From Sulfurovum sp. (GTDB taxonomy: Bacteria; Campylobacterota; Campylobacteria; Campylobacterales; Sulfurovaceae), in the NCBI GenBank assembly GCA_027071315.1, contig JALSUP010000193.1, forward strand, positions 1 through 51,413: 51,413 bases of DNA, given 5' to 3'. Below the pieces are notes generated by a model. It saw only the letters and a list, made by a program, of their open reading frames with translations. It was not told the DNA's origin and did no database searches. Below, in pieces: positions 1 through 51,413 of the stretch (positions within the stretch are counted from its first letter, which is position 1; the number at the start of each line of letters is the position of its first letter). A program made the translations under genes and the position numbers.

Positions 1-934
1 TGTTGGTCAGCAGTTCATTGACCATGATACCCAGTTGTACCATGACATTGAGAGAGACATGGCGGGTATCACTGCTGATCTCCACCGTGATGGCCTTGTC
101 ATTGGCGTACATTGCCAGCAGAAGGTCAGAAAGCTTTCGCATATAGGCTGCAAAGTCGATGTTTTCAAAATCTTCATGCCGGTAGAGCATCTCATGTACG
201 AGGGCGATGGACTCAATGCGCGACTTGCTCTTTAAGAGCTCCTCCTTCTCCTTGCCTTCCAGTCTGTTCTCCTGCAGGCCGATGATGGAAGCTATGACAT
301 TGAGGTTGTTCTTGACACGGTGATGCACCTCTTTGAGCAGCAGTGCTTTCTGCAGGTTGGCATCATCGAGCTCTTTGAATGTTTTTAAAATGGAGAAGTG
401 GTAAAGCAGTCCGAAAATGTAAATGATCACCGCAGTATAGAGAAGGTTGAAAAGGGCTTGCGGGTTTTGTGTCAGGGGGTTTGTCGGGTTGTAGAGATGT
501 TCGAGGTAAAGCAGCAGTGCCACAGAGGCAAAGAGCAGGGCAGTCATGATGAGCGACTCTTTGAGTTCAAGAAAGAGCAGGGTGGTCAGTGGCAAAAGCA
601 TGATGAAGACAAGAGACATACTGGCAAAATGGTTTAAATGGATGATTAAAAGTAGAGCAGATGAAACAATAACCATAAAAAGATAGGCAGCCTTTTTTAT
701 ATTTTCACTTTGGCGTAAATAATAGAGATTTAAAAATAATAAAATAATGCTTCCAAGTTCAATAGACATATAGGTATACCGCTGAAGAAAAGTGTCTATG
801 ATGACGGCAAAGAGATTGATGACAATGAGGACAACATGAAAACGATAGAGTAAAATTAACTTTGGATCATCATGTTTGATATCAAGATATAGATGTGAAA
901 GTTGCAATGGGACTCCCTGTGATGATGTTTTCAT
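1..934 (-). CDS. Membrane sensor histidine kinase, HisKA_2 type (C-terminus outside window)
   Basis: Read on the minus strand from ATG at 934, this frame stays open for 311 codons and runs off the left edge. Residues about 25-180 form roughly six hydrophobic segments with no obvious periplasmic sensor domain. A short linker leads to the motif EVHHRVKNN at about residues 202-210, the hallmark of the HisKA_2 dimerisation/phosphoacceptor domain; one of the two adjacent His residues should be phosphorylated. The sequence then reaches the N-box region (VMVQLGIMVNELLT) of the ATPase domain and is cut. No cognate regulator is in view. The start lacks a strong Shine-Dalgarno sequence. It is divergent from cysD, sharing the AT-rich 935-1018 gap. 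Ligand and target are unknown. Confidence 0.85.
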   Translation of the reverse strand, partial: MKTSSQGVPLQLSHLYLDIKHDDPKLILLYRFHVVLIVINLFAVIIDTFLQRYTYMSIELGSIILLFLNLYYLRQSENIKKAAYLFMVIVSSALLLIIHLNHFASMSLVFIMLLPLTTLLFLELKESLIMTALLFASVALLLYLEHLYNPTNPLTQNPQALFNLLYTAVIIYIFGLLYHFSILKTFKELDDANLQKALLLKEVHHRVKNNLNVIASIIGLQENRLEGKEKEELLKSKSRIESIALVHEMLYRHEDFENIDFAAYMRKLSDLLLAMYANDKAITVEISSDTRHVSLNVMVQLGIMVNELLTN

Positions 935-961
935 ATAATTAATAGTTAAGTTATTCAAAGC

Positions 962-1018
962 ATTATAATATGATTATTTCAATATAATAGTGTTTAAGAT
1001 TAAAAAGGGGGAGACCTT
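962..1018 (+). promoter_or_regulatory. Promoter and ribosome binding site of the cysD-led operon
   Basis: TATAAT at 983-988 lies 30 bp before the cysD ATG, and a strong Shine-Dalgarno run (AAGGGGGAGA) immediately precedes the start. A second TATAAT at 964-969, whose surroundings also read as TATAAT on the minus strand (967-962), could serve the divergent kinase. No recognisable -35 box is seen, which is common in Campylobacterota sigma-70 promoters. Confidence 0.5.
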
Positions 1019-1930
1019 ATGGTAACCAAAGACCGATTAACACACTTAAAACAGCTTGAAGCCGAGTCCATCCACATCTTGCGGGAGGTAGCCGCGGAAT
1101 TCACTAACCCGGTGATGATGTACTCAGTAGGTAAAGACTCATCTGTCATGCTGCATTTGGCGATGAAAGCTTTTGCACCTGCAAAGCCGCCTTTCAAGTT
1201 CCTTCACGTAGATACACTCTGGAAATTCCATGAAATGATAGAGTTCCGTGACAACCGTGCTGCCGAACTGGGATTTGACCTGGTCGTCCATTCAAACCCG
1301 GAAGGCATTGAGATGGATATCTCCCCTTTTGAACATGGTTCAAAAGTACATACGGATGTCATGAAAACCGAAGCCCTCAAACAGGCACTCAATATGGGTG
1401 GATACGATGCCGTCATCGGCGGTGCCCGTAGAGATGAAGAGAAGTCCAGAGCCAAAGAGCGTATTTTCTCTTTCCGTGACAAACAGCACAGATGGGACCC
1501 GAAGAATCAGAGACCTGAACTCTGGAATGTCTTTAACACAGCCATCCAGAAGGGTGAGTCTGTACGTGTCTTCCCTATTTCCAACTGGACAGAGCTTGAT
1601 GTATGGCAGTATATTTACCTCGAAGGTATTCCTATTCCTTCACTCTACTTCGCCAAAGAGCGTCCTGTTGTTGAATATGAAGGTACCAAGATACTCGTAG
1701 ATGATGAGAGAATGCCAAAAGAACTCAGAGACACAGCAAAAATGGAAATGGTACGCTTTAGAACCCTGGGCTGCTACCCGCTTACCGGTGCCATCAACTC
1801 CACCGCAGCAACGTTGCCGGAAATTATTAAAGAGATGCTTCTTTCCACTTCAAGTGAGAGAGAAGGCAGACTGATAGACAAAGATAGCGAAGGCGCTATG
1901 GAAAAGAAAAAAATGGAAGGGTACTTTTAG
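1019..1930 (+). CDS. cysD: Sulfate adenylyltransferase subunit 2 (ATP sulfurylase small subunit)
   Basis: This 303-residue protein matches CysD in length and sequence. It catalyses adenylyl transfer from ATP to sulfate, giving APS, in complex with the GTPase CysN. The PP-loop ATP-pyrophosphatase motif is visible as [10 protein letters not shown] at about residues 35-44, followed by HVDTLWKF and the conserved [16 protein letters not shown] segment; the C-terminus has the family motif [13 protein letters not shown]. It is the first gene of the plus-strand unit and ends 1 bp before cysN. CysDN is the sulfate-activating (not dissimilatory) ATP sulfurylase. The downstream genes suggest that its product feeds PAPS for polysaccharide sulfation rather than only cysteine synthesis. 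Confidence 0.95.
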
Positions 1931-1931
1931 A

Positions 1932-3371
1932 ATGTCAACACAAAACAATAAAATAGCTATGGACATTGAGGGATACCTCAAAGAACATGAAAACAAAGAT
2001 ATGCTGCGATTTTTAACCTGCGGATCGGTTGATGACGGTAAAAGTACACTGATCGGCAGAATGCTTTATGACTCCAAAATGATCTTTGACGATCAGCTTG
2101 CAGCCGCAGAAGGTGAGAGTGAGAAGTACGGAACCACAGGTGAGAAGATAGATATGGCATTGCTTGTCGACGGTCTTCAAAGTGAAAGAGAACAGGGTAT
2201 TACGATTGACGTTGCCTACCGTTTCTTTGCCACTGAGAATAGAAAGTTCATCATTGCAGACACTCCGGGTCACGAACAGTACACAAGAAACATGGTCACC
2301 GGTGCTTCTACGGCAGATGTTGCCATTATTCTGATCGATGCACGTAAAGGCATCCTGACACAGACAAGAAGACACAGCTTTATTGTCTCTCTGCTTGGTA
2401 TTGAACATGTTGTCGTTGCGATCAATAAAATGGATCTGGTAGACTTCTCTGAAGATGTTTTCAATGAAATTTCTCAAGCTTACGGTGAACTGGCAAAAGA
2501 GTTGGGTATTAAAAATACTTACTATATGCCGGTCTCAGCACTGGACGGTGACAATGTCGTGGACAGAAGTGCGCATACGCCATGGTATACAGGATTGCCG
2601 CTGCTTGGTCTGCTTGACAGTATGGATATCTCCAAAGAGCAGAAAGCGGAAGATTTCAGATTCCCTGTGCAGTATGTGAACCGTCCGAACCTTGACTTCA
2701 GAGGTTTCTGCGGAACCATTGCTGCGGGTGAAGTAGCTGTGGGTGATGACATTACCGTACTGCCTTCGGGAAAGACGACCAAAGTCAAAAGCATCATCAA
2801 TGCCGGTGACATTACAGAAACAGACAGGTCGGCGACCTGTGAACGTGCCTATGCACCGATGGCCATTACTATTACGACAGAAGATGAAGTCGATATCTCC
2901 CGTGGTGACATGCTGGTACACACAAAAAGTCTCCCGCGTGTTTCAAACTCACTGAAAGTGATGCTCGTCTGGATGGATGAAACGCCGATGGATCTTGACA
3001 GAATGTATGACATCAAGCGTGCCACGTCTGTGGTTTCCGGATCGTTCGAGCACATTAACTATAAAGTAGATGTCAATACCTACGAGAGACAGACAGTACA
3101 TAAACTCGGACTGAATGATATTGCTTCATGTAAAATGGTCCTTACTCAGCCTATCGCGGCAGATGCCTATGAGACAAACCGTCTGACCGGTTCCTTCATT
3201 GTGGTAGACAGAATTACGAACAACACGGTAGGTGCAGGAATGATCGTCGGCGTCAGCAGACGTGAGCAGGATGCAGCGAAATTGTCGGAAAAGTCATATA
3301 CAGATGCAGAGAAAGCACTTAATCAGTATATTAGAGAGAACTTCCCGGAATGGGAATGTAAAGTCGTCTAA
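1932..3371 (+). CDS. cysN: Sulfate adenylyltransferase subunit 1 (GTPase)
   Basis: The 479-residue protein is an EF-Tu-like GTPase that couples GTP hydrolysis to APS formation by CysD. GTPase motifs are clear: G1 GSVDDGKSTL near residue 31, switch region GITIDVAYRFF, G3 DTPGHEQY and G4 NKMD. C-terminal beta-barrel domains follow (RPNLDFRGFCGTI onward). It is a stand-alone CysN, with no CysC kinase fused at its C-terminus as in NodQ-type proteins; two separate kinase genes come next instead. Its stop overlaps the next start by one base, implying translational coupling. Confidence 0.95.
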   Translation: MSTQNNKIAMDIEGYLKEHENKDMLRFLTCGSVDDGKSTLIGRMLYDSKMIFDDQLAAAEGESEKYGTTGEKIDMALLVDGLQSEREQGITIDVAYRFFATENRKFIIADTPGHEQYTRNMVTGASTADVAIILIDARKGILTQTRRHSFIVSLLGIEHVVVAINKMDLVDFSEDVFNEISQAYGELAKELGIKNTYYMPVSALDGDNVVDRSAHTPWYTGLPLLGLLDSMDISKEQKAEDFRFPVQYVNRPNLDFRGFCGTIAAGEVAVGDDITVLPSGKTTKVKSIINAGDITETDRSATCERAYAPMAITITTEDEVDISRGDMLVHTKSLPRVSNSLKVMLVWMDETPMDLDRMYDIKRATSVVSGSFEHINYKVDVNTYERQTVHKLGLNDIASCKMVLTQPIAADAYETNRLTGSFIVVDRITNNTVGAGMIVGVSRREQDAAKLSEKSYTDAEKALNQYIRENFPEWECKVV

Positions 3372-4096
3372 TGTACAGAGAGACCAATAAACGCTCCATC
3401 GTCAAAGGGATCAGCTGGCGTGTGGTCGCAACGACCACCACCATTTTGATCGTCTATTTTTTCTTTGACCGTCTGGATCTCGCGATCGCAGCGGGAATGA
3501 TAGAGACGGTATTGAAAGTCGGACTCTACTGGGCGCATGAACGTGCCTGGTTCAAGATACGCTGGGGTAAAAAGAAGATCGAACCTTTTAACCTCTGGTT
3601 CACAGGTCTTCCTCTTTCGGGTAAAACGACCATTGCAGACAAAGTCTATACGGAACTTGAAAAACTTCATATTCCCATAGAGCGTCTGGATTCCAAAGAT
3701 ATCCGTGACCTTATTCCCAATATCGGTTTTACACGTGAAGACAGAAACAGACACATGCACCGTATCGGATTTTTGATACAGAAATTGCAGAAAAATGCTA
3801 TTTCCACAGTAGCCACTTTTGTTTCTCCCTACAAAGAATCGCGTAAAGCGATCCGTGATATGGTTCAGAACAATATTGTTGTGTATGTGAAAGCAGATAT
3901 TGAAACCTGTAAGGCACGTGACTACAAAGGGGTGTATGAAAAAGCGATGAAGGGTGAACTTCAAAACTTTTCAGGGGTGAATGATGTCTATGAAGAGCCA
4001 CAGTATGCTGAAGTCACTGTCGACACAGACAAACTGTCAGCCGATGAAGCAGCTGCGATCATTGTAAATTATGTAAAGAAGCATTATGTCAAATAA
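3371..4096 (+). CDS. DUF2061 membrane domain fused to a divergent adenylylsulfate kinase
   Basis: In this 241-residue protein, residues about 5-64 match the DUF2061 family: [14 protein letters not shown], a hydrophobic segment around 20-48, then [14 protein letters not shown]. Residues about 70-240 are an APS-kinase fold. The P-loop is GLPLSGKTT (79-87) instead of the usual GLSGSGKST. The substrate motif LDGDNIR of true CysC is LDSKDIR here. APS kinase phosphorylates APS to PAPS; whether this copy is active is uncertain given these changes. It overlaps the canonical cysC by 11 bp. The likely role is a membrane-anchored kinase or a partner that brings PAPS synthesis to the inner membrane (inference). 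Confidence 0.8.
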
Positions 4097-4691
4097 AAAT
4101 ATTGTATGGCATGACCATCATGTCTCTAAAAATGAACGTTCGAAACTTAAAGATCAGAAACCCTGTATTCTCTGGTTTACGGGCTTAAGCGGCTCCGGGA
4201 AATCAACAGTTGCCAATGCGGTAGAGAGTCAACTCCTGGCTCTGAAGAAGCATACCTATCTGCTTGACGGTGATAACATTAGAATGGGACTCAACAAAGG
4301 CTTGACCTTTTCAGATGAAGACCGTATTGAAAACATTAGACGTATCGGGGAAGTCTCCAAGCTCTTTGTGGATGCCGGTACCATTGTATTGACCGCATTC
4401 ATCTCTCCTTTTCAAAAAGAGAGAGATGTGGTCCGTGCTTTGGTGGAAGAGGGTGAATTCATAGAAGTGTTCATCGATACCCCATTGGAAGTCTGTGAAT
4501 CCCGTGACCCTAAAGGCTTGTATGAAAAGGCACGTAAAGGGGAGATACCGAATTTTACAGGGATCTCTTCTCCTTATGAAGCACCGGTCAACCCTGAAAT
4601 TCATGTAAAGACAGCAGAATTGAACATAGAAGCGTGTGCAGAACAGATCGTGAGCTATTTAAAAGAGAAAGGCTATATAAATGTTAGATAA
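4086..4691 (+). CDS. cysC: Adenylylsulfate kinase
   Basis: This canonical 201-residue APS kinase phosphorylates APS to PAPS. Visible motifs are Walker [10 protein letters not shown] near residue 34, [26 protein letters not shown], the [10 protein letters not shown] segment, and the [18 protein letters not shown] lid region with SPYEAP. Every family hallmark missing from the preceding paralogue is present here, so this copy probably carries the activity. The start overlaps the fusion gene and its end overlaps cysQ by 11 bp. Confidence 0.95.
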
Positions 4692-5430
4692 AATTGATTT
4701 AAATGATATAGAAAAGATCGCACTTGATGCGGGGAAGACCATTATGGAAATTTACAACAGAGATTTTTCCATAGAGTACAAAGATGACAAATCTCCCTTG
4801 ACAGAAGCGGATCTTGCCTCCAATGATGTGATCATGCAGGGACTTGAAAAGTATGGCATTCCTATTATGTCCGAAGAGGGTAAGACCATTGCCTATGATG
4901 AAAGAAAAGACTGGGAGTATTACTGGTGTATCGATCCGATCGACGGGACAAAAGAGTTCATTAAGAAAAATGGTGAATTCACGGTCAATATTGCTCTTAT
5001 CCACAAAGATGCGCCGATCCTGGGTGTGGTGTATGCACCGGCACTGGATGATATGTATGCAGCAAAAAAAGGAAGCGGTGCCTTTAAGAACGGTGAAAAG
5101 CTTCCTCTGCAGAGTAATCCTGACATGAAAGAGAAAATGTCTGTCGTGGCTTCAAAGTCACATCTTTCTGAAGAGACACAGGCTTTCATTGATGCGCTTG
5201 ATACCAAAAATATTGAGCAGGTCTCCAAGGGAAGTTCACTGAAACTCTGTATGGTCGCCGAAGGTGAAGCAGACATTTACCCGAGACTGGCACCGACGAT
5301 GGAGTGGGATACCGCTGCAGCAGATGCCGTGGTCAGAGAGAGTGGCAAGATGACTTATCAGTTTGAAAATGATGAGCCGGTGGTCTATAACAAAACGGAT
5401 CTTTTGAATCCGTGGTTCGTTGTTAAATAA
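4681..5430 (+). CDS. cysQ: 3'(2'),5'-bisphosphate nucleotidase
   Basis: A 249-residue enzyme of the inositol-monophosphatase superfamily that converts PAP to AMP and so removes the by-product of PAPS use. Metal-binding motifs are present: [18 protein letters not shown] (the Glu site), the core [23 protein letters not shown] and, near the C-terminus, [15 protein letters not shown]. It lies in the same unit as cysDNC. PAP is made by PAPS reductase or by sulfotransferases; neither is encoded in the window, so the consumer of PAPS lies elsewhere. Confidence 0.93.
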
Positions 5431-5447
5431 AAAATAAAGGGGATAAG

Positions 5448-6338
5448 ATGAAAGGTATAATTTTAGCAGGAGGATCGGGTACGAGACTCTACCCGATCAC
5501 CAAGGGTGTCAGCAAGCAGCTGGTACCGATCTATGATAAACCGATGATCTACTATCCGCTCTCTGTACTGATGCTGGCAGGGATCAAAGAGGTGCTGATC
5601 ATCTCCACACCCCATGATCTTCCGAGATTTGAAGATCTTCTGGGAGACGGCAGCGCTATCGGTATGAAGTTCTCTTATGTGGAACAGCCCTCTCCGGACG
5701 GTTTGGCACAGGCATTCATTTTGGGAGAAGAGTTCATTGGTGATGATGATGTCTGTCTGATACTCGGAGACAATATCTTTTACGGACAGGGGCTGATAGA
5801 TCTGCTCAATAAATCGGTATGTAATGCCAAAGAGCATGACAAAGCGACGGTATTCGGTTACTATGTGAAAGACCCTGAACGTTACGGTGTGGCTGAATTT
5901 GATGCTGAATCCAATGTGGTCTCGATAGAAGAGAAGCCTTCTGAACCTAAGAGTAACTATGCGGTCGTGGGTATCTATTTCTACCCGAATGATGTGGTTA
6001 AAAAAGCGAAAAATGTCAAGCCTTCGGACAGAGGAGAACTTGAGATCACCACTTTGAATCAGGATTACCTTGCAGACAGCAGACTGAGAGTGAAGCTGAT
6101 GGGAAGAGGCTTTGCATGGCTCGATACAGGGACACACGAGTCTCTGCTTGAAGCATCGAACTTCATTCAGACCATTGAGAACCGTCAGGGGCTGAAAGTG
6201 GCCTGTATTGAAGAGATCGCTTATGAGATGGGGTACATCACTGCTGATGAACTTGAAAAACTGGCACAGCCTTTGAAAAAGAACCAGTATGGACAGTACC
6301 TTCTGCGTCGCGTTAAAGAGGGAATCCTGCAAAGATGA
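5448..6338 (+). CDS. rmlA: Glucose-1-phosphate thymidylyltransferase
   Basis: The 296-residue protein makes dTDP-glucose from glucose-1-phosphate and dTTP, the first step of dTDP-L-rhamnose synthesis. The N-terminal nucleotidyltransferase signature [16 protein letters not shown] and [18 protein letters not shown], the metal-binding LGDNIFYG, and [20 protein letters not shown] are all characteristic of RmlA. A good ribosome binding site (AAAGGGGATAAG) precedes the ATG. Its stop overlaps the rmlC start (ATGA). Confidence 0.96.
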
Positions 6339-6910
6339 ATTTCATAAGAACAGCAATAGAAGATGTGGTCATTTGTGAACCGACGGTACACGGTGATGAG
6401 AGAGGCTATTTTGTTGAGACATTCCGGGCGGACAAGCTCGAAGCTTTTCTCGGTTATAAAATAGACTTTTGTCAGGATAACGAGTCGAAAAGTTCACGAG
6501 GTGTACTGCGTGGTCTGCATTATCAGTTAGCACCTTTTGCACAGACAAAACTGGTACGTGTCATTCATGGATCTGTCCTTGATGTGGCTGTGGACATACG
6601 CAAAGGCAGTCCGACATTCGGAAAACATGTGGCGGTCGAGCTGAGTGCGGAGAACAAAAGGCAGCTGCTGATACCGCGCGGTTTCGCCCATGCTTTTGTG
6701 GTGCTTGAAGATGATACGATCTTCGCCTATAAAGTAGACAACTACTACTCTCCTGAATGCGACAGGGGTATCTCTTATGCCGATGAGAACATTGGTATTG
6801 ACTGGTCTCTGCCATTGGAAGCATTGAAGCTCTCCCAGAAAGACACCAAACAGCCGAAGCTTCATGAGACAGATGACATTTTTGAATACGGTGTGAACTA
6901 CTATGCCTAA
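6335..6910 (+). CDS. rmlC: dTDP-4-dehydrorhamnose 3,5-epimerase
   Basis: A 191-residue cupin-fold epimerase, normal length for RmlC. The N-terminal [11 protein letters not shown], the active-site strand [12 protein letters not shown] (catalytic His), [19 protein letters not shown] and [13 protein letters not shown] are the typical motifs. It acts after RmlB in the dTDP-rhamnose pathway. It overlaps rmlA upstream by 4 bp and rmlD downstream by 8 bp. Confidence 0.95.
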
Positions 6911-7763
6911 AGTTTTGGTGACAGGAAGCAGGGGACAGCTGGGTTCCGAACTTGGAGAACTGGTTTCCGATGAGGGATATTTCTTTACTGACCGTGACAC
7001 GCTTGACATTGCAGACAAAGATGCCGTAGCACGTTTCTGTGATGAAAACGGGATCGACACCATCATCAACTGTGCCGCCTATACGGCTGTGGATAAGGCA
7101 GAAGAGGATCTGGAAAATGCAGACAGGATCAACCATCTTGCTGTGAAATATCTGGCTGAGATCGCCAAAGAGAAGAAGATAAAGCTTGTCCATATCTCCA
7201 CGGACTATGTCTTTGACGGGATGAATTACAGACCCTATGTCGAGAGTGATCCGACGGGTCCCAGCGGTGTATACGGCAGTACGAAACTCGCAGGTGAAGA
7301 GGCGATTAAAAAGATCAATCCGGATCATACGATCATTATCAGGACTTCATGGGTCTATAGTTCTTTTGGTGCCAACTTTGTCAAGACCATGTTGCGTCTG
7401 GGTAAAGAGAGGGAGTCACTGGGCGTGATCTTTGATCAGGTGGGTACACCTACCTATGCGCGTGATCTGGCAGCGGCTGTTTTGCATATTGTGCCACAAT
7501 TGCAGAATGAAGATGTACAGACTTACCACTACTCGAACGAGGGGGTACTAAGCTGGTACGATTTTGCCAAAGAGATCATGAAAATGGCAAAGATCAGCTG
7601 TCAGATTAACCCGATAGAGACCAAAGCCTACCCGACACCGGCGAAGCGGCCGCACTACTCTTTGTTGAACAAAGGGAAGATCAAAGCGGATTTTAATTTG
7701 GAGATACCTTACTGGAAAGACGGTTTGGATGATTGTTTAAGAAAAATGGGAGAGAGAAAATGA
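6903..7763 (+). CDS. rmlD: dTDP-4-dehydrorhamnose reductase
   Basis: This 286-residue short-chain dehydrogenase performs the last, NAD(P)H-dependent step to dTDP-L-rhamnose. Features are the N-terminal nucleotide-binding glycine motif (VTGSRGQLGSEL), DTIINCAAYTAVDKAE, HISTDYVFDG, and the catalytic Tyr/Lys in GVYGSTKLAGE. Its last bases overlap the true start of rmlB (ATGA). Confidence 0.95.
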   Translation: MPKVLVTGSRGQLGSELGELVSDEGYFFTDRDTLDIADKDAVARFCDENGIDTIINCAAYTAVDKAEEDLENADRINHLAVKYLAEIAKEKKIKLVHISTDYVFDGMNYRPYVESDPTGPSGVYGSTKLAGEEAIKKINPDHTIIIRTSWVYSSFGANFVKTMLRLGKERESLGVIFDQVGTPTYARDLAAAVLHIVPQLQNEDVQTYHYSNEGVLSWYDFAKEIMKMAKISCQINPIETKAYPTPAKRPHYSLLNKGKIKADFNLEIPYWKDGLDDCLRKMGERK

Positions 7764-8773
7764 AAAGTATATTGTTAACAGGAACAGCGGGTTTTATCGG
7801 TTCGAATTTCGCACCGTATTTTTTGGAAAAGTATCCGGAGTATCATTTGATCAACCTCGATCTTCTGACCTATGCCGGTGATCTGGAAAACCTGAAAGAG
7901 TGTGAGGGGAACCCGCGGTACAAGTTCATCAAGGGTGACATCTGCAACCGTGAACTGGTGGAATTCATTTTTTCCGAGTATGACATTCAGGGTGTGATCC
8001 ACTTTGCGGCGGAATCCCATGTGGACAACTCCATTAAAAACCCGGGTGTGTTCATTGAGACCAATGTGAACGGGACATTTACACTGCTGGATGTGGCACA
8101 GAAGTACTGGATGGAGAAGCCATTTACGTACAAGAGTGCTTATGAGGGGTGCAGGTTTCACCATATCTCTACCGATGAAGTGTATGGTACGCTGAATGAA
8201 ACGGATCTTTTTACCGAAGAGACACCGTATGCGCCAAACTCACCGTACTCCGCCTCCAAAGCATCGAGTGATATGATCGTCAGATCATACCAGGAGACCT
8301 ATGGACTCAATACGGTCATTACAAACTGTTCAAACAATTACGGACCGAAACAGCATGATGAGAAACTCATTCCTACGATCATCAGAAAGGCATTGGCCGG
8401 TGAGTCCATTCCTATTTACGGCGACGGTAAAAATATCCGTGACTGGCTCTATGTGCTTGACCACTGTAAAGGGATAGACCTGGTCTACCACACAGGAAAA
8501 GAGGCCAATGTCTATAATATCGGCGGGCGTAACGAGCGTACGAACCTTCAGATCGTGGATGCCATCTGCAGTATACTGGATGAAAAAGTACCTGCCCAAA
8601 AGAGTTACAAAGCGTTGATCACTTTTGTGGAAGACAGAGCAGGGCATGACAGACGTTATGCTATCGATGCAACAAAGCTGGAAAATGAACTTGGCTGGAA
8701 AGCGGATGAGAACTTCGATACGGGGATCGTTAAAACCATTGACTGGTATTTGGAAAAGTATCAGGTTCAGTAA
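7760..8773 (+). CDS. rmlB: dTDP-glucose 4,6-dehydratase
   Basis: This 337-residue extended SDR enzyme converts dTDP-glucose to dTDP-4-keto-6-deoxyglucose. It has the Rossmann motif LLTGTAGFIGSNF, HFAAESHVDNSI, HISTDEVYGTL and the active-site YSASKASSD, followed by NCSNNYGPKQHDEKLIPT. I take ATG 7760 (MKSILLTG) rather than an in-frame upstream codon at 7733, because GGGAGAGA sits just before 7760 and the overlap with rmlD is then a tight ATGA. Compared with RmlB from enteric bacteria, rmlB here follows rmlD rather than leading the cluster. Confidence 0.95.
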   Translation: MKSILLTGTAGFIGSNFAPYFLEKYPEYHLINLDLLTYAGDLENLKECEGNPRYKFIKGDICNRELVEFIFSEYDIQGVIHFAAESHVDNSIKNPGVFIETNVNGTFTLLDVAQKYWMEKPFTYKSAYEGCRFHHISTDEVYGTLNETDLFTEETPYAPNSPYSASKASSDMIVRSYQETYGLNTVITNCSNNYGPKQHDEKLIPTIIRKALAGESIPIYGDGKNIRDWLYVLDHCKGIDLVYHTGKEANVYNIGGRNERTNLQIVDAICSILDEKVPAQKSYKALITFVEDRAGHDRRYAIDATKLENELGWKADENFDTGIVKTIDWYLEKYQVQ

Positions 8774-8803
8774 CATTATACATTCAATTTAAAAGGGAGT
8801 TCC

Positions 8804-9652
8804 ATGCCAAAAATTGCAGCAGTGGTACTTCTTTTTAATCCCTCTGAAGAGGTATATGCCAATATTGAAAGTTACCGTAAAGAGGTAGAGACGCTTTATG
8901 TGGTTGACAATACGGAAGATAAAATGATCTCTCGCTCTTTACGGGAGCGTATACTGGCTCTCCCCAATGTCAGGCTTATTCACCAACATGAGAATATCGG
9001 TATCGCAAAAGCCCTGAACATGGCACTATATCATGCAGAGAAGGAGGGCTGTAAGTGGCTCTTGACTATGGATCAGGACTCCTCTTTTTCTGAGACGGAG
9101 TGGTCGGCATACCTGTCTCATTTTAAAACGTGTTTGGTTCTTTCTGATATTGGACTTCTTTCCCCACTCCATAACCCAAAATTTGTAAATACTTCTCTTC
9201 ACACGCCATGTATGAAACAGGAGGCAGTTCTCACATCTGGGAATTTGGTCTCTGTGCAGGCAGCATTGGAGGTTGCCGGCTATGATGAGAGGCTCTTCAT
9301 CGATGAAGTGGACCATGCTTTCTGTTTTGCCCTGCAGCAGAAAGGCTATGCCGTCTATGTCGACCGGACCGTGTACCTGAACCACCGTCTTGGCACAGCA
9401 TTCGGTACGGTAGGGAATATCAAGCTTTATGCCCCTGAACGCCTCTACTATATGCTGCGTAACTATCTCTACCTCAGAGCGCAGTATGCAGAAGTGTTTC
9501 CGGACTTTTTTAAAACAAGAGGGGCTTATCTGATAAAATTTTTTATGAAACAGCTTCTCTTTGGCCAAGAGAGAATACAAAATATTCACATGTTGAAACA
9601 GGGGTATGACGATTACAGGCATAAGAGATACGGGAGATACCATGCAGCATGA
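8804..9652 (+). CDS. Family 2 glycosyltransferase, probable rhamnosyltransferase
   Basis: The 282-residue protein has the GT-A fold of family 2: an N-terminal AAVVLLFNP strand, the acidic metal-binding element TMDQDSSF near residue 90, GNLVSVQAALEVAGYDERLFIDEVDHAFCFALQQKG, and a C-terminal amphipathic region typical of rhamnosyltransferases (RfbN/WsaF-like). It probably transfers rhamnose from the dTDP-rhamnose made by the four preceding genes onto a growing surface glycan; acceptor and linkage are unknown. It overlaps the next gene by 11 bp. Confidence 0.85.
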   Translation: MPKIAAVVLLFNPSEEVYANIESYRKEVETLYVVDNTEDKMISRSLRERILALPNVRLIHQHENIGIAKALNMALYHAEKEGCKWLLTMDQDSSFSETEWSAYLSHFKTCLVLSDIGLLSPLHNPKFVNTSLHTPCMKQEAVLTSGNLVSVQAALEVAGYDERLFIDEVDHAFCFALQQKGYAVYVDRTVYLNHRLGTAFGTVGNIKLYAPERLYYMLRNYLYLRAQYAEVFPDFFKTRGAYLIKFFMKQLLFGQERIQNIHMLKQGYDDYRHKRYGRYHAA

Positions 9653-11681
9653 TCCTCTGGTCTCTGTGGTATTGGCCTCTTACAATGGCGAAAAGTATAT
9701 TGCCGCGCAGATCGATTCTATACTCTCCCAAAACTACAGTGCATTCGAAATGATCGTCTGTGACGATGCTTCTACAGATGAAACGGTCCGCATTGTGGAA
9801 GCCTATATGCAAAGGTATCCACAGATCTCTCTGTATAAAAACAGTGAACAGCTGGGATTTGTCAGTAATTTTGAAAAAGGGATCGGACTGGCGAAAAGTG
9901 ACTATGTCGCTTTGAGTGATCAGGACGATATTTGGGAAAATGACAAGATAAGGAGACAGATGCAGGCAATGCTGGCAGCAGAGAAGAGAGAGCCGGACAG
10001 ACCCGTGATGATCCACTCAGACCTCTCTGTGATCGATGCAGAGGAGAAGGTAAAGCATGCCTCGTACTTCAGGCTGAAACGGTACAGACTGAAAAAGAGT
10101 AAAGACCTGGGACACATTACCGGACCCTCGGGGGTGATGGGCAATACCATACTGTTCAACCGGGCACTGAAAGAGAAGATATTGCCTTTTCCTGAATGTC
10201 TTGCCTTTCATGACCAGTGGATCGCGCTGGTCAATGAAGTGTCTGGTATCCGTGTTACGCTGGATATGCCGTTGGTACGTTACCGAATACATCAGGATAA
10301 TCAGAGTAATTCTGAAGAGAAGGTGGGTGTAGATAAGATAAATGTTCTTTCCTCTTTTTTGAGAAGGGAGTTAACACCTCCCTATTTGAATTCTGCACGT
10401 GCATGTATGGTGGAAGAAGTCTTAACGAGGTATGTCTTAGAGAAAGATGACGAGGTACTTTTAACCCACTTTTTAGTGTATTTAAAAGGAAAAAAAGGCT
10501 CTTTGGCATTGCTACGTATTTTGTGGAAATACGATCTACTGAAGCGTGACTTTGCATACCGACTTGCATTTTCTCTTAATTACCTCTGTTTTAAAGAGAA
10601 GCAAGGGAAGTTATACTTTTTTGGTTTCTCTCACTGGAAACGGCACTTCATCAAAGCATTTTTTGTTACTGAGGGAGAGATCGTTTTTTGTCAGACACTG
10701 GATGAAGCACACGCAAAGGGAATGAAAACTGACTCTCCTGTCTATATATGGGGAAAAAAACCATTTGTTGAAGTGGAGGCTTACATAAAAGAGAACCGCT
10801 CTCCTCTTTATCGTGTGGAAGACGGGTTCATCCGCTCTGTCTCTCTGGGTTCAGACCTGACCAAAGCCTACTCCCTGGTAGTGGACAGCAGAGGGATCTA
10901 TTTCGATCCTCATACCGAGAGTGACCTTGAAGTGATGCTGAATGAAAGATATTTTGATGCTGTGTTGATAGCACGTTCCCAAAAACTGCAAGCGTACCTG
11001 AGTGACAAAAGAATTTCAAAATACAATGCAGACAGGGAAGGGCAGATCGTATTGCCAAATTTGAAAGTGGGGCAGCGTGTGATCCTGGTACCAGGTCAGG
11101 TGGAAGATGATGCTTCCATCCGATACGGTGCTGACGGTATGAGCAATCTGGAATTGTTGAAAAGAGTTGCAGCAGCCGAAAGAGATGCCTATATCATTTT
11201 CAAGCCACACCCTGATGTGCAGGCCGGAAACCGTAAAGGGGCTGTTACAGTCACTGAAGCGGAAAAGTACTGCAATGTCTGCATAGAGAATGTCACGCCG
11301 GACTCTCTTTTTGATCTTGTCGATGAAGTCCATACCATGACATCACTGCTGGGTTTTGAAGCACTGATACGGGGGAAAGAGGTGACGACCTACGGTCTGC
11401 CTTTTTATGCAGGCTGGGGCTTGACAACAGATAAAAGAACACTCTCGAGACGCAGACGCCAACGCAGTCTTGATGAACTGGTCGCAGCCGCGCTCATTTG
11501 CTACCCGCGCTATATCAATCCGTTAGATGACAAACCCTGTGAAGTGGAAGTGCTTCTTGAAGTACTGGATAAAGAGATAAAACGTTATAATAAGAACAGC
11601 TTTTATAAAGCATACAGGGATGGTCGGAATGCTGCATCCCGAACACTGCAACGATGGATAAAGGTATTGAAAAGTGAATAA
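9642..11681 (+). CDS. GT2 glycosyltransferase fused to a single KpsC-type capsule transferase module
   Basis: A 679-residue two-part protein. Residues about 1-235 are a GT2 domain (VSVVLASYNGEKYIAAQI, CDDASTDET, SDQDDIWENDKI, FHDQWIALV). After a linker, residues about 345-660 match one module of KpsC, the beta-Kdo transferase that builds the lipid-anchor linker of group 2 capsules: EDGFIRSVSLGSDL, LVVDSRGIYFDP, VPGQVEDDASI, FKPHPDVQAGNRKG, DEVHTMTSLLGFEALIRGK and YGLPFYAGWGLT. Classical KpsC has two such modules; here the first is replaced by a GT2 domain. I start at ATG 9642 (MQHDPLVSVV), which has GGGAGATA in front. An in-frame ATG at 9606 is less likely. Codons about 10300-10800 are more AT-rich than the flanks. 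Confidence 0.85.
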   Translation: MQHDPLVSVVLASYNGEKYIAAQIDSILSQNYSAFEMIVCDDASTDETVRIVEAYMQRYPQISLYKNSEQLGFVSNFEKGIGLAKSDYVALSDQDDIWENDKIRRQMQAMLAAEKREPDRPVMIHSDLSVIDAEEKVKHASYFRLKRYRLKKSKDLGHITGPSGVMGNTILFNRALKEKILPFPECLAFHDQWIALVNEVSGIRVTLDMPLVRYRIHQDNQSNSEEKVGVDKINVLSSFLRRELTPPYLNSARACMVEEVLTRYVLEKDDEVLLTHFLVYLKGKKGSLALLRILWKYDLLKRDFAYRLAFSLNYLCFKEKQGKLYFFGFSHWKRHFIKAFFVTEGEIVFCQTLDEAHAKGMKTDSPVYIWGKKPFVEVEAYIKENRSPLYRVEDGFIRSVSLGSDLTKAYSLVVDSRGIYFDPHTESDLEVMLNERYFDAVLIARSQKLQAYLSDKRISKYNADREGQIVLPNLKVGQRVILVPGQVEDDASIRYGADGMSNLELLKRVAAAERDAYIIFKPHPDVQAGNRKGAVTVTEAEKYCNVCIENVTPDSLFDLVDEVHTMTSLLGFEALIRGKEVTTYGLPFYAGWGLTTDKRTLSRRRRQRSLDELVAAALICYPRYINPLDDKPCEVEVLLEVLDKEIKRYNKNSFYKAYRDGRNAASRTLQRWIKVLKSE

Positions 11682-12867
11682 TCTCAGGTCTGTAAAAGAC
11701 AAAAAAATACTTTTTTTACAAGGACCTATGGGTTCCTTTTTTAAACGAATGGATCATAATTTTCGTAAACGTGGCGCTATTACTTATCGTATCGGTTTTA
11801 ATATGGGAGATCAGTTCTATTCCTGTAAAGATAACTATACTGCATTTAGAGAGAAACCTGAGAATTGGCCAAAATTTATTGAATCTTTTTTAAACGAAAA
11901 AGAGATCGATATACTCTTTTTATTTGGCGATTGTCGCTATTATCAGAGTATTGCAACAGAAGTTGCAAAAAAAAATAATATTGTTACCTATGTTTTTGAA
12001 GAGGGCTATCTTCGTCCACATTATATTACTATGGAAAAAGAGGGGGTCAATGCTTTCAGCCAGTTAAGTAAAGATCCAAGTTTCTATCTGTCATTGCCTG
12101 TTGAAATTGTATATGAACCGGAACATACACACAATAGTAAGACAAGAATGATCATTTCTTCGACGATCTATTATGCGCTTTCGAATCTTTTTGGATATAG
12201 ATACCCATATTATGTACATCATCGTGATTTTTCTGCAAGCAAAGAGGCTTTCTTTGGGATCAGGGGTGCCTTTCGAAAGCTTCTTTATCTTTTCACTGAG
12301 AGAAAGTGCCGAAATTTACTGACCAGTTCACTTTCCAAAAAATACTATTTTGTCCCACTTCAGACGCATAACGATTTTCAAATTTTACAGCATTCAGACT
12401 ATCAGTCCATTGAGAAATTCATTATTGAAGTACTGGAGTCTTTTGCACGGTCGGTGCCAAAAGAGAGTTATCTGGTCTTTAAACACCACCCTGTAGATCG
12501 GGGACGGAAGAATTACAGCTCTTTTATTTTGGAGCAGGCGAAAATACTGAATATTAAAACACGTGTTCTGGTACTGCATGATGTCTTTCTGCCTGATATT
12601 CTGCGGCATGCCAAAGCAACGGTGACCATCAACAGTACTGTAGGATTGACTTCTATTGCTTACGGCATCCCTACGATTACTTTGGGAGATGCTATTTACG
12701 ACATAGAAGGCTTAACGAACAGAGGCAAAGCACTGGATCGGTTCTGGTATGAACATGAGGTACCGAATGCGGAGCTTTACCAGAAATACAAACAGTTCCT
12801 TATTCAAAATACTCAGTTGAACGGCAGCTTTTACGGACGTATGCCTGAAGAGCTACAAAATTTATAA
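11674..12867 (+). CDS. kpsS: KpsS-like capsule polysaccharide transferase/export protein
   Basis: A 397-residue protein of the Capsule_synth family. KpsS adds the first beta-Kdo to phosphatidylglycerol, and KpsC extends it. Family motifs are KILFLQGPMGSFFKRM at the N-terminus, FNMGDQFYSC, FEEGYLRPHYITMEKEGVN, FKHHPVDRG and the C-terminal TINSTVGLTSIAYGIPTITLG. The start is GTG at 11674, inside the end of the preceding gene. The reading frame is markedly richer in A and T runs than the neighbouring rml genes, suggesting separate acquisition. It is the last gene of the operon and overlaps the convergent lipoprotein gene by 6 bp. Confidence 0.88.
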   Translation: MNNLRSVKDKKILFLQGPMGSFFKRMDHNFRKRGAITYRIGFNMGDQFYSCKDNYTAFREKPENWPKFIESFLNEKEIDILFLFGDCRYYQSIATEVAKKNNIVTYVFEEGYLRPHYITMEKEGVNAFSQLSKDPSFYLSLPVEIVYEPEHTHNSKTRMIISSTIYYALSNLFGYRYPYYVHHRDFSASKEAFFGIRGAFRKLLYLFTERKCRNLLTSSLSKKYYFVPLQTHNDFQILQHSDYQSIEKFIIEVLESFARSVPKESYLVFKHHPVDRGRKNYSSFILEQAKILNIKTRVLVLHDVFLPDILRHAKATVTINSTVGLTSIAYGIPTITLGDAIYDIEGLTNRGKALDRFWYEHEVPNAELYQKYKQFLIQNTQLNGSFYGRMPEELQNL

Positions 12868-13731
12868 TTCACCCCGATAGATAAGCTTCATCACCTTGTC
12901 TATCATCTTTTTTTGCGTGCTGCTGTCACCGCTTTCTACCTCAATGTTGACATAGCCGTGCCTACTTTTGTACAGGGCAATATAGTTGGACATGGAGTTG
13001 TCGTTGCTGCCTCTGCTGACACGTTCGTACTTGACATTGAGACCCTGACTGTTCAAAGCATTGATCTTCTTTTGATTGGTATTTTTTCCGGCAAGGTAGA
13101 CAAGCGAATCTTCATCATGCAACCCTTTTTTGCTTCCTATTGCAATTTTCCCCGCAGGGTAAGACTTTGTTTTGTTTGATGTGACTCTCATAGAAACGGT
13201 GCCTTCTCCTCCAAATTTGCTATGACCGTTTTTATTGTTATGCAGAGTGAGGTAGGGCATTTGTTTAGGTTTAAAGGTATCGATGATCTTGAAAATGGTT
13301 TGGCTGTAGTGTGAGCCGGCTTTGAAGTTTCTGTTCGGGTCTTTTCCTCCGGCATATCTGTTTCCGTTGGCTTCAACGGCCAGAAAACCACCGCCATACT
13401 TTTTGCTTGCATAGACTGCTGCATCAAGGGCTGCATTTTCATTGTCATGCGGCAGGAACCAGAAAGGGCCGTTTGGCTGTTTGGTATTGCGTACGAGTAT
13501 GAGGTTCCACTTTTTACCATTGTCGACAAAAGAGATCCTGTTGGCACAAAGGTCATCCATACGCCAGTTGTTGCGTTTAATGTCTGCAGAGGCAGAAGAG
13601 GAACTCAGAGTCTCTTTTTTGACTGTTCTGTTCAGATCTTCGGGTAAAGGACAATTGAGTTTCACACAGCCGGTGAGAGAGAAGAGCAGCAGGGAGAGCG
13701 GCACTGTGAAAAAGAGCAGATTTTTTTTCAT
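12862..13731 (-). CDS. Putative M14-like zinc carboxypeptidase lipoprotein
   Basis: A 289-residue protein with a lipoprotein signal (lipobox LTGC, Cys22). I do not recognise a named orthologue. The arrangement of residues resembles the M14 carboxypeptidase core: H95-x-x-E98 in PHDNENA (metal ligands), N133-R134 in DPNRNF (substrate carboxylate binding), H164 in LTLHNN (third ligand), and a C-terminal Glu in YVNIEVESG in the place of the catalytic base. If so, it would trim peptides in the periplasm or at the membrane surface. It is translationally coupled to the glutathione peroxidase gene (TAATG). The family assignment is inference from motif order only. Confidence 0.55.
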   Translation of the reverse strand: MKKNLLFFTVPLSLLLFSLTGCVKLNCPLPEDLNRTVKKETLSSSSASADIKRNNWRMDDLCANRISFVDNGKKWNLILVRNTKQPNGPFWFLPHDNENAALDAAVYASKKYGGGFLAVEANGNRYAGGKDPNRNFKAGSHYSQTIFKIIDTFKPKQMPYLTLHNNKNGHSKFGGEGTVSMRVTSNKTKSYPAGKIAIGSKKGLHDEDSLVYLAGKNTNQKKINALNSQGLNVKYERVSRGSNDNSMSNYIALYKSRHGYVNIEVESGDSSTQKKMIDKVMKLIYRGEL

Positions 13732-14270
13732 TATTTCAATAATGCCTCAATATCATCTGAAAGTTCAGCAGGTTTGGTAGAGGAACCATAACGTTTGATG
13801 ACCTTGCCGTTTCTATCTATGAGAAATTTTGTAAAGTTCCATTTGATGCTTTGCGTACCAAGAAATCCGGGAGCCTCCTTCTTAAGATAAGTATATAGGG
13901 GATGGGTATGATCACCGTTGACATCTATTTTGGAAAAAAGTGGAAAGGTGACTCCATAATTGACTTTGCAAAAATTGTGTATCTCTTTTTCTGTTCCCGG
14001 TTCCTGCCCTTTAAACTGGTTACAGGGAAAGCCTAAAATTTCAAAGCCCTGGGCATGATATTTCTTGTAGATCTTTTCCAGGCCTTCATACTGTGGGGTG
14101 TAGCCACACTTGCTCGCGACATTGACCACAAGCAGCACTTTGTCTTTATAAATAGACATGGAAATCTCTTTTCCTCTAATATCTTTCGCTGTAAAATCAT
14201 AAAAATGTTTCATGTTCTCTCCAGCATGTATTGTGAATGTCATGGTTAATATAAGTAATAGTCTGAACAC
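13731..14270 (-). CDS. Glutathione peroxidase-like thiol peroxidase, probably exported
   Basis: A GPx-family protein of 179 residues from GTG 14270, or 160 from ATG 14213. Signatures are [16 protein letters not shown] (peroxidatic Cys), [13 protein letters not shown] (second Cys plus the catalytic Gln) and [11 protein letters not shown] (catalytic Trp/Asn). It reduces peroxides, most likely using thioredoxin-like donors. The longer start has AAAAGGA in front and gives a hydrophobic leader ([15 protein letters not shown]) that would send the enzyme to the periplasm; the shorter start also has GGAGAG before it. Location is therefore uncertain. It lies between an outer-membrane protein gene and a lipoprotein gene, which favours export. 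Confidence 0.88.
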
Positions 14271-14281
14271 TGTTTTTCCTT

Positions 14282-15433
14282 TTAAAATGCCTGATTGACA
14301 CCGACATAGACGGAGAATTCTCCGTCGTTACTGGTTGCCAGGTCAAGGTGCAGGTCTACTCCGGCCTTCTGCTGAATGGCATAGCGCAGTCCCACACCGC
14401 CGCTGTAGTAAAAACCGTTGTTTTCATCTCTGTTGTTACCTTCACCATCACCGACAGAACCGCCTGCAAGCTGTGCACCTCCGGCGAAGACAACCGCACG
14501 GTATTTGGTGTCGGGTATCTGGTAGCGGTACTCAGTCTGGGCAGCGGTAAGATAACGCGCTTTGTATTTTCCTATGGGGAAGCCTCTGAGTATTTTTCTG
14601 CTTCCCAATGCGGCCAAAGCACCGTCAGGAGTGCTTTCTGAGCTGTAAAATCCATAAAACTGATTGGCCCAGACATCCTCTTTATTGAATCCGGGTCTGT
14701 AAATTCTTGCATTGAGGGCTATGGAGCTGAAACTTTGCTTTGCACCAAGGAAGGTTGGTGAGTAGTTTGCCTGTAGAAGGATCCACTCGGCATTACGTGG
14801 AAAATATTTCTCTTTTTTATTGCGGGTATCATAAGAGAGGTCCAGTCCTACTGTGGCTCTTTTGGCATCAGAAGCACCGTTGTCTTCGAGAAATATCTTT
14901 CCCCGTTCATTGGCATCTGAAAATGTTTGTGACACATAAAAGATATGTCCACCTGCGAAGAGATGTTCTTTGACTTCATAGCTGAGCATCTGTGCCACAA
15001 AAAGAATGTCAATATTGTACTGTACCCCATCACCCGATTCCGGAAGTGTGTCTGATGATTCAAACCCAAAATCCCCATTGCTTGGAATGTCAAACTGAGA
15101 CTTGTTGTGCACGACTGAAAGGACTGTAATCGAACGTAACTTATCACCGTAGAGATAGGCATCATTCTTGGCAAAGGCAGACCAGCTTTTGGTGTTGGTG
15201 TACTGTGCACCACTCAGAAGCTGGGAAGGAGAAGAGTCTGGGTCAAGATTGTAAAGGTAGGTGACAGCCCCGCCCAGACCTGTACCGCTGGTCGGATTAC
15301 TGGAAATGAGAGGGACTATTTTGTAATGCCCCTCCTTGATGCTTTGAGTAATATCTATGGTGCTATTGTTATCTTCCGCGATGAGTAGAGAAGTCAACAA
15401 TAGAGAGAGAAATGCTAAGGTGATTTTTTGCAT
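14282..15433 (-). CDS. Omp85-superfamily outer-membrane beta-barrel protein (surface antigen domain)
   Basis: 383 residues with a signal peptide ([19 protein letters not shown]). After it the chain is made of alternating strands and ends in Phe (GVNQAF), as outer-membrane barrels do. The N-terminal segment [23 protein letters not shown] and repeated strands such as [21 protein letters not shown] resemble the Bac_surface_Ag (BamA/TamA C-terminal) barrel, but no POTRA domains are present, so it is not BamA itself. Substrate is unknown. It heads a three-gene minus-strand unit with the peroxidase and the M14-like lipoprotein. Confidence 0.7.
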
Positions 15434-15482
15434 AATGGGTCCTTGTTCAAATGTACCTGTTAAAAGTTATTATACAGAAAGA

Positions 15483-16100
15483 TTATAATCCCTTCATGAC
15501 AATTTCAAAAATATGATCTACCTCATGGTCTTCCAGAAAGACTGTTTTCTTAGTTTTAAAAAAATCCAGTATTTTTTTTGTCGGTAGTGCCGCTGCGTAG
15601 ATACAGGAGGGGTGGGCAGGTTTAAACGCCTGCATCAGAGAAATATCTTCTTCTATACGCTGTTCACAAATGTAGCACTTCTCTTCCGGGTAGAGTCTGC
15701 CTTCATAGTCGAGTAGGCTGATGTAGGCTTCACAGACAATGCGTTTGGGGTTCTGTTTGTCCCATTTTCTGGCTGCTGACAGCAAAAGGTCATAGTAAAA
15801 AGGCTCCAACTCTTCCGCATCTCTAAGATGGGGTTCGAACTTTTGGATGAAGTTGTGCCAAATGAGCAGTTTGTTTCTGTCAAAGAGCCAGGGGAAACCC
15901 ATGTGAGAGAGAGAACGAAGCCGTGGCATAAAACGACCATCTTCTCCTTCTACTTCAAAATCGACAAGGTTTCCCAATTGTAAAATGGAGTGTCTTGCAC
16001 CAAAAAAACGGTAATAGGTTTTTACTTCTGTTGCAGTTAAAACGGTGGCAATGGAGTCTTCGTTTTTTGCTTTTTTGACAGACAGTATAAACCCTTTGAT
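15483..16100 (-). CDS. recO: DNA repair protein RecO (apparent ATC start codon)
   Basis: RecO helps load RecA on SSB-coated single-stranded DNA in the RecFOR pathway. The frame reads KGFILSVKKAKNEDSIATVLT... and ends at 15483. A zinc-type Cys cluster is seen in EEKCYICEQRIEED with a later PSCIYAA. The N-terminus typical of this RecO subfamily (MKGFILSV) is complete except that the initiating codon at 16100-16098 reads ATC. It sits 5 nt after a perfect AAAGGAG, and an in-frame TAA lies a few codons upstream, so no ATG, GTG or TTG is available before this point. The first in-frame TTG (15977) would remove about 40 conserved residues. Length from ATC is 205 residues, normal for the group. Confidence 0.8.
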   Translation of the reverse strand: MKGFILSVKKAKNEDSIATVLTATEVKTYYRFFGARHSILQLGNLVDFEVEGEDGRFMPRLRSLSHMGFPWLFDRNKLLIWHNFIQKFEPHLRDAEELEPFYYDLLLSAARKWDKQNPKRIVCEAYISLLDYEGRLYPEEKCYICEQRIEEDISLMQAFKPAHPSCIYAAALPTKKILDFFKTKKTVFLEDHEVDHIFEIVMKGL

Positions 16101-16184
16101 ACAAACTCCTTTTGTTTTTACAGATTATAGTCAAAAGAGTATTAAAGAGTCAGCCACCATGCACACGTAGCCTGCGGGGCTTAA

Positions 16185-16213
16185 ACAATTCTTAACATAT
16201 TCTTAGGTATAAT
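16185..16213 (+). promoter_or_regulatory. Promoter of gltB
   Basis: A perfect -10 TATAAT lies at 16208-16213 with ACAATT at 16185-16190 at 17-bp spacing. The predicted transcript would start near 16220, leaving a leader of about 80 nt before gltB that contains the hairpin listed separately. Confidence 0.5.
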
Positions 16214-16237
16214 CCTCTCCATTTGGACAGTTTATAT

Positions 16238-16270
16238 TAAGGGTGTTGCCTATTATTAGAGGTGCCCTTA
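16238..16270 (+). promoter_or_regulatory. Leader hairpin upstream of gltB
   Basis: TAAGGGTGTT (16238-16247) pairs with GGTGCCCTTA (16261-16270): six Watson-Crick pairs then four G-U pairs, with a 13-nt loop. It lies in the predicted 5' leader about 30 nt before the start codon. It could affect gltB expression; no known riboswitch class is recognised. Confidence 0.35.
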
Positions 16271-16302
16271 GCTGTCATTTATATTATTTTTAAGGTTGGA
16301 AT

Positions 16303-19300
16303 ATGCAAGATTTATTTACTTCATTTAAGGACAATTGTGGTTTTGGGCTTTTAGCCTCTATAGACAACAAGCCTTCACATAAAAACTTAGAAGACGCTAT
16401 TACCTCACTCTCTCGTATGATGCACAGAGGTGCCATTGGTGCAGATGGTAAGACCGGTGACGGTTCAGGACTTCTTCTCTCTTTACCAAAATCATTTTTT
16501 GAGAAAAAAGCGGCAGACGAAGGTGTTTTCCTTCCTGAGATCTATGCTGTGGCCATGGTCTTTTCAAACAAAGAGAGCGATTTTGATGTCATTACAAGAG
16601 TGTGTCAGAACAATGACCTGAGAGTCATCTACACACGTACTGTACCTGTCGACACCAATGCACTCGGAGAGCAGGCACTTGCATCACTTCCAACCATGAA
16701 ACAAGTCTTTGTTGTCCCAAGTTCAGCAGTGGCAGTCAACCGATTTGAAGCCATGATCTACCTTTCACGTAAAGAGATTGAAGCAGAACTAAAAGAGGAT
16801 GAAACATTCTACATCCCTTCTTTCTCTACCTCGGTGATCTCGTACAAGGGGCTTGTGATGCCTACGCACATCAAAGAGTTCTATAAAGACTTGGCAGAGC
16901 CTGATTTTAAAATTTCATTCTGTCTTTTTCACCAGCGTTTTTCTACCAACACGCTACCACAATGGAAATTGGCACAACCGTTTAGAATGATTGCCCATAA
17001 TGGTGAGATCAACTCTGTGACAGCCAACCGTTTTAATGTGGCAGCCAAAATGGCAACAGTGAAATCTGAAGTCTTTACCGATGAAGAGATGACAAGATTG
17101 AAAGATGTCATTCAAAATGGTATGTCTGACTCTGCTTCTCTGGACAACTTTATGGAGTTCTTGCGTGTCAACGGTATGGACTTCTTTAAGGCGGCCCGTT
17201 CACTTGTACCGGCACCATGGCACAATGCCCCACATATGGACTCTGATGTCAGAGCATTCTATGAGTATGCATCAACCTGTTTTGAACCATGGGATGGCCC
17301 AGCGGCTGTTTCTATGACGGATGGCCGTTTTATTGGCTGTGTGCTTGACAGAAATGGACTCAGACCTGCAAAATACATTAGAACCACAGATAACAGACTG
17401 CTTATCTCTTCTGAGTATGGTGTACTTGAAGTGCCTGAAGATGAGATCGTTGAAAGAGGAAGACTGCAGTCTGGTGAAATGATGGGGATCGACCTGAAAT
17501 ATGGAAAATTACTGAAGTCAAATGAGATTGACAACTACCTGAAAGTGACGAATCCTTATAACAAGTGGTTAGGTAAAAACATGTCTTACCTCCAGGAGCA
17601 TGTTCCTCAAGCCCATGCGGAAGAGTGTGTGCAAGACCCTAAAGATATGGTCTCCAAGCAGCGTTACTTTAACTACACCTTAGAAGTCATGAGAGAAGTC
17701 ATTAGACCTATGATCGCTGAAGGTAAAGAGACCACAGGTGCTATGGGTGACGATACACCTATTGCAGCTTTCTCAAATGAACAGAGAAACTTTACAGACT
17801 TCTTTAAACAAAAGTTCGCACAGGTCACCAACCCGCCGATAGACCCTATTCGTGAAAAGACTGTTACAAGTCTGAACACAGGTTTTGGACCAGTTCAAAA
17901 CATATTGGCAGATGATCCTGAGCATGCAAAAAGACTTAAAACTGTACTTCCTGTGATGTCAGCAGAGAAATTTGCACTTTTAAAAGAGTTCGGAAATGAA
18001 AAAGATGAGAAGTTCGATCCTGCGTATAAAACAGGTGAGTATTCAACAGCGTATACCAATGATCTTAAAGGCAGTCTTGATACCTTGATCGAAATGGTCA
18101 TCGCTGATGTCCGTGACAATGGCGTAAGAACCATTATTTTAGATGACCGTTCACTTAATGCTGACAACAAAGTCATTCCTATGCTCATGGTGGTGGGACG
18201 TTTAAGTTCAGCATTGCTTGATGCAGAATTGCGTCAATTGACCAGTATTGTGGCTGTGACGGGAGAAGTTTTTGACCCACATTCGGCAGCGACCATGCTC
18301 TCATTTGGTGCAGCATCACTCTACCCGTACCTGCTTTACTATACAGTAGAACAGGTGACAGAAGTAGACCCTGCCGATATGAAGATGGTATTGAAGCGTT
18401 TCAGACGTGCCATGGGTGCCGGTCTTTTGAAGATCATGTCCAAAATGGGTATTTCAACACTCTCTTCTTACCGTAACTCACGTCTCTTTGATGTCATTGG
18501 ACTGGACAGAGAGATCGTCTCTGAGTGTTTCGCCGGAACAGAAGGACTTCTTCCGGGTCTTGGCTATGAAGATATCGATGCCCGTTTGAACACGAACCAT
18601 CAGCGTGCGTACACCACAGCATTTGAAGGGAAAAAGAATGCCCTTTACAAAGGTGGGTTCTATAAGTATAAAAGAGGAGAAGAGTTCCATGACTTCTCTC
18701 GTCCGACCATTTCTGCTATTCAGAAATCTGCACTCACAGGAAGCAAAGAAGATTATGAAGAGGTGAAAAGACTTGTCAACAAAAGAGACAAGAAATTCAT
18801 CCGTGACTTCTATGAACTCAAGAGTGACAGAAAAGCTATTAGCGTTAATGAGGTAGAACCTCTTTCCGAGATCTTTAAACGTTTCTCAACAGCGGCGATG
18901 TCTATGGGGTCCATTTCTCAGGAAGCACATGAAACGCTTGCGGTTGCCATGAACAAAATTGGTGCGAAGTCAAACTCAGGTGAGGGTGGAGAAGACCCTG
19001 CACGTTACGGAACAGAGAAGAACTCAAGCATTAAGCAGGTGGCTTCAGGACGTTTCGGTGTAACACCGGAGTATCTGCGTTCAGCGACTGAGATACAGAT
19101 CAAAGTGGCACAGGGTGCTAAACCGGGTGAGGGTGGACAGCTTCCGGGTTCTAAAGTTTCACCCCTGATCGCTTCATTGCGTTTTACAAAGCCGGGTGTG
19201 ACACTTATTTCACCTCCACCGCATCACGATATTTACTCTATTGAAGACTTGGCACAGCTGATCTTCGATATGAAGCAGATCAATCCGAATGCACGTGTGG

Positions 19301-20721
19301 CAGTTAAACTTGTCTCAACAGCAGGTGTTGGAACCATTGCCGCAGGTGTGGCAAAAGCCTATGCCGATAAAATTATTATTTCCGGAGCGGACGGTGGTAC
19401 AGGTGCGGCACCTATCGGTTCCATTCGATTTGCAGGTAACCCCTGGGAACTTGGACTCATAGAAGCACACAATGCACTCAAAGCAAACAAGCTCAGAGGA
19501 CAGGTAAGGCTTGAAACCGATGGTGGCCTTAAAACAGGACTGGATGTTGTCAAAGCAGCCATTCTTGGGGCAGAAGAGTTTGCCTTTGGTACCGGTGCTT
19601 TGGTACTTGTCGGTTGTATCATGCTTCGTGTCTGTCACCTCAATACCTGTGGTGTAGGGGTTGCAACACAAGATCCGCATCTGCGTGAACGCTTTACGGG
19701 TAATGTCGAGAAAGTCGTCAATTACTTTACGCTTATAGCTGAAGAGGTAAGAGAAATTCTTGCAGAACTCGGTTACACCTCTCTTGAAGAGATCGTCGGT
19801 AAAAATGAACTCTTTGAAGTGATCGATGATGAATTTGCAAAAAAATTCAACTTTGAAGAGCTGCTCTATAAACTTGACGGTGTGAACACTTGTCAGGTTC
19901 CATTCAACGAACCGTATGATCAAAATGAGTATGAGCAGGCACTTGTAAAAGAGCTTATGCCGACCATTGAAGATCCGTCTACACCGATCGTTCTGAACAA
20001 AGAGATCTCCAACCTGAACCGATCATTTGCCACACGTATCTCCGGTGAGATCGCAGCACGTCACGGTAATGCAGGACTTCCGGACGGGACGATCACCCTT
20101 AACATGAAAGGAACTGCCGGTCAGTCACTCGGTGCCTTTATGTCAAAAGGAATCAACATCAACATTGATGGTGCAGGTAACGACTATATTGGTAAAGGTA
20201 TGAATGGTGGTCAGATCGTGATTAGCGCTGAAAAAGCCGGTGCTGACTTTGCACTGGGTGGAAATACCTGTCTTTACGGTGCGACCGGCGGTACATTGTA
20301 TGTACATGGTCAGGTCGGTGAGCGTTTTGCTGTGCGTAACTCGGGTGCAACAACTGTGGTTGAAGGTACAGGAGACCACCCTTGTGAATACATGACAGGT
20401 GGTGTGGCTGTCATTCTTGGTAAAACAGGTGTGAACTTTGGTGCAGGTATGACAGGCGGTAAAGCCTTTGTGTATGATGAAGTAGGGGACCTTTATGAAA
20501 AAGTGAACCCTGAACTTGTTGAACCGTTACGTATTGATACCGATGAGTGGGATTCTGAAATGTTTGAACTCAAAGCACTCTTGAAAGACTACCTTGAAAA
20601 AACAGGGTCAAAACGTGCCGCATACATTTTAGAAAACTTTAGAACAGAAATGCGTAAATTCTGGATGGTGGCACCACGTGGTATCAAACCGACGATCATC
20701 GCAGATAAAAAAGGTGAGTAA
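16303..20721 (+). CDS. gltB: Glutamate synthase large subunit
   Basis: This 1472-residue enzyme transfers the amide of glutamine to 2-oxoglutarate, giving two glutamates. Domains in order: class II glutamine amidotransferase whose nucleophile is Cys12 (KDNCGFGLLAS) after an 11-residue propeptide; central domain; FMN-binding synthase domain about 780-1180 with GEGGEDPARYG and ADGGTGAAPIGSI; 3Fe-4S cysteines in LVGCIMLRVCHLNTCGVG near residue 1105-1117; and the C-terminal GXGXG beta-helix domain (about 1230-1430, GKGMNGGQIVIS). The start follows AAGGTTGGAAT. No small subunit gltD is adjacent, so the electron-donating partner must be elsewhere, or ferredoxin is used. Confidence 0.97.
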   Translation: MQDLFTSFKDNCGFGLLASIDNKPSHKNLEDAITSLSRMMHRGAIGADGKTGDGSGLLLSLPKSFFEKKAADEGVFLPEIYAVAMVFSNKESDFDVITRVCQNNDLRVIYTRTVPVDTNALGEQALASLPTMKQVFVVPSSAVAVNRFEAMIYLSRKEIEAELKEDETFYIPSFSTSVISYKGLVMPTHIKEFYKDLAEPDFKISFCLFHQRFSTNTLPQWKLAQPFRMIAHNGEINSVTANRFNVAAKMATVKSEVFTDEEMTRLKDVIQNGMSDSASLDNFMEFLRVNGMDFFKAARSLVPAPWHNAPHMDSDVRAFYEYASTCFEPWDGPAAVSMTDGRFIGCVLDRNGLRPAKYIRTTDNRLLISSEYGVLEVPEDEIVERGRLQSGEMMGIDLKYGKLLKSNEIDNYLKVTNPYNKWLGKNMSYLQEHVPQAHAEECVQDPKDMVSKQRYFNYTLEVMREVIRPMIAEGKETTGAMGDDTPIAAFSNEQRNFTDFFKQKFAQVTNPPIDPIREKTVTSLNTGFGPVQNILADDPEHAKRLKTVLPVMSAEKFALLKEFGNEKDEKFDPAYKTGEYSTAYTNDLKGSLDTLIEMVIADVRDNGVRTIILDDRSLNADNKVIPMLMVVGRLSSALLDAELRQLTSIVAVTGEVFDPHSAATMLSFGAASLYPYLLYYTVEQVTEVDPADMKMVLKRFRRAMGAGLLKIMSKMGISTLSSYRNSRLFDVIGLDREIVSECFAGTEGLLPGLGYEDIDARLNTNHQRAYTTAFEGKKNALYKGGFYKYKRGEEFHDFSRPTISAIQKSALTGSKEDYEEVKRLVNKRDKKFIRDFYELKSDRKAISVNEVEPLSEIFKRFSTAAMSMGSISQEAHETLAVAMNKIGAKSNSGEGGEDPARYGTEKNSSIKQVASGRFGVTPEYLRSATEIQIKVAQGAKPGEGGQLPGSKVSPLIASLRFTKPGVTLISPPPHHDIYSIEDLAQLIFDMKQINPNARVAVKLVSTAGVGTIAAGVAKAYADKIIISGADGGTGAAPIGSIRFAGNPWELGLIEAHNALKANKLRGQVRLETDGGLKTGLDVVKAAILGAEEFAFGTGALVLVGCIMLRVCHLNTCGVGVATQDPHLRERFTGNVEKVVNYFTLIAEEVREILAELGYTSLEEIVGKNELFEVIDDEFAKKFNFEELLYKLDGVNTCQVPFNEPYDQNEYEQALVKELMPTIEDPSTPIVLNKEISNLNRSFATRISGEIAARHGNAGLPDGTITLNMKGTAGQSLGAFMSKGININIDGAGNDYIGKGMNGGQIVISAEKAGADFALGGNTCLYGATGGTLYVHGQVGERFAVRNSGATTVVEGTGDHPCEYMTGGVAVILGKTGVNFGAGMTGGKAFVYDEVGDLYEKVNPELVEPLRIDTDEWDSEMFELKALLKDYLEKTGSKRAAYILENFRTEMRKFWMVAPRGIKPTIIADKKGE

Positions 20722-20729
20722 GTAAGACT

Positions 20730-21455
20730 ATGACAGCTTTTACGCAAGCATGCATTAAAGCAAATGAAGAGATCTCTCTGGCAATGAAAGAGGGCTTCGA
20801 AGCTTCCTGGTTTGAAAAAACGGAAGTGGGTGCCGGAGGAGATGTCTCTTCCAAACTTGACCTTTTTGCTGAAGCTGTCTTTGTAAAACACCTCTCCTCT
20901 TTTGGACACATTGAGTCAGAAGAGTCGGGCATCATAGGTGAGGGTGATGTGAAGATCATCATCGACCCTATAGACGGCTCTTCCAATGCACTCTCTCTTT
21001 TTCCTTTTTACGGTACTTCCGTTGCCAAAGTCAATGCCAACGGTCTTTTGGATGTGGCCATTGTCTGTAACCTTGCCAACGGAGATGTCTTTCTCAAAGA
21101 TGAAAATTCAGAAGTGCTGCAGGGAAAACTCTTCTCTGACACTTACCATGCACCCCTAAGCTCACCCCATTCTGAGATCGGTCTTTTTGAAAAGGCGTAT
21201 GCCCATCCGGAGTTGGTCGCTTTGCTGGACCGGGAGGGACTCAAGTTTAGAGCACCGGGAGCCGTTGCCCTCTCATTATCGTATGCAAGAACGGTGGATT
21301 ATGTCCTTTTTATAGGGGCGTTCCGAATCTATGATTTTGCCGCAGGTTTGGCACTTTGTGAAGGCCTTGAAGTGATTGTTGAGGCGGATTATGTTATAGT
21401 ATCGAAAGATAAAGCAATCGCAGAAAAAATTGAAAAACTAATTCATCAGTTATAG
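20730..21455 (+). CDS. Inositol monophosphatase family protein
   Basis: 241 residues with the IMPase superfamily metal site: HIESEESGIIGEG, the core IIDPIDGSSNALSLFPFYGTSVA (DPIDGS), and a C-terminal FRIYDFAAGLALCEG in place of the usual WDxAAG. It is a Mg-dependent, Li-sensitive phosphatase by family; the substrate (inositol phosphate, fructose bisphosphate or PAP) cannot be told from the sequence. A separate cysQ is present at 4681, so PAP is less likely. It begins 8 bp after gltB and ends 8 bp before accD. Confidence 0.82.
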   Translation: MTAFTQACIKANEEISLAMKEGFEASWFEKTEVGAGGDVSSKLDLFAEAVFVKHLSSFGHIESEESGIIGEGDVKIIIDPIDGSSNALSLFPFYGTSVAKVNANGLLDVAIVCNLANGDVFLKDENSEVLQGKLFSDTYHAPLSSPHSEIGLFEKAYAHPELVALLDREGLKFRAPGAVALSLSYARTVDYVLFIGAFRIYDFAAGLALCEGLEVIVEADYVIVSKDKAIAEKIEKLIHQL

Positions 21456-21463
21456 GAGAAAAT

Positions 21464-22360
21464 ATGTTCGGCAGCCTTTTTAACAATATTAAAAAAGAGA
21501 CAAAAGAAGAGAACCCAAATCAATGGATAAAGTGTCCGAAGTGTACATCTCTGATGTTCTACAAAGAGGTAGAATCAAAACAGAATGTCTGTCCAAAATG
21601 TAACCATCACTTCCGTATCTCTGCTGCAAAACGTATTGCTTCCATTGCAGATGAAGGTTCATTTGTAGAGTTCGATACTACATTGGCACCGGTAGATCCT
21701 CTTAAATTTTCAGATAAAAAATCATACAAGAAACGTTTGGAAGAGGCAAAAGCCAAAACAGGTAAAACCTCTTCAGTCATGAGCGGTTCCTGTACCATCG
21801 GCTCCAACCCTGTAGAGTTAGTGGTATTTGACTTCTCATTTATGGGTGGTTCATTAGGGTCCGTTGAGGGTGAAAAGATCGTGCGTGCCGTTGACAGAGC
21901 CATTGCCAATCACTGTGGTGTCATCATTGTTTCTGCTTCAGGTGGGGCAAGAATGCAGGAGAGTACCTATGCCTTACTGCAAATGTCTAAAACGTCAGCG
22001 GCATTGAACAGACTGCACCATAAAGGGCTTCCGTTCATTTCCATTTTAACTGACCCTACCATGGGTGGTGTTTCAGCTTCTTTTGCGATGCTGGGTGACA
22101 TTATCATGGCAGAACCGGATGCACTCATCGGTTTTGCAGGTCAAAGAGTCATTAAGCAGACGGTTGGGGTAGACCTTCCGGAAGGCTTCCAGCGTTCAGA
22201 ATTCCTGCTTGAACACGGACTGATCGATATGATCGTCGATCGTTGTGAGATGCATCAGACTTTAGCGGACCTTTTAACACTTTTTGCTAAAAAGCAGCCT
22301 GTAGAAGCAGAAGTGACGGAAAGTGCTGAAACTGAAGAAGTTGCAGTCTTGGAAGAGTAA
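21464..22360 (+). CDS. accD: Acetyl-CoA carboxylase carboxyltransferase subunit beta
   Basis: This 298-residue subunit transfers the carboxyl group from biotin carboxyl carrier protein to acetyl-CoA, committing carbon to fatty acid synthesis, together with AccA. The N-terminal zinc ribbon is clear (WIKCPKCTSLMFY and NVCPKCNHHF, four Cys). The crotonase-like core has SGGARMQESTYALLQMSKT and LTDPTMGGVSASFAMLGD. The C-terminal tail is Glu-rich. A good GGAG ribosome binding site precedes the ATG. Confidence 0.97.
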   Translation: MFGSLFNNIKKETKEENPNQWIKCPKCTSLMFYKEVESKQNVCPKCNHHFRISAAKRIASIADEGSFVEFDTTLAPVDPLKFSDKKSYKKRLEEAKAKTGKTSSVMSGSCTIGSNPVELVVFDFSFMGGSLGSVEGEKIVRAVDRAIANHCGVIIVSASGGARMQESTYALLQMSKTSAALNRLHHKGLPFISILTDPTMGGVSASFAMLGDIIMAEPDALIGFAGQRVIKQTVGVDLPEGFQRSEFLLEHGLIDMIVDRCEMHQTLADLLTLFAKKQPVEAEVTESAETEEVAVLEE

Positions 22361-22369
22361 GCTTAGCAG

Positions 22370-22597
22370 CTATGAGTCTTTTGCGATCATAGCCAAATAG
22401 ACTTTTTCCACCTTCTCCCTTGCCCAAGGGGTTTTTCTTAAAAATTTCAAACATGAGTTAATAGACGGGTCGAACTTCAGACAGTTAATGTTGACAAATT
22501 CTGCCAGCGTATCCCAGCCATAGTGTTCTACCAGTTCATTTAGTATGATCTTGAGGGTTTTCCCGTGCAGTGGATTGTTGCTGTGTGTGTCACTCAT
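22370..22597 (-). CDS. VF530/DUF2132 family protein
   Basis: A 75-residue protein with the whole DUF2132 (VF530) motif: [50 protein letters not shown]. The family is a small helical fold with proposed DNA binding, without an established role. I start at ATG 22597 (MSDTHSNN), which has AAAGGA 6 nt upstream; an in-frame extension to 22666 lacks both conservation and a binding site. It converges on accD, with only 9 bp between the stops. Confidence 0.85.
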
Positions 22598-22718
22598 ATG
22601 TATCCTTTGAAAGTATTTTAGCGAAATTTTGGTATGAAAAGTACTGAATATTCCCATATTATCCACCTGTTAACCATTCATTTTTCATGTATACATCTTA
22701 GAGTGTTATACTTCAATT

Positions 22719-22891
22719 AAGAAAGAGAGAGTTTCTCTTTCACTAGATGTTAAGAGTTTGTTTTACTCCTTGTCCAAATTTGTAAACTTCCTTGTTTGCT
22801 CTTGGCATCAACTACTAAAAGAGCGGCTTTTTTTCATATTTCCCTTCCTTGTTTTTATATGATTCCTTGTTTAGCCGCTCTTCTTTCTTTT
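22719..22891 (+). ncRNA. Candidate small RNA in the 22598-22964 intergenic gap
   Basis: This gap of 367 bp has no convincing gene. It holds an extended -10 element TGTTATACT (22704-22712). A hairpin GAAAGAGA/TCTCTTTC follows (22721-22728/22734-22741), then four copies of TCCTTGT (22767, 22789, 22846, 22864). A 9-bp stem AGAGCGGCT (22820-22828) / AGCCGCTCT (22873-22881) encloses two of the copies and runs into a pyrimidine tract rich in T (22881-22891) that could end transcription. TCCTT is complementary to Shine-Dalgarno sequences. The opposite strand instead shows ACAAGGA four times, close to the CsrA-binding consensus. Expression and strand are unproven. Confidence 0.35.
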
Positions 22892-22930
22892 CCCCTCTCT
22901 TAATTAACGTGATAGAAACGGACTTTTTGC

Positions 22931-22964
22931 TATAATCCAATGAATTTATGTGCAAAGGTTTAGT
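22931..22964 (+). promoter_or_regulatory. Promoter and start region of the UbiD-type decarboxylase gene
   Basis: TATAAT at 22931-22936, 28 bp before ATG 22965. An AAAGG element at 22954-22958 supports that ATG over the in-frame GTG at 22950. Confidence 0.5.
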
Positions 22965-24788
22965 ATGCAAGATGTAGTACAGTGGCTTAAAGATAACGGG
23001 AATTTAAAAATCATAGATGAAGCACTTGATGTGGAGCTTGAAATCCCTCATGTGGCGTATGTGGAAGTAAAGAAAGAGGATTCCAGACCTATTCTTTTTA
23101 CCAACCCTGTGAACAAGGCTAAAGGCATTGAGTATGATATGCCTGTACTTATGAATATCTTTGCAAACAAAGCATTGACAGAGAAGATCTTCGGAAAGCA
23201 CCCTGATGCTGTGGCAGAGGGGATAGAAGAACTGCTGAAGCTCAAACCGCCTAAAACATTTAAAGCCAAATTGGCGATGATCCCTAAACTTTTCTCTTTA
23301 AAAAATGTCTTCCCGAAGCGTTTGAAGTTTAGAGGAGAGTGTCAGGAAATCATCATCCCAAAAGAAGAAGTTGATCTTGACAAACTGCCTATTTTAAAGA
23401 CCTGGGAAGAGGATGGAGGGCCGTTCATTACCATGGGACAGGTCTATACCCAGAGTCTTGATGGTGAAATGCAGAATCTTGGTATGTACCGTTTACAGCA
23501 ATATGACAAAAACAGACTGGGAATGCACTGGCAGATACACAAAGATGCCTCTCACTTTTTCGACCAGTATCAGAAAGCCGGAAAGAAGATGCCGGTAACA
23601 GTCGCCATCGGTGGTGACCCGCTTTACATCTGGTGTGGTCAGGCACCCATGCCTCACGGGATGTTTGAAATGCTTCTCTACGGTTTTGTACGCAATAAAA
23701 ATGCCCAGTTGGTTAAGTCAATTACTAACGATATTCATATTCCACGTGATGTAGACATTGTCATAGAAGGTTTTGTGGACCCTGAACTGACAGAGATCGA
23801 AGGTCCCTTTGGTGACCACACGGGTTACTATACACTTAAAGAGCCTTTCCCTGTGATGGATGTTGAGACGATCACCATGAAAAAGAACCCGGTTTTTGCA
23901 GCCACTGTGGTAGGAAAACCGCCTTTGGAAGATAAATACATGGGTTGGGCGACAGAGCGTGTTTTTTTACCAATGCTCAAGCCAATGGCTCCAGACCTTA
24001 TAGACTACAATATGCCGGAGAACGGTGTCTTCCATAACCTCATTATGGCAAAGATGAAAACACTTTATGAAGGCCATGCAATGCAGTTCATGCATGCATT
24101 CTGGGGTGTGGGGCAGATGTCATTTGTGAAGCATGCACTTTTCGTGGGTGAAGATGCACCTGATCTGGAAGAGAGCGAAGCACTTACTAAACATATACTC
24201 AACAGACTGAGTCCTGAAAATGTCTTCATCACCAAAGGTATCGTCGACCATCTCGACCACTCCTCTGCTAAGCAGTTTGTGGGAGGAAAGCTGGGTGTTG
24301 ATGCCACAGGTGAAGAAGTAGAAGAGGGGGTAGAGACACTGCTGACAGACAGTGAACTGCTCGAAAAGATACAGGAGATCAATGCTAATGTCCTAGAGTT
24401 AAAACAGTACTTTACCGAAACAAAAAACCCTGTCTGTGTCATTAGCGTCAATAAAAAGAAATCTCAACTCAAGATGATCAAAAAGCTCAAGGTTTTAAAG
24501 GAACACATCAAAGTGCTCATTATTGTAGACAAAGCCAATAACGACATTGAAGATCTCTACATGCTGGTTTGGCGTGTGGTTAATAATATTGATGCCAGTC
24601 GTGATGTTGTTTTGGAGCCGTTCATTGCTGTTGATGCCACCAACAAGGGTGAAGTAGACGGTTTTGAACGTGAATGGCCGGGGGATACATTCTGTACGAA
24701 ATCAGTATTGGATGATCTGCAGAAAAAAGGTTTGATCGATATTGATGAAAAGTTTATTAAAGAGTTTGGGTTGTTGCCGTTTACATAA
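22965..24788 (+). CDS. UbiD-family decarboxylase, probably menaquinone biosynthesis (futalosine pathway)
   Basis: A 607-residue UbiD-type enzyme using prenylated FMN. Recognisable segments are GGPFITMGQVYTQS, the NLGMYRLQQYDKNRLGMHWQIHKDA motif that binds prFMN and metal, VTVAIGGDPLYIWCGQAPMPHGM, EGPFGDHTGYYTLKEPFPVMDVE (catalytic Glu region), and FWGVGQMSFVKHALF. Its length and the long C-terminal part fit the SCO4490-like menaquinone decarboxylases rather than E. coli UbiD; Campylobacterota use menaquinone made by this route. No other mqn gene is adjacent. The structured repeat begins just after its stop. Confidence 0.85.
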   Translation: MQDVVQWLKDNGNLKIIDEALDVELEIPHVAYVEVKKEDSRPILFTNPVNKAKGIEYDMPVLMNIFANKALTEKIFGKHPDAVAEGIEELLKLKPPKTFKAKLAMIPKLFSLKNVFPKRLKFRGECQEIIIPKEEVDLDKLPILKTWEEDGGPFITMGQVYTQSLDGEMQNLGMYRLQQYDKNRLGMHWQIHKDASHFFDQYQKAGKKMPVTVAIGGDPLYIWCGQAPMPHGMFEMLLYGFVRNKNAQLVKSITNDIHIPRDVDIVIEGFVDPELTEIEGPFGDHTGYYTLKEPFPVMDVETITMKKNPVFAATVVGKPPLEDKYMGWATERVFLPMLKPMAPDLIDYNMPENGVFHNLIMAKMKTLYEGHAMQFMHAFWGVGQMSFVKHALFVGEDAPDLEESEALTKHILNRLSPENVFITKGIVDHLDHSSAKQFVGGKLGVDATGEEVEEGVETLLTDSELLEKIQEINANVLELKQYFTETKNPVCVISVNKKKSQLKMIKKLKVLKEHIKVLIIVDKANNDIEDLYMLVWRVVNNIDASRDVVLEPFIAVDATNKGEVDGFEREWPGDTFCTKSVLDDLQKKGLIDIDEKFIKEFGLLPFT

Positions 24789-24794
24789 TTTAAA

Positions 24795-24954
24795 GGTGCG
24801 TGTTTACGCACCCTACGCGAAAGCAATTAGACATCAATCACACGAAGTGTGCCTGTCTCTCTGAACGACCTTATAAACTAAGTGATTCGAGAAGAGAGAC
24901 GATTTTTTGCTTCGTTTTTTCTAAAAAAATGAAGAGAGAAACAACGCCACAATT
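24795..24954 (+). repeat. Structured intergenic repeat, copy 1 (downstream of the decarboxylase)
   Basis: In order: head hairpin GGTGCG/CGCACC (24796-24813); conserved ACGCGAAAGCAATTAG; stem P1 CACAC-gaa-GTGTG (24840-24852); stem P2 GTCTCTCT (24856-24863) with AGAGAGAC (24894-24901) around a 30-nt interior beginning GAACG and ending GATTCGAGA; then GATTTTTTGCTTCG and T-rich sequence; and an end block (24924-24954) finishing AACAACGCCACAAT. A second copy in the opposite orientation lies at 26276-26475. P1 and P2 differ between copies but stay base-paired. The gap 24789-25103 holds this element and the peroxiredoxin promoter, no gene. Confidence 0.8.
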
Positions 24955-25060
24955 TAAATGAGTGGAAACACCAAATCCCCAAAAATCTCAAATGGGATAA
25001 AAATAAGACTATTCTTATCCTATTTCCCCATTTATTAATTATTCATTAAAGAAATCTCGC

Positions 25061-25087
25061 TAAAATTCTCAAGTAATAAAAATTATT
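25061..25087 (+). promoter_or_regulatory. Peroxiredoxin promoter with candidate PerR-type operator
   Basis: TAAAAT at 25061-25066 may be the -10. Immediately downstream AATAA-AAA-TTATT (25075-25087) is a perfect AT-rich inverted repeat, similar in style to PerR/Fur operators, in the leader of the peroxiredoxin gene. The nearby PerR-like gene makes autoregulated peroxide control plausible, but the motif is short and AT-rich. Confidence 0.3.
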
Positions 25088-25103
25088 CTTTAAGGATTTA
25101 AAT

Positions 25104-25700
25104 ATGTTAGTAACAAAAAAAGCTCCAGATTTCACAGCAGCAGCTGTACTTGCCGATGGTCAAATTGTAGAAGACTTCAACCTCATGGAAAACCTGGGTG
25201 AAAAAGGTGCAGTATTGTTCTTTTACCCACTGGATTTCACATTCGTATGTCCATCTGAGATCATTGCATTCTCACACAGAGCAAAAGAATTTAGAGAAAG
25301 AGGCGTGAACATCATTGGTGTTTCTGTAGACTCTCAATTCTCACACTTTGCATGGAGAGAAACACCTGTCGCTGAAGGTGGAATCGGAAGAGTTGATATG
25401 CCACTTGTTGCTGACCTTTCCAAGCAAATTGCCAGAGACTATGACGTTCTTCTTGACGAAGCAGTCGCATTGAGAGGTTCATTCCTTATTGATGCTGACG
25501 GTACAGTAAGACATGCCGTTATCAATGACCTTCCACTGGGTAGAAACATTGACGAAATGATCAGAATGGTAGACACAATGTTGTTTACAAATGAGCATGG
25601 TGAAGTTTGTCCTGCCGGTTGGGTTAAGGGTGACGAAGGTATGAAAGCAGACACAGAAGGTGTTGCTGAATATCTTGCAAAACACGAAGGCGACCTCTAG
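25104..25700 (+). CDS. Typical 2-Cys peroxiredoxin (AhpC/TSA family)
   Basis: A 198-residue peroxiredoxin that reduces hydrogen peroxide and organic peroxides. The peroxidatic Cys is in FYPLDFTFVCPSEI (about residue 52) and the resolving Cys in GEVCPAGWVKGDEG near residue 172, so it forms intersubunit disulfides. Arg in ALRGSFLIDADGTVRH also fits. AAGGA lies before the ATG. It is followed by a hairpin terminator and then a PerR-like regulator gene, which suggests peroxide-responsive control. No AhpF-type reductase is nearby. Confidence 0.95.
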   Translation: MLVTKKAPDFTAAAVLADGQIVEDFNLMENLGEKGAVLFFYPLDFTFVCPSEIIAFSHRAKEFRERGVNIIGVSVDSQFSHFAWRETPVAEGGIGRVDMPLVADLSKQIARDYDVLLDEAVALRGSFLIDADGTVRHAVINDLPLGRNIDEMIRMVDTMLFTNEHGEVCPAGWVKGDEGMKADTEGVAEYLAKHEGDL

Positions 25701-25710
25701 TCGTCATATA

Positions 25711-25728
25711 GGGTGGGTTTACCCACCT
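25711..25728 (+). terminator. Hairpin after the peroxiredoxin gene
   Basis: GGTGGG-TTTA-CCCACC (25712-25727) starts 11 bp after the stop codon, with only a weak T tract. It is the same kind of hairpin as the head of the structured repeat at 24796, so it may be a solo relic of that element. Confidence 0.55.
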
Positions 25729-25789
25729 TATCAATATTAACAATACATACATAAGTTTACTGTGTAGATTTTTTTATGTATTCCAAAGG

Positions 25790-26215
25790 ATGAAAATGAC
25801 CGATTATGCCAGACTGCTTAAAGAGAATGGTCTCAAAGCAACATTTCAGCGTATGAGTATTCTGGAAGTGGCCGATAAACACGGTCACATATCGGTCGAA
25901 GATATTTATGATGAAGTCATCAAAGTACATCCTTCTATCTCCCTTGCGACTATTTATAAAAATATTATTTTAATGGTTGAGAAGATGGTATTGGTGGAAG
26001 TGCCTATTGCAGGTAAAAAACCAAAATATGAACTTGCTAAGTCTGACCATATTCATCTCGTTTGTACAGAGTGTGGTGAGGTGGAAGATAAGCCTTGCAT
26101 CAGTACGACAGATAAAGTCTTTTTAGCATTGACTTCTCAGGAACATTTTAAAATTAACAGACGGCAGGTTAATTTGTATGGGGTTTGTGAGGGGTGTCAG
26201 AGTTTAGTGTCATAA
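25790..26215 (+). CDS. Fur-family regulator, PerR-like
   Basis: A 141-residue protein with the Fur fold: an N-terminal winged helix (LKATFQRMSILEVADKHGHISVEDIYDEVIK, SLATIYKNI) and a C-terminal dimerisation domain with the regulatory metal motif KSDHIHLVCTECG. The structural zinc site is CTEC plus CEGC. Its place beside a peroxiredoxin gene and its short length favour a PerR-type peroxide sensor over Fur. The ATG at 25790 overlaps a strong AAAGGATGA. Confidence 0.85.
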   Translation: MKMTDYARLLKENGLKATFQRMSILEVADKHGHISVEDIYDEVIKVHPSISLATIYKNIILMVEKMVLVEVPIAGKKPKYELAKSDHIHLVCTECGEVEDKPCISTTDKVFLALTSQEHFKINRRQVNLYGVCEGCQSLVS

Positions 26216-26225
26216 TGGTTGTTTT

Positions 26226-26241
26226 GATGGCTGAATCCATC
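26226..26241 (+). terminator. Hairpin after the PerR-like gene
   Basis: GATGG-ctgaat-CCATC starts 10 bp after the stop and is followed by GTTGTTTCTTTTG. It is short, but the position and T-rich tail fit an intrinsic terminator. Confidence 0.45.
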
Positions 26242-26275
26242 GTTGTTTCTTTTGTTTAAATTCCCTCTTATTTTT

Positions 26276-26475
26276 ATTGTGGTGTTGTTTCTCTCTTCAT
26301 TTTTTTCTCAAAGAGAGTGATGACTACGTCACCGCTTCGCTTCACTAAAGAAAAAACGAAGCAAAAAATCGTCGTGGCTCTCGAATCGCTATCGCTTTCA
26401 AGGGCGTTCGCCACGACAGAGCACGCGTTGCGTGATTAATGGCTAATTGCTTTCGCGTGGGGTGGAATTTCCCAC
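26276..26475 (-). repeat. Structured intergenic repeat, copy 2 (downstream of yggS, inverted relative to copy 1)
   Basis: Read on the minus strand from just after the yggS stop: a GTGG/CCAC head hairpin; ACGCGAAAGCAATTAG as in copy 1; P1 CACGC-aac-GCGTG (26434-26422); P2 GTCGTGGC (26417-26410) with GCCACGAC (26378-26371) around an interior again starting GAACG and ending GATTCGAGA; then the same GATTTTTTGCTTCG tract; an extra segment of about 40 bp with its own small hairpin (26307-26346); and the end block (26306-26276), one mismatch in 31 from copy 1. Confidence 0.8.
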
Positions 26476-26483
26476 ACTAATCT

Positions 26484-27167
26484 TTACTTGAAGAGGGCAG
26501 ATCCCACTCTGATCAGATTCGATCCGCATCTGATGGCTAAGGCGTAATCGGAACTCATACCCATGGAGCAAATGCTTGCTCCCTCTTTTTCCAACTTCTC
26601 ATAAATGGCCTGTGTCGTCTCGAAACTCTGTTGTATGATCTTGGTATCTTCAGTATGTGCACCGATGGTCATGACCCCTTTGAGCGTGATGTTGGGGCAG
26701 GTTTCTTTGATCTGCTGGTAGAGATCAAAGGCTTCTTCACTTGCAACACCCGATTTACTCTCTTCTTTGGCGGCATTGATCTGCAGGAGGCAGGACATTT
26801 TACCGGACTTGGCTTCCAGTTTTTTATTGAGCTCTTCAGCCAAGACAAGTGAATCGAGTGATTGCATGAGGGTCGGTCGCAGGTCTATGAGGTTGTTGAT
26901 CTTGTTCTTTTGAAGGGAGCCGATCATGTGCCACTCTAGTGGGAGTTCATCTAACTCGGTCATACGCTCTTTGAGTTGCTGTACCTGGTTTTCACCGAAG
27001 GCTCTTTGTCCGAGTGCATAGAGTGTTGCAATGTTCTCTATCTCTGTATATTTGGCAACGGTGACAAGCTTTACAATGTGGTGCTCACTTACAGCAATAC
27101 GTGCATCTTCAATATTCCAGATGACTTCATCGAGATTTTTTCGTAAATGTTCTTTGTCTAGTATCAT
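26484..27167 (-). CDS. yggS: PLP homeostasis protein (YggS/YBL036C family)
   Basis: A 227-residue alanine-racemase-like TIM-barrel protein without racemase activity that binds pyridoxal phosphate and keeps its pool balanced. Family motifs are LVTVAKYTE (PLP lysine), FGENQVQQLKERM, EWHMIGSLQKNKINNL, MSCLLQINAAKEESKSGV and SMGMSSDYALAIRCGSNLIRVGSALF. It is in a minus-strand unit just after rseP (10 bp gap). The structured repeat begins 8 bp after its stop codon. Confidence 0.93.
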   Translation of the reverse strand: MILDKEHLRKNLDEVIWNIEDARIAVSEHHIVKLVTVAKYTEIENIATLYALGQRAFGENQVQQLKERMTELDELPLEWHMIGSLQKNKINNLIDLRPTLMQSLDSLVLAEELNKKLEAKSGKMSCLLQINAAKEESKSGVASEEAFDLYQQIKETCPNITLKGVMTIGAHTEDTKIIQQSFETTQAIYEKLEKEGASICSMGMSSDYALAIRCGSNLIRVGSALFK

Positions 27168-27177
27168 TTTTTATCCT

Positions 27178-28230
27178 TTAACCCCATAATCTATTGATGT
27201 CATTATACAATCCTAAAAGCATTAATCCAATGAGGAGTGCCCAACCTACAAGGGTAATGTAGTACATGGCATTTTCAGAGGGTGCTTTTCCTCTGATCAT
27301 TTCGTAGAGGTTGAACATGATGTGTCCGCCGTCCAATGCGGGAATAGGCATGAGGTTCAGTACTCCGAGGTTGACTGAAATGAGTGCCGTAAAGAAAAAG
27401 AGTGCCAATATACCTGCATGGCTTGCCTGTGACGTGACATCGACAATGGTGATGATACCGCCCAGTTTGTCTGCCGATACCACGCCTGTAATAAGTTTTT
27501 GCACCGACTGGAAGATGAGAGTAGAAGCTTTCACTGTTTCATCCCAGGCATAAGTGAATCCGTCTATAAAACCGTAGTGTACAGTTGTTTGTTTGGGAAG
27601 AGGGGTGATACCTATGATCTTACGAGTGATCTTCTCTCCAAAGACATTCTGGTCTTCTATGACTTTGGGTTCAAGCTGTAAGGTGTGCAGCATGTTTTTT
27701 CTCTCAACGACAATAGTGATAGGGCCTTCACTCTCATTGATCGCTTTTCCTATCTGCTCCCAGTATGTTGTGTTGTGACCATTGATCTGCATGATCTTGT
27801 CTTCATTTTGTATGCCTGCGACATAGGCGGGCGCATCTTTGGTGACTTTATCTACATAAGTGAGTAGTTTCGGAACACCCATGTAGGAAATAGCCAAATA
27901 GAGGAAGAATGCCATGAGGAAGTTCGCAAAAGGACCAGCCAGTAAAATAACAATACGCTGCCAGGGTTTTTTTGTGTTGTAAGAGTCATCATCGTAAGAG
28001 ATATTTGTGGGATCGGTATCGTCCTGACCTTTCATTTTGACATAGCCTCCAAGAGGGATGGCAGAGAGGCTCCATTCGGTCTTTCCGATCTTTTTTGTCC
28101 AGAGACGTTTACCGAATCCTATACTGAAAACATCTACCTGCACACCAAAATAACGTGCCGCAGTAAAGTGTCCAAGTTCATGAAAGAAAATGAGTACCGA
28201 TAAAACCAGAAGTGCAACTAAAATGCCCAT
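27178..28230 (-). CDS. rseP: Site-2 intramembrane zinc metalloprotease
   Basis: A 350-residue M50 protease of the inner membrane that cleaves membrane-spanning anti-sigma factors or signal peptides. The zinc motif HELGHF lies in the first membrane segment (about residues 16-21). One PDZ domain spans about 115-185. The second active-site motif is LNLMPIPALDGGHI near residue 295, and further membrane segments follow. I start at ATG 28230 (MGILVALL), preceded by AGAGGAT; an upstream in-frame ATG at 28263 adds 11 basic residues without a good binding site. Confidence 0.93.
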   Translation of the reverse strand: MGILVALLVLSVLIFFHELGHFTAARYFGVQVDVFSIGFGKRLWTKKIGKTEWSLSAIPLGGYVKMKGQDDTDPTNISYDDDSYNTKKPWQRIVILLAGPFANFLMAFFLYLAISYMGVPKLLTYVDKVTKDAPAYVAGIQNEDKIMQINGHNTTYWEQIGKAINESEGPITIVVERKNMLHTLQLEPKVIEDQNVFGEKITRKIIGITPLPKQTTVHYGFIDGFTYAWDETVKASTLIFQSVQKLITGVVSADKLGGIITIVDVTSQASHAGILALFFFTALISVNLGVLNLMPIPALDGGHIMFNLYEMIRGKAPSENAMYYITLVGWALLIGLMLLGLYNDINRLWG

Positions 28231-28428
28231 AAATATCCTCTTTGGACCGCTTTTGGATCCCATATATTTTTAACAGATTATAGCCAAGAGTTTTGAGAAT
28301 TTGATTTAGAAAACACCTTTATTTTAAATAATAATAGAAAATTTTGATAAATTATATTATAATAGTCAATTAATGAAAGAGTAAGGCTCTTTTAACGTAT
28401 AATTTGGATGAAGTGAGTGGGAAGAAAA

Positions 28429-29490
28429 ATGGGAAGAAATATTGATACACCTGAATATGTAAGTCCAGTGTCACAGCACAGTGCAGATGTAAACCGTCCT
28501 GAAAAGGTCAAAAAACCATCATCGATCGATGAGCATATTGAAAATATTAAAAAGAGTGATGCGGCAAAGCTGTTGGTTAAAAAAGCAAGATTCCTCGTGA
28601 ATGATGTTGAAAATCAGATGGATTCCTGTCGGGTATTGTTTGAAAAAGACCTCAAAGAGTATGAAGAAGCCAAGAAATCCTTACATGAAAACGGTCTGGA
28701 TGCCTGTGAATTTTTACTTTCGCAACTCTGTTATATTCCTGATGCCAAGACAGAACTTGACAGAGACATGGTGGTCTTTGAACCCAAAGGCAATGACGAG
28801 AGCCTGCAGATAGAAGAACTTTCAAGTGGGAAATTAACAGGAATGCTTCTCTCTGTTGTGGTTGGCCTGTTTGCTTTTGCAGCTGTGGTTTTTCTGGGTA
28901 TCCATCAACTTGAAATTAACGATCTTAGCAATGTACCTGTGGGTGAACTGGTTATACCGATCTTGAACTGGTATGCTTCATTTATAGGCTTGGACGACAG
29001 ACCGATGCTTTCAGGAGGCTTGCTCCTGGCACTGTTGGCACTGCTTATGTGGAAAACATACACAGGGTATGTGGCGTTTAAAGAGAACCGTAATTTAGAG
29101 TTGGCAAAAGAGCAGTTGAAATCTGCAGAGTTTTACTGTGACCGTAAAGTGAGTTGTCAGGAACAGATGAAGAGACTGGACAGTTTTATTGCCAAAGCCA
29201 TAGAGACACTTGCTTTGTATCAAGATGTCTTAACAGAGCAGCAAGAGAGACTTAAAGCTATTTTACATGCAGAAAGAGAGAATGTTGCAAGCGCTAACTT
29301 TGAACCACAATCGGTAAGAGTGATGCAGTTGACACAGCAGTTGATCAATTATATTAAAGACTTTATGGCAGTGCCCATGTCAGATGAGGGAAAGTTATCG
29401 GCAAAAAGCGGTCTTTATCTGCTGCGGGCACAAAATAGAATAGAGAAGGTCATAAAGAGACGTAAACAGTCACTTCGCAAGAGTGCATAA
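28429..29490 (+). CDS. Two-TM coiled-coil membrane protein of unknown function, paralogue A
   Basis: No known family is recognised. From ATG 28429 it has 353 residues; an in-frame GTG at 28417 would add four. A charged helical N-terminus (about 35-90), the block MVVFEPKGNDE (114-124), TM1 at 137-157, a short loop with NWYASFIGLDDRP (180-192), TM2 at 195-215, a long helical region (220-285), and a C-terminal block DFMAVPMSDEGKLSAKS with RAQNRIEKV (311-341). The next gene is a paralogue with the same plan. Both ends probably face the cytoplasm, linked by a periplasmic hairpin. A TATAAT at 28399-28404 lies close upstream. Confidence 0.75.
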   Translation: MGRNIDTPEYVSPVSQHSADVNRPEKVKKPSSIDEHIENIKKSDAAKLLVKKARFLVNDVENQMDSCRVLFEKDLKEYEEAKKSLHENGLDACEFLLSQLCYIPDAKTELDRDMVVFEPKGNDESLQIEELSSGKLTGMLLSVVVGLFAFAAVVFLGIHQLEINDLSNVPVGELVIPILNWYASFIGLDDRPMLSGGLLLALLALLMWKTYTGYVAFKENRNLELAKEQLKSAEFYCDRKVSCQEQMKRLDSFIAKAIETLALYQDVLTEQQERLKAILHAERENVASANFEPQSVRVMQLTQQLINYIKDFMAVPMSDEGKLSAKSGLYLLRAQNRIEKVIKRRKQSLRKSA

Positions 29491-29616
29491 CGTGCATAAA
29501 TTTATTATCCTTCCTATAAAATCAGAAAATTTTTAAAATTCTTGATGTATATTAAAAAATTAATGAAATTTTTTGATAGAATAGTAGTATGAGAATAACT
29601 TTTATAAGGATATACA

Positions 29617-30765
29617 ATGAAAGAACAACCTGAAAGCGTAGAAAATCTTGAAGAGAAGAGTACCGAAGTATCTGAATCCGAATCGTTTGTTAACACGGTA
29701 GAAGAGGAAGTGGAAGCACTTGAAGAGAAAGCTGAAGAGCTGGGTGAAGAAGTGGTTGAAAAAGTGGAAGAGGAAGCAGTAGCACTCGAAGAAGAAGTTG
29801 AAGAACTAGCAGAAGAGTTTGATGAAAAGATCGAGAAACTGAGTAAACATGATGAAGCGAAAGCATTGGTGGAGCAGGCCAGAAGTATTGTGGAAGATTC
29901 AGAAGCACAACTGGAGGAGTGTAAACTCCTGCTCGCCTCTGACCTGAAAGAGTATGAAAATGCAAAAGAAAATCTCAAAAAGAATGGACTTGATGAGAGT
30001 GAAGCACTGCTCAAAAGTCTTGGCTATGAAGCTGAACAGAGTGTTGAAATAGAAGAAGACTTGGTGGTATTTGAGCCAAAAGAGGAGTTAGAACCCATTC
30101 AGATACAGAATGTTTCCGGCGGTGGATTCACCGGATTTATTCTGGCTCTGATCGTAGGTGCGATCACTTTTATGGGCATGGTATACACGGCTGCCGCGAA
30201 ACTGGGTATTACGCTGTATGTCTCACACATTCTTTCACCTGAAGCACTCAAGCCGGTGATGACATGGTATGCCGGTCTTGTCGGTATGGCGGACAATCCT
30301 CCTGTAGGAGGAACGATTATCGCTGTAACGGTGCTGTTGGTCATGTGGATCGTCTATAGTATAAGGGTCAGTATAAGAGCAAACAGCAATATGCGTATGG
30401 CAAAGGCTCAGCTTGAAGCGGCAGAAGCATATAGCCTGCAGAAAGGCTCTTGTAAAGAGGAGATGGACAAAGTGGATGCCTATATCAATGAATCCATCAA
30501 TACCCTGAACCTTTATCAGGTGATCCTGAATGAGCAAAAAGCGAAGTTGTTGAGGATCTCACATGTGGAAAATGATAAAATTGAAACATCAGATTTCCAT
30601 CACAAATCGAATATTGAAATGCAGGATACCGAAGAGTTGATCACAGCGATCAAAGACTTCATGTCCATTCCAATGTCGGAAGAGGGTAAGCTTTCCGGCA
30701 AGAGCAGTCTCTTCTTGCACAGAGCACAAAGCAAGATCCAAAAAGTACTTGACAGACTCTATTAG
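29617..30765 (+). CDS. Two-TM coiled-coil membrane protein of unknown function, paralogue B, Glu-rich
   Basis: A 382-residue paralogue of the preceding gene. It shares EDLVVFEPKEE (147-157), TM1 (171-194), a loop with TWYAGLVGMADNP (216-228), TM2 (231-249), a helical stretch with two Cys-spaced charged blocks, and the C-terminal signature DFMSIPMSEEGKLSGKS with RAQSKIQKV (347-377). It differs by a very acidic heptad-like N-terminus (residues 10-75, dominated by Glu, Val and Ala) likely to form a coiled coil. AAGGA precedes the ATG, and 126 bp of AT-rich sequence separates it from paralogue A. Function is unknown. Confidence 0.78.
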   Translation: MKEQPESVENLEEKSTEVSESESFVNTVEEEVEALEEKAEELGEEVVEKVEEEAVALEEEVEELAEEFDEKIEKLSKHDEAKALVEQARSIVEDSEAQLEECKLLLASDLKEYENAKENLKKNGLDESEALLKSLGYEAEQSVEIEEDLVVFEPKEELEPIQIQNVSGGGFTGFILALIVGAITFMGMVYTAAAKLGITLYVSHILSPEALKPVMTWYAGLVGMADNPPVGGTIIAVTVLLVMWIVYSIRVSIRANSNMRMAKAQLEAAEAYSLQKGSCKEEMDKVDAYINESINTLNLYQVILNEQKAKLLRISHVENDKIETSDFHHKSNIEMQDTEELITAIKDFMSIPMSEEGKLSGKSSLFLHRAQSKIQKVLDRLY

Positions 30766-30766
30766 T

Positions 30767-31123
30767 CTACAAAATAGCTTCCGCCACCTTTACGACTTCC
30801 GGCGGGATCTTATAGCGTTTCCCGTCTATATAATGATTTCCCCACTCCTGAGATTTAATGATCTCTTCTACTTCCAGAAAATGGTTCTTTTTATCGGCAG
30901 TAATTTTATAATTTTTTATTTCCATGGTCAGAGGCTCTGAAAGTTCCGGCAGCGTGAGGATCACGCTGATATTCTTTTTTTCAGAATCTATGTCAAGTGC
31001 GTCCAGTTTGGCACCTTTGGCTTCTTTTTTTTGTGAAAGTTTGTGATTGACGATGCCTTTAATGGCCATAGAAACAACATTGTCTTTTCCTGAGATAGCA
31101 AGGGATCTTAAGTTTCCGAACAT
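30767..31123 (-). CDS. Hypothetical protein, 118 residues
   Basis: I do not recognise the family. The protein is soluble-looking, without signal peptide or membrane segment, rich in Lys, Glu and Ile, with a beta-rich middle (ISVILTLPELSEPLTMEIKNYKI) and a C-terminal segment GNHYIDGKRYKIPPEVVKVAEAIL. The look is of a small Campylobacterota-type cytoplasmic protein with a lipid- or ligand-binding beta fold, which is only an impression. It converges with paralogue B with a 1-bp gap and has its own AAGGAAA ribosome binding site. Confidence 0.6.
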   Translation of the reverse strand: MFGNLRSLAISGKDNVVSMAIKGIVNHKLSQKKEAKGAKLDALDIDSEKKNISVILTLPELSEPLTMEIKNYKITADKKNHFLEVEEIIKSQEWGNHYIDGKRYKIPPEVVKVAEAIL

Positions 31124-31182
31124 GATTTTCCTTGGTTTAATGTAGTGGTATTATAACAAAATGTAAGGGGGAGAATGGATCA

Positions 31183-31215
31183 ATGAAGGCATCTCTCAGT
31201 GAAAAGTGCCTTCAT
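31183..31215 (-). terminator. Inverted repeat after the pump-operon multicopper oxidase gene
   Basis: ATGAAGGCA (31183-31191) and TGCCTTCAT (31207-31215) form a perfect 9-bp stem with a 15-nt loop, 19 bp beyond the oxidase stop. There is no T tract, so it may act as a stabilising hairpin rather than a classical terminator. Confidence 0.45.
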
Positions 31216-31233
31216 AAATGACTCTATACGATG

Positions 31234-32682
31234 TTAGAATAATAAATTATATATTGATGGAAAGAATGATGTATTCGTATTGCCTTCAACCGTAAACTGC
31301 CCCATCATACCATTGTCTTCATGTTCAAGAAAGTGACAGTGGAACATGTACGGGTTGGCATCATCTGCTGTAACATCTGTCATTTTAACAATGAATTTTA
31401 CACGCTCATTACCTGCTAGATGTACCACATCTTTATAGCCTTTTTCATTGGCTCTTACCTGTGCCGCAGACCCGTTTCTTGAAATGACACGGAAGTGTGT
31501 CGCATGAATGTGGAAGTTGTGGTTCATTCCCATGTCGTTAATGATCTCCCACTCTTCTACTTCATTGAGTTTTAAACGTTCGTCGATACGCATCATATCC
31601 ATAGATTTACCGTTAATGGTAAACTCTCCACGATTCATTCCCAATCTGAATACTCTTTGTACTGTAGGTGTCTCAATAGCATCAAGCGTCGTTAAGTGGT
31701 TGGGTGTTGTTGTAATATCTGTGGCTTCTTTACTGACATTGACGGTGAGGAATGTCTTGTTATAGTTAAACTCTTTTAAAACCAAAGCACTTCCCATGTC
31801 ATTTGTAAGGTCAACCACGATCTCTGCTCTTTCACCCGGAGAAAGCACGATCTTTGACATAGAAACAGGTGATTCGAGGAAGGCATTGTCTGTGGCGATC
31901 TGTTTAAAGACTTTTCCGTTTGTAAATCCAAGATTGTACATGGTTGAGTTTGAACCATTTAAAAGACGGATACGCAGCTCTTTTGCTTCTGCTTCAAAGG
32001 TCGGTTCAATGGCACCATTGGCAATGAAAGTATCACCAATATACCCCATGTTGATCTGTCTTCTGCTTGGGTTATAGACCAAAGAGGTTTTATCTGCTGA
32101 AAAGAAACGGTCCTGAAGTACCAGAGGAATGTCATCTATCCCATAACGCTGTGGTACATCCAATGCTCTACTCTCATCATCTTCAATAATGATACACCCT
32201 GCCAGACCCTGATAAACATGGGGTGCTGTTTTATGCATATAGTGCGGGTGATACCAGTTCATACAGGCTCTTTGGTTCACCGTGTATTTTGCCGACCAGG
32301 TACTGCCAACGGCAATGGGCTGGTGTGCCGTTCCGTCCATCTCTCCGGGGACGTGCATACCGTGTCCGTGCATGGTGGTCTCTTCCGGCAGCATATTGGT
32401 GTAGTTAAGTGACACTTTGTCACCATTGGTGAGTAGAAGTGTCGGTCCGAGGTAGGTACTGCTGATAGAATAGGTTTCAGTCATAATACCGGCATAAAAT
32501 TCATGTTGTGCCACCTGAATATCCAGATCAAAATGTTTTATACCATTGATATCAGTTGGCGTAATAAGCTCAGGAATGGGCAATGCCTGGTTCAGAGCTT
32601 CTGCTGCCTGAGTTTTGTTTGTACCGATAATGAGCGATAAGGCTGTAATGCTGGTAAGTCCTAAAAATTTTCGTCTTTGCAT
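31234..32682 (-). CDS. CueO/FtsP-like multicopper oxidase 1, last gene of the pump operon
   Basis: A 482-residue three-domain laccase-like oxidase, probably oxidising Cu(I) to the less toxic Cu(II) in the periplasm. A twin-arginine signal is visible (QRRKFLGLTS). Copper ligands: MHGHGMH (105-110), WYHPHYMHKTAPH (144-155), MNHNFHIHATHF, and HCHFLEHEDNGMM near the C-terminus, which holds the type 1 Cys with its axial Met. Unlike the two paralogues at 42928 and 44926, it lacks a lipobox. It lies 43 bp after the RND pump gene and is probably transcribed with it. Confidence 0.92.
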   Translation of the reverse strand: MQRRKFLGLTSITALSLIIGTNKTQAAEALNQALPIPELITPTDINGIKHFDLDIQVAQHEFYAGIMTETYSISSTYLGPTLLLTNGDKVSLNYTNMLPEETTMHGHGMHVPGEMDGTAHQPIAVGSTWSAKYTVNQRACMNWYHPHYMHKTAPHVYQGLAGCIIIEDDESRALDVPQRYGIDDIPLVLQDRFFSADKTSLVYNPSRRQINMGYIGDTFIANGAIEPTFEAEAKELRIRLLNGSNSTMYNLGFTNGKVFKQIATDNAFLESPVSMSKIVLSPGERAEIVVDLTNDMGSALVLKEFNYNKTFLTVNVSKEATDITTTPNHLTTLDAIETPTVQRVFRLGMNRGEFTINGKSMDMMRIDERLKLNEVEEWEIINDMGMNHNFHIHATHFRVISRNGSAAQVRANEKGYKDVVHLAGNERVKFIVKMTDVTADDANPYMFHCHFLEHEDNGMMGQFTVEGNTNTSFFPSIYNLLF

Positions 32683-32725
32683 GTTATTTCCTTTTATTTT
32701 TAAATTTTGATGTTTTTATCATCCG

Positions 32726-35700
32726 TTATTTTTCCTCTTTTTGAAAAAAGAGTACATAGAGTCCTGGTAAAACCAACAGTGTCAAGATCGTTGAAGAGAT
32801 GATCCCTCCGGTGACGACCACTGATAATGGATACTGTATCTCGGAACCTACGCCTGTGGCGAAGAGCAGCGGCAGGATACCAAAGAGGGTGGTAAAGGCT
32901 GTCATGAGTACCGGTCTGAGACGTAACAGTGTGGCATCTTTGACAAGATCGACCGTTTTAATGGTTGGGAATTTTTTTCTTAACTCATCAATGAATGAGA
33001 CGAGGACGATCCCGTTCAAAATAGCGATGGCAAAGATGGCAATGAACCCGACGATGGCTGAAACAGAGAGGTATTCACCACTTAGCAACAGACTCACAAT
33101 TCCACCGATCATTCCCAGTGGTACACCAAGAAGAATAAGGAAGGCTTTCTTGAATGAGTTAAATGCTGTGTAGAGAAGCAGGGTGATCAAAAGCAGGGTG
33201 ATCGGGATGATCAGCGCCAATGTTGCTGTGGCCTCTTCCATATTCTTGAAGTCTCCGGCCCAGGTGTAGTAGTACCCATCCGGCAATTTGATGTTGGCTT
33301 TGATCTTCTCATCCGCTTCTGCCACAAAGGTAGCGATGTCACGGTCTTCGACTTCCATCGAGAGAACCATGTATCGGTTCAGGTTAACACGCTTAATGAA
33401 AGCAGGACCCTGCTTGACTGAAATGTCACACACTTCCTGAAGTGATACCATTTTACCGCTGTTGGAACGGATGAGCAGTTCTTTGAGTGAGTTAATATCT
33501 GTTTTGGCATCTTTGAGTTTGGCAACGATTCCGAAACGTTTGACCCCTTCGATCTTTTGTGTGACCGCTTCTTCACCGATTCCGTAACGAATCACCTGCA
33601 TCACATCATCAACAGTCAGTCCATAACGTGAGAGGGCAAGGTAGTCAGGTTTAATGTTGATCTGCGCCTGACCGAGCTGTGTTTCGATTTCGGCATGGTC
33701 CAGACCCTCTGTACCACTGAGTACCTGTGTAATTTGCGTGGCGATGTCTGACATGACCTTCTGGTCTTCACCGTAAATTTTGACGGCAAGTTCTGCGGAA
33801 ACACCTTCAAGCAACTCTTCAATACGCATGGCGATAGGCTGAGTAGAGATGAACTGCAGGTAGTTGAACTTCTTTTTGAGTTTAGCGGTCAACTCTTTGT
33901 CGAGTTCCGGGATCTCTTTGAAATCAGGGTTCAGGGTGAGAAGCACTTCCATGTAGTTGGCCTGTGCGGTTTCACCTTTTTCACTTCTTCCTATCATGGA
34001 AAGGACAGAAAGGACTTTTTTCGGGTAAGTTTCACGTATGAAGTTCTCAATGGCCTGTGCATTGTTGACACTCTGTGTGAGCGCCGTTCCCGGAATGGCA
34101 ATGACACGGTACATGATGGTTTCTTCATTCAGCTTGGGCATAAATTCACGCCCCTGCTGTGTAAGCAGTCCCGCGAGCAGGAAGAAAATGAGGAAGGTAA
34201 TACCCACCAGCTTCTTCGCATTGTGAAGTGCAAAATTGAGCATAGGAGTATAGAAAGATTTAATGGCATTCATGAGCGGAGAGTTTGAGTGCTTCCCCTG
34301 TTTCAAAAGCATAAATGAAAGTACCGGTACCAGTAAAAGTGCAACGGCTAAAGAACCAAGCATCACATAAACGATGTCAATGGCCATTGGCGTATAGAGC
34401 TTTCCTGCCAAGCCTTCGAGACTAAGCAATGGAATGAACACCACGGCAATGATAAGCAGGGCAAAAAGTACCGGTTTGGCAACTTCTGCTGTGGCTTCGG
34501 CAATGACTTCGGCACGTGACATTTTAGGGTTATCGTGCAAGAGTCGGAAAGAGTTCTCCACCACAACAATGGTACCGTCCACGATCATACCAATGGCAAT
34601 GGCAAGTCCTGAAAGCGACATGAGGTTGGCTGAAATGCCATACTCCTGCATGAGTAAAAATGCAATAAGCAGAGAAACCGGCAGAGAGAGGATGACAATA
34701 AAAGCTGAACGTAACTCAAAGAGGAACAGAAAGAGCACGATGGCGACAAGAATAGACCCGGTCAGGAGTGCAAAGGTCATGGTATTGACCGCTTTGTGGG
34801 TGATCTCCGTTCTGTCATAGACGATCTCCAGAGAGACGCCTGCCGGTAGAGCAGCATCGACCAGTCCTATTTTTTCTTTAATGGACTCAACCACTTTGGC
34901 AGCATTGGTACCTGAACGCTGTAGTACCATACCAAAGACACGCTCTTTTCCGTCAATGCTGACTGCACCAAAACGGGGGGCTTTGCCTTCCTGTACGGTA
35001 GCCACATCTTTAATGGTCACTGCTTTGGCATTTTTGGTACGGATGACGGTATTGCGGATGTCGTCCAAAGTATCGTAAAGACCGGCACCACGTATGAGGT
35101 ACTGCTCTTTGTTGAACTCCAGGTATTGACCACCCACAGACTGATTACTTTTCTCCATTGCTTCGACGATTTCATTATAAGTCACATCGACAGACTGGAG
35201 TTTTTTAGGATCTATGAGTACGTTATACTGCTTCTCAAAACCACCCCAGGTAATGACCTCTTCGACACCGTCAACGGCTTTGAGCATAGGTGTCACGGTG
35301 TATTCATGAATACTTCTGAGCTGAGAGGCAGAAAACTGTTTTTTCTCATCTTTAAGTGCATACCAGAGAACCTGTCCAAGTCCTGTGGTGTTAGGACCCA
35401 TAACAGGTGTTCCCCAGCCTTTGGGAATGTCAACCGTATTGAGACGCTCTGTTACAAGCTGTCTGAGCAGGTAAGTGTCATAGTCATCTTCAAAGAAGAT
35501 GGAGACATAAGAGAGTCCGAAGATAGAGTTGGAGAGTATCATCTTCACGCCCGGCAGACCGGACATGGCCGCTTCTATGGGGTAGGTGATGAGCTTTTCA
35601 ATGTCTTCCGCCGAGTTTCCGGAACTCTCTGTATAGATGACGACCTGCTTGGGTGTAATATCAGGAAAGGCATCGACAGGGATGTCCTGGTAGGCTTTGT

Positions 35701-35779
35701 ATCCGAAACCGGATATAGCAATAAAAAGGGCTAAGACTAAAAATTTATACTGTATCAGTATTTCAAAAAACTTTTTCAT
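32726..35779 (-). CDS. Heavy-metal efflux RND transporter, inner-membrane pump
   Basis: A 1017-residue HME-RND pump of the CusA/CzcA group: the proton-driven part of a tripartite system that expels metal ions across both membranes. Twelve membrane segments are readable. The N-terminus has DIPVDAFPDITPKQVVIYTESSG, and TM4 has AIGMIVDGTIVVVEN. The periplasmic segment TQPIAMRIEELLEGV is nearer to CzcA than to CusA. The Asp that precedes the TM4 motif in Zn/Co/Cd pumps is Ala here, so metal choice is not settled by sequence; the neighbours argue for copper. Coupled to the membrane-fusion gene (9 bp). Confidence 0.93.
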   Translation of the reverse strand: MKKFFEILIQYKFLVLALFIAISGFGYKAYQDIPVDAFPDITPKQVVIYTESSGNSAEDIEKLITYPIEAAMSGLPGVKMILSNSIFGLSYVSIFFEDDYDTYLLRQLVTERLNTVDIPKGWGTPVMGPNTTGLGQVLWYALKDEKKQFSASQLRSIHEYTVTPMLKAVDGVEEVITWGGFEKQYNVLIDPKKLQSVDVTYNEIVEAMEKSNQSVGGQYLEFNKEQYLIRGAGLYDTLDDIRNTVIRTKNAKAVTIKDVATVQEGKAPRFGAVSIDGKERVFGMVLQRSGTNAAKVVESIKEKIGLVDAALPAGVSLEIVYDRTEITHKAVNTMTFALLTGSILVAIVLFLFLFELRSAFIVILSLPVSLLIAFLLMQEYGISANLMSLSGLAIAIGMIVDGTIVVVENSFRLLHDNPKMSRAEVIAEATAEVAKPVLFALLIIAVVFIPLLSLEGLAGKLYTPMAIDIVYVMLGSLAVALLLVPVLSFMLLKQGKHSNSPLMNAIKSFYTPMLNFALHNAKKLVGITFLIFFLLAGLLTQQGREFMPKLNEETIMYRVIAIPGTALTQSVNNAQAIENFIRETYPKKVLSVLSMIGRSEKGETAQANYMEVLLTLNPDFKEIPELDKELTAKLKKKFNYLQFISTQPIAMRIEELLEGVSAELAVKIYGEDQKVMSDIATQITQVLSGTEGLDHAEIETQLGQAQINIKPDYLALSRYGLTVDDVMQVIRYGIGEEAVTQKIEGVKRFGIVAKLKDAKTDINSLKELLIRSNSGKMVSLQEVCDISVKQGPAFIKRVNLNRYMVLSMEVEDRDIATFVAEADEKIKANIKLPDGYYYTWAGDFKNMEEATATLALIIPITLLLITLLLYTAFNSFKKAFLILLGVPLGMIGGIVSLLLSGEYLSVSAIVGFIAIFAIAILNGIVLVSFIDELRKKFPTIKTVDLVKDATLLRLRPVLMTAFTTLFGILPLLFATGVGSEIQYPLSVVVTGGIISSTILTLLVLPGLYVLFFQKEEK

Positions 35780-35788
35780 ATGCTGCCC

Positions 35789-36982
35789 CTAGTGACCATG
35801 CTCGCCAAGGGAAGATTTGAGGATCATAGACTTTACAAAGTAAACCCCGTCACTCACATACTCTTCTCCTGCTTTAATGCCTTCAACCGCAACTTCATCA
35901 CCGTTATAGGCAATGATCTTCACGACTTTTGGTGCATAAGGTGCTTCTTCATGCTCTTCGTGACCACCGTGACCCTCATGCTCTTCACCTTCTTCATGGG
36001 CTTCATCATGGTCCTCTTCATGCTCATGGGCACTCTCATGTTCATCATGACCGTGTGCCTCTTCAGCTTCGTGCTCTTCACCTTTATGTTCTGTTTCGGT
36101 AAAGACAACCCATTCTCCCTGAAAGAGTGAAAGGGAAGATTTTTTAACCATCACAGCTTCTGTAAAAGGTGCCAGAGAGATATCCATCTCTGTAAAGGCA
36201 TTGATAAGCATATTTTTTGGGTTTTTTATCATCATGAAAAGTACTTTTGCACGCTGTGTCTCTTCGTCTATGGTTGGAAGCAGTTGAACAAAGTGTGCAG
36301 GGTATTTTTTACCTGCGACACTTACAAAACCTGTTGTTTTCTGGTCCACCTTCATAGCATCGTCCATACCGAGGTAGGCAATGGCATAGTAGGCACTCTG
36401 GTTGACAATGGACATGAGTGGATCTTCGGCATTGACATTGGAGTGCAGCGGTACGAAGATCTGTCCGACAATACCGTCAGCATGTGCATAAAGCGTAAGC
36501 TGATCTGTTGCTGTGGTCAGTTCTGAAGCTTTGATCCCCAGTGACTGCATTTGCGATGCCAAAGCACTTTGTCTGGAAAGCACATCTTCGATCTCTATGA
36601 TCATCTGATTGAGATCATTTTGGGAAGTCAGTCCTTTTTTATAGAGACTTTTTGCTGTAGAAAGCTGCTCTCTGGCTGCTTTTGCCTGTTGTCTCAGAGC
36701 CACATAGGTCGCAGACATTTTAGAGAGTGCTATAGACTCTATGAGCGCTACCTTGTCTCCTTTTTTTACCTGTTGTCCTGTAGTGACGAAATATTTTTCG
36801 ACATGTCCCGGAAGTCTTGAAACGATCTTCTGTTTCTGGTCTGAAAGCTGGGTGATCTGTGCATTGGTACGGACGATCTTCCCCAAAGGTTTTTTGACGG
36901 CATGTGCCATCGTGATCTGGTCTGCCAAAGCGAAGATCGGCAGTAGTACCAAAGGGAGTAGTGAAGAGGTAAGTTTAGTCAT
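35789..36982 (-). CDS. Metal-efflux membrane fusion protein with a His/Glu-rich insert
   Basis: A 397-residue periplasmic adaptor (CusB/CzcB type) joining the RND pump to the outer-membrane channel. It has a signal peptide, a barrel-sandwich region (KIVSRLPGHVEKYFVTTGQQVKKGDKVALI), a helical hairpin (about 100-145), and beta-barrel segments (GFVSVAGKKYPAHFVQLLP). Residues about 295-346 form an insert with 13 His and many Glu, a probable metal-buffering segment unusual in position; a short EHGH tail ends the protein. It overlaps the outer-membrane channel gene by 8 bp. Confidence 0.92.
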   Translation of the reverse strand: MTKLTSSLLPLVLLPIFALADQITMAHAVKKPLGKIVRTNAQITQLSDQKQKIVSRLPGHVEKYFVTTGQQVKKGDKVALIESIALSKMSATYVALRQQAKAAREQLSTAKSLYKKGLTSQNDLNQMIIEIEDVLSRQSALASQMQSLGIKASELTTATDQLTLYAHADGIVGQIFVPLHSNVNAEDPLMSIVNQSAYYAIAYLGMDDAMKVDQKTTGFVSVAGKKYPAHFVQLLPTIDEETQRAKVLFMMIKNPKNMLINAFTEMDISLAPFTEAVMVKKSSLSLFQGEWVVFTETEHKGEEHEAEEAHGHDEHESAHEHEEDHDEAHEEGEEHEGHGGHEEHEEAPYAPKVVKIIAYNGDEVAVEGIKAGEEYVSDGVYFVKSMILKSSLGEHGH

Positions 36983-38165
36983 TGTAGTCTCCTTGTAAAA
37001 AACGTAATTCTATTTTTTGATCGTTAATGATCTTTTGTGTTTGAAGCAGGGCTTTTCTGGTTTGAATGAGTTTGTTTTTCGCTGTCATCAACTGGAAGAG
37101 CGAACCTTTGGCGATCTTGTAACCTTCTTGCAGCAAAGTCGTAAGTTCCTGCTGCTCTTTCTGTAAGGTATTGAGTGCATGGTATTGGGCAGAAAGCTCA
37201 CGAATACCTGCTTTGATCATCTGTTTTTGGGAACCTGTGTTGATGTTCAGCTGTTTTTTGTCCAACTGTGTCTGCTGCATTTTGAGTTTTGCCAGCATAC
37301 GCTCTTCACTTCTGTCATTGTGAATGGAAAGTGGTATATTCACTCCAAAACGCAAGATGGACTGGTCCGGTTCTTTGTCCATACCGGCATAGACATCATA
37401 GTTTCGAAATGAACTCTGGTTCATTGCCAGGTCACTCTGGTAAATTTTCTCCTGTGCATTCATGAGCTGCTGCTTCGGGCTCAGTCTGCTGCTGCTCTTC
37501 GTTTTGGAAGAGACAGAGTAGATGAAGCGTTTTTCCAGAGAGACTTTTTTATTGCTACCTGATTTGCTCACTCCTGCGATGGCAAGCAGTTGGTAGTAAA
37601 GGTTGCTCTGCTGCTGCTTGGTCGTGTACATCTGTGTTTTGAGTGTCAGTGTTTCTGTACGTGCCTGAAGGTAGGCAACTTTGTTTTCAGAACCACTTGT
37701 GTAACGCTCTTTGACCATTTGAGTCACTCTGTTTGAGAGTGTGTACTCCTGCTGTAACAAAGAGAGCAGTTTGTTCTCATAGACATATTGGGTGTAGAGT
37801 CCTTCAAGGGCTTTGAGGTAACCGGCACGTCCCTGAGTGACAAAGGCTTTGCTTAAAAGTGTGGAAGCATAGGCTTTGTTTTGTAGGCCGTTCATGTAAG
37901 ACCCTGTACGAATGGTCTGGGAAGCGGAGACAGAGTAGCCTAAAGTATTACCACCCGTTTTCAGGTCGAAGTTTGATGCTTCAACATTGAGGGTAGGGTT
38001 GCTTGTTCTGAGCAGAATGTTGTTTTGCTGCTGGGCAGTCTGCAACGTTAATGTCTGACTCTTCAGTATGTTGGAGTTCTTAAGCGTATAGCGTTTGAAC
38101 TCCTTATAGCTCATTCCAAAAAGGGTAAGCGAGAGAGTGAAAAAAATTATGATGGTTTTCATCAT
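36975..38165 (-). CDS. TolC-type outer-membrane channel of the metal efflux pump
   Basis: A 396-residue outer-membrane factor (CusC/CzcC type). The signal peptide MMKTIIIFFTLSLTLFGMS is followed by two repeated helical/barrel halves. Typical segments are LQTAQQQNNILLRTSNPTLNVEA, VTQMVKERYTSGSENKVAYLQA and, in the second half, LTTLLQEGYKIAKGSLFQLMTAKNKLIQT. It is the second gene of the pump operon, 72 bp after the CzcI-like gene. Confidence 0.9.
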   Translation of the reverse strand: MMKTIIIFFTLSLTLFGMSYKEFKRYTLKNSNILKSQTLTLQTAQQQNNILLRTSNPTLNVEASNFDLKTGGNTLGYSVSASQTIRTGSYMNGLQNKAYASTLLSKAFVTQGRAGYLKALEGLYTQYVYENKLLSLLQQEYTLSNRVTQMVKERYTSGSENKVAYLQARTETLTLKTQMYTTKQQQSNLYYQLLAIAGVSKSGSNKKVSLEKRFIYSVSSKTKSSSRLSPKQQLMNAQEKIYQSDLAMNQSSFRNYDVYAGMDKEPDQSILRFGVNIPLSIHNDRSEERMLAKLKMQQTQLDKKQLNINTGSQKQMIKAGIRELSAQYHALNTLQKEQQELTTLLQEGYKIAKGSLFQLMTAKNKLIQTRKALLQTQKIINDQKIELRFLQGDYND

Positions 38166-38237
38166 GGTGTATCCTTAAAATGGTGATATGTAAAATGCTG
38201 TCGTTCCTAAAAGAGAACTAGGGTGAAAGAACGGGTG

Positions 38238-38543
38238 TTAGGCTATAGGGGGTTTGTTTTCTGTCTCTTTAAAAGGTGGGTGGTAGCTTAAAAGTGTTGT
38301 TTTTGGTAATTCACTATAGAGTGACAGTGTGTTAAACGTGTCTGTTAAGGTCATAATGGCTGACATATGAAAAAAGTGGTGAATGTCGCAAAGGTCATTG
38401 CACTCCTGACTTCCTGCCTGCTCCTGTACATATTCATTGGCATTTTCCTGATGACATTGGTCATGAGAAGCAATAATAGAAGCATGCGCAATGTTGAAGG
38501 AGAGTGAGATTAAAAGTATAAGTTGTATGACTCTCTTGTGCAT
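38238..38543 (-). CDS. Small exported Cys/His-containing protein, CzcI-like, first gene of the pump operon
   Basis: A 101-residue protein with a signal peptide (MHKRVIQLILLISLSFNIAHA) and a mature chain rich in His and Cys (SHDQCHQEN, SQECNDLCDIHHFFHMS). The position at the head of a metal RND operon and this composition match the CzcI-type small periplasmic proteins, which have a poorly defined regulatory or metal-buffering role. AAAAGGAG precedes the ATG. The promoter with the copper-box repeats lies about 75 bp upstream. Confidence 0.7.
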   Translation of the reverse strand: MHKRVIQLILLISLSFNIAHASIIASHDQCHQENANEYVQEQAGSQECNDLCDIHHFFHMSAIMTLTDTFNTLSLYSELPKTTLLSYHPPFKETENKPPIA

Positions 38544-38617
38544 GGCTTCTCCTTTTTATAGTGCTGTATTTTAACGAAAAGAGCTTTGAGCTTGTTTTCC
38601 AAGCTTATTTTACAGGT

Positions 38618-38650
38618 ATCTTACTCTAAAAGTGTGAGTGAAGTGTGAGT
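38618..38650 (-). promoter_or_regulatory. Copper-box promoter of the RND pump operon
   Basis: On the minus strand the 11-bp direct repeats CTCACACTTCA and CTCACACTTTT are followed after 4 bp by TAAGAT (-10, 38623-38618). The box starts 22 bp after the sensor kinase stop. It has the same geometry as the other five promoters of the island, with the repeats in place of a -35 box, as in class II activation by OmpR-type regulators. Confidence 0.7.
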
Positions 38651-38671
38651 ACAGCATTTTCTCCCTGAAGA

Positions 38672-39820
38672 TCAGGGAAAACGCAAGGTGAAAGTGCTTC
38701 CTTCTCCCAGTTCGGAATTGAGTGCTATTTGAATGTTGTGTTCCTCGCAAATGTGTTTGACAATGTTCAAGCCCACACCAAACCCACCTGAGTAGCTTGT
38801 GCCCCGTTTGAACTTTTCAAAGATTTCTTTCTGTTTCTCTTTTTCAATACCAATACCCTCATCGCGGATGGTTAGTACTCTTCCCTCTAGTGAAATGCTC
38901 ACCGTCGATCGTGGAGAAGAGTACTTAATGGCATTACTGATGAGGTTACCAAAAAGCAGGGTCAGCTGTGACTTGGAGACGATGCATTGTGTCTCTTCTA
39001 CCGTGACATCAAAGTGAATACGTTTAATGTCTGCCAGAGGTCTGTAGTAAGCGACACTCTCTTCCAAAACTGTTTTGACATCAAGCGGTTCTGAGACCTC
39101 TTTTCTCTCACTAAAGTTGAGGTAGGTCAAAGAGCGGTAAATGTCATAAAGCTGTTTGGTCGAGATGGAGACATTGTTCATCATTTTGGGCGTACAGGCA
39201 CCTGTTTTCAAGGCTTGATCGGCAGTCATGGTAAGTGACGTGATGGGTGTGTTGAGCTCATGGGTAATATCATTGATGAAACGTTCTATCTGTGCGACTC
39301 TCTGCTGTACCGGGCGTAAAAAAAGTTTGGAGAGCATCCAGGCTATGAGCATGACGGCTGCAAGTACAAGTCCGAGTGCAAGCAGTACATTTTGTTTGAG
39401 GTTTTGGAGCTGTCCCTGAAGTGTGTCTGACTGCACGACCACGTAGGCGACATTTAAGTGTTCACGGGGAGCATCGGAAATGAGAATGTTGTAGCCATCC
39501 GTTTTGAAATAGCCAGGTTTTACTGTGATGTCCTTCTTGACAAGTCTGCCTTCAACCACTTCTCCTTTGGTGTCTATGAGTGCCAGAGAGATATCTTTGG
39601 GTATTTCAAACTCTTTAAGCGGCATGCCATGCATATGTGCCATGATGATCTCACCCGATTTTTTGTCTGCCAGGTGTTCGAGTCTATAGTGTATTTCATT
39701 TTCCAGGGAGTGTGCCTGTGCTGTGTAGTACCAAAATCCTATGAGGGAGATAAAAAAGAAGGAAGAGACAATGTAGAGCCCCAGAAAAGAGTAAAAGGAT
39801 TTCTTTTCGAGATCATTCAT
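38672..39820 (-). CDS. Copper-island sensor histidine kinase
   Basis: A 382-residue membrane kinase. TM1 at about 12-32, a periplasmic sensor region of about 110 residues, TM2 at about 145-165, then HisKA with FINDITHELNTPITSL (phospho-His 187) and HATPase_c with GNLISNAIKYSS (N), IRDEGIGIEKE (G1), FKRGTSYSGGFGVGLNIVKHI (F/G2). The motif HMHGM (62-66) in the sensor region could bind a soft metal. It overlaps the response regulator gene by 8 bp. The likely signal is periplasmic copper or silver, as for CusS (inference). Confidence 0.92.
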   Translation of the reverse strand: MNDLEKKSFYSFLGLYIVSSFFFISLIGFWYYTAQAHSLENEIHYRLEHLADKKSGEIIMAHMHGMPLKEFEIPKDISLALIDTKGEVVEGRLVKKDITVKPGYFKTDGYNILISDAPREHLNVAYVVVQSDTLQGQLQNLKQNVLLALGLVLAAVMLIAWMLSKLFLRPVQQRVAQIERFINDITHELNTPITSLTMTADQALKTGACTPKMMNNVSISTKQLYDIYRSLTYLNFSERKEVSEPLDVKTVLEESVAYYRPLADIKRIHFDVTVEETQCIVSKSQLTLLFGNLISNAIKYSSPRSTVSISLEGRVLTIRDEGIGIEKEKQKEIFEKFKRGTSYSGGFGVGLNIVKHICEEHNIQIALNSELGEGSTFTLRFP

Positions 39821-40466
39821 AGCGGTAGCCTAAGCCTCTTTGTGTGATGATCTTTTCGTTTCCTATGACTTCACGCAGGTTTCGTATGTAGGAGCGCAGG
39901 GTGGCATCGCTTGGCAGGGCATCAAACTCCCAAATATTCTGTACCAGCTCCTCCTGTGAAATGAGCCTTTGAGGATGGGCAATGAAATACTCCAGCATTT
40001 CACACTCTTTGGGTCGAAGGGCTGTTTCGTTCGTACCGTCAGAAACGATGTGCTTTTTTGGAAAGTAAGTGAGTTTTTCTGTGAGTTTGACTGGTTTGTC
40101 CTGCTCTATGTGGAAGAGCACTTTACTCTTTTCTATGCGCAGTCTCAGCTCTTCAAGCTCAAAAGGTTTGCGAATGTAGTCATGTGCCCCGACATCGAAA
40201 CTCTCTTTGAGATGCTTTGTGTCTTCATAGGCAGTGATGATGATGGCCGGAGTGGTATCGTTAAAAGACCTAAGCTCTTCGAGCAGTTCAATACCGCTTT
40301 TACCCGGAACATTAATGTCGAAGATAAAAAGGTCATAAGACTCATCATCTATGAACTCCTGTGCCTCTTCTGAGTCAAAAGCCCGGTGTGTGGTGTAGTA
40401 TTGCTGCAGATAGTCCGTGACGATGTCCCCCAGGACCGGATCGTCTTCCATAAGTAGTATTTTCAT
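39813..40466 (-). CDS. OmpR-family response regulator, probable master regulator of the copper island
   Basis: 217 residues: a receiver domain (acidic pair D8-D9, phosphoacceptor Asp50 in FIFDINVPGKSG, conserved Lys in RKPFE) and a C-terminal winged-helix DNA-binding domain (ETALRPKECEMLEYFIAHPQR, LPSDATLRSYIRNLREVIG, ITQRGLGYRYE). OmpR-type regulators bind direct repeats of about 11 bp, and exactly such repeats occur at six promoters around it. It lies 40 bp after the P-type ATPase gene and probably shares that promoter, making it autoregulated. Confidence 0.92.
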   Translation of the reverse strand: MKILLMEDDPVLGDIVTDYLQQYYTTHRAFDSEEAQEFIDDESYDLFIFDINVPGKSGIELLEELRSFNDTTPAIIITAYEDTKHLKESFDVGAHDYIRKPFELEELRLRIEKSKVLFHIEQDKPVKLTEKLTYFPKKHIVSDGTNETALRPKECEMLEYFIAHPQRLISQEELVQNIWEFDALPSDATLRSYIRNLREVIGNEKIITQRGLGYRYE

Positions 40467-40506
40467 CTGTTTCCCTTTTGTTTCTGTTGTATTTTACTAT
40501 AGTCGT

Positions 40507-42747
40507 CTATAATTTTACATTTTTAAGCCGCAGTGAATTGCTAATGACCGAAACCGATGAAAAACTCATGGCTGCCGCAGCAATGACCGGGGAGAGCAGT
40601 ATGCCAAAGAAGGGGTAGAGCACACCGGCGGCCACCGGAACGCCCAAGGCATTATAAATGAAGGCAAAAAAGAGGTTCTGTCGTATGTTCCCCATGGTGG
40701 CACGGCTGAGTTTGATGGCTCTGACGATACCGGTAAGATCCCCTTTGACCAGGGTCACTCCGGCACTCTCCATGGCGACATCGGTACCTGTACCCATGGC
40801 AATACCCACATGTGCCTGTGCCAGAGCAGGGGCATCGTTGACCCCGTCTCCTGCCATGGCAACCTGTTTACCCTCTTTTTGAAGTGCTATGACAACTTTG
40901 GCTTTCTCTTCGGGAGAGACTTCCGCCTGAACCCTGTCGATGCCAAGTGTGTCAGCCACGGCTTTGGCAGTGGTTTCATTGTCTCCTGTGAGCATCACAA
41001 CTTCTATACCTTCTTCATGCAGAGCATGAATAGCTTCAGCCGTACTCTCTTTAATAGGATCCATCACACCCAAAATACCGGCTGCTTTTCCTTCAAGGGC
41101 TATGAGCATGACGGTCTGTCCCTCTTTTCGGTAGGTTTCAGACAAAGAGGAGAGGGCAGAGGCATCAATGTGGAGTGCTTCCATCAGTTTGTAGTTCCCT
41201 ATGGCAACAGAGAGACCATTGACCTCTCCGGTGACACCCTGACCTGTGACAGAGTTGAAATTGTCTGTTTTTTCCAGCGTCAGACCTCTCTCTTTAGCAC
41301 CCTCAACGATGGCTTCTGCCAAAGGGTGTTCACTTGCTTTTTCCAAAGAGGCAACGGCACTTAAGAACAGCGCTTCATCGACACCTTCCAGTACTTTGAC
41401 GGTGACAAGTTTAGGAGCACCTTCTGTGAGTGTCCCGGTTTTGTCCACCACGAGGGTATCGACTTTTTCAAGTATCTCCAGGGCTTCCGCATTTTTGATG
41501 AGCACACCCATAGAGGCCCCTTTCCCCGTACCGACCATAATGGAGACAGGGGTTGCCAGCCCAAGCGCACAGGGACAGGCAATGATGAGCACAGCAACTG
41601 CCGAAACGATGGCATAGGCAAGACGGGGCTCAGGGCCAAAAAAATACCAACCTATAAAGGCAAGTATGGCTATGAGGACAACGATGGGTACAAAATAGCT
41701 GGAGACAAGGTCTGCCAGTTTCTGTATGGGTGCACGTGAACGCTGTGCCTGTGCTACCATATTGACGATCTGCGAGAGCAGGGTATCGGCACCGACTTTT
41801 TGTGCTTCTATGAGCAGGGAACCTGTCGCATTGACGGTAGCCCCTATGACTGTGTCACCCGATTTTTTAGCCACGGTCACAGGCTCTCCCGTGACCATGG
41901 ATTCATCGATGTTACTTTCCCCTTCTGTGACGACCCCGTCCACGGGTATTTTGTCACCCGGACGTATGCGCAGTATGTCGCCCACTTTGACTTCTTCAAG
42001 AGCAATGTCCTCTTCGCTTCCGTCCTCTCTGACAATGCGTGCCGTGTTGGGAGCGAGTCCGAGCAGTGCCTGTATGGCTGTGTTGGTTTGCGAACGGGCA
42101 CGGAGTTCGAGTACCTGACCCAAGAGCACTAAGGCCACAATGACTGCTGCGGCTTCAAAATAGACATGCACCAGACCGCCGTCCAGCTGCATTTTTGGCG
42201 GAAAGATGTCAGGGAGGAGAAGTGCCACCATACTGTATGTCCATGCAGCGCCCACACCCAAAGCAATGAGCGTGAACATGTTGAGGTTCCACGTTTTAAC
42301 TGACTGATAGCCTTTGACATAAAAAGGCCAGCCACCCCAGAGTACGACGGGTGTTGCCAGTGCAAACTCTATCCATTGGACCATGGACATGGAGAGCCAT
42401 GCAGGGAGCAGGTTCGGTGCAAGATCCGCTATTATAGCCAATAGAAATACAGGCAGTGCCAAAGCAGTACTGATTTTAAAACGTCTGCTCATGTCGAGAA
42501 GTTCTGCATTTTCTGCTTCTTCTGCCTCTGCGATCATTGGCTCAAGTGCCATCCCGCAAATGGGACAGTTCCCCGGACCCTCCTGCTGAATTTCAGGATG
42601 CATGGGGCAGGTATAGACAGCAGAGCCATGTGTCACTTTATGATGATCGCTATGGTGTGTATGTTCATGTGCTTCATGATCATCAGGTGTATAAATGTTT
42701 TTTATGAGTGGTCTACAGCTTTCACACTCTTGTTTCTCTTCATTCAT
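40507..42747 (-). CDS. copA: P1B-type copper-translocating ATPase
   Basis: A 746-residue pump moving Cu(I) out of the cytoplasm. The N-terminus is His-rich ([15 protein letters not shown]) and carries a heavy-metal-binding domain YTCPMHPEI...[12 protein letters not shown] (44-70) instead of the ferredoxin-like CxxC domains. Then come the actuator TGEPV, membrane metal motif [11 protein letters not shown] (CPC), phosphorylation site DKTGT, HP dipeptide (SEHPLAEA), [10 protein letters not shown], and the Met/Ser in the last segments ([19 protein letters not shown]) typical of Cu(I) pumps. It is the first gene of the ATPase-regulator-kinase operon. Confidence 0.95.
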
Positions 42748-42783
42748 TATGGATCCTTTCTCTTTTTCTTATCTATTTTTCTT

Positions 42784-42815
42784 ATGATAGTGCGAAAGCG
42801 TGCATAGTGTGTGCA
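42784..42815 (-). promoter_or_regulatory. Copper-box promoter of the copA-regulator-kinase operon
   Basis: Minus-strand repeats TGCACACACTA (42815-42805) and TGCACGCTTTC (42804-42794), a 4-bp gap, then TATCAT (42789-42784). The second repeat starts 15 bp before the -10, as in the other boxes. The ATPase ATG is 37 bp further on. Confidence 0.7.
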
Positions 42816-42862
42816 TGTGATACTGCCCGACAGAAAACAACATGCTTCTGTGAATCCATGAC

Positions 42863-42894
42863 TTCACACTTATTTCACACTTCAGGTCTATAAT
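42863..42894 (+). promoter_or_regulatory. Copper-box promoter of multicopper oxidase 2
   Basis: Repeats TTCACACTTAT (42863) and TTCACACTTCA (42874), 4 bp, then TATAAT (42889-42894). It is back-to-back with the copA box, so both arms of the 180-bp divergent gap are under the same type of site. Confidence 0.75.
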
Positions 42895-42927
42895 AGATAG
42901 ACATTAAAAAAAATAAGGGGTTTTCTG

Positions 42928-44379
42928 ATGAAAAGAAGAACATTTATTACAATGAGTTCTATTACCGCACTTTGGGTATTGACAGGATGTGGTGGTGGAT
43001 CGGGAGGTGACAACGGTATGTCGGGCGGAGGGGATAATCCCAGTGACGATACACCCGTAAAAAAAGGTACTCTGCCTATTCCTGAACTTATTAAAGGAAC
43101 AGAGAGAAGTGGTGTGAATCATTATGACCTAAATATTGTTGAGGCAGAGCATGAATTTTTTGAAGGTGTGAAGACAAATACCTATGCCATAGACAGTACT
43201 TACCTGGGGCCGACACTGCTTTTGGAAAATGGTGAAGATGTTTCACTTAACTTCAGCAACAGACTTCAGGAAGAAACGACCATGCATGGTCACGGTATGC
43301 ATGTCCCCGGCAATATGGACGGTACAGCACACCAGCCCATTGCAGTAGGTGCTACCTGGTCTGCACAATACAGCGTTGACCAGAATGCCTGTACCAACTG
43401 GTATCACCCGCACTATATGCATAAAACAGCACCCCATGTCTATCAGGGGCTTGCCGGTATGATCATTATTGAAGATGATGAGATCAAAGCACTTGATCTG
43501 CCAAACCGTTACGGGATAGATGATATTCCTCTGGTGCTGCAGGACAGATTTTTCTCAGCCGATAAAACGCGTCTTGACTACTCCCCCTCAACTATGGAGT
43601 TAAGAATGGGGTACGTAGGAAATGTTTTCATAGCCAATGGTGCCATCAACCCCACCTTTGAAGCCGAAGACAAAGAGATACGTTTCCGTGTCTTAAACGG
43701 TTCAAACTCTACAGTGTATGATCTGGGATTCAGTAATGACATTGTCTTTAAGCAGATCGGTGGAGACAACTCTTTACTCGAAAGTCCGGTCAGTATGAGC
43801 AGGCTGGTTCTTTCACCGGGAGAACGTGCGGAGATCGTTGTTGACCTTACAGATGAAAAGGGAAGTTCTTTTACCCTGCATGAATACAGAAATGATCAAA
43901 CGTTTTTGACCATCAATGTCAGTAATGATGCAACAGAATTTACGGCTGTTCCCTCAACGCTGGCTGCGCTTGAACCGGTAGATGCTTCACTTGCTGTCAG
44001 AACACGGCCGTTCACGCTGGAAATGACAGGCGGTATCTTTACCATTAACAGAAGAGAGATGGATATGATGTTTATTAATGAAACCGTCCCTCTGGGAGAT
44101 GTTGAGATATGGGACGTGACAAACAAAATGGGGATGGACCACAATTTCCATATTCATGCTACGCACTTTAGGGTCATAGAGCGTAACGGCAGTGCTGCCA
44201 ATGTACGTAACAATGAAAAAGGCTACAAGGATGTTGTGTATCTTCAGGGAAATGAGAGGGTGAAATTACTGGTAAAAATGACAGACTATACCACGGACGC
44301 TTCTGCGCCATACATGTATCATTGTCATTTTCTTGAACATGAAGATAACGGTATGATGGGACAGTTTATTGTTGTGTAA
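42928..44379 (+). CDS. Multicopper oxidase 2, predicted Tat-exported lipoprotein
   Basis: A 483-residue CueO-like oxidase, closely related to the copies at 31234 and 44926. The N-terminus joins a twin-arginine motif (KRRTFITMSS) to a lipobox (LTGC) and a Gly/Ser-rich tether, so the enzyme is probably held at a membrane surface. Copper sites: HGHGMH, WYHPHYMHKTAPH, MDHNFHIHATHF and HCHFLEHEDNGMM. The likely role is cuprous oxidase in detoxification. AAGGGG precedes the ATG, and it has its own copper-box promoter. Confidence 0.92.
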   Translation: MKRRTFITMSSITALWVLTGCGGGSGGDNGMSGGGDNPSDDTPVKKGTLPIPELIKGTERSGVNHYDLNIVEAEHEFFEGVKTNTYAIDSTYLGPTLLLENGEDVSLNFSNRLQEETTMHGHGMHVPGNMDGTAHQPIAVGATWSAQYSVDQNACTNWYHPHYMHKTAPHVYQGLAGMIIIEDDEIKALDLPNRYGIDDIPLVLQDRFFSADKTRLDYSPSTMELRMGYVGNVFIANGAINPTFEAEDKEIRFRVLNGSNSTVYDLGFSNDIVFKQIGGDNSLLESPVSMSRLVLSPGERAEIVVDLTDEKGSSFTLHEYRNDQTFLTINVSNDATEFTAVPSTLAALEPVDASLAVRTRPFTLEMTGGIFTINRREMDMMFINETVPLGDVEIWDVTNKMGMDHNFHIHATHFRVIERNGSAANVRNNEKGYKDVVYLQGNERVKLLVKMTDYTTDASAPYMYHCHFLEHEDNGMMGQFIVV

Positions 44380-44396
44380 AGTGGAATGAGGAAGGA

Positions 44397-44422
44397 AGTG
44401 ACAGCCGGAGGAGACTGTCACT
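44397..44422 (+). terminator. Hairpin after multicopper oxidase 2
   Basis: AGTGACAG (44397-44404) and CTGTCACT (44415-44422) make an 8-bp stem 18 bp after the stop. No T tract follows on this strand; the stem sits between convergent genes and may serve both. Confidence 0.5.
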
Positions 44423-44455
44423 GAACAATTGTTTGGGAAGGAATATGTCCGGAAA

Positions 44456-44776
44456 TTACTTTCCGCTGTTACATTTACCCTGGGCTTTCATGTTCTTCAT
44501 GTTACCCTGAGCACTGTCAGCACCTGTAGAAAGTTTGTTTGCATGTTCCAATTCAAGCTCTGCTTTGGTCGGCTTTTTTGCCGACTTTTTCATTTTTGCT
44601 TTCATCTTTCCGCTCTGGTCTGCATTACATTTTCCGGCAGCTTTCATTTTTGACATATCTCCTGCAAAACTGTCAGCACCTGTGGCTGTTTTGTTTGCAT
44701 GCTCCAACTCTGTGGCTGCAGAATTTGCATATACCAGTCCTATAGTCAATAAACTCGCTAAAATTACTTTTTTCAT
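44456..44776 (-). CDS. Small periplasmic protein with two 29-residue repeats ending in GKCN
   Basis: A 106-residue protein of unknown family. The signal peptide MKKVILASLLTIGLVYA is followed by two copies of a 29-residue unit at 23-51 and 75-103, consensus ELEHANK-x-x-TGADS-x-x-G-(D/N)-M-x-x-MKA-x-GKCN. A Lys/Met-rich spacer lies between. One Cys, one His and two Met per repeat suggest copper binding. I start at ATG 44776, since upstream in-frame sequence to 44884 covers the promoter. It has its own copper-box promoter, divergent from multicopper oxidase 3. Confidence 0.8.
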   Translation of the reverse strand: MKKVILASLLTIGLVYANSAATELEHANKTATGADSFAGDMSKMKAAGKCNADQSGKMKAKMKKSAKKPTKAELELEHANKLSTGADSAQGNMKNMKAQGKCNSGK

Positions 44777-44827
44777 CGTGTGTCCTTTAAAGTGTTTTTT
44801 CAGAGGTTCGTCTCTCTGTACATCCGC

Positions 44828-44859
44828 ATTATAAGAGAACTGTGTGCATGGAGTGTGCA
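44828..44859 (-). promoter_or_regulatory. Copper-box promoter of the 29-residue-repeat protein
   Basis: Minus-strand repeats TGCACACTCCA (44859-44849) and TGCACACAGTT (44848-44838), 4 bp, then a perfect TATAAT (44833-44828). Separated by only 7 bp from the oppositely oriented box of multicopper oxidase 3. Confidence 0.75.
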
Positions 44860-44866
44860 AGTTGTA

Positions 44867-44898
44867 TGCACACTTCATGCACACTTTAAAACTATAAT
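44867..44898 (+). promoter_or_regulatory. Copper-box promoter of multicopper oxidase 3
   Basis: Repeats TGCACACTTCA (44867) and TGCACACTTTA (44878), 4 bp, then TATAAT (44893-44898). The best-matching pair in the window. The gene starts 28 bp after the -10 with AAAGGAG before its ATG. Confidence 0.78.
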
Positions 44899-44925
44899 TC
44901 TTCTACATATTTAAAGGAGAAAACA

Positions 44926-46371
44926 ATGAAGAACAGAAGAGAATTCTTAACATTAAGTGGAGCAGCAGCACTTTATTTACTGACAGGATGCAGCGATGGT
45001 GGAACAAATCCCGGAGGTGGGGGAGGCGATACCCCTCCTGGTGAAGAGACTGCGAATGCCCTGCCTATTCCGGAATTGAAACTTCCGGTTGAAAGAGCGG
45101 GTGTTAAACATTATGACCTCAATATTATAGAGTCACAGCATACCTTTTTTGAAGGCGTGAAAACAAATACCTATGCCATAGACAGTACTTACCTCGGGCC
45201 AACGTTGTTATTGACAAGAGGTGACAAGGTTTCTTTGAACTATACGAACAAACTTTCTGTTGAAACGACCATGCACGGACACGGTATGCATCTGCCAGGT
45301 GAAATGGACGGTACGGCACACCAGCCCATAGCCGTAGGTGGAACATGGTCTGCAAAATACACCGTTGACCAGACAGCCTGTACCAACTGGTACCACCCGC
45401 ACTACCTGCATCAAACAGCACCGCATGTCTATCAGGGACTGGCGGGTATGCTCATCATTGAAGATGATGAGTCACGCAGTCTGGACATTCCAAAGCGTTA
45501 CGGAGTAGATGATATACCTTTGGTACTGCAGGACCGTTTCTTCTCTGCGGACAGAAGAAAGATCGTCTATGATCCAAGTATGGATCAGCTCGATATGGGT
45601 TATGTGGGCGATACTTTCATTACCAACGGTGCCATCTCCCCTGTATTCGATGCGGAAAACAAAGAGATTCGTTTCCGTATTTTGAACGGTTCGAATTCGA
45701 CCATGTATGACCTGGGTTTCCGTAATGCCAAAAGTTTTAAGCAGATCGCTACGGACAATGCCTTCCTTGAAGAACCTATAGAGATGAACCGTCTCCTGCT
45801 CTCTCCGGGAGAACGTGCCGAGATCGTTGTGGATTTCACTGACGATATGGATGCTGAGTTCACCCTTTATGACTTCATGCACAGTCAGACTTTCCTGACG
45901 GTCAATGTCTCTAAAAGTGCCACGGCAAGTACCACGTTACCGGCGGTACTGACCACACTTGACCCTGTACCTACAGCAACGAACAGCAGACAGTTCACGT
46001 TGGGAATGCGTGGTATGGATACCTTTACGATCAACGGGAAAACAATGAATATGAACCGTATTGATGCGGCACTCTCCAGAGGTGATGTGGAAGAGTGGGA
46101 GATCATTAACGGTACGGGAATGAACCACAATTTCCACATACACGGTACACACTTCAGGGTCGTTTCACGTGACGATGACCCGGCAGCGGTCGCTGAAAAT
46201 GACAAAGGTTACAAAGATGTGGTCTATCTGCCGCCACACAGCAGGCTTAAATTCATTGTGGAGATCCCGAATGATGATGTGACCGCAGACGCTGCCAACC
46301 CGTATATGTTCCACTGTCACTTTCTTGAACATGAAGACAATGGTATGATGGGACAATTTACCGTCAGTTAA
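44926..46371 (+). CDS. Multicopper oxidase 3, predicted Tat-exported lipoprotein
   Basis: A 481-residue paralogue of multicopper oxidase 2. Twin-arginine motif (NRREFLTLSG), lipobox (LLTGC, Cys about 23), then a Gly/Pro-rich tether. Copper motifs HGHGMH, WYHPHYLHQTAPH, MNHNFHIHGTHF and HCHFLEHEDNGMM are intact. It likely oxidises Cu(I) at the membrane surface. A hairpin follows its stop, and the cytochrome gene 68 bp further on has no copper box of its own, so the two may be co-transcribed. Confidence 0.92.
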   Translation: MKNRREFLTLSGAAALYLLTGCSDGGTNPGGGGGDTPPGEETANALPIPELKLPVERAGVKHYDLNIIESQHTFFEGVKTNTYAIDSTYLGPTLLLTRGDKVSLNYTNKLSVETTMHGHGMHLPGEMDGTAHQPIAVGGTWSAKYTVDQTACTNWYHPHYLHQTAPHVYQGLAGMLIIEDDESRSLDIPKRYGVDDIPLVLQDRFFSADRRKIVYDPSMDQLDMGYVGDTFITNGAISPVFDAENKEIRFRILNGSNSTMYDLGFRNAKSFKQIATDNAFLEEPIEMNRLLLSPGERAEIVVDFTDDMDAEFTLYDFMHSQTFLTVNVSKSATASTTLPAVLTTLDPVPTATNSRQFTLGMRGMDTFTINGKTMNMNRIDAALSRGDVEEWEIINGTGMNHNFHIHGTHFRVVSRDDDPAAVAENDKGYKDVVYLPPHSRLKFIVEIPNDDVTADAANPYMFHCHFLEHEDNGMMGQFTVS

Positions 46372-46378
46372 AATCTTC

Positions 46379-46405
46379 TGAGAAATGTTTAATACACATT
46401 TCTCA
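46379..46405 (+). terminator. Perfect hairpin between multicopper oxidase 3 and the cytochrome gene
   Basis: TGAGAAATGT (46379-46388) pairs with ACATTTCTCA (46396-46405), 10 of 10, with a 7-nt loop. There is no long T tract after it, so it may attenuate or protect the transcript rather than end it fully. Confidence 0.55.
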
Positions 46406-46439
46406 GGCATAATAAACAAATAAACCAAAGGATACACCT

Positions 46440-47024
46440 ATGAAAAAAATAACACTCACAGCGGCACTGCTGCTGTTCAGTACGCTCACACTTTCAGCGA
46501 ACAGTGACGGCAATGCTGTCTACGAGGCGAACTGTAAAGCCTGCCACATGCTAAAACCAATGATGGATAAGCAGAAAATGATGCAGATGAGCCCGCAGGA
46601 ACGTATGTCCATGAAAGAGAAAATGATGAAGACGATGAAAGCACCGCCGATGAGCAAGGTCTCCGCAAAGCTTAAGTTTGATCTTAAGGGTGACAAAGAG
46701 CAGATGGTTTCTTTCATTAAAGATTACATTGTCAACCCGAGTGCAGAGAAGTCAAAATGTATGCCGATGGCACTTAAAAAGTTTGGTGTCATGCCTGCCA
46801 TTGGTAAGACAATGAGCGGTAGCGATGTTGATACTGTGGCAAAATGGATGGTAGACAATTTTGATGAGAAATGGGACCCCAATGATCAGAATATGGCCTG
46901 TAATGCAAATGAGGGTAAAAAGATGAAATGCGGTCAGGGAAAATGCGGATCCGGAATGGCAGAAAAAGCACCTAAAAAAGAGAGTGCCATGAAGTGTCAG
47001 GCAGGTAAATGCGGAGGGAAATAA
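46440..47024 (+). CDS. Met-rich single-haem cytochrome c with C-terminal GKCG motifs
   Basis: A 194-residue exported protein (signal peptide MKKITLTAALLLFSTLTLSA) with one haem site CKACH (32-36). Helices very rich in Met and Lys follow (MMDKQKMMQM, MKEKMMKTMKAPPM), suited to Cu(I) binding. The distal haem ligand could be Met in FGVMPAIGKTMS. The last 40 residues carry the repeated motif MKCxxGKCG twice. The cytochrome could take electrons from, or pass them to, the multicopper oxidases (inference). AAAGGA precedes the start. Confidence 0.82.
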   Translation: MKKITLTAALLLFSTLTLSANSDGNAVYEANCKACHMLKPMMDKQKMMQMSPQERMSMKEKMMKTMKAPPMSKVSAKLKFDLKGDKEQMVSFIKDYIVNPSAEKSKCMPMALKKFGVMPAIGKTMSGSDVDTVAKWMVDNFDEKWDPNDQNMACNANEGKKMKCGQGKCGSGMAEKAPKKESAMKCQAGKCGGK

Positions 47025-47043
47025 ACTTCCTTTTTTTACACAA

Positions 47044-47064
47044 AGCAGTGCTGTAGGCACTGCT
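47044..47064 (+). terminator. Hairpin after the cytochrome gene
   Basis: AGCAGTGC (47044-47051) pairs with GCACTGCT (47057-47064) around TGTAG, 20 bp after the stop codon. The downstream tract is only pyrimidine-rich. Confidence 0.55.
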
Positions 47065-47114
47065 CTCTCCTTCATTTCTACTATTTTATTTCACAAAATC
47101 CACATTATTTTATA

Positions 47115-47146
47115 TGCACACTTTATGCACGTACTTTGAGTACAAT
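47115..47146 (+). promoter_or_regulatory. Copper-box promoter of the DUF302-PcoA-PcoB operon
   Basis: Repeats TGCACACTTTA (47115) and TGCACGTACTT (47126), 4 bp, then TACAAT (47141-47146). The second repeat is the least conserved of the set, but the spacing is identical. Confidence 0.68.
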
Positions 47147-47174
47147 AGCCCTATCAAACTTAAAAGGGTCAAAG

Positions 47175-47561
47175 ATGATTTACACAATTACAAGCAGCGC
47201 CACACTTGAAACTGTTAAAGAAGAACTTGAAGCCAAAGCAAAAGAAGTAGGTTTTGGTCTCTTAAATACTTATGAATTCAAAAAAATTTTAAAAGGGAAA
47301 GGCTTTCCTATAGAAAAAGACATTAGCGTCTTTGAACTTTGTAATCCGGCAGGGGCACAGCAGGCATTGGAGTATGATTCAGAAATTTCAGTTTATCTTC
47401 CTTGTCGTATCTCGGTTTATCAGGAAAAGGGACAGACTGTACTCTCTACCATTGGGCTAGATGAGATTATGACGACATTTCATGTTGAGGAGCGTTTTGC
47501 TTCATATATGAATATTCTTTTTGAAAATTTAAAACAGATCATGCACAGTTGGGACGACTAG
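47175..47561 (+). CDS. DUF302 family protein
   Basis: A 128-residue protein of the DUF302 family: MIYTITSSATLETVKEELEAKAKEVGFGLLNTYEFKKIL, then FELCNPAGAQQAL (the conserved CNP-type motif) and SVYLPCRISVYQEKGQTVLSTI. The family is a small ligand-binding fold of unknown role, often near metal or redox genes. There is no signal peptide, so it should be cytoplasmic. I start at ATG 47175, with AAAGGG 9 nt upstream; an upstream in-frame start at 47136 overlaps the promoter. It leads an operon with the PcoA-type oxidase. Confidence 0.85.
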   Translation: MIYTITSSATLETVKEELEAKAKEVGFGLLNTYEFKKILKGKGFPIEKDISVFELCNPAGAQQALEYDSEISVYLPCRISVYQEKGQTVLSTIGLDEIMTTFHVEERFASYMNILFENLKQIMHSWDD

Positions 47562-47593
47562 TACACATTTAATAGAACGAAAAAGGGGAAGAG

Positions 47594-49297
47594 ATGCAAA
47601 GACGGACATTTATAAAGGGGATGGCAGTCGGTTCTGTGATGGGACTGACCGCCATTGACTTAGAAGCAAAATCAACAGCCAAAACAAAACGCAGTAACAG
47701 TGTACTCAGAGGAAAAGAATTTTTCCTTGACATTGACTACACGACAGTCAATATGACAGGCAAAACCGCGGTAGCAACAACGGTCAACGGACAGCTTCCC
47801 GGACCGACACTGGTTTGGCAGGAGGGTGATACCATTACCCTACATGTGACGAACCATCTTAAAAGATCTTCTTCCATTCACTGGCACGGCATCATTCTGC
47901 CTGCCCCAATGGATGGTGTACCGGGTATCTCATTTAACGGTATTCCTCCGGGGAAAACATTTACTTACCGTTTTAAAGTCAGGCAGCATGGAACCTACTG
48001 GTACCACAGCCATTCCGGCTATCAGGAACAGACAGGAGTATATGGCAGCATTATCATTAAACCTAAGAAAAAAGAGCCTTTCTCTTATGACAGAGACTAT
48101 GTGGTGTTACTCTCCGACTGGAGTGATGAAAAGCCTTCTGCCATTTACAGAAAACTCAAACTTTCCAGTGACTACTACAACTTTAACCAGCGTACCGTAG
48201 GGGACTTCTTCTCTGAAGTTAAGAAAAAAGGTTTAGGTAATGCTTTTTCTGACAGGAAAATGTGGAACAGTATGCGTATGAGTGACCGTGACCTCTCCGA
48301 TGTCACAGGCTACACCTACACTTACCTGATGAACGGTAAAAACCCTGCCACACAATTTAAAGCACTCTTTAAAAAAGGTGAGAAGATACGCCTGCGTTTC
48401 ATTAACGGGGCAGCTATGAGCTTTTTTGACGTACGCATCCCCGGTTTGAAGATGACCGTGGTCGCAGCAGACGGAAACCACATTAAACCGGTAAGTATTG
48501 ACGAGTTCCGTATAGGTGTGGCTGAGACTTACGATGTCATCGTACAGCCAAGATCCAACAAAGCCTATGCTATTTTTGCCCAGAGTATTGAACGTTCAGG
48601 CTATGCCATGGGTTCACTTACACCTTCAGGTTCAACGCTTGCAAAAGCACCAAAAATGGATAAGCCACAGGCTTTGACCATGGCAGACATGGGCATGAAA
48701 ATGGCTAAAGAGGGTAAAATGAAAATGTCCAAAATGCCTATGAAAAAGTACCGCTGGTCTGCTATGGAAAAGCAGAAATACCCCATCACCAAACTGCCTA
48801 TGGCAAAAGGAGTACAGAGTACCATGATGGCAATGGACCCCAAATACAGACTTGAAGACCCCGGTGTGGGACTGAGAAATAACGGACGAAAGGTCCTGAC
48901 CTATGCCGACCTGAAGAACCGTTACTCTACACGAAGAGAGAGAAAACCCGACAGAGAGATAGTCTTGCATCTTACAGGGAACATGGAGCGTTATATGTGG
49001 TCCATCAACGGCATCAAGTATGCCGATGCCAAGCCGCTTCAGTTCCACTACGGAGAGCGACTGCGTATTACCTTCATTAATGACACGATGATGAACCACC
49101 CCATGCACCTGCACGGTATGTGGTCAGACCTGGAAACGGGAGATGACAACCATCTGGTACGAAAACACACCATTATCGTACAACCCGGTTCAAAGATCAG
49201 CTACCGCGTGACGGTTGATGCCAAAGGTGGTTGGGCCTATCATTGTCACCTGCTTTACCACATGGCAGGTATGTTTAGAAAAGTCGTAGTGGCGTAA
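47594..49297 (+). CDS. Copper-resistance multicopper oxidase, PcoA/CopA type
   Basis: A 567-residue periplasmic oxidase of the plasmid-type Pco/Cop system, distinct from the three CueO-like copies. Tat signal QRRTFIKGMAVGS. Copper sites: HWHGIILPAPMDGVPG, GTYWYHSHSGYQEQTG, MNHPMHLHGMWSDL and WAYHCHLLYHMAGMF. A Met-rich segment (about residues 365-415: MADMGMKMAKEGKMKMSK, MPMKK, TMMAMDP) is typical of PcoA and binds Cu(I). It is followed after 11 bp by the PcoB-type gene, its usual partner. Confidence 0.94.
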   Translation: MQRRTFIKGMAVGSVMGLTAIDLEAKSTAKTKRSNSVLRGKEFFLDIDYTTVNMTGKTAVATTVNGQLPGPTLVWQEGDTITLHVTNHLKRSSSIHWHGIILPAPMDGVPGISFNGIPPGKTFTYRFKVRQHGTYWYHSHSGYQEQTGVYGSIIIKPKKKEPFSYDRDYVVLLSDWSDEKPSAIYRKLKLSSDYYNFNQRTVGDFFSEVKKKGLGNAFSDRKMWNSMRMSDRDLSDVTGYTYTYLMNGKNPATQFKALFKKGEKIRLRFINGAAMSFFDVRIPGLKMTVVAADGNHIKPVSIDEFRIGVAETYDVIVQPRSNKAYAIFAQSIERSGYAMGSLTPSGSTLAKAPKMDKPQALTMADMGMKMAKEGKMKMSKMPMKKYRWSAMEKQKYPITKLPMAKGVQSTMMAMDPKYRLEDPGVGLRNNGRKVLTYADLKNRYSTRRERKPDREIVLHLTGNMERYMWSINGIKYADAKPLQFHYGERLRITFINDTMMNHPMHLHGMWSDLETGDDNHLVRKHTIIVQPGSKISYRVTVDAKGGWAYHCHLLYHMAGMFRKVVVA

Positions 49298-49308
49298 GGA
49301 ATAAAATA

Positions 49309-50001
49309 ATGAAACACATAAAACAAACACTGTTCGGTCTGGCCGCACTCTTGGCTTTAAGTCAAACACTTCAGGCAGCAGGCGGAGATGACCCTTTAAG
49401 AACCATGCTCATCATGGATAAACTGGAAATTCTCAATAACGATGAAAACACGCGTGCCTGGGAAGGCAGTTTTTACATGGGCTATGACCTGGATAAACTT
49501 TATGTTTACAGTACGGGTGAAGCCACAGCAGACGGTTTGGAATATTCGCAAAACGAAGTGGTCTACTCCCGAGCCATTGCTCCCTTTTGGGACATTCAGG
49601 CAGGTGTGAATTATGACAAATACGCCAATGCTTCAAGAACCTGGGGAGAGATCGCCATTTCAGGACTGGCACCTTACTTCTTTGAAAGCAGGGCTGCCCT
49701 GTTAGTCAACGGAGAAGGAAATATCGGATTGAGACTTGATCTTGAGTATGAAGCATTGCTGACGCAAAAGCTCATTTTAACCCCTTCTTTCGAAGCAGAG
49801 TTCTACAGCAAAGATGATCCGGAGTTACAACTGGGTTCCGGTCTCTCTTCTCTGGAAGCAGGCTTGCGTCTGCGTTATGAAATCGTCAGAGAGTTCGCAC
49901 CTTACATCGGTGTCACCTGGGACAGGAATTTTGGAAACACCTATGACTACAATCCCGTCAATGAAACTGATCTGCTTGTGGGTGTGAGGTTTTGGTTCTA
50001 A
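49309..50001 (+). CDS. Copper-resistance outer-membrane protein, PcoB/CopB type
   Basis: A 230-residue beta-barrel protein with signal peptide (MKHIKQTLFGLAALLALSQTLQA) and C-terminal Phe (GVRFWF). It matches the CopB family: the segments AWEGSFYMGYDLDKLYVYSTGEA, AIAPFWDIQAGVNYDKY and FAPYIGVTWDRNFGNT are characteristic. It lacks the long Met-rich N-terminal part of Pseudomonas CopB. Together with PcoA it handles copper in the periplasm and outer membrane. Last gene of the DUF302-PcoA-PcoB operon. Confidence 0.92.
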   Translation: MKHIKQTLFGLAALLALSQTLQAAGGDDPLRTMLIMDKLEILNNDENTRAWEGSFYMGYDLDKLYVYSTGEATADGLEYSQNEVVYSRAIAPFWDIQAGVNYDKYANASRTWGEIAISGLAPYFFESRAALLVNGEGNIGLRLDLEYEALLTQKLILTPSFEAEFYSKDDPELQLGSGLSSLEAGLRLRYEIVREFAPYIGVTWDRNFGNTYDYNPVNETDLLVGVRFWF

Positions 50002-50010
50002 TATGCCCTC

Positions 50011-50042
50011 TTAACATTTTATTAACAGCAGTCCATTACAAT
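50011..50042 (+). promoter_or_regulatory. Direct-repeat promoter upstream of a gene remnant
   Basis: TTAACATTTTA (50011) and TTAACAGCAGT (50022), 4 bp, then TACAAT (50037-50042): the same spacing as the six copper boxes but with different repeat letters (TTAACA against TTCACA/TGCACA). This may be the site of another PhoB/OmpR-type regulator or a degenerate copper box. Downstream there is only a 21-codon frame. Confidence 0.4.
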
Positions 50043-50061
50043 TTCTAAAACATATAAAAGG

Positions 50062-50127
50062 ATGATGATGAAAACAGTCGAGTGTTATAAGAGTTGCACC
50101 AGATGGGGCAAGAGGAATACGGAATGA
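50062..50127 (+). pseudogene. 21-codon open frame, probable remnant of a lost gene
   Basis: ATGATGATG after AAAAGG starts a frame of 21 codons (MMMKTVECYKSCTRWG...) that stops at 50125-50127. It has promoter, ribosome binding site and start, but no protein of recognisable type. It lies at the edge of a decayed region, so a truncated 5' end of a former gene is the simplest reading. A true short peptide cannot be ruled out. Confidence 0.25.
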
Positions 50128-50140
50128 TTCTGAAAAGACG

Positions 50141-50731
50141 TTAATGTCCACCCTTATTTTTGATCCGACTCAAACTCTGAGGGGTAATACCAAGCACGGT
50201 TGCGTACTGGTAGTTAGGTAGTACCTCTTCATAAATAGGTGCTACTTTTTTCATGAGTTCGTACTTCTCTTTGGCTGTAAGCCTTTGCATCATTTGAACA
50301 CGTTGGACAACGGTGATGAGCTGTGTGTTGAGTATGTTTCGTGAGAGTGTCATCCACTTTAGACTTGTGGCATAAAGCGCATCCATTGCTTTCAAATCAG
50401 CTTCATAGACTATACAATCATCTAGTGCCTCAGCAAAGAAGGTAGATTCTGTTTGGGTAAGGTAGGAGACTATATCGGCAGAGAAGGGGTCTAATGCCTA
50501 GCCATTTTTGTTGTAGTTGACCATCATGGTGAGGTCTTTGCCTTCTGTATTAAGACTATAGACACGTACTACACCAGAAGAGATATAGTGTAACTTTTGG
50601 CATACCTCTCCTGCAGAAAATAGTTCATCACCTTTGGCATACTCTTTTTTATGAAAGAGTGCAGTGACGCTCTGCCACTCCTCTTCGTCTATGCTAATGT
50701 GTGATTCGACGTAGTTGCGTAAAAATTTCAT
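50141..50731 (-). pseudogene. Crp/Fnr-family regulator interrupted by one in-frame TAG
   Basis: Read from ATG 50731, the frame gives an N-terminal cyclic-nucleotide-binding fold (EEEWQSVTALFHKKEYAKGDELFSAGE, LHYISSGVVRVYS) and stops at TAG (50500-50498) after MVNYNKNG. Beyond the stop the same frame continues without a shift: ALDPFSADIVSYLTQTES, EALDDCIVYEADLKAMDALYA, then a helix-turn-helix end (LPNYQYATVLGITPQSLSRIKNKG) to 50141. So a single nonsense change splits an otherwise intact 196-codon gene of the short Crp/Fnr type found in many Bacteroidota and Campylobacterota. No Fe-S cysteines typical of Fnr are seen. Readthrough is possible but unproven. Confidence 0.8.
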
Positions 50732-50803
50732 AAAAGAATCTTATCATATGTGAATGACAAAAGTTCTAAAAGAGTTTATAATGCAGATAAAAAAGGCTCA
50801 TTA

Positions 50804-51307
50804 ATGGGATATAAGCTTGAAATGATTCAGATGCTTTTAAAAAGAGGATCTTCAGATTTTAGAAAGCATATTAAAACAGAGAAGATAGATAATCAAACTA
50901 TAAAATATGCACAGATAGATAATGATATGCCTACAATTGTATTTGAAAATGGGATGGGTGCAGGGATGAAATTTTGGGATGAAGTGTTTCTTGAAATAGG
51001 AAAGAAAAATACGGTGTTTTCCTATAATCGAAATGATAAAAAAGATGACAATAATAAGAAAGTCTCTACAGATAGAGTAGAAGTCCTTAGAAAGCTTTTG
51101 CTAAAGAGAGGATTGAAGCCTCCCTATGTACTTGTAGGACATTCATTAGGTGGCATTTATGTACAATATTTTGCAAGAAAATATCCTAGTGAAGTATGTG
51201 GTATTGTCTTGGTTGATACACCACATCCTAGTAGTTTTGAGGATTTATCTGTTTTCCCTAAAAAACTATTAAGATTTTTTTCAACGATTTATAAAGGGCA
51301 CCTCTAA
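50804..51307 (+). pseudogene. Alpha/beta hydrolase, C-terminally truncated
   Basis: A frame of 167 codons from ATG 50804 (185 from an alternative GTG at 50750). It has the core of an alpha/beta hydrolase: PTIVFENGMGAGMKFWDEVF (oxyanion-hole strand), FSYNRND, YVLVGHSLGGIYVQYFARKYPSEV (nucleophile Ser in GHSLGG) and IVLVDTPHP. The acid and His of the triad, expected 80-120 residues further on, are missing: the frame ends at TAA 51305-51307 after FFSTIYKGHL. Base composition is much more AT-rich than the copper genes. Truncation coincides with a sequence that resembles an insertion-sequence end. Confidence 0.65.
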
Positions 51308-51378
51308 AAATACCCTCCCAATTCCAAAATCAGAACCTAAAGTCATTATTCCTCAAATGATGCCTTCATTCATTTGAG
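51292..51378. other. Possible left end of an insertion sequence cut by the window
   Basis: The hydrolase frame stops at the block AAAGGGCACCTCTAAAAAT (from about 51294), followed by CCCTCCCAATTCC. About 45 bp on, CTCAAATGA (51352-51360) and TCATTTGAG (51370-51378) form a perfect 9-bp inverted repeat with a 9-nt loop. Terminal blocks of this kind are common at IS ends, but no transposase or second end is in view, so this is tentative. Confidence 0.3.
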
Positions 51379-51413
51379 AGAAATTCTATAAAATCAATAG
51401 AAAAAATTCTTCC

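Follow-up and report, generated by a model that had tools for sequence, protein, structure and literature searches.

Two proteins encoded in a 51,413-nt stretch of DNA (the window) from the sulfur-oxidising bacterium Sulfurovum sp., a 106-residue repeat protein and a c-type cytochrome with a Lys-Cys tail, are real, conserved and linked to copper. It is proposed, with a probability of roughly 0.6, that both are exported copper-stress proteins, which hold periplasmic Cu(I) via free side chains and not via thiooxazoles made by an MNIO enzyme (DUF692, PF05114). By the features examined, the two proteins stand outside the bufferin family; they most likely act in the manner of thiol/Met copper buffers. 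The more surprising part of the results is the occurrence of HvfX and Lys-Cys peptides without MNIO.

The repeat protein (44456-44776, minus strand) starts with the ATG at 44776 and contains two E-x-E-H...M-x-x-M-K-x-x-G-K-C units of 29 residues each. The first unit (44624-44710, minus strand; residues 23-51, ELEHANKTATGADSFAGDMSKMKAAGKCN) terminates with AGKCN and the second (44468-44554, minus strand; residues 75-103, ELEHANKLSTGADSAQGNMKNMKAQGKCN) with QGKCN. The repetition is also visible in the DNA, as an 86-nt pair of 72% identity (44469-44554 and 44625-44710). The cytochrome (46440-47024, plus strand, 194 residues) ends in two MKCxxGKCG motifs, MKCGQGKCG (46923-46949) and MKCQAGKCG (46989-47015), both on the plus strand. 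The sequence was read again and the GKC motifs were found where the original prediction had placed them. A putative N-terminal Sec signal peptide was read by eye in both proteins, and on this reading of the N-terminus their export is predicted. Searches of Pfam and NCBIfam gave no family match for the window's repeat protein, and no relative of its family was found among PDB sequences. The AlphaFold model shows short helices in a mostly unstructured chain (pTM 0.19); its low confidence (pLDDT 55.6) makes the site geometry unreadable. A match to Fer2_BFD [2Fe-2S] in 3 of 22 family members (best E 5.8e-5, 23.8 bits against a cut-off of 26) was rejected as chance.

The repeat-protein family has no database entry and was found in Sulfurovum and a few Sulfurimonas-group genomes. 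A family-wide search gave a match in 28 of 175 Sulfurovaceae genomes, a count that includes three non-members (G090 and G091, with 30-residue matches only, and G100, where the match is a Lys-Cys peptide). In an order-wide sample, 7 of 298 genomes gave a match, all within the same family as the window. The scan of a named genome collection yielded 24 loci under the titles Sulfurovum, Sulfurimonas and other Campylobacterota MAGs. The window protein and 21 of these 24 (L105-L107 being excluded) were aligned (alignment A2). Across the 22 proteins, repeat 1 is invariant in D-M-S-x-M-K-A-x-G-K-C, x positions aside, and repeat 2 in M-x-x-M-K and G-K-C. The His of E-x-E-H is present in at least 90% of them in both repeats; EH is absent or altered in L098. 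Cys conservation in orthologues, which had been named beforehand as the point on which the prediction could fail, thus held, GKC being invariant throughout the alignment. Over 52 GKC sites, Gly is encoded by four codons, Lys by two and Cys by two; since these codons vary synonymously, conservation acts on the protein, and the repeat GKC motif exceeds chance. In 28 distinct repeat proteins the number of Cys tracks the number of repeats (two Cys in 19, three in 7, five in 1, and one in 1 partial protein), and every Cys sits in GKC, except in L025. These 28 were chosen by a motif expression requiring EH, MxxM and GKC, so per-position counts from the set would be circular and only the Cys numbers were taken. 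The L025 protein (L025:1480-1800, minus strand) is a chimaera, in which a single EH...GKC repeat is followed by a Lys-Cys tail nearly matching that of the L043 cytochrome from a different genome; the two tail modules are identical at 32 of 40 residues.

The repeat-protein gene is part of a copper island. It diverges from a gene for a CueO-like multicopper oxidase (44926-46371, plus strand), and a second oxidase of this type lies at 42928-44379 (plus strand; both assigned by Pfam/NCBIfam). The island also encodes a P1B copper ATPase (40507-42747, minus strand; TIGR01511, 611.6 bits, cut-off 397), an OmpR-type response regulator (39813-40466, minus strand; Pfam Response_reg and Trans_reg_C) and an adjoining reading frame named a sensor kinase from sequence and position (38672-39820, minus strand). 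Further on, all on the plus strand, are a DUF302 protein (47172-47561; PF03625, 54.8 bits), a CopA-type multicopper oxidase (47594-49297; TIGR01480, 808.6 bits, cut-off 478.95) and a CopB outer-membrane protein (49309-50001; PF05275, 235.8 bits). Relatives of the island's genes were found near the repeat-protein gene in all 20 fetched regions (19 genomes), so the linkage is conserved, and a hand count gave the P1B ATPase in 14 of the 20. The sparse regions hold an oxidase only (L072), the regulator and kinase only (L076, L078) or DUF302 only (L082). DUF302 proteins recur in the family's copper islands and are likely cytosolic.

The repeat-protein gene and the gene of the facing oxidase (44926) have a common promoter region, and between them lies an operator-like element of four TGCA half-sites with 11-bp spacing (44844-44882). 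The 17-bp motif ATGCACACTTYATGCAC occurs four times in the 51-kb window against 0.27 expected, each time at copper genes; one copy lies between the P1B ATPase and oxidase 42928 genes (42800-42816, minus strand, two mismatches) and another upstream of the DUF302 gene (47114-47130, plus strand, no mismatches). Identical four-site phasing at a nearly equal distance was seen in L064, L066 and L068. Of 21 upstream regions, 7 gave no match to the operator when up to 4 mismatches were allowed. The relaxed operator TGCAC-N6-TGCAC, with one mismatch allowed, gives 8 sites against 3.84 expected, which is not decisive. The OmpR-type regulator (39813-40466) is the candidate reader of this element.

The same residues and neighbours bear on another explanation, namely that both proteins serve thiol-redox or disulfide chemistry, in response to the oxidative stress that copper causes, and do not bind copper. 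The Cys are few and regularly spaced, and the Lys-Cys peptide locus described below includes a ferredoxin-thioredoxin-reductase/rhodanese protein, as this explanation would have it. However, the number of Cys is odd in three-repeat proteins, each Cys is accompanied by conserved Met and His that disulfide chemistry does not need, and copper-gene neighbours are present in every one of the 20 fetched regions. We consider a purely redox role unlikely and a copper role, as originally suggested for both proteins, likely.

The cytochrome combines the haem site CKACH with a Met-rich insert and the Lys-Cys tail, and matches Pfam Cytochrome_CBB3 at 27.3 bits (cut-off 27). The C..CH of the haem site is invariant across 22 aligned cytochromes, as is expected of a c-type cytochrome. 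One more Cys, Cys107 (46758-46760), lies outside both the haem site and the tail; it is invariant in the 22 and present also in tail-less homologues. Homologues occur in 98 of 175 family genomes; the best 30 loci were fetched and 22 of these were aligned (alignment A3). By hand count, the tail is found on 23 of the best 30 loci, 20 of them with copper-gene relatives inside the fetched flanks, and a copper-gene neighbour accompanies none of the 7 tail-less cytochromes; the counts are not independent, because all loci are related and L047 and L048 are near-identical. The 3 other tailed loci have no copper-gene relatives, wider regions included. Residues 153-193 of the window cytochrome match the NCBIfam model of HvfA (NF050188) at 18.1 bits, under the cut-off of 95. 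Among the 22 aligned cytochromes, 8 match this model at E <=0.1 (best E 8.4e-7) and 6 match NF050137, whose cut-off is exceeded by the cytochromes of some relatives. The repeat protein matches neither model, and neither it nor the window cytochrome has a DUF2282 match in Pfam at E <=0.1.

CusF is a small periplasmic Cu(I) carrier with Met/His ligands. Carriers of this type are small and exported, use Met/His ligands and have their genes in copper islands, next to those of CueO-like oxidases and P1B ATPases, and the repeat protein, predicted to be exported and with Met and His as candidate ligands, resembles them in this; it differs from them in having no Pfam match, a fully conserved Cys and a mostly unstructured predicted chain. 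With the Buf_EGKCG/oxazolin families (HvfA; captophorins such as fontiphorin) the two window proteins share putative export, Cys in repeated Gly-Lys-Cys and a likely copper role, whereas the window genome lacks MNIO and DUF2063. Units of 17 residues with two EGKCG are described for those families (PMC12452194), in contrast to 29 residues and one Cys in the repeat protein; the closing motif of the repeat proteins, GKCN or GKCG, also lacks the Glu that EGKCG has. The bufferin likeness advanced in the original prediction therefore stands for the cytochrome tail and not for the repeat protein, given this repeat structure and the empty Pfam and NCBIfam searches. Like the Buf1/Cytochrom_C fusions listed in that paper, the window cytochrome joins a Cys-rich putative copper module to a c-type cytochrome; the fusions carry DUF2282 (PMC12452194), in place of which the window protein has its C-terminal Lys-Cys tail. 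Buf_EGKCG genes occur without MNIO in only 67 of 2583 genomes; neither Campylobacter nor Campylobacterota occurs in the text (PMC12452194). Another report assigns 5-thiooxazole to EGKCG peptides whose production involves MNIO and PME1, and names DoxX proteins as possible participants in copper binding (PMC12668002). In Nitratiruptor, also of the Campylobacterota, the gene NIS_RS04915, which encodes a cytochrome c and adjoins a gene for an SO_0444 Cu/Zn transporter, is reported to be up under both Cd and Cu (PMC10092412). Titles and abstracts of the openly licensed literature gave no description of the repeat family, nor of HvfX in the absence of MNIO, and little was found in this literature on copper handling in these bacteria.

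The genome that carries the window has a second locus of interest (L166, G000:C126:1-9000, positions 1285-5243), encoding Lys-Cys peptides, an HvfX-like DoxX protein, a lipoprotein and, divergently, a GMC/Gluconate_2-dh3 pair. HvfX is a maturation protein of copper-binding RiPPs. The DoxX protein (C126:3935-4378) scores 121.3 bits against the NCBI HvfX model, above the cut-off of 80, and the Lys-Cys peptide (L166:4412-4663), like the cytochrome tail, matches HvfA weakly and below the cut-off. The locus is bufferin-like but has neither MNIO nor DUF2063, and it is kept across the genus. A special likeness between this peptide and the cytochrome tail was rejected as proof of common origin: the 10-mer they share appeared in 0 of 2000 full shuffles but in 174 of 2000 shuffles preserving Lys-Cys words, against which it is not exceptional. 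In the wider family, a DoxX gene is present in 10 of 12 extended small-peptide loci. EGKCG-type Cys peptides are regarded as markers of MNIO chemistry, and this association breaks down in Sulfurovaceae. NF050137 (KCGExKCG) is exceeded in 25 of 175 genomes, 23 of them without MNIO (the two with it are G019 and G059); its matches include small exported peptides, lipoproteins, NosL, copper cytochromes and one cytochrome c that is a lipoprotein with EGKCG at its N-terminus, and the window genome has none. For HvfX, 79 of 175 genomes have a match above the cut-off, and 77 of the 79 have no MNIO match; in some of them the HvfX match may be just a second DoxX paralogue.

Where the peptide gene has MNIO as its neighbour in the loci of three relatives, the window genome has the GMC flavoprotein pair (GMC gene, C126:1291-2958). 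The Lys-Cys motifs might then be matured by another enzyme, for example this pair, with the cytochrome tail and perhaps the repeats as further substrates. This is suggested by the presence of the locus in the same genome, with a DoxX that passes the HvfX cut-off, and by the GMC and DoxX genes lying close together on one contig in 53 genomes (from hand reading of lists). The 20 GMC/DoxX regions fetched all contain Gluconate_2-dh3, a lipoprotein and at least one Lys-Cys peptide between or beside the two genes, and 15 of 20 have an FTR/rhodanese gene; however, these regions were selected for the closeness of GMC and DoxX. Moreover, in genus g11 (G170, G156, G171) the peptide/DoxX pair is located away from GMC, so the latter may be a mere neighbour, and GMC enzymes are not known to modify peptides. 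Maturation by another enzyme such as this pair is regarded as improbable.

The search for MNIO (PF05114) in the whole window genome, whose completeness is rated at 99.76%, gave zero matches, and so did the search for its partner DUF2063 (PME1/HvfC), which extends to the genome the earlier statement that no DUF692-family enzyme is encoded in the window. Among the 175 family genomes, the same search detected PF05114 in three (G019, G029, G059) at E 1e-85 or better, with small Lys-Cys (GKCG) or Cys-Gly peptides adjoining the MNIO gene. None of the 28 genomes that match the repeat protein gave a hit, and neither did any of 13 other records reached via named loci, some of which duplicate the same genomes. 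Modification of the Cys by an MNIO whose gene lies elsewhere in the genome, in the way of bufferins and oxazolins, is thus very hard to sustain, despite the EGKCG-like cytochrome tail, the HvfA matches of the aligned cytochromes and the HvfX-type DoxX protein. Between the two options offered at the outset, the unmodified thiol buffer is favoured for this reason over a substrate of an enzyme encoded elsewhere. Three points are additions to the original prediction: the EH...MxxM residues present in each repeat, the operator-like motif shared by copper genes, and the Lys-Cys peptide/HvfX locus.

On the favoured reading, that of Cu(I) held by free side chains, each 29-residue unit of the repeat protein would be one simple candidate Cu(I) site, in which a flexible chain presents one Cys, two Met and, as a rule, one His. 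With two or three such units, the protein may serve as a Cu(I) buffer or carrier of low structure. The protein would probably be produced under a CopRS-like two-component system, jointly with the facing multicopper oxidase, to which it may pass Cu(I). The Lys-Cys tail of the cytochrome, of the same type as the small Lys-Cys peptides of the genome, probably holds Cu(I) beside the redox centre. Copper induction, copper binding and the choice of partner oxidase are inferences.

A broader and more tentative proposal, which we hold to be possible and somewhat doubtful, is that Sulfurovum and its relatives have an MNIO-independent bufferin/oxazolin system, with exported Lys-Cys peptides and HvfX-type DoxX and without HvfB (MNIO) or HvfC (DUF2063). 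The Lys-Cys module would be a portable copper tag that has come to sit on a copper-island cytochrome, NosL, a DUF2059 protein and other carriers, and the peptides would act as free thiols or be matured by the flavoprotein pair. If this is correct, HvfX can function apart from the formation of thiooxazoles, and these proteins are misnamed by NCBI as "oxazolone/thioamide-modified RiPP metallophore". The MNIO-less genomes offer a natural test of unmodified Lys-Cys motifs and of HvfX on their own.

Two further carriers of Lys-Cys modules were observed. NosL-type copper chaperones that carry KCGAGKCG or KCGAGKCGE as a tag at the N-terminus are encoded in MNIO-less genomes (L151:99-836, minus strand; L152:5905-6639, plus strand). 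A DUF2059 protein (L042:720-1289, minus strand) has an N-terminal KCAQGKCGG module and is encoded close to a tailed cytochrome and CopB.
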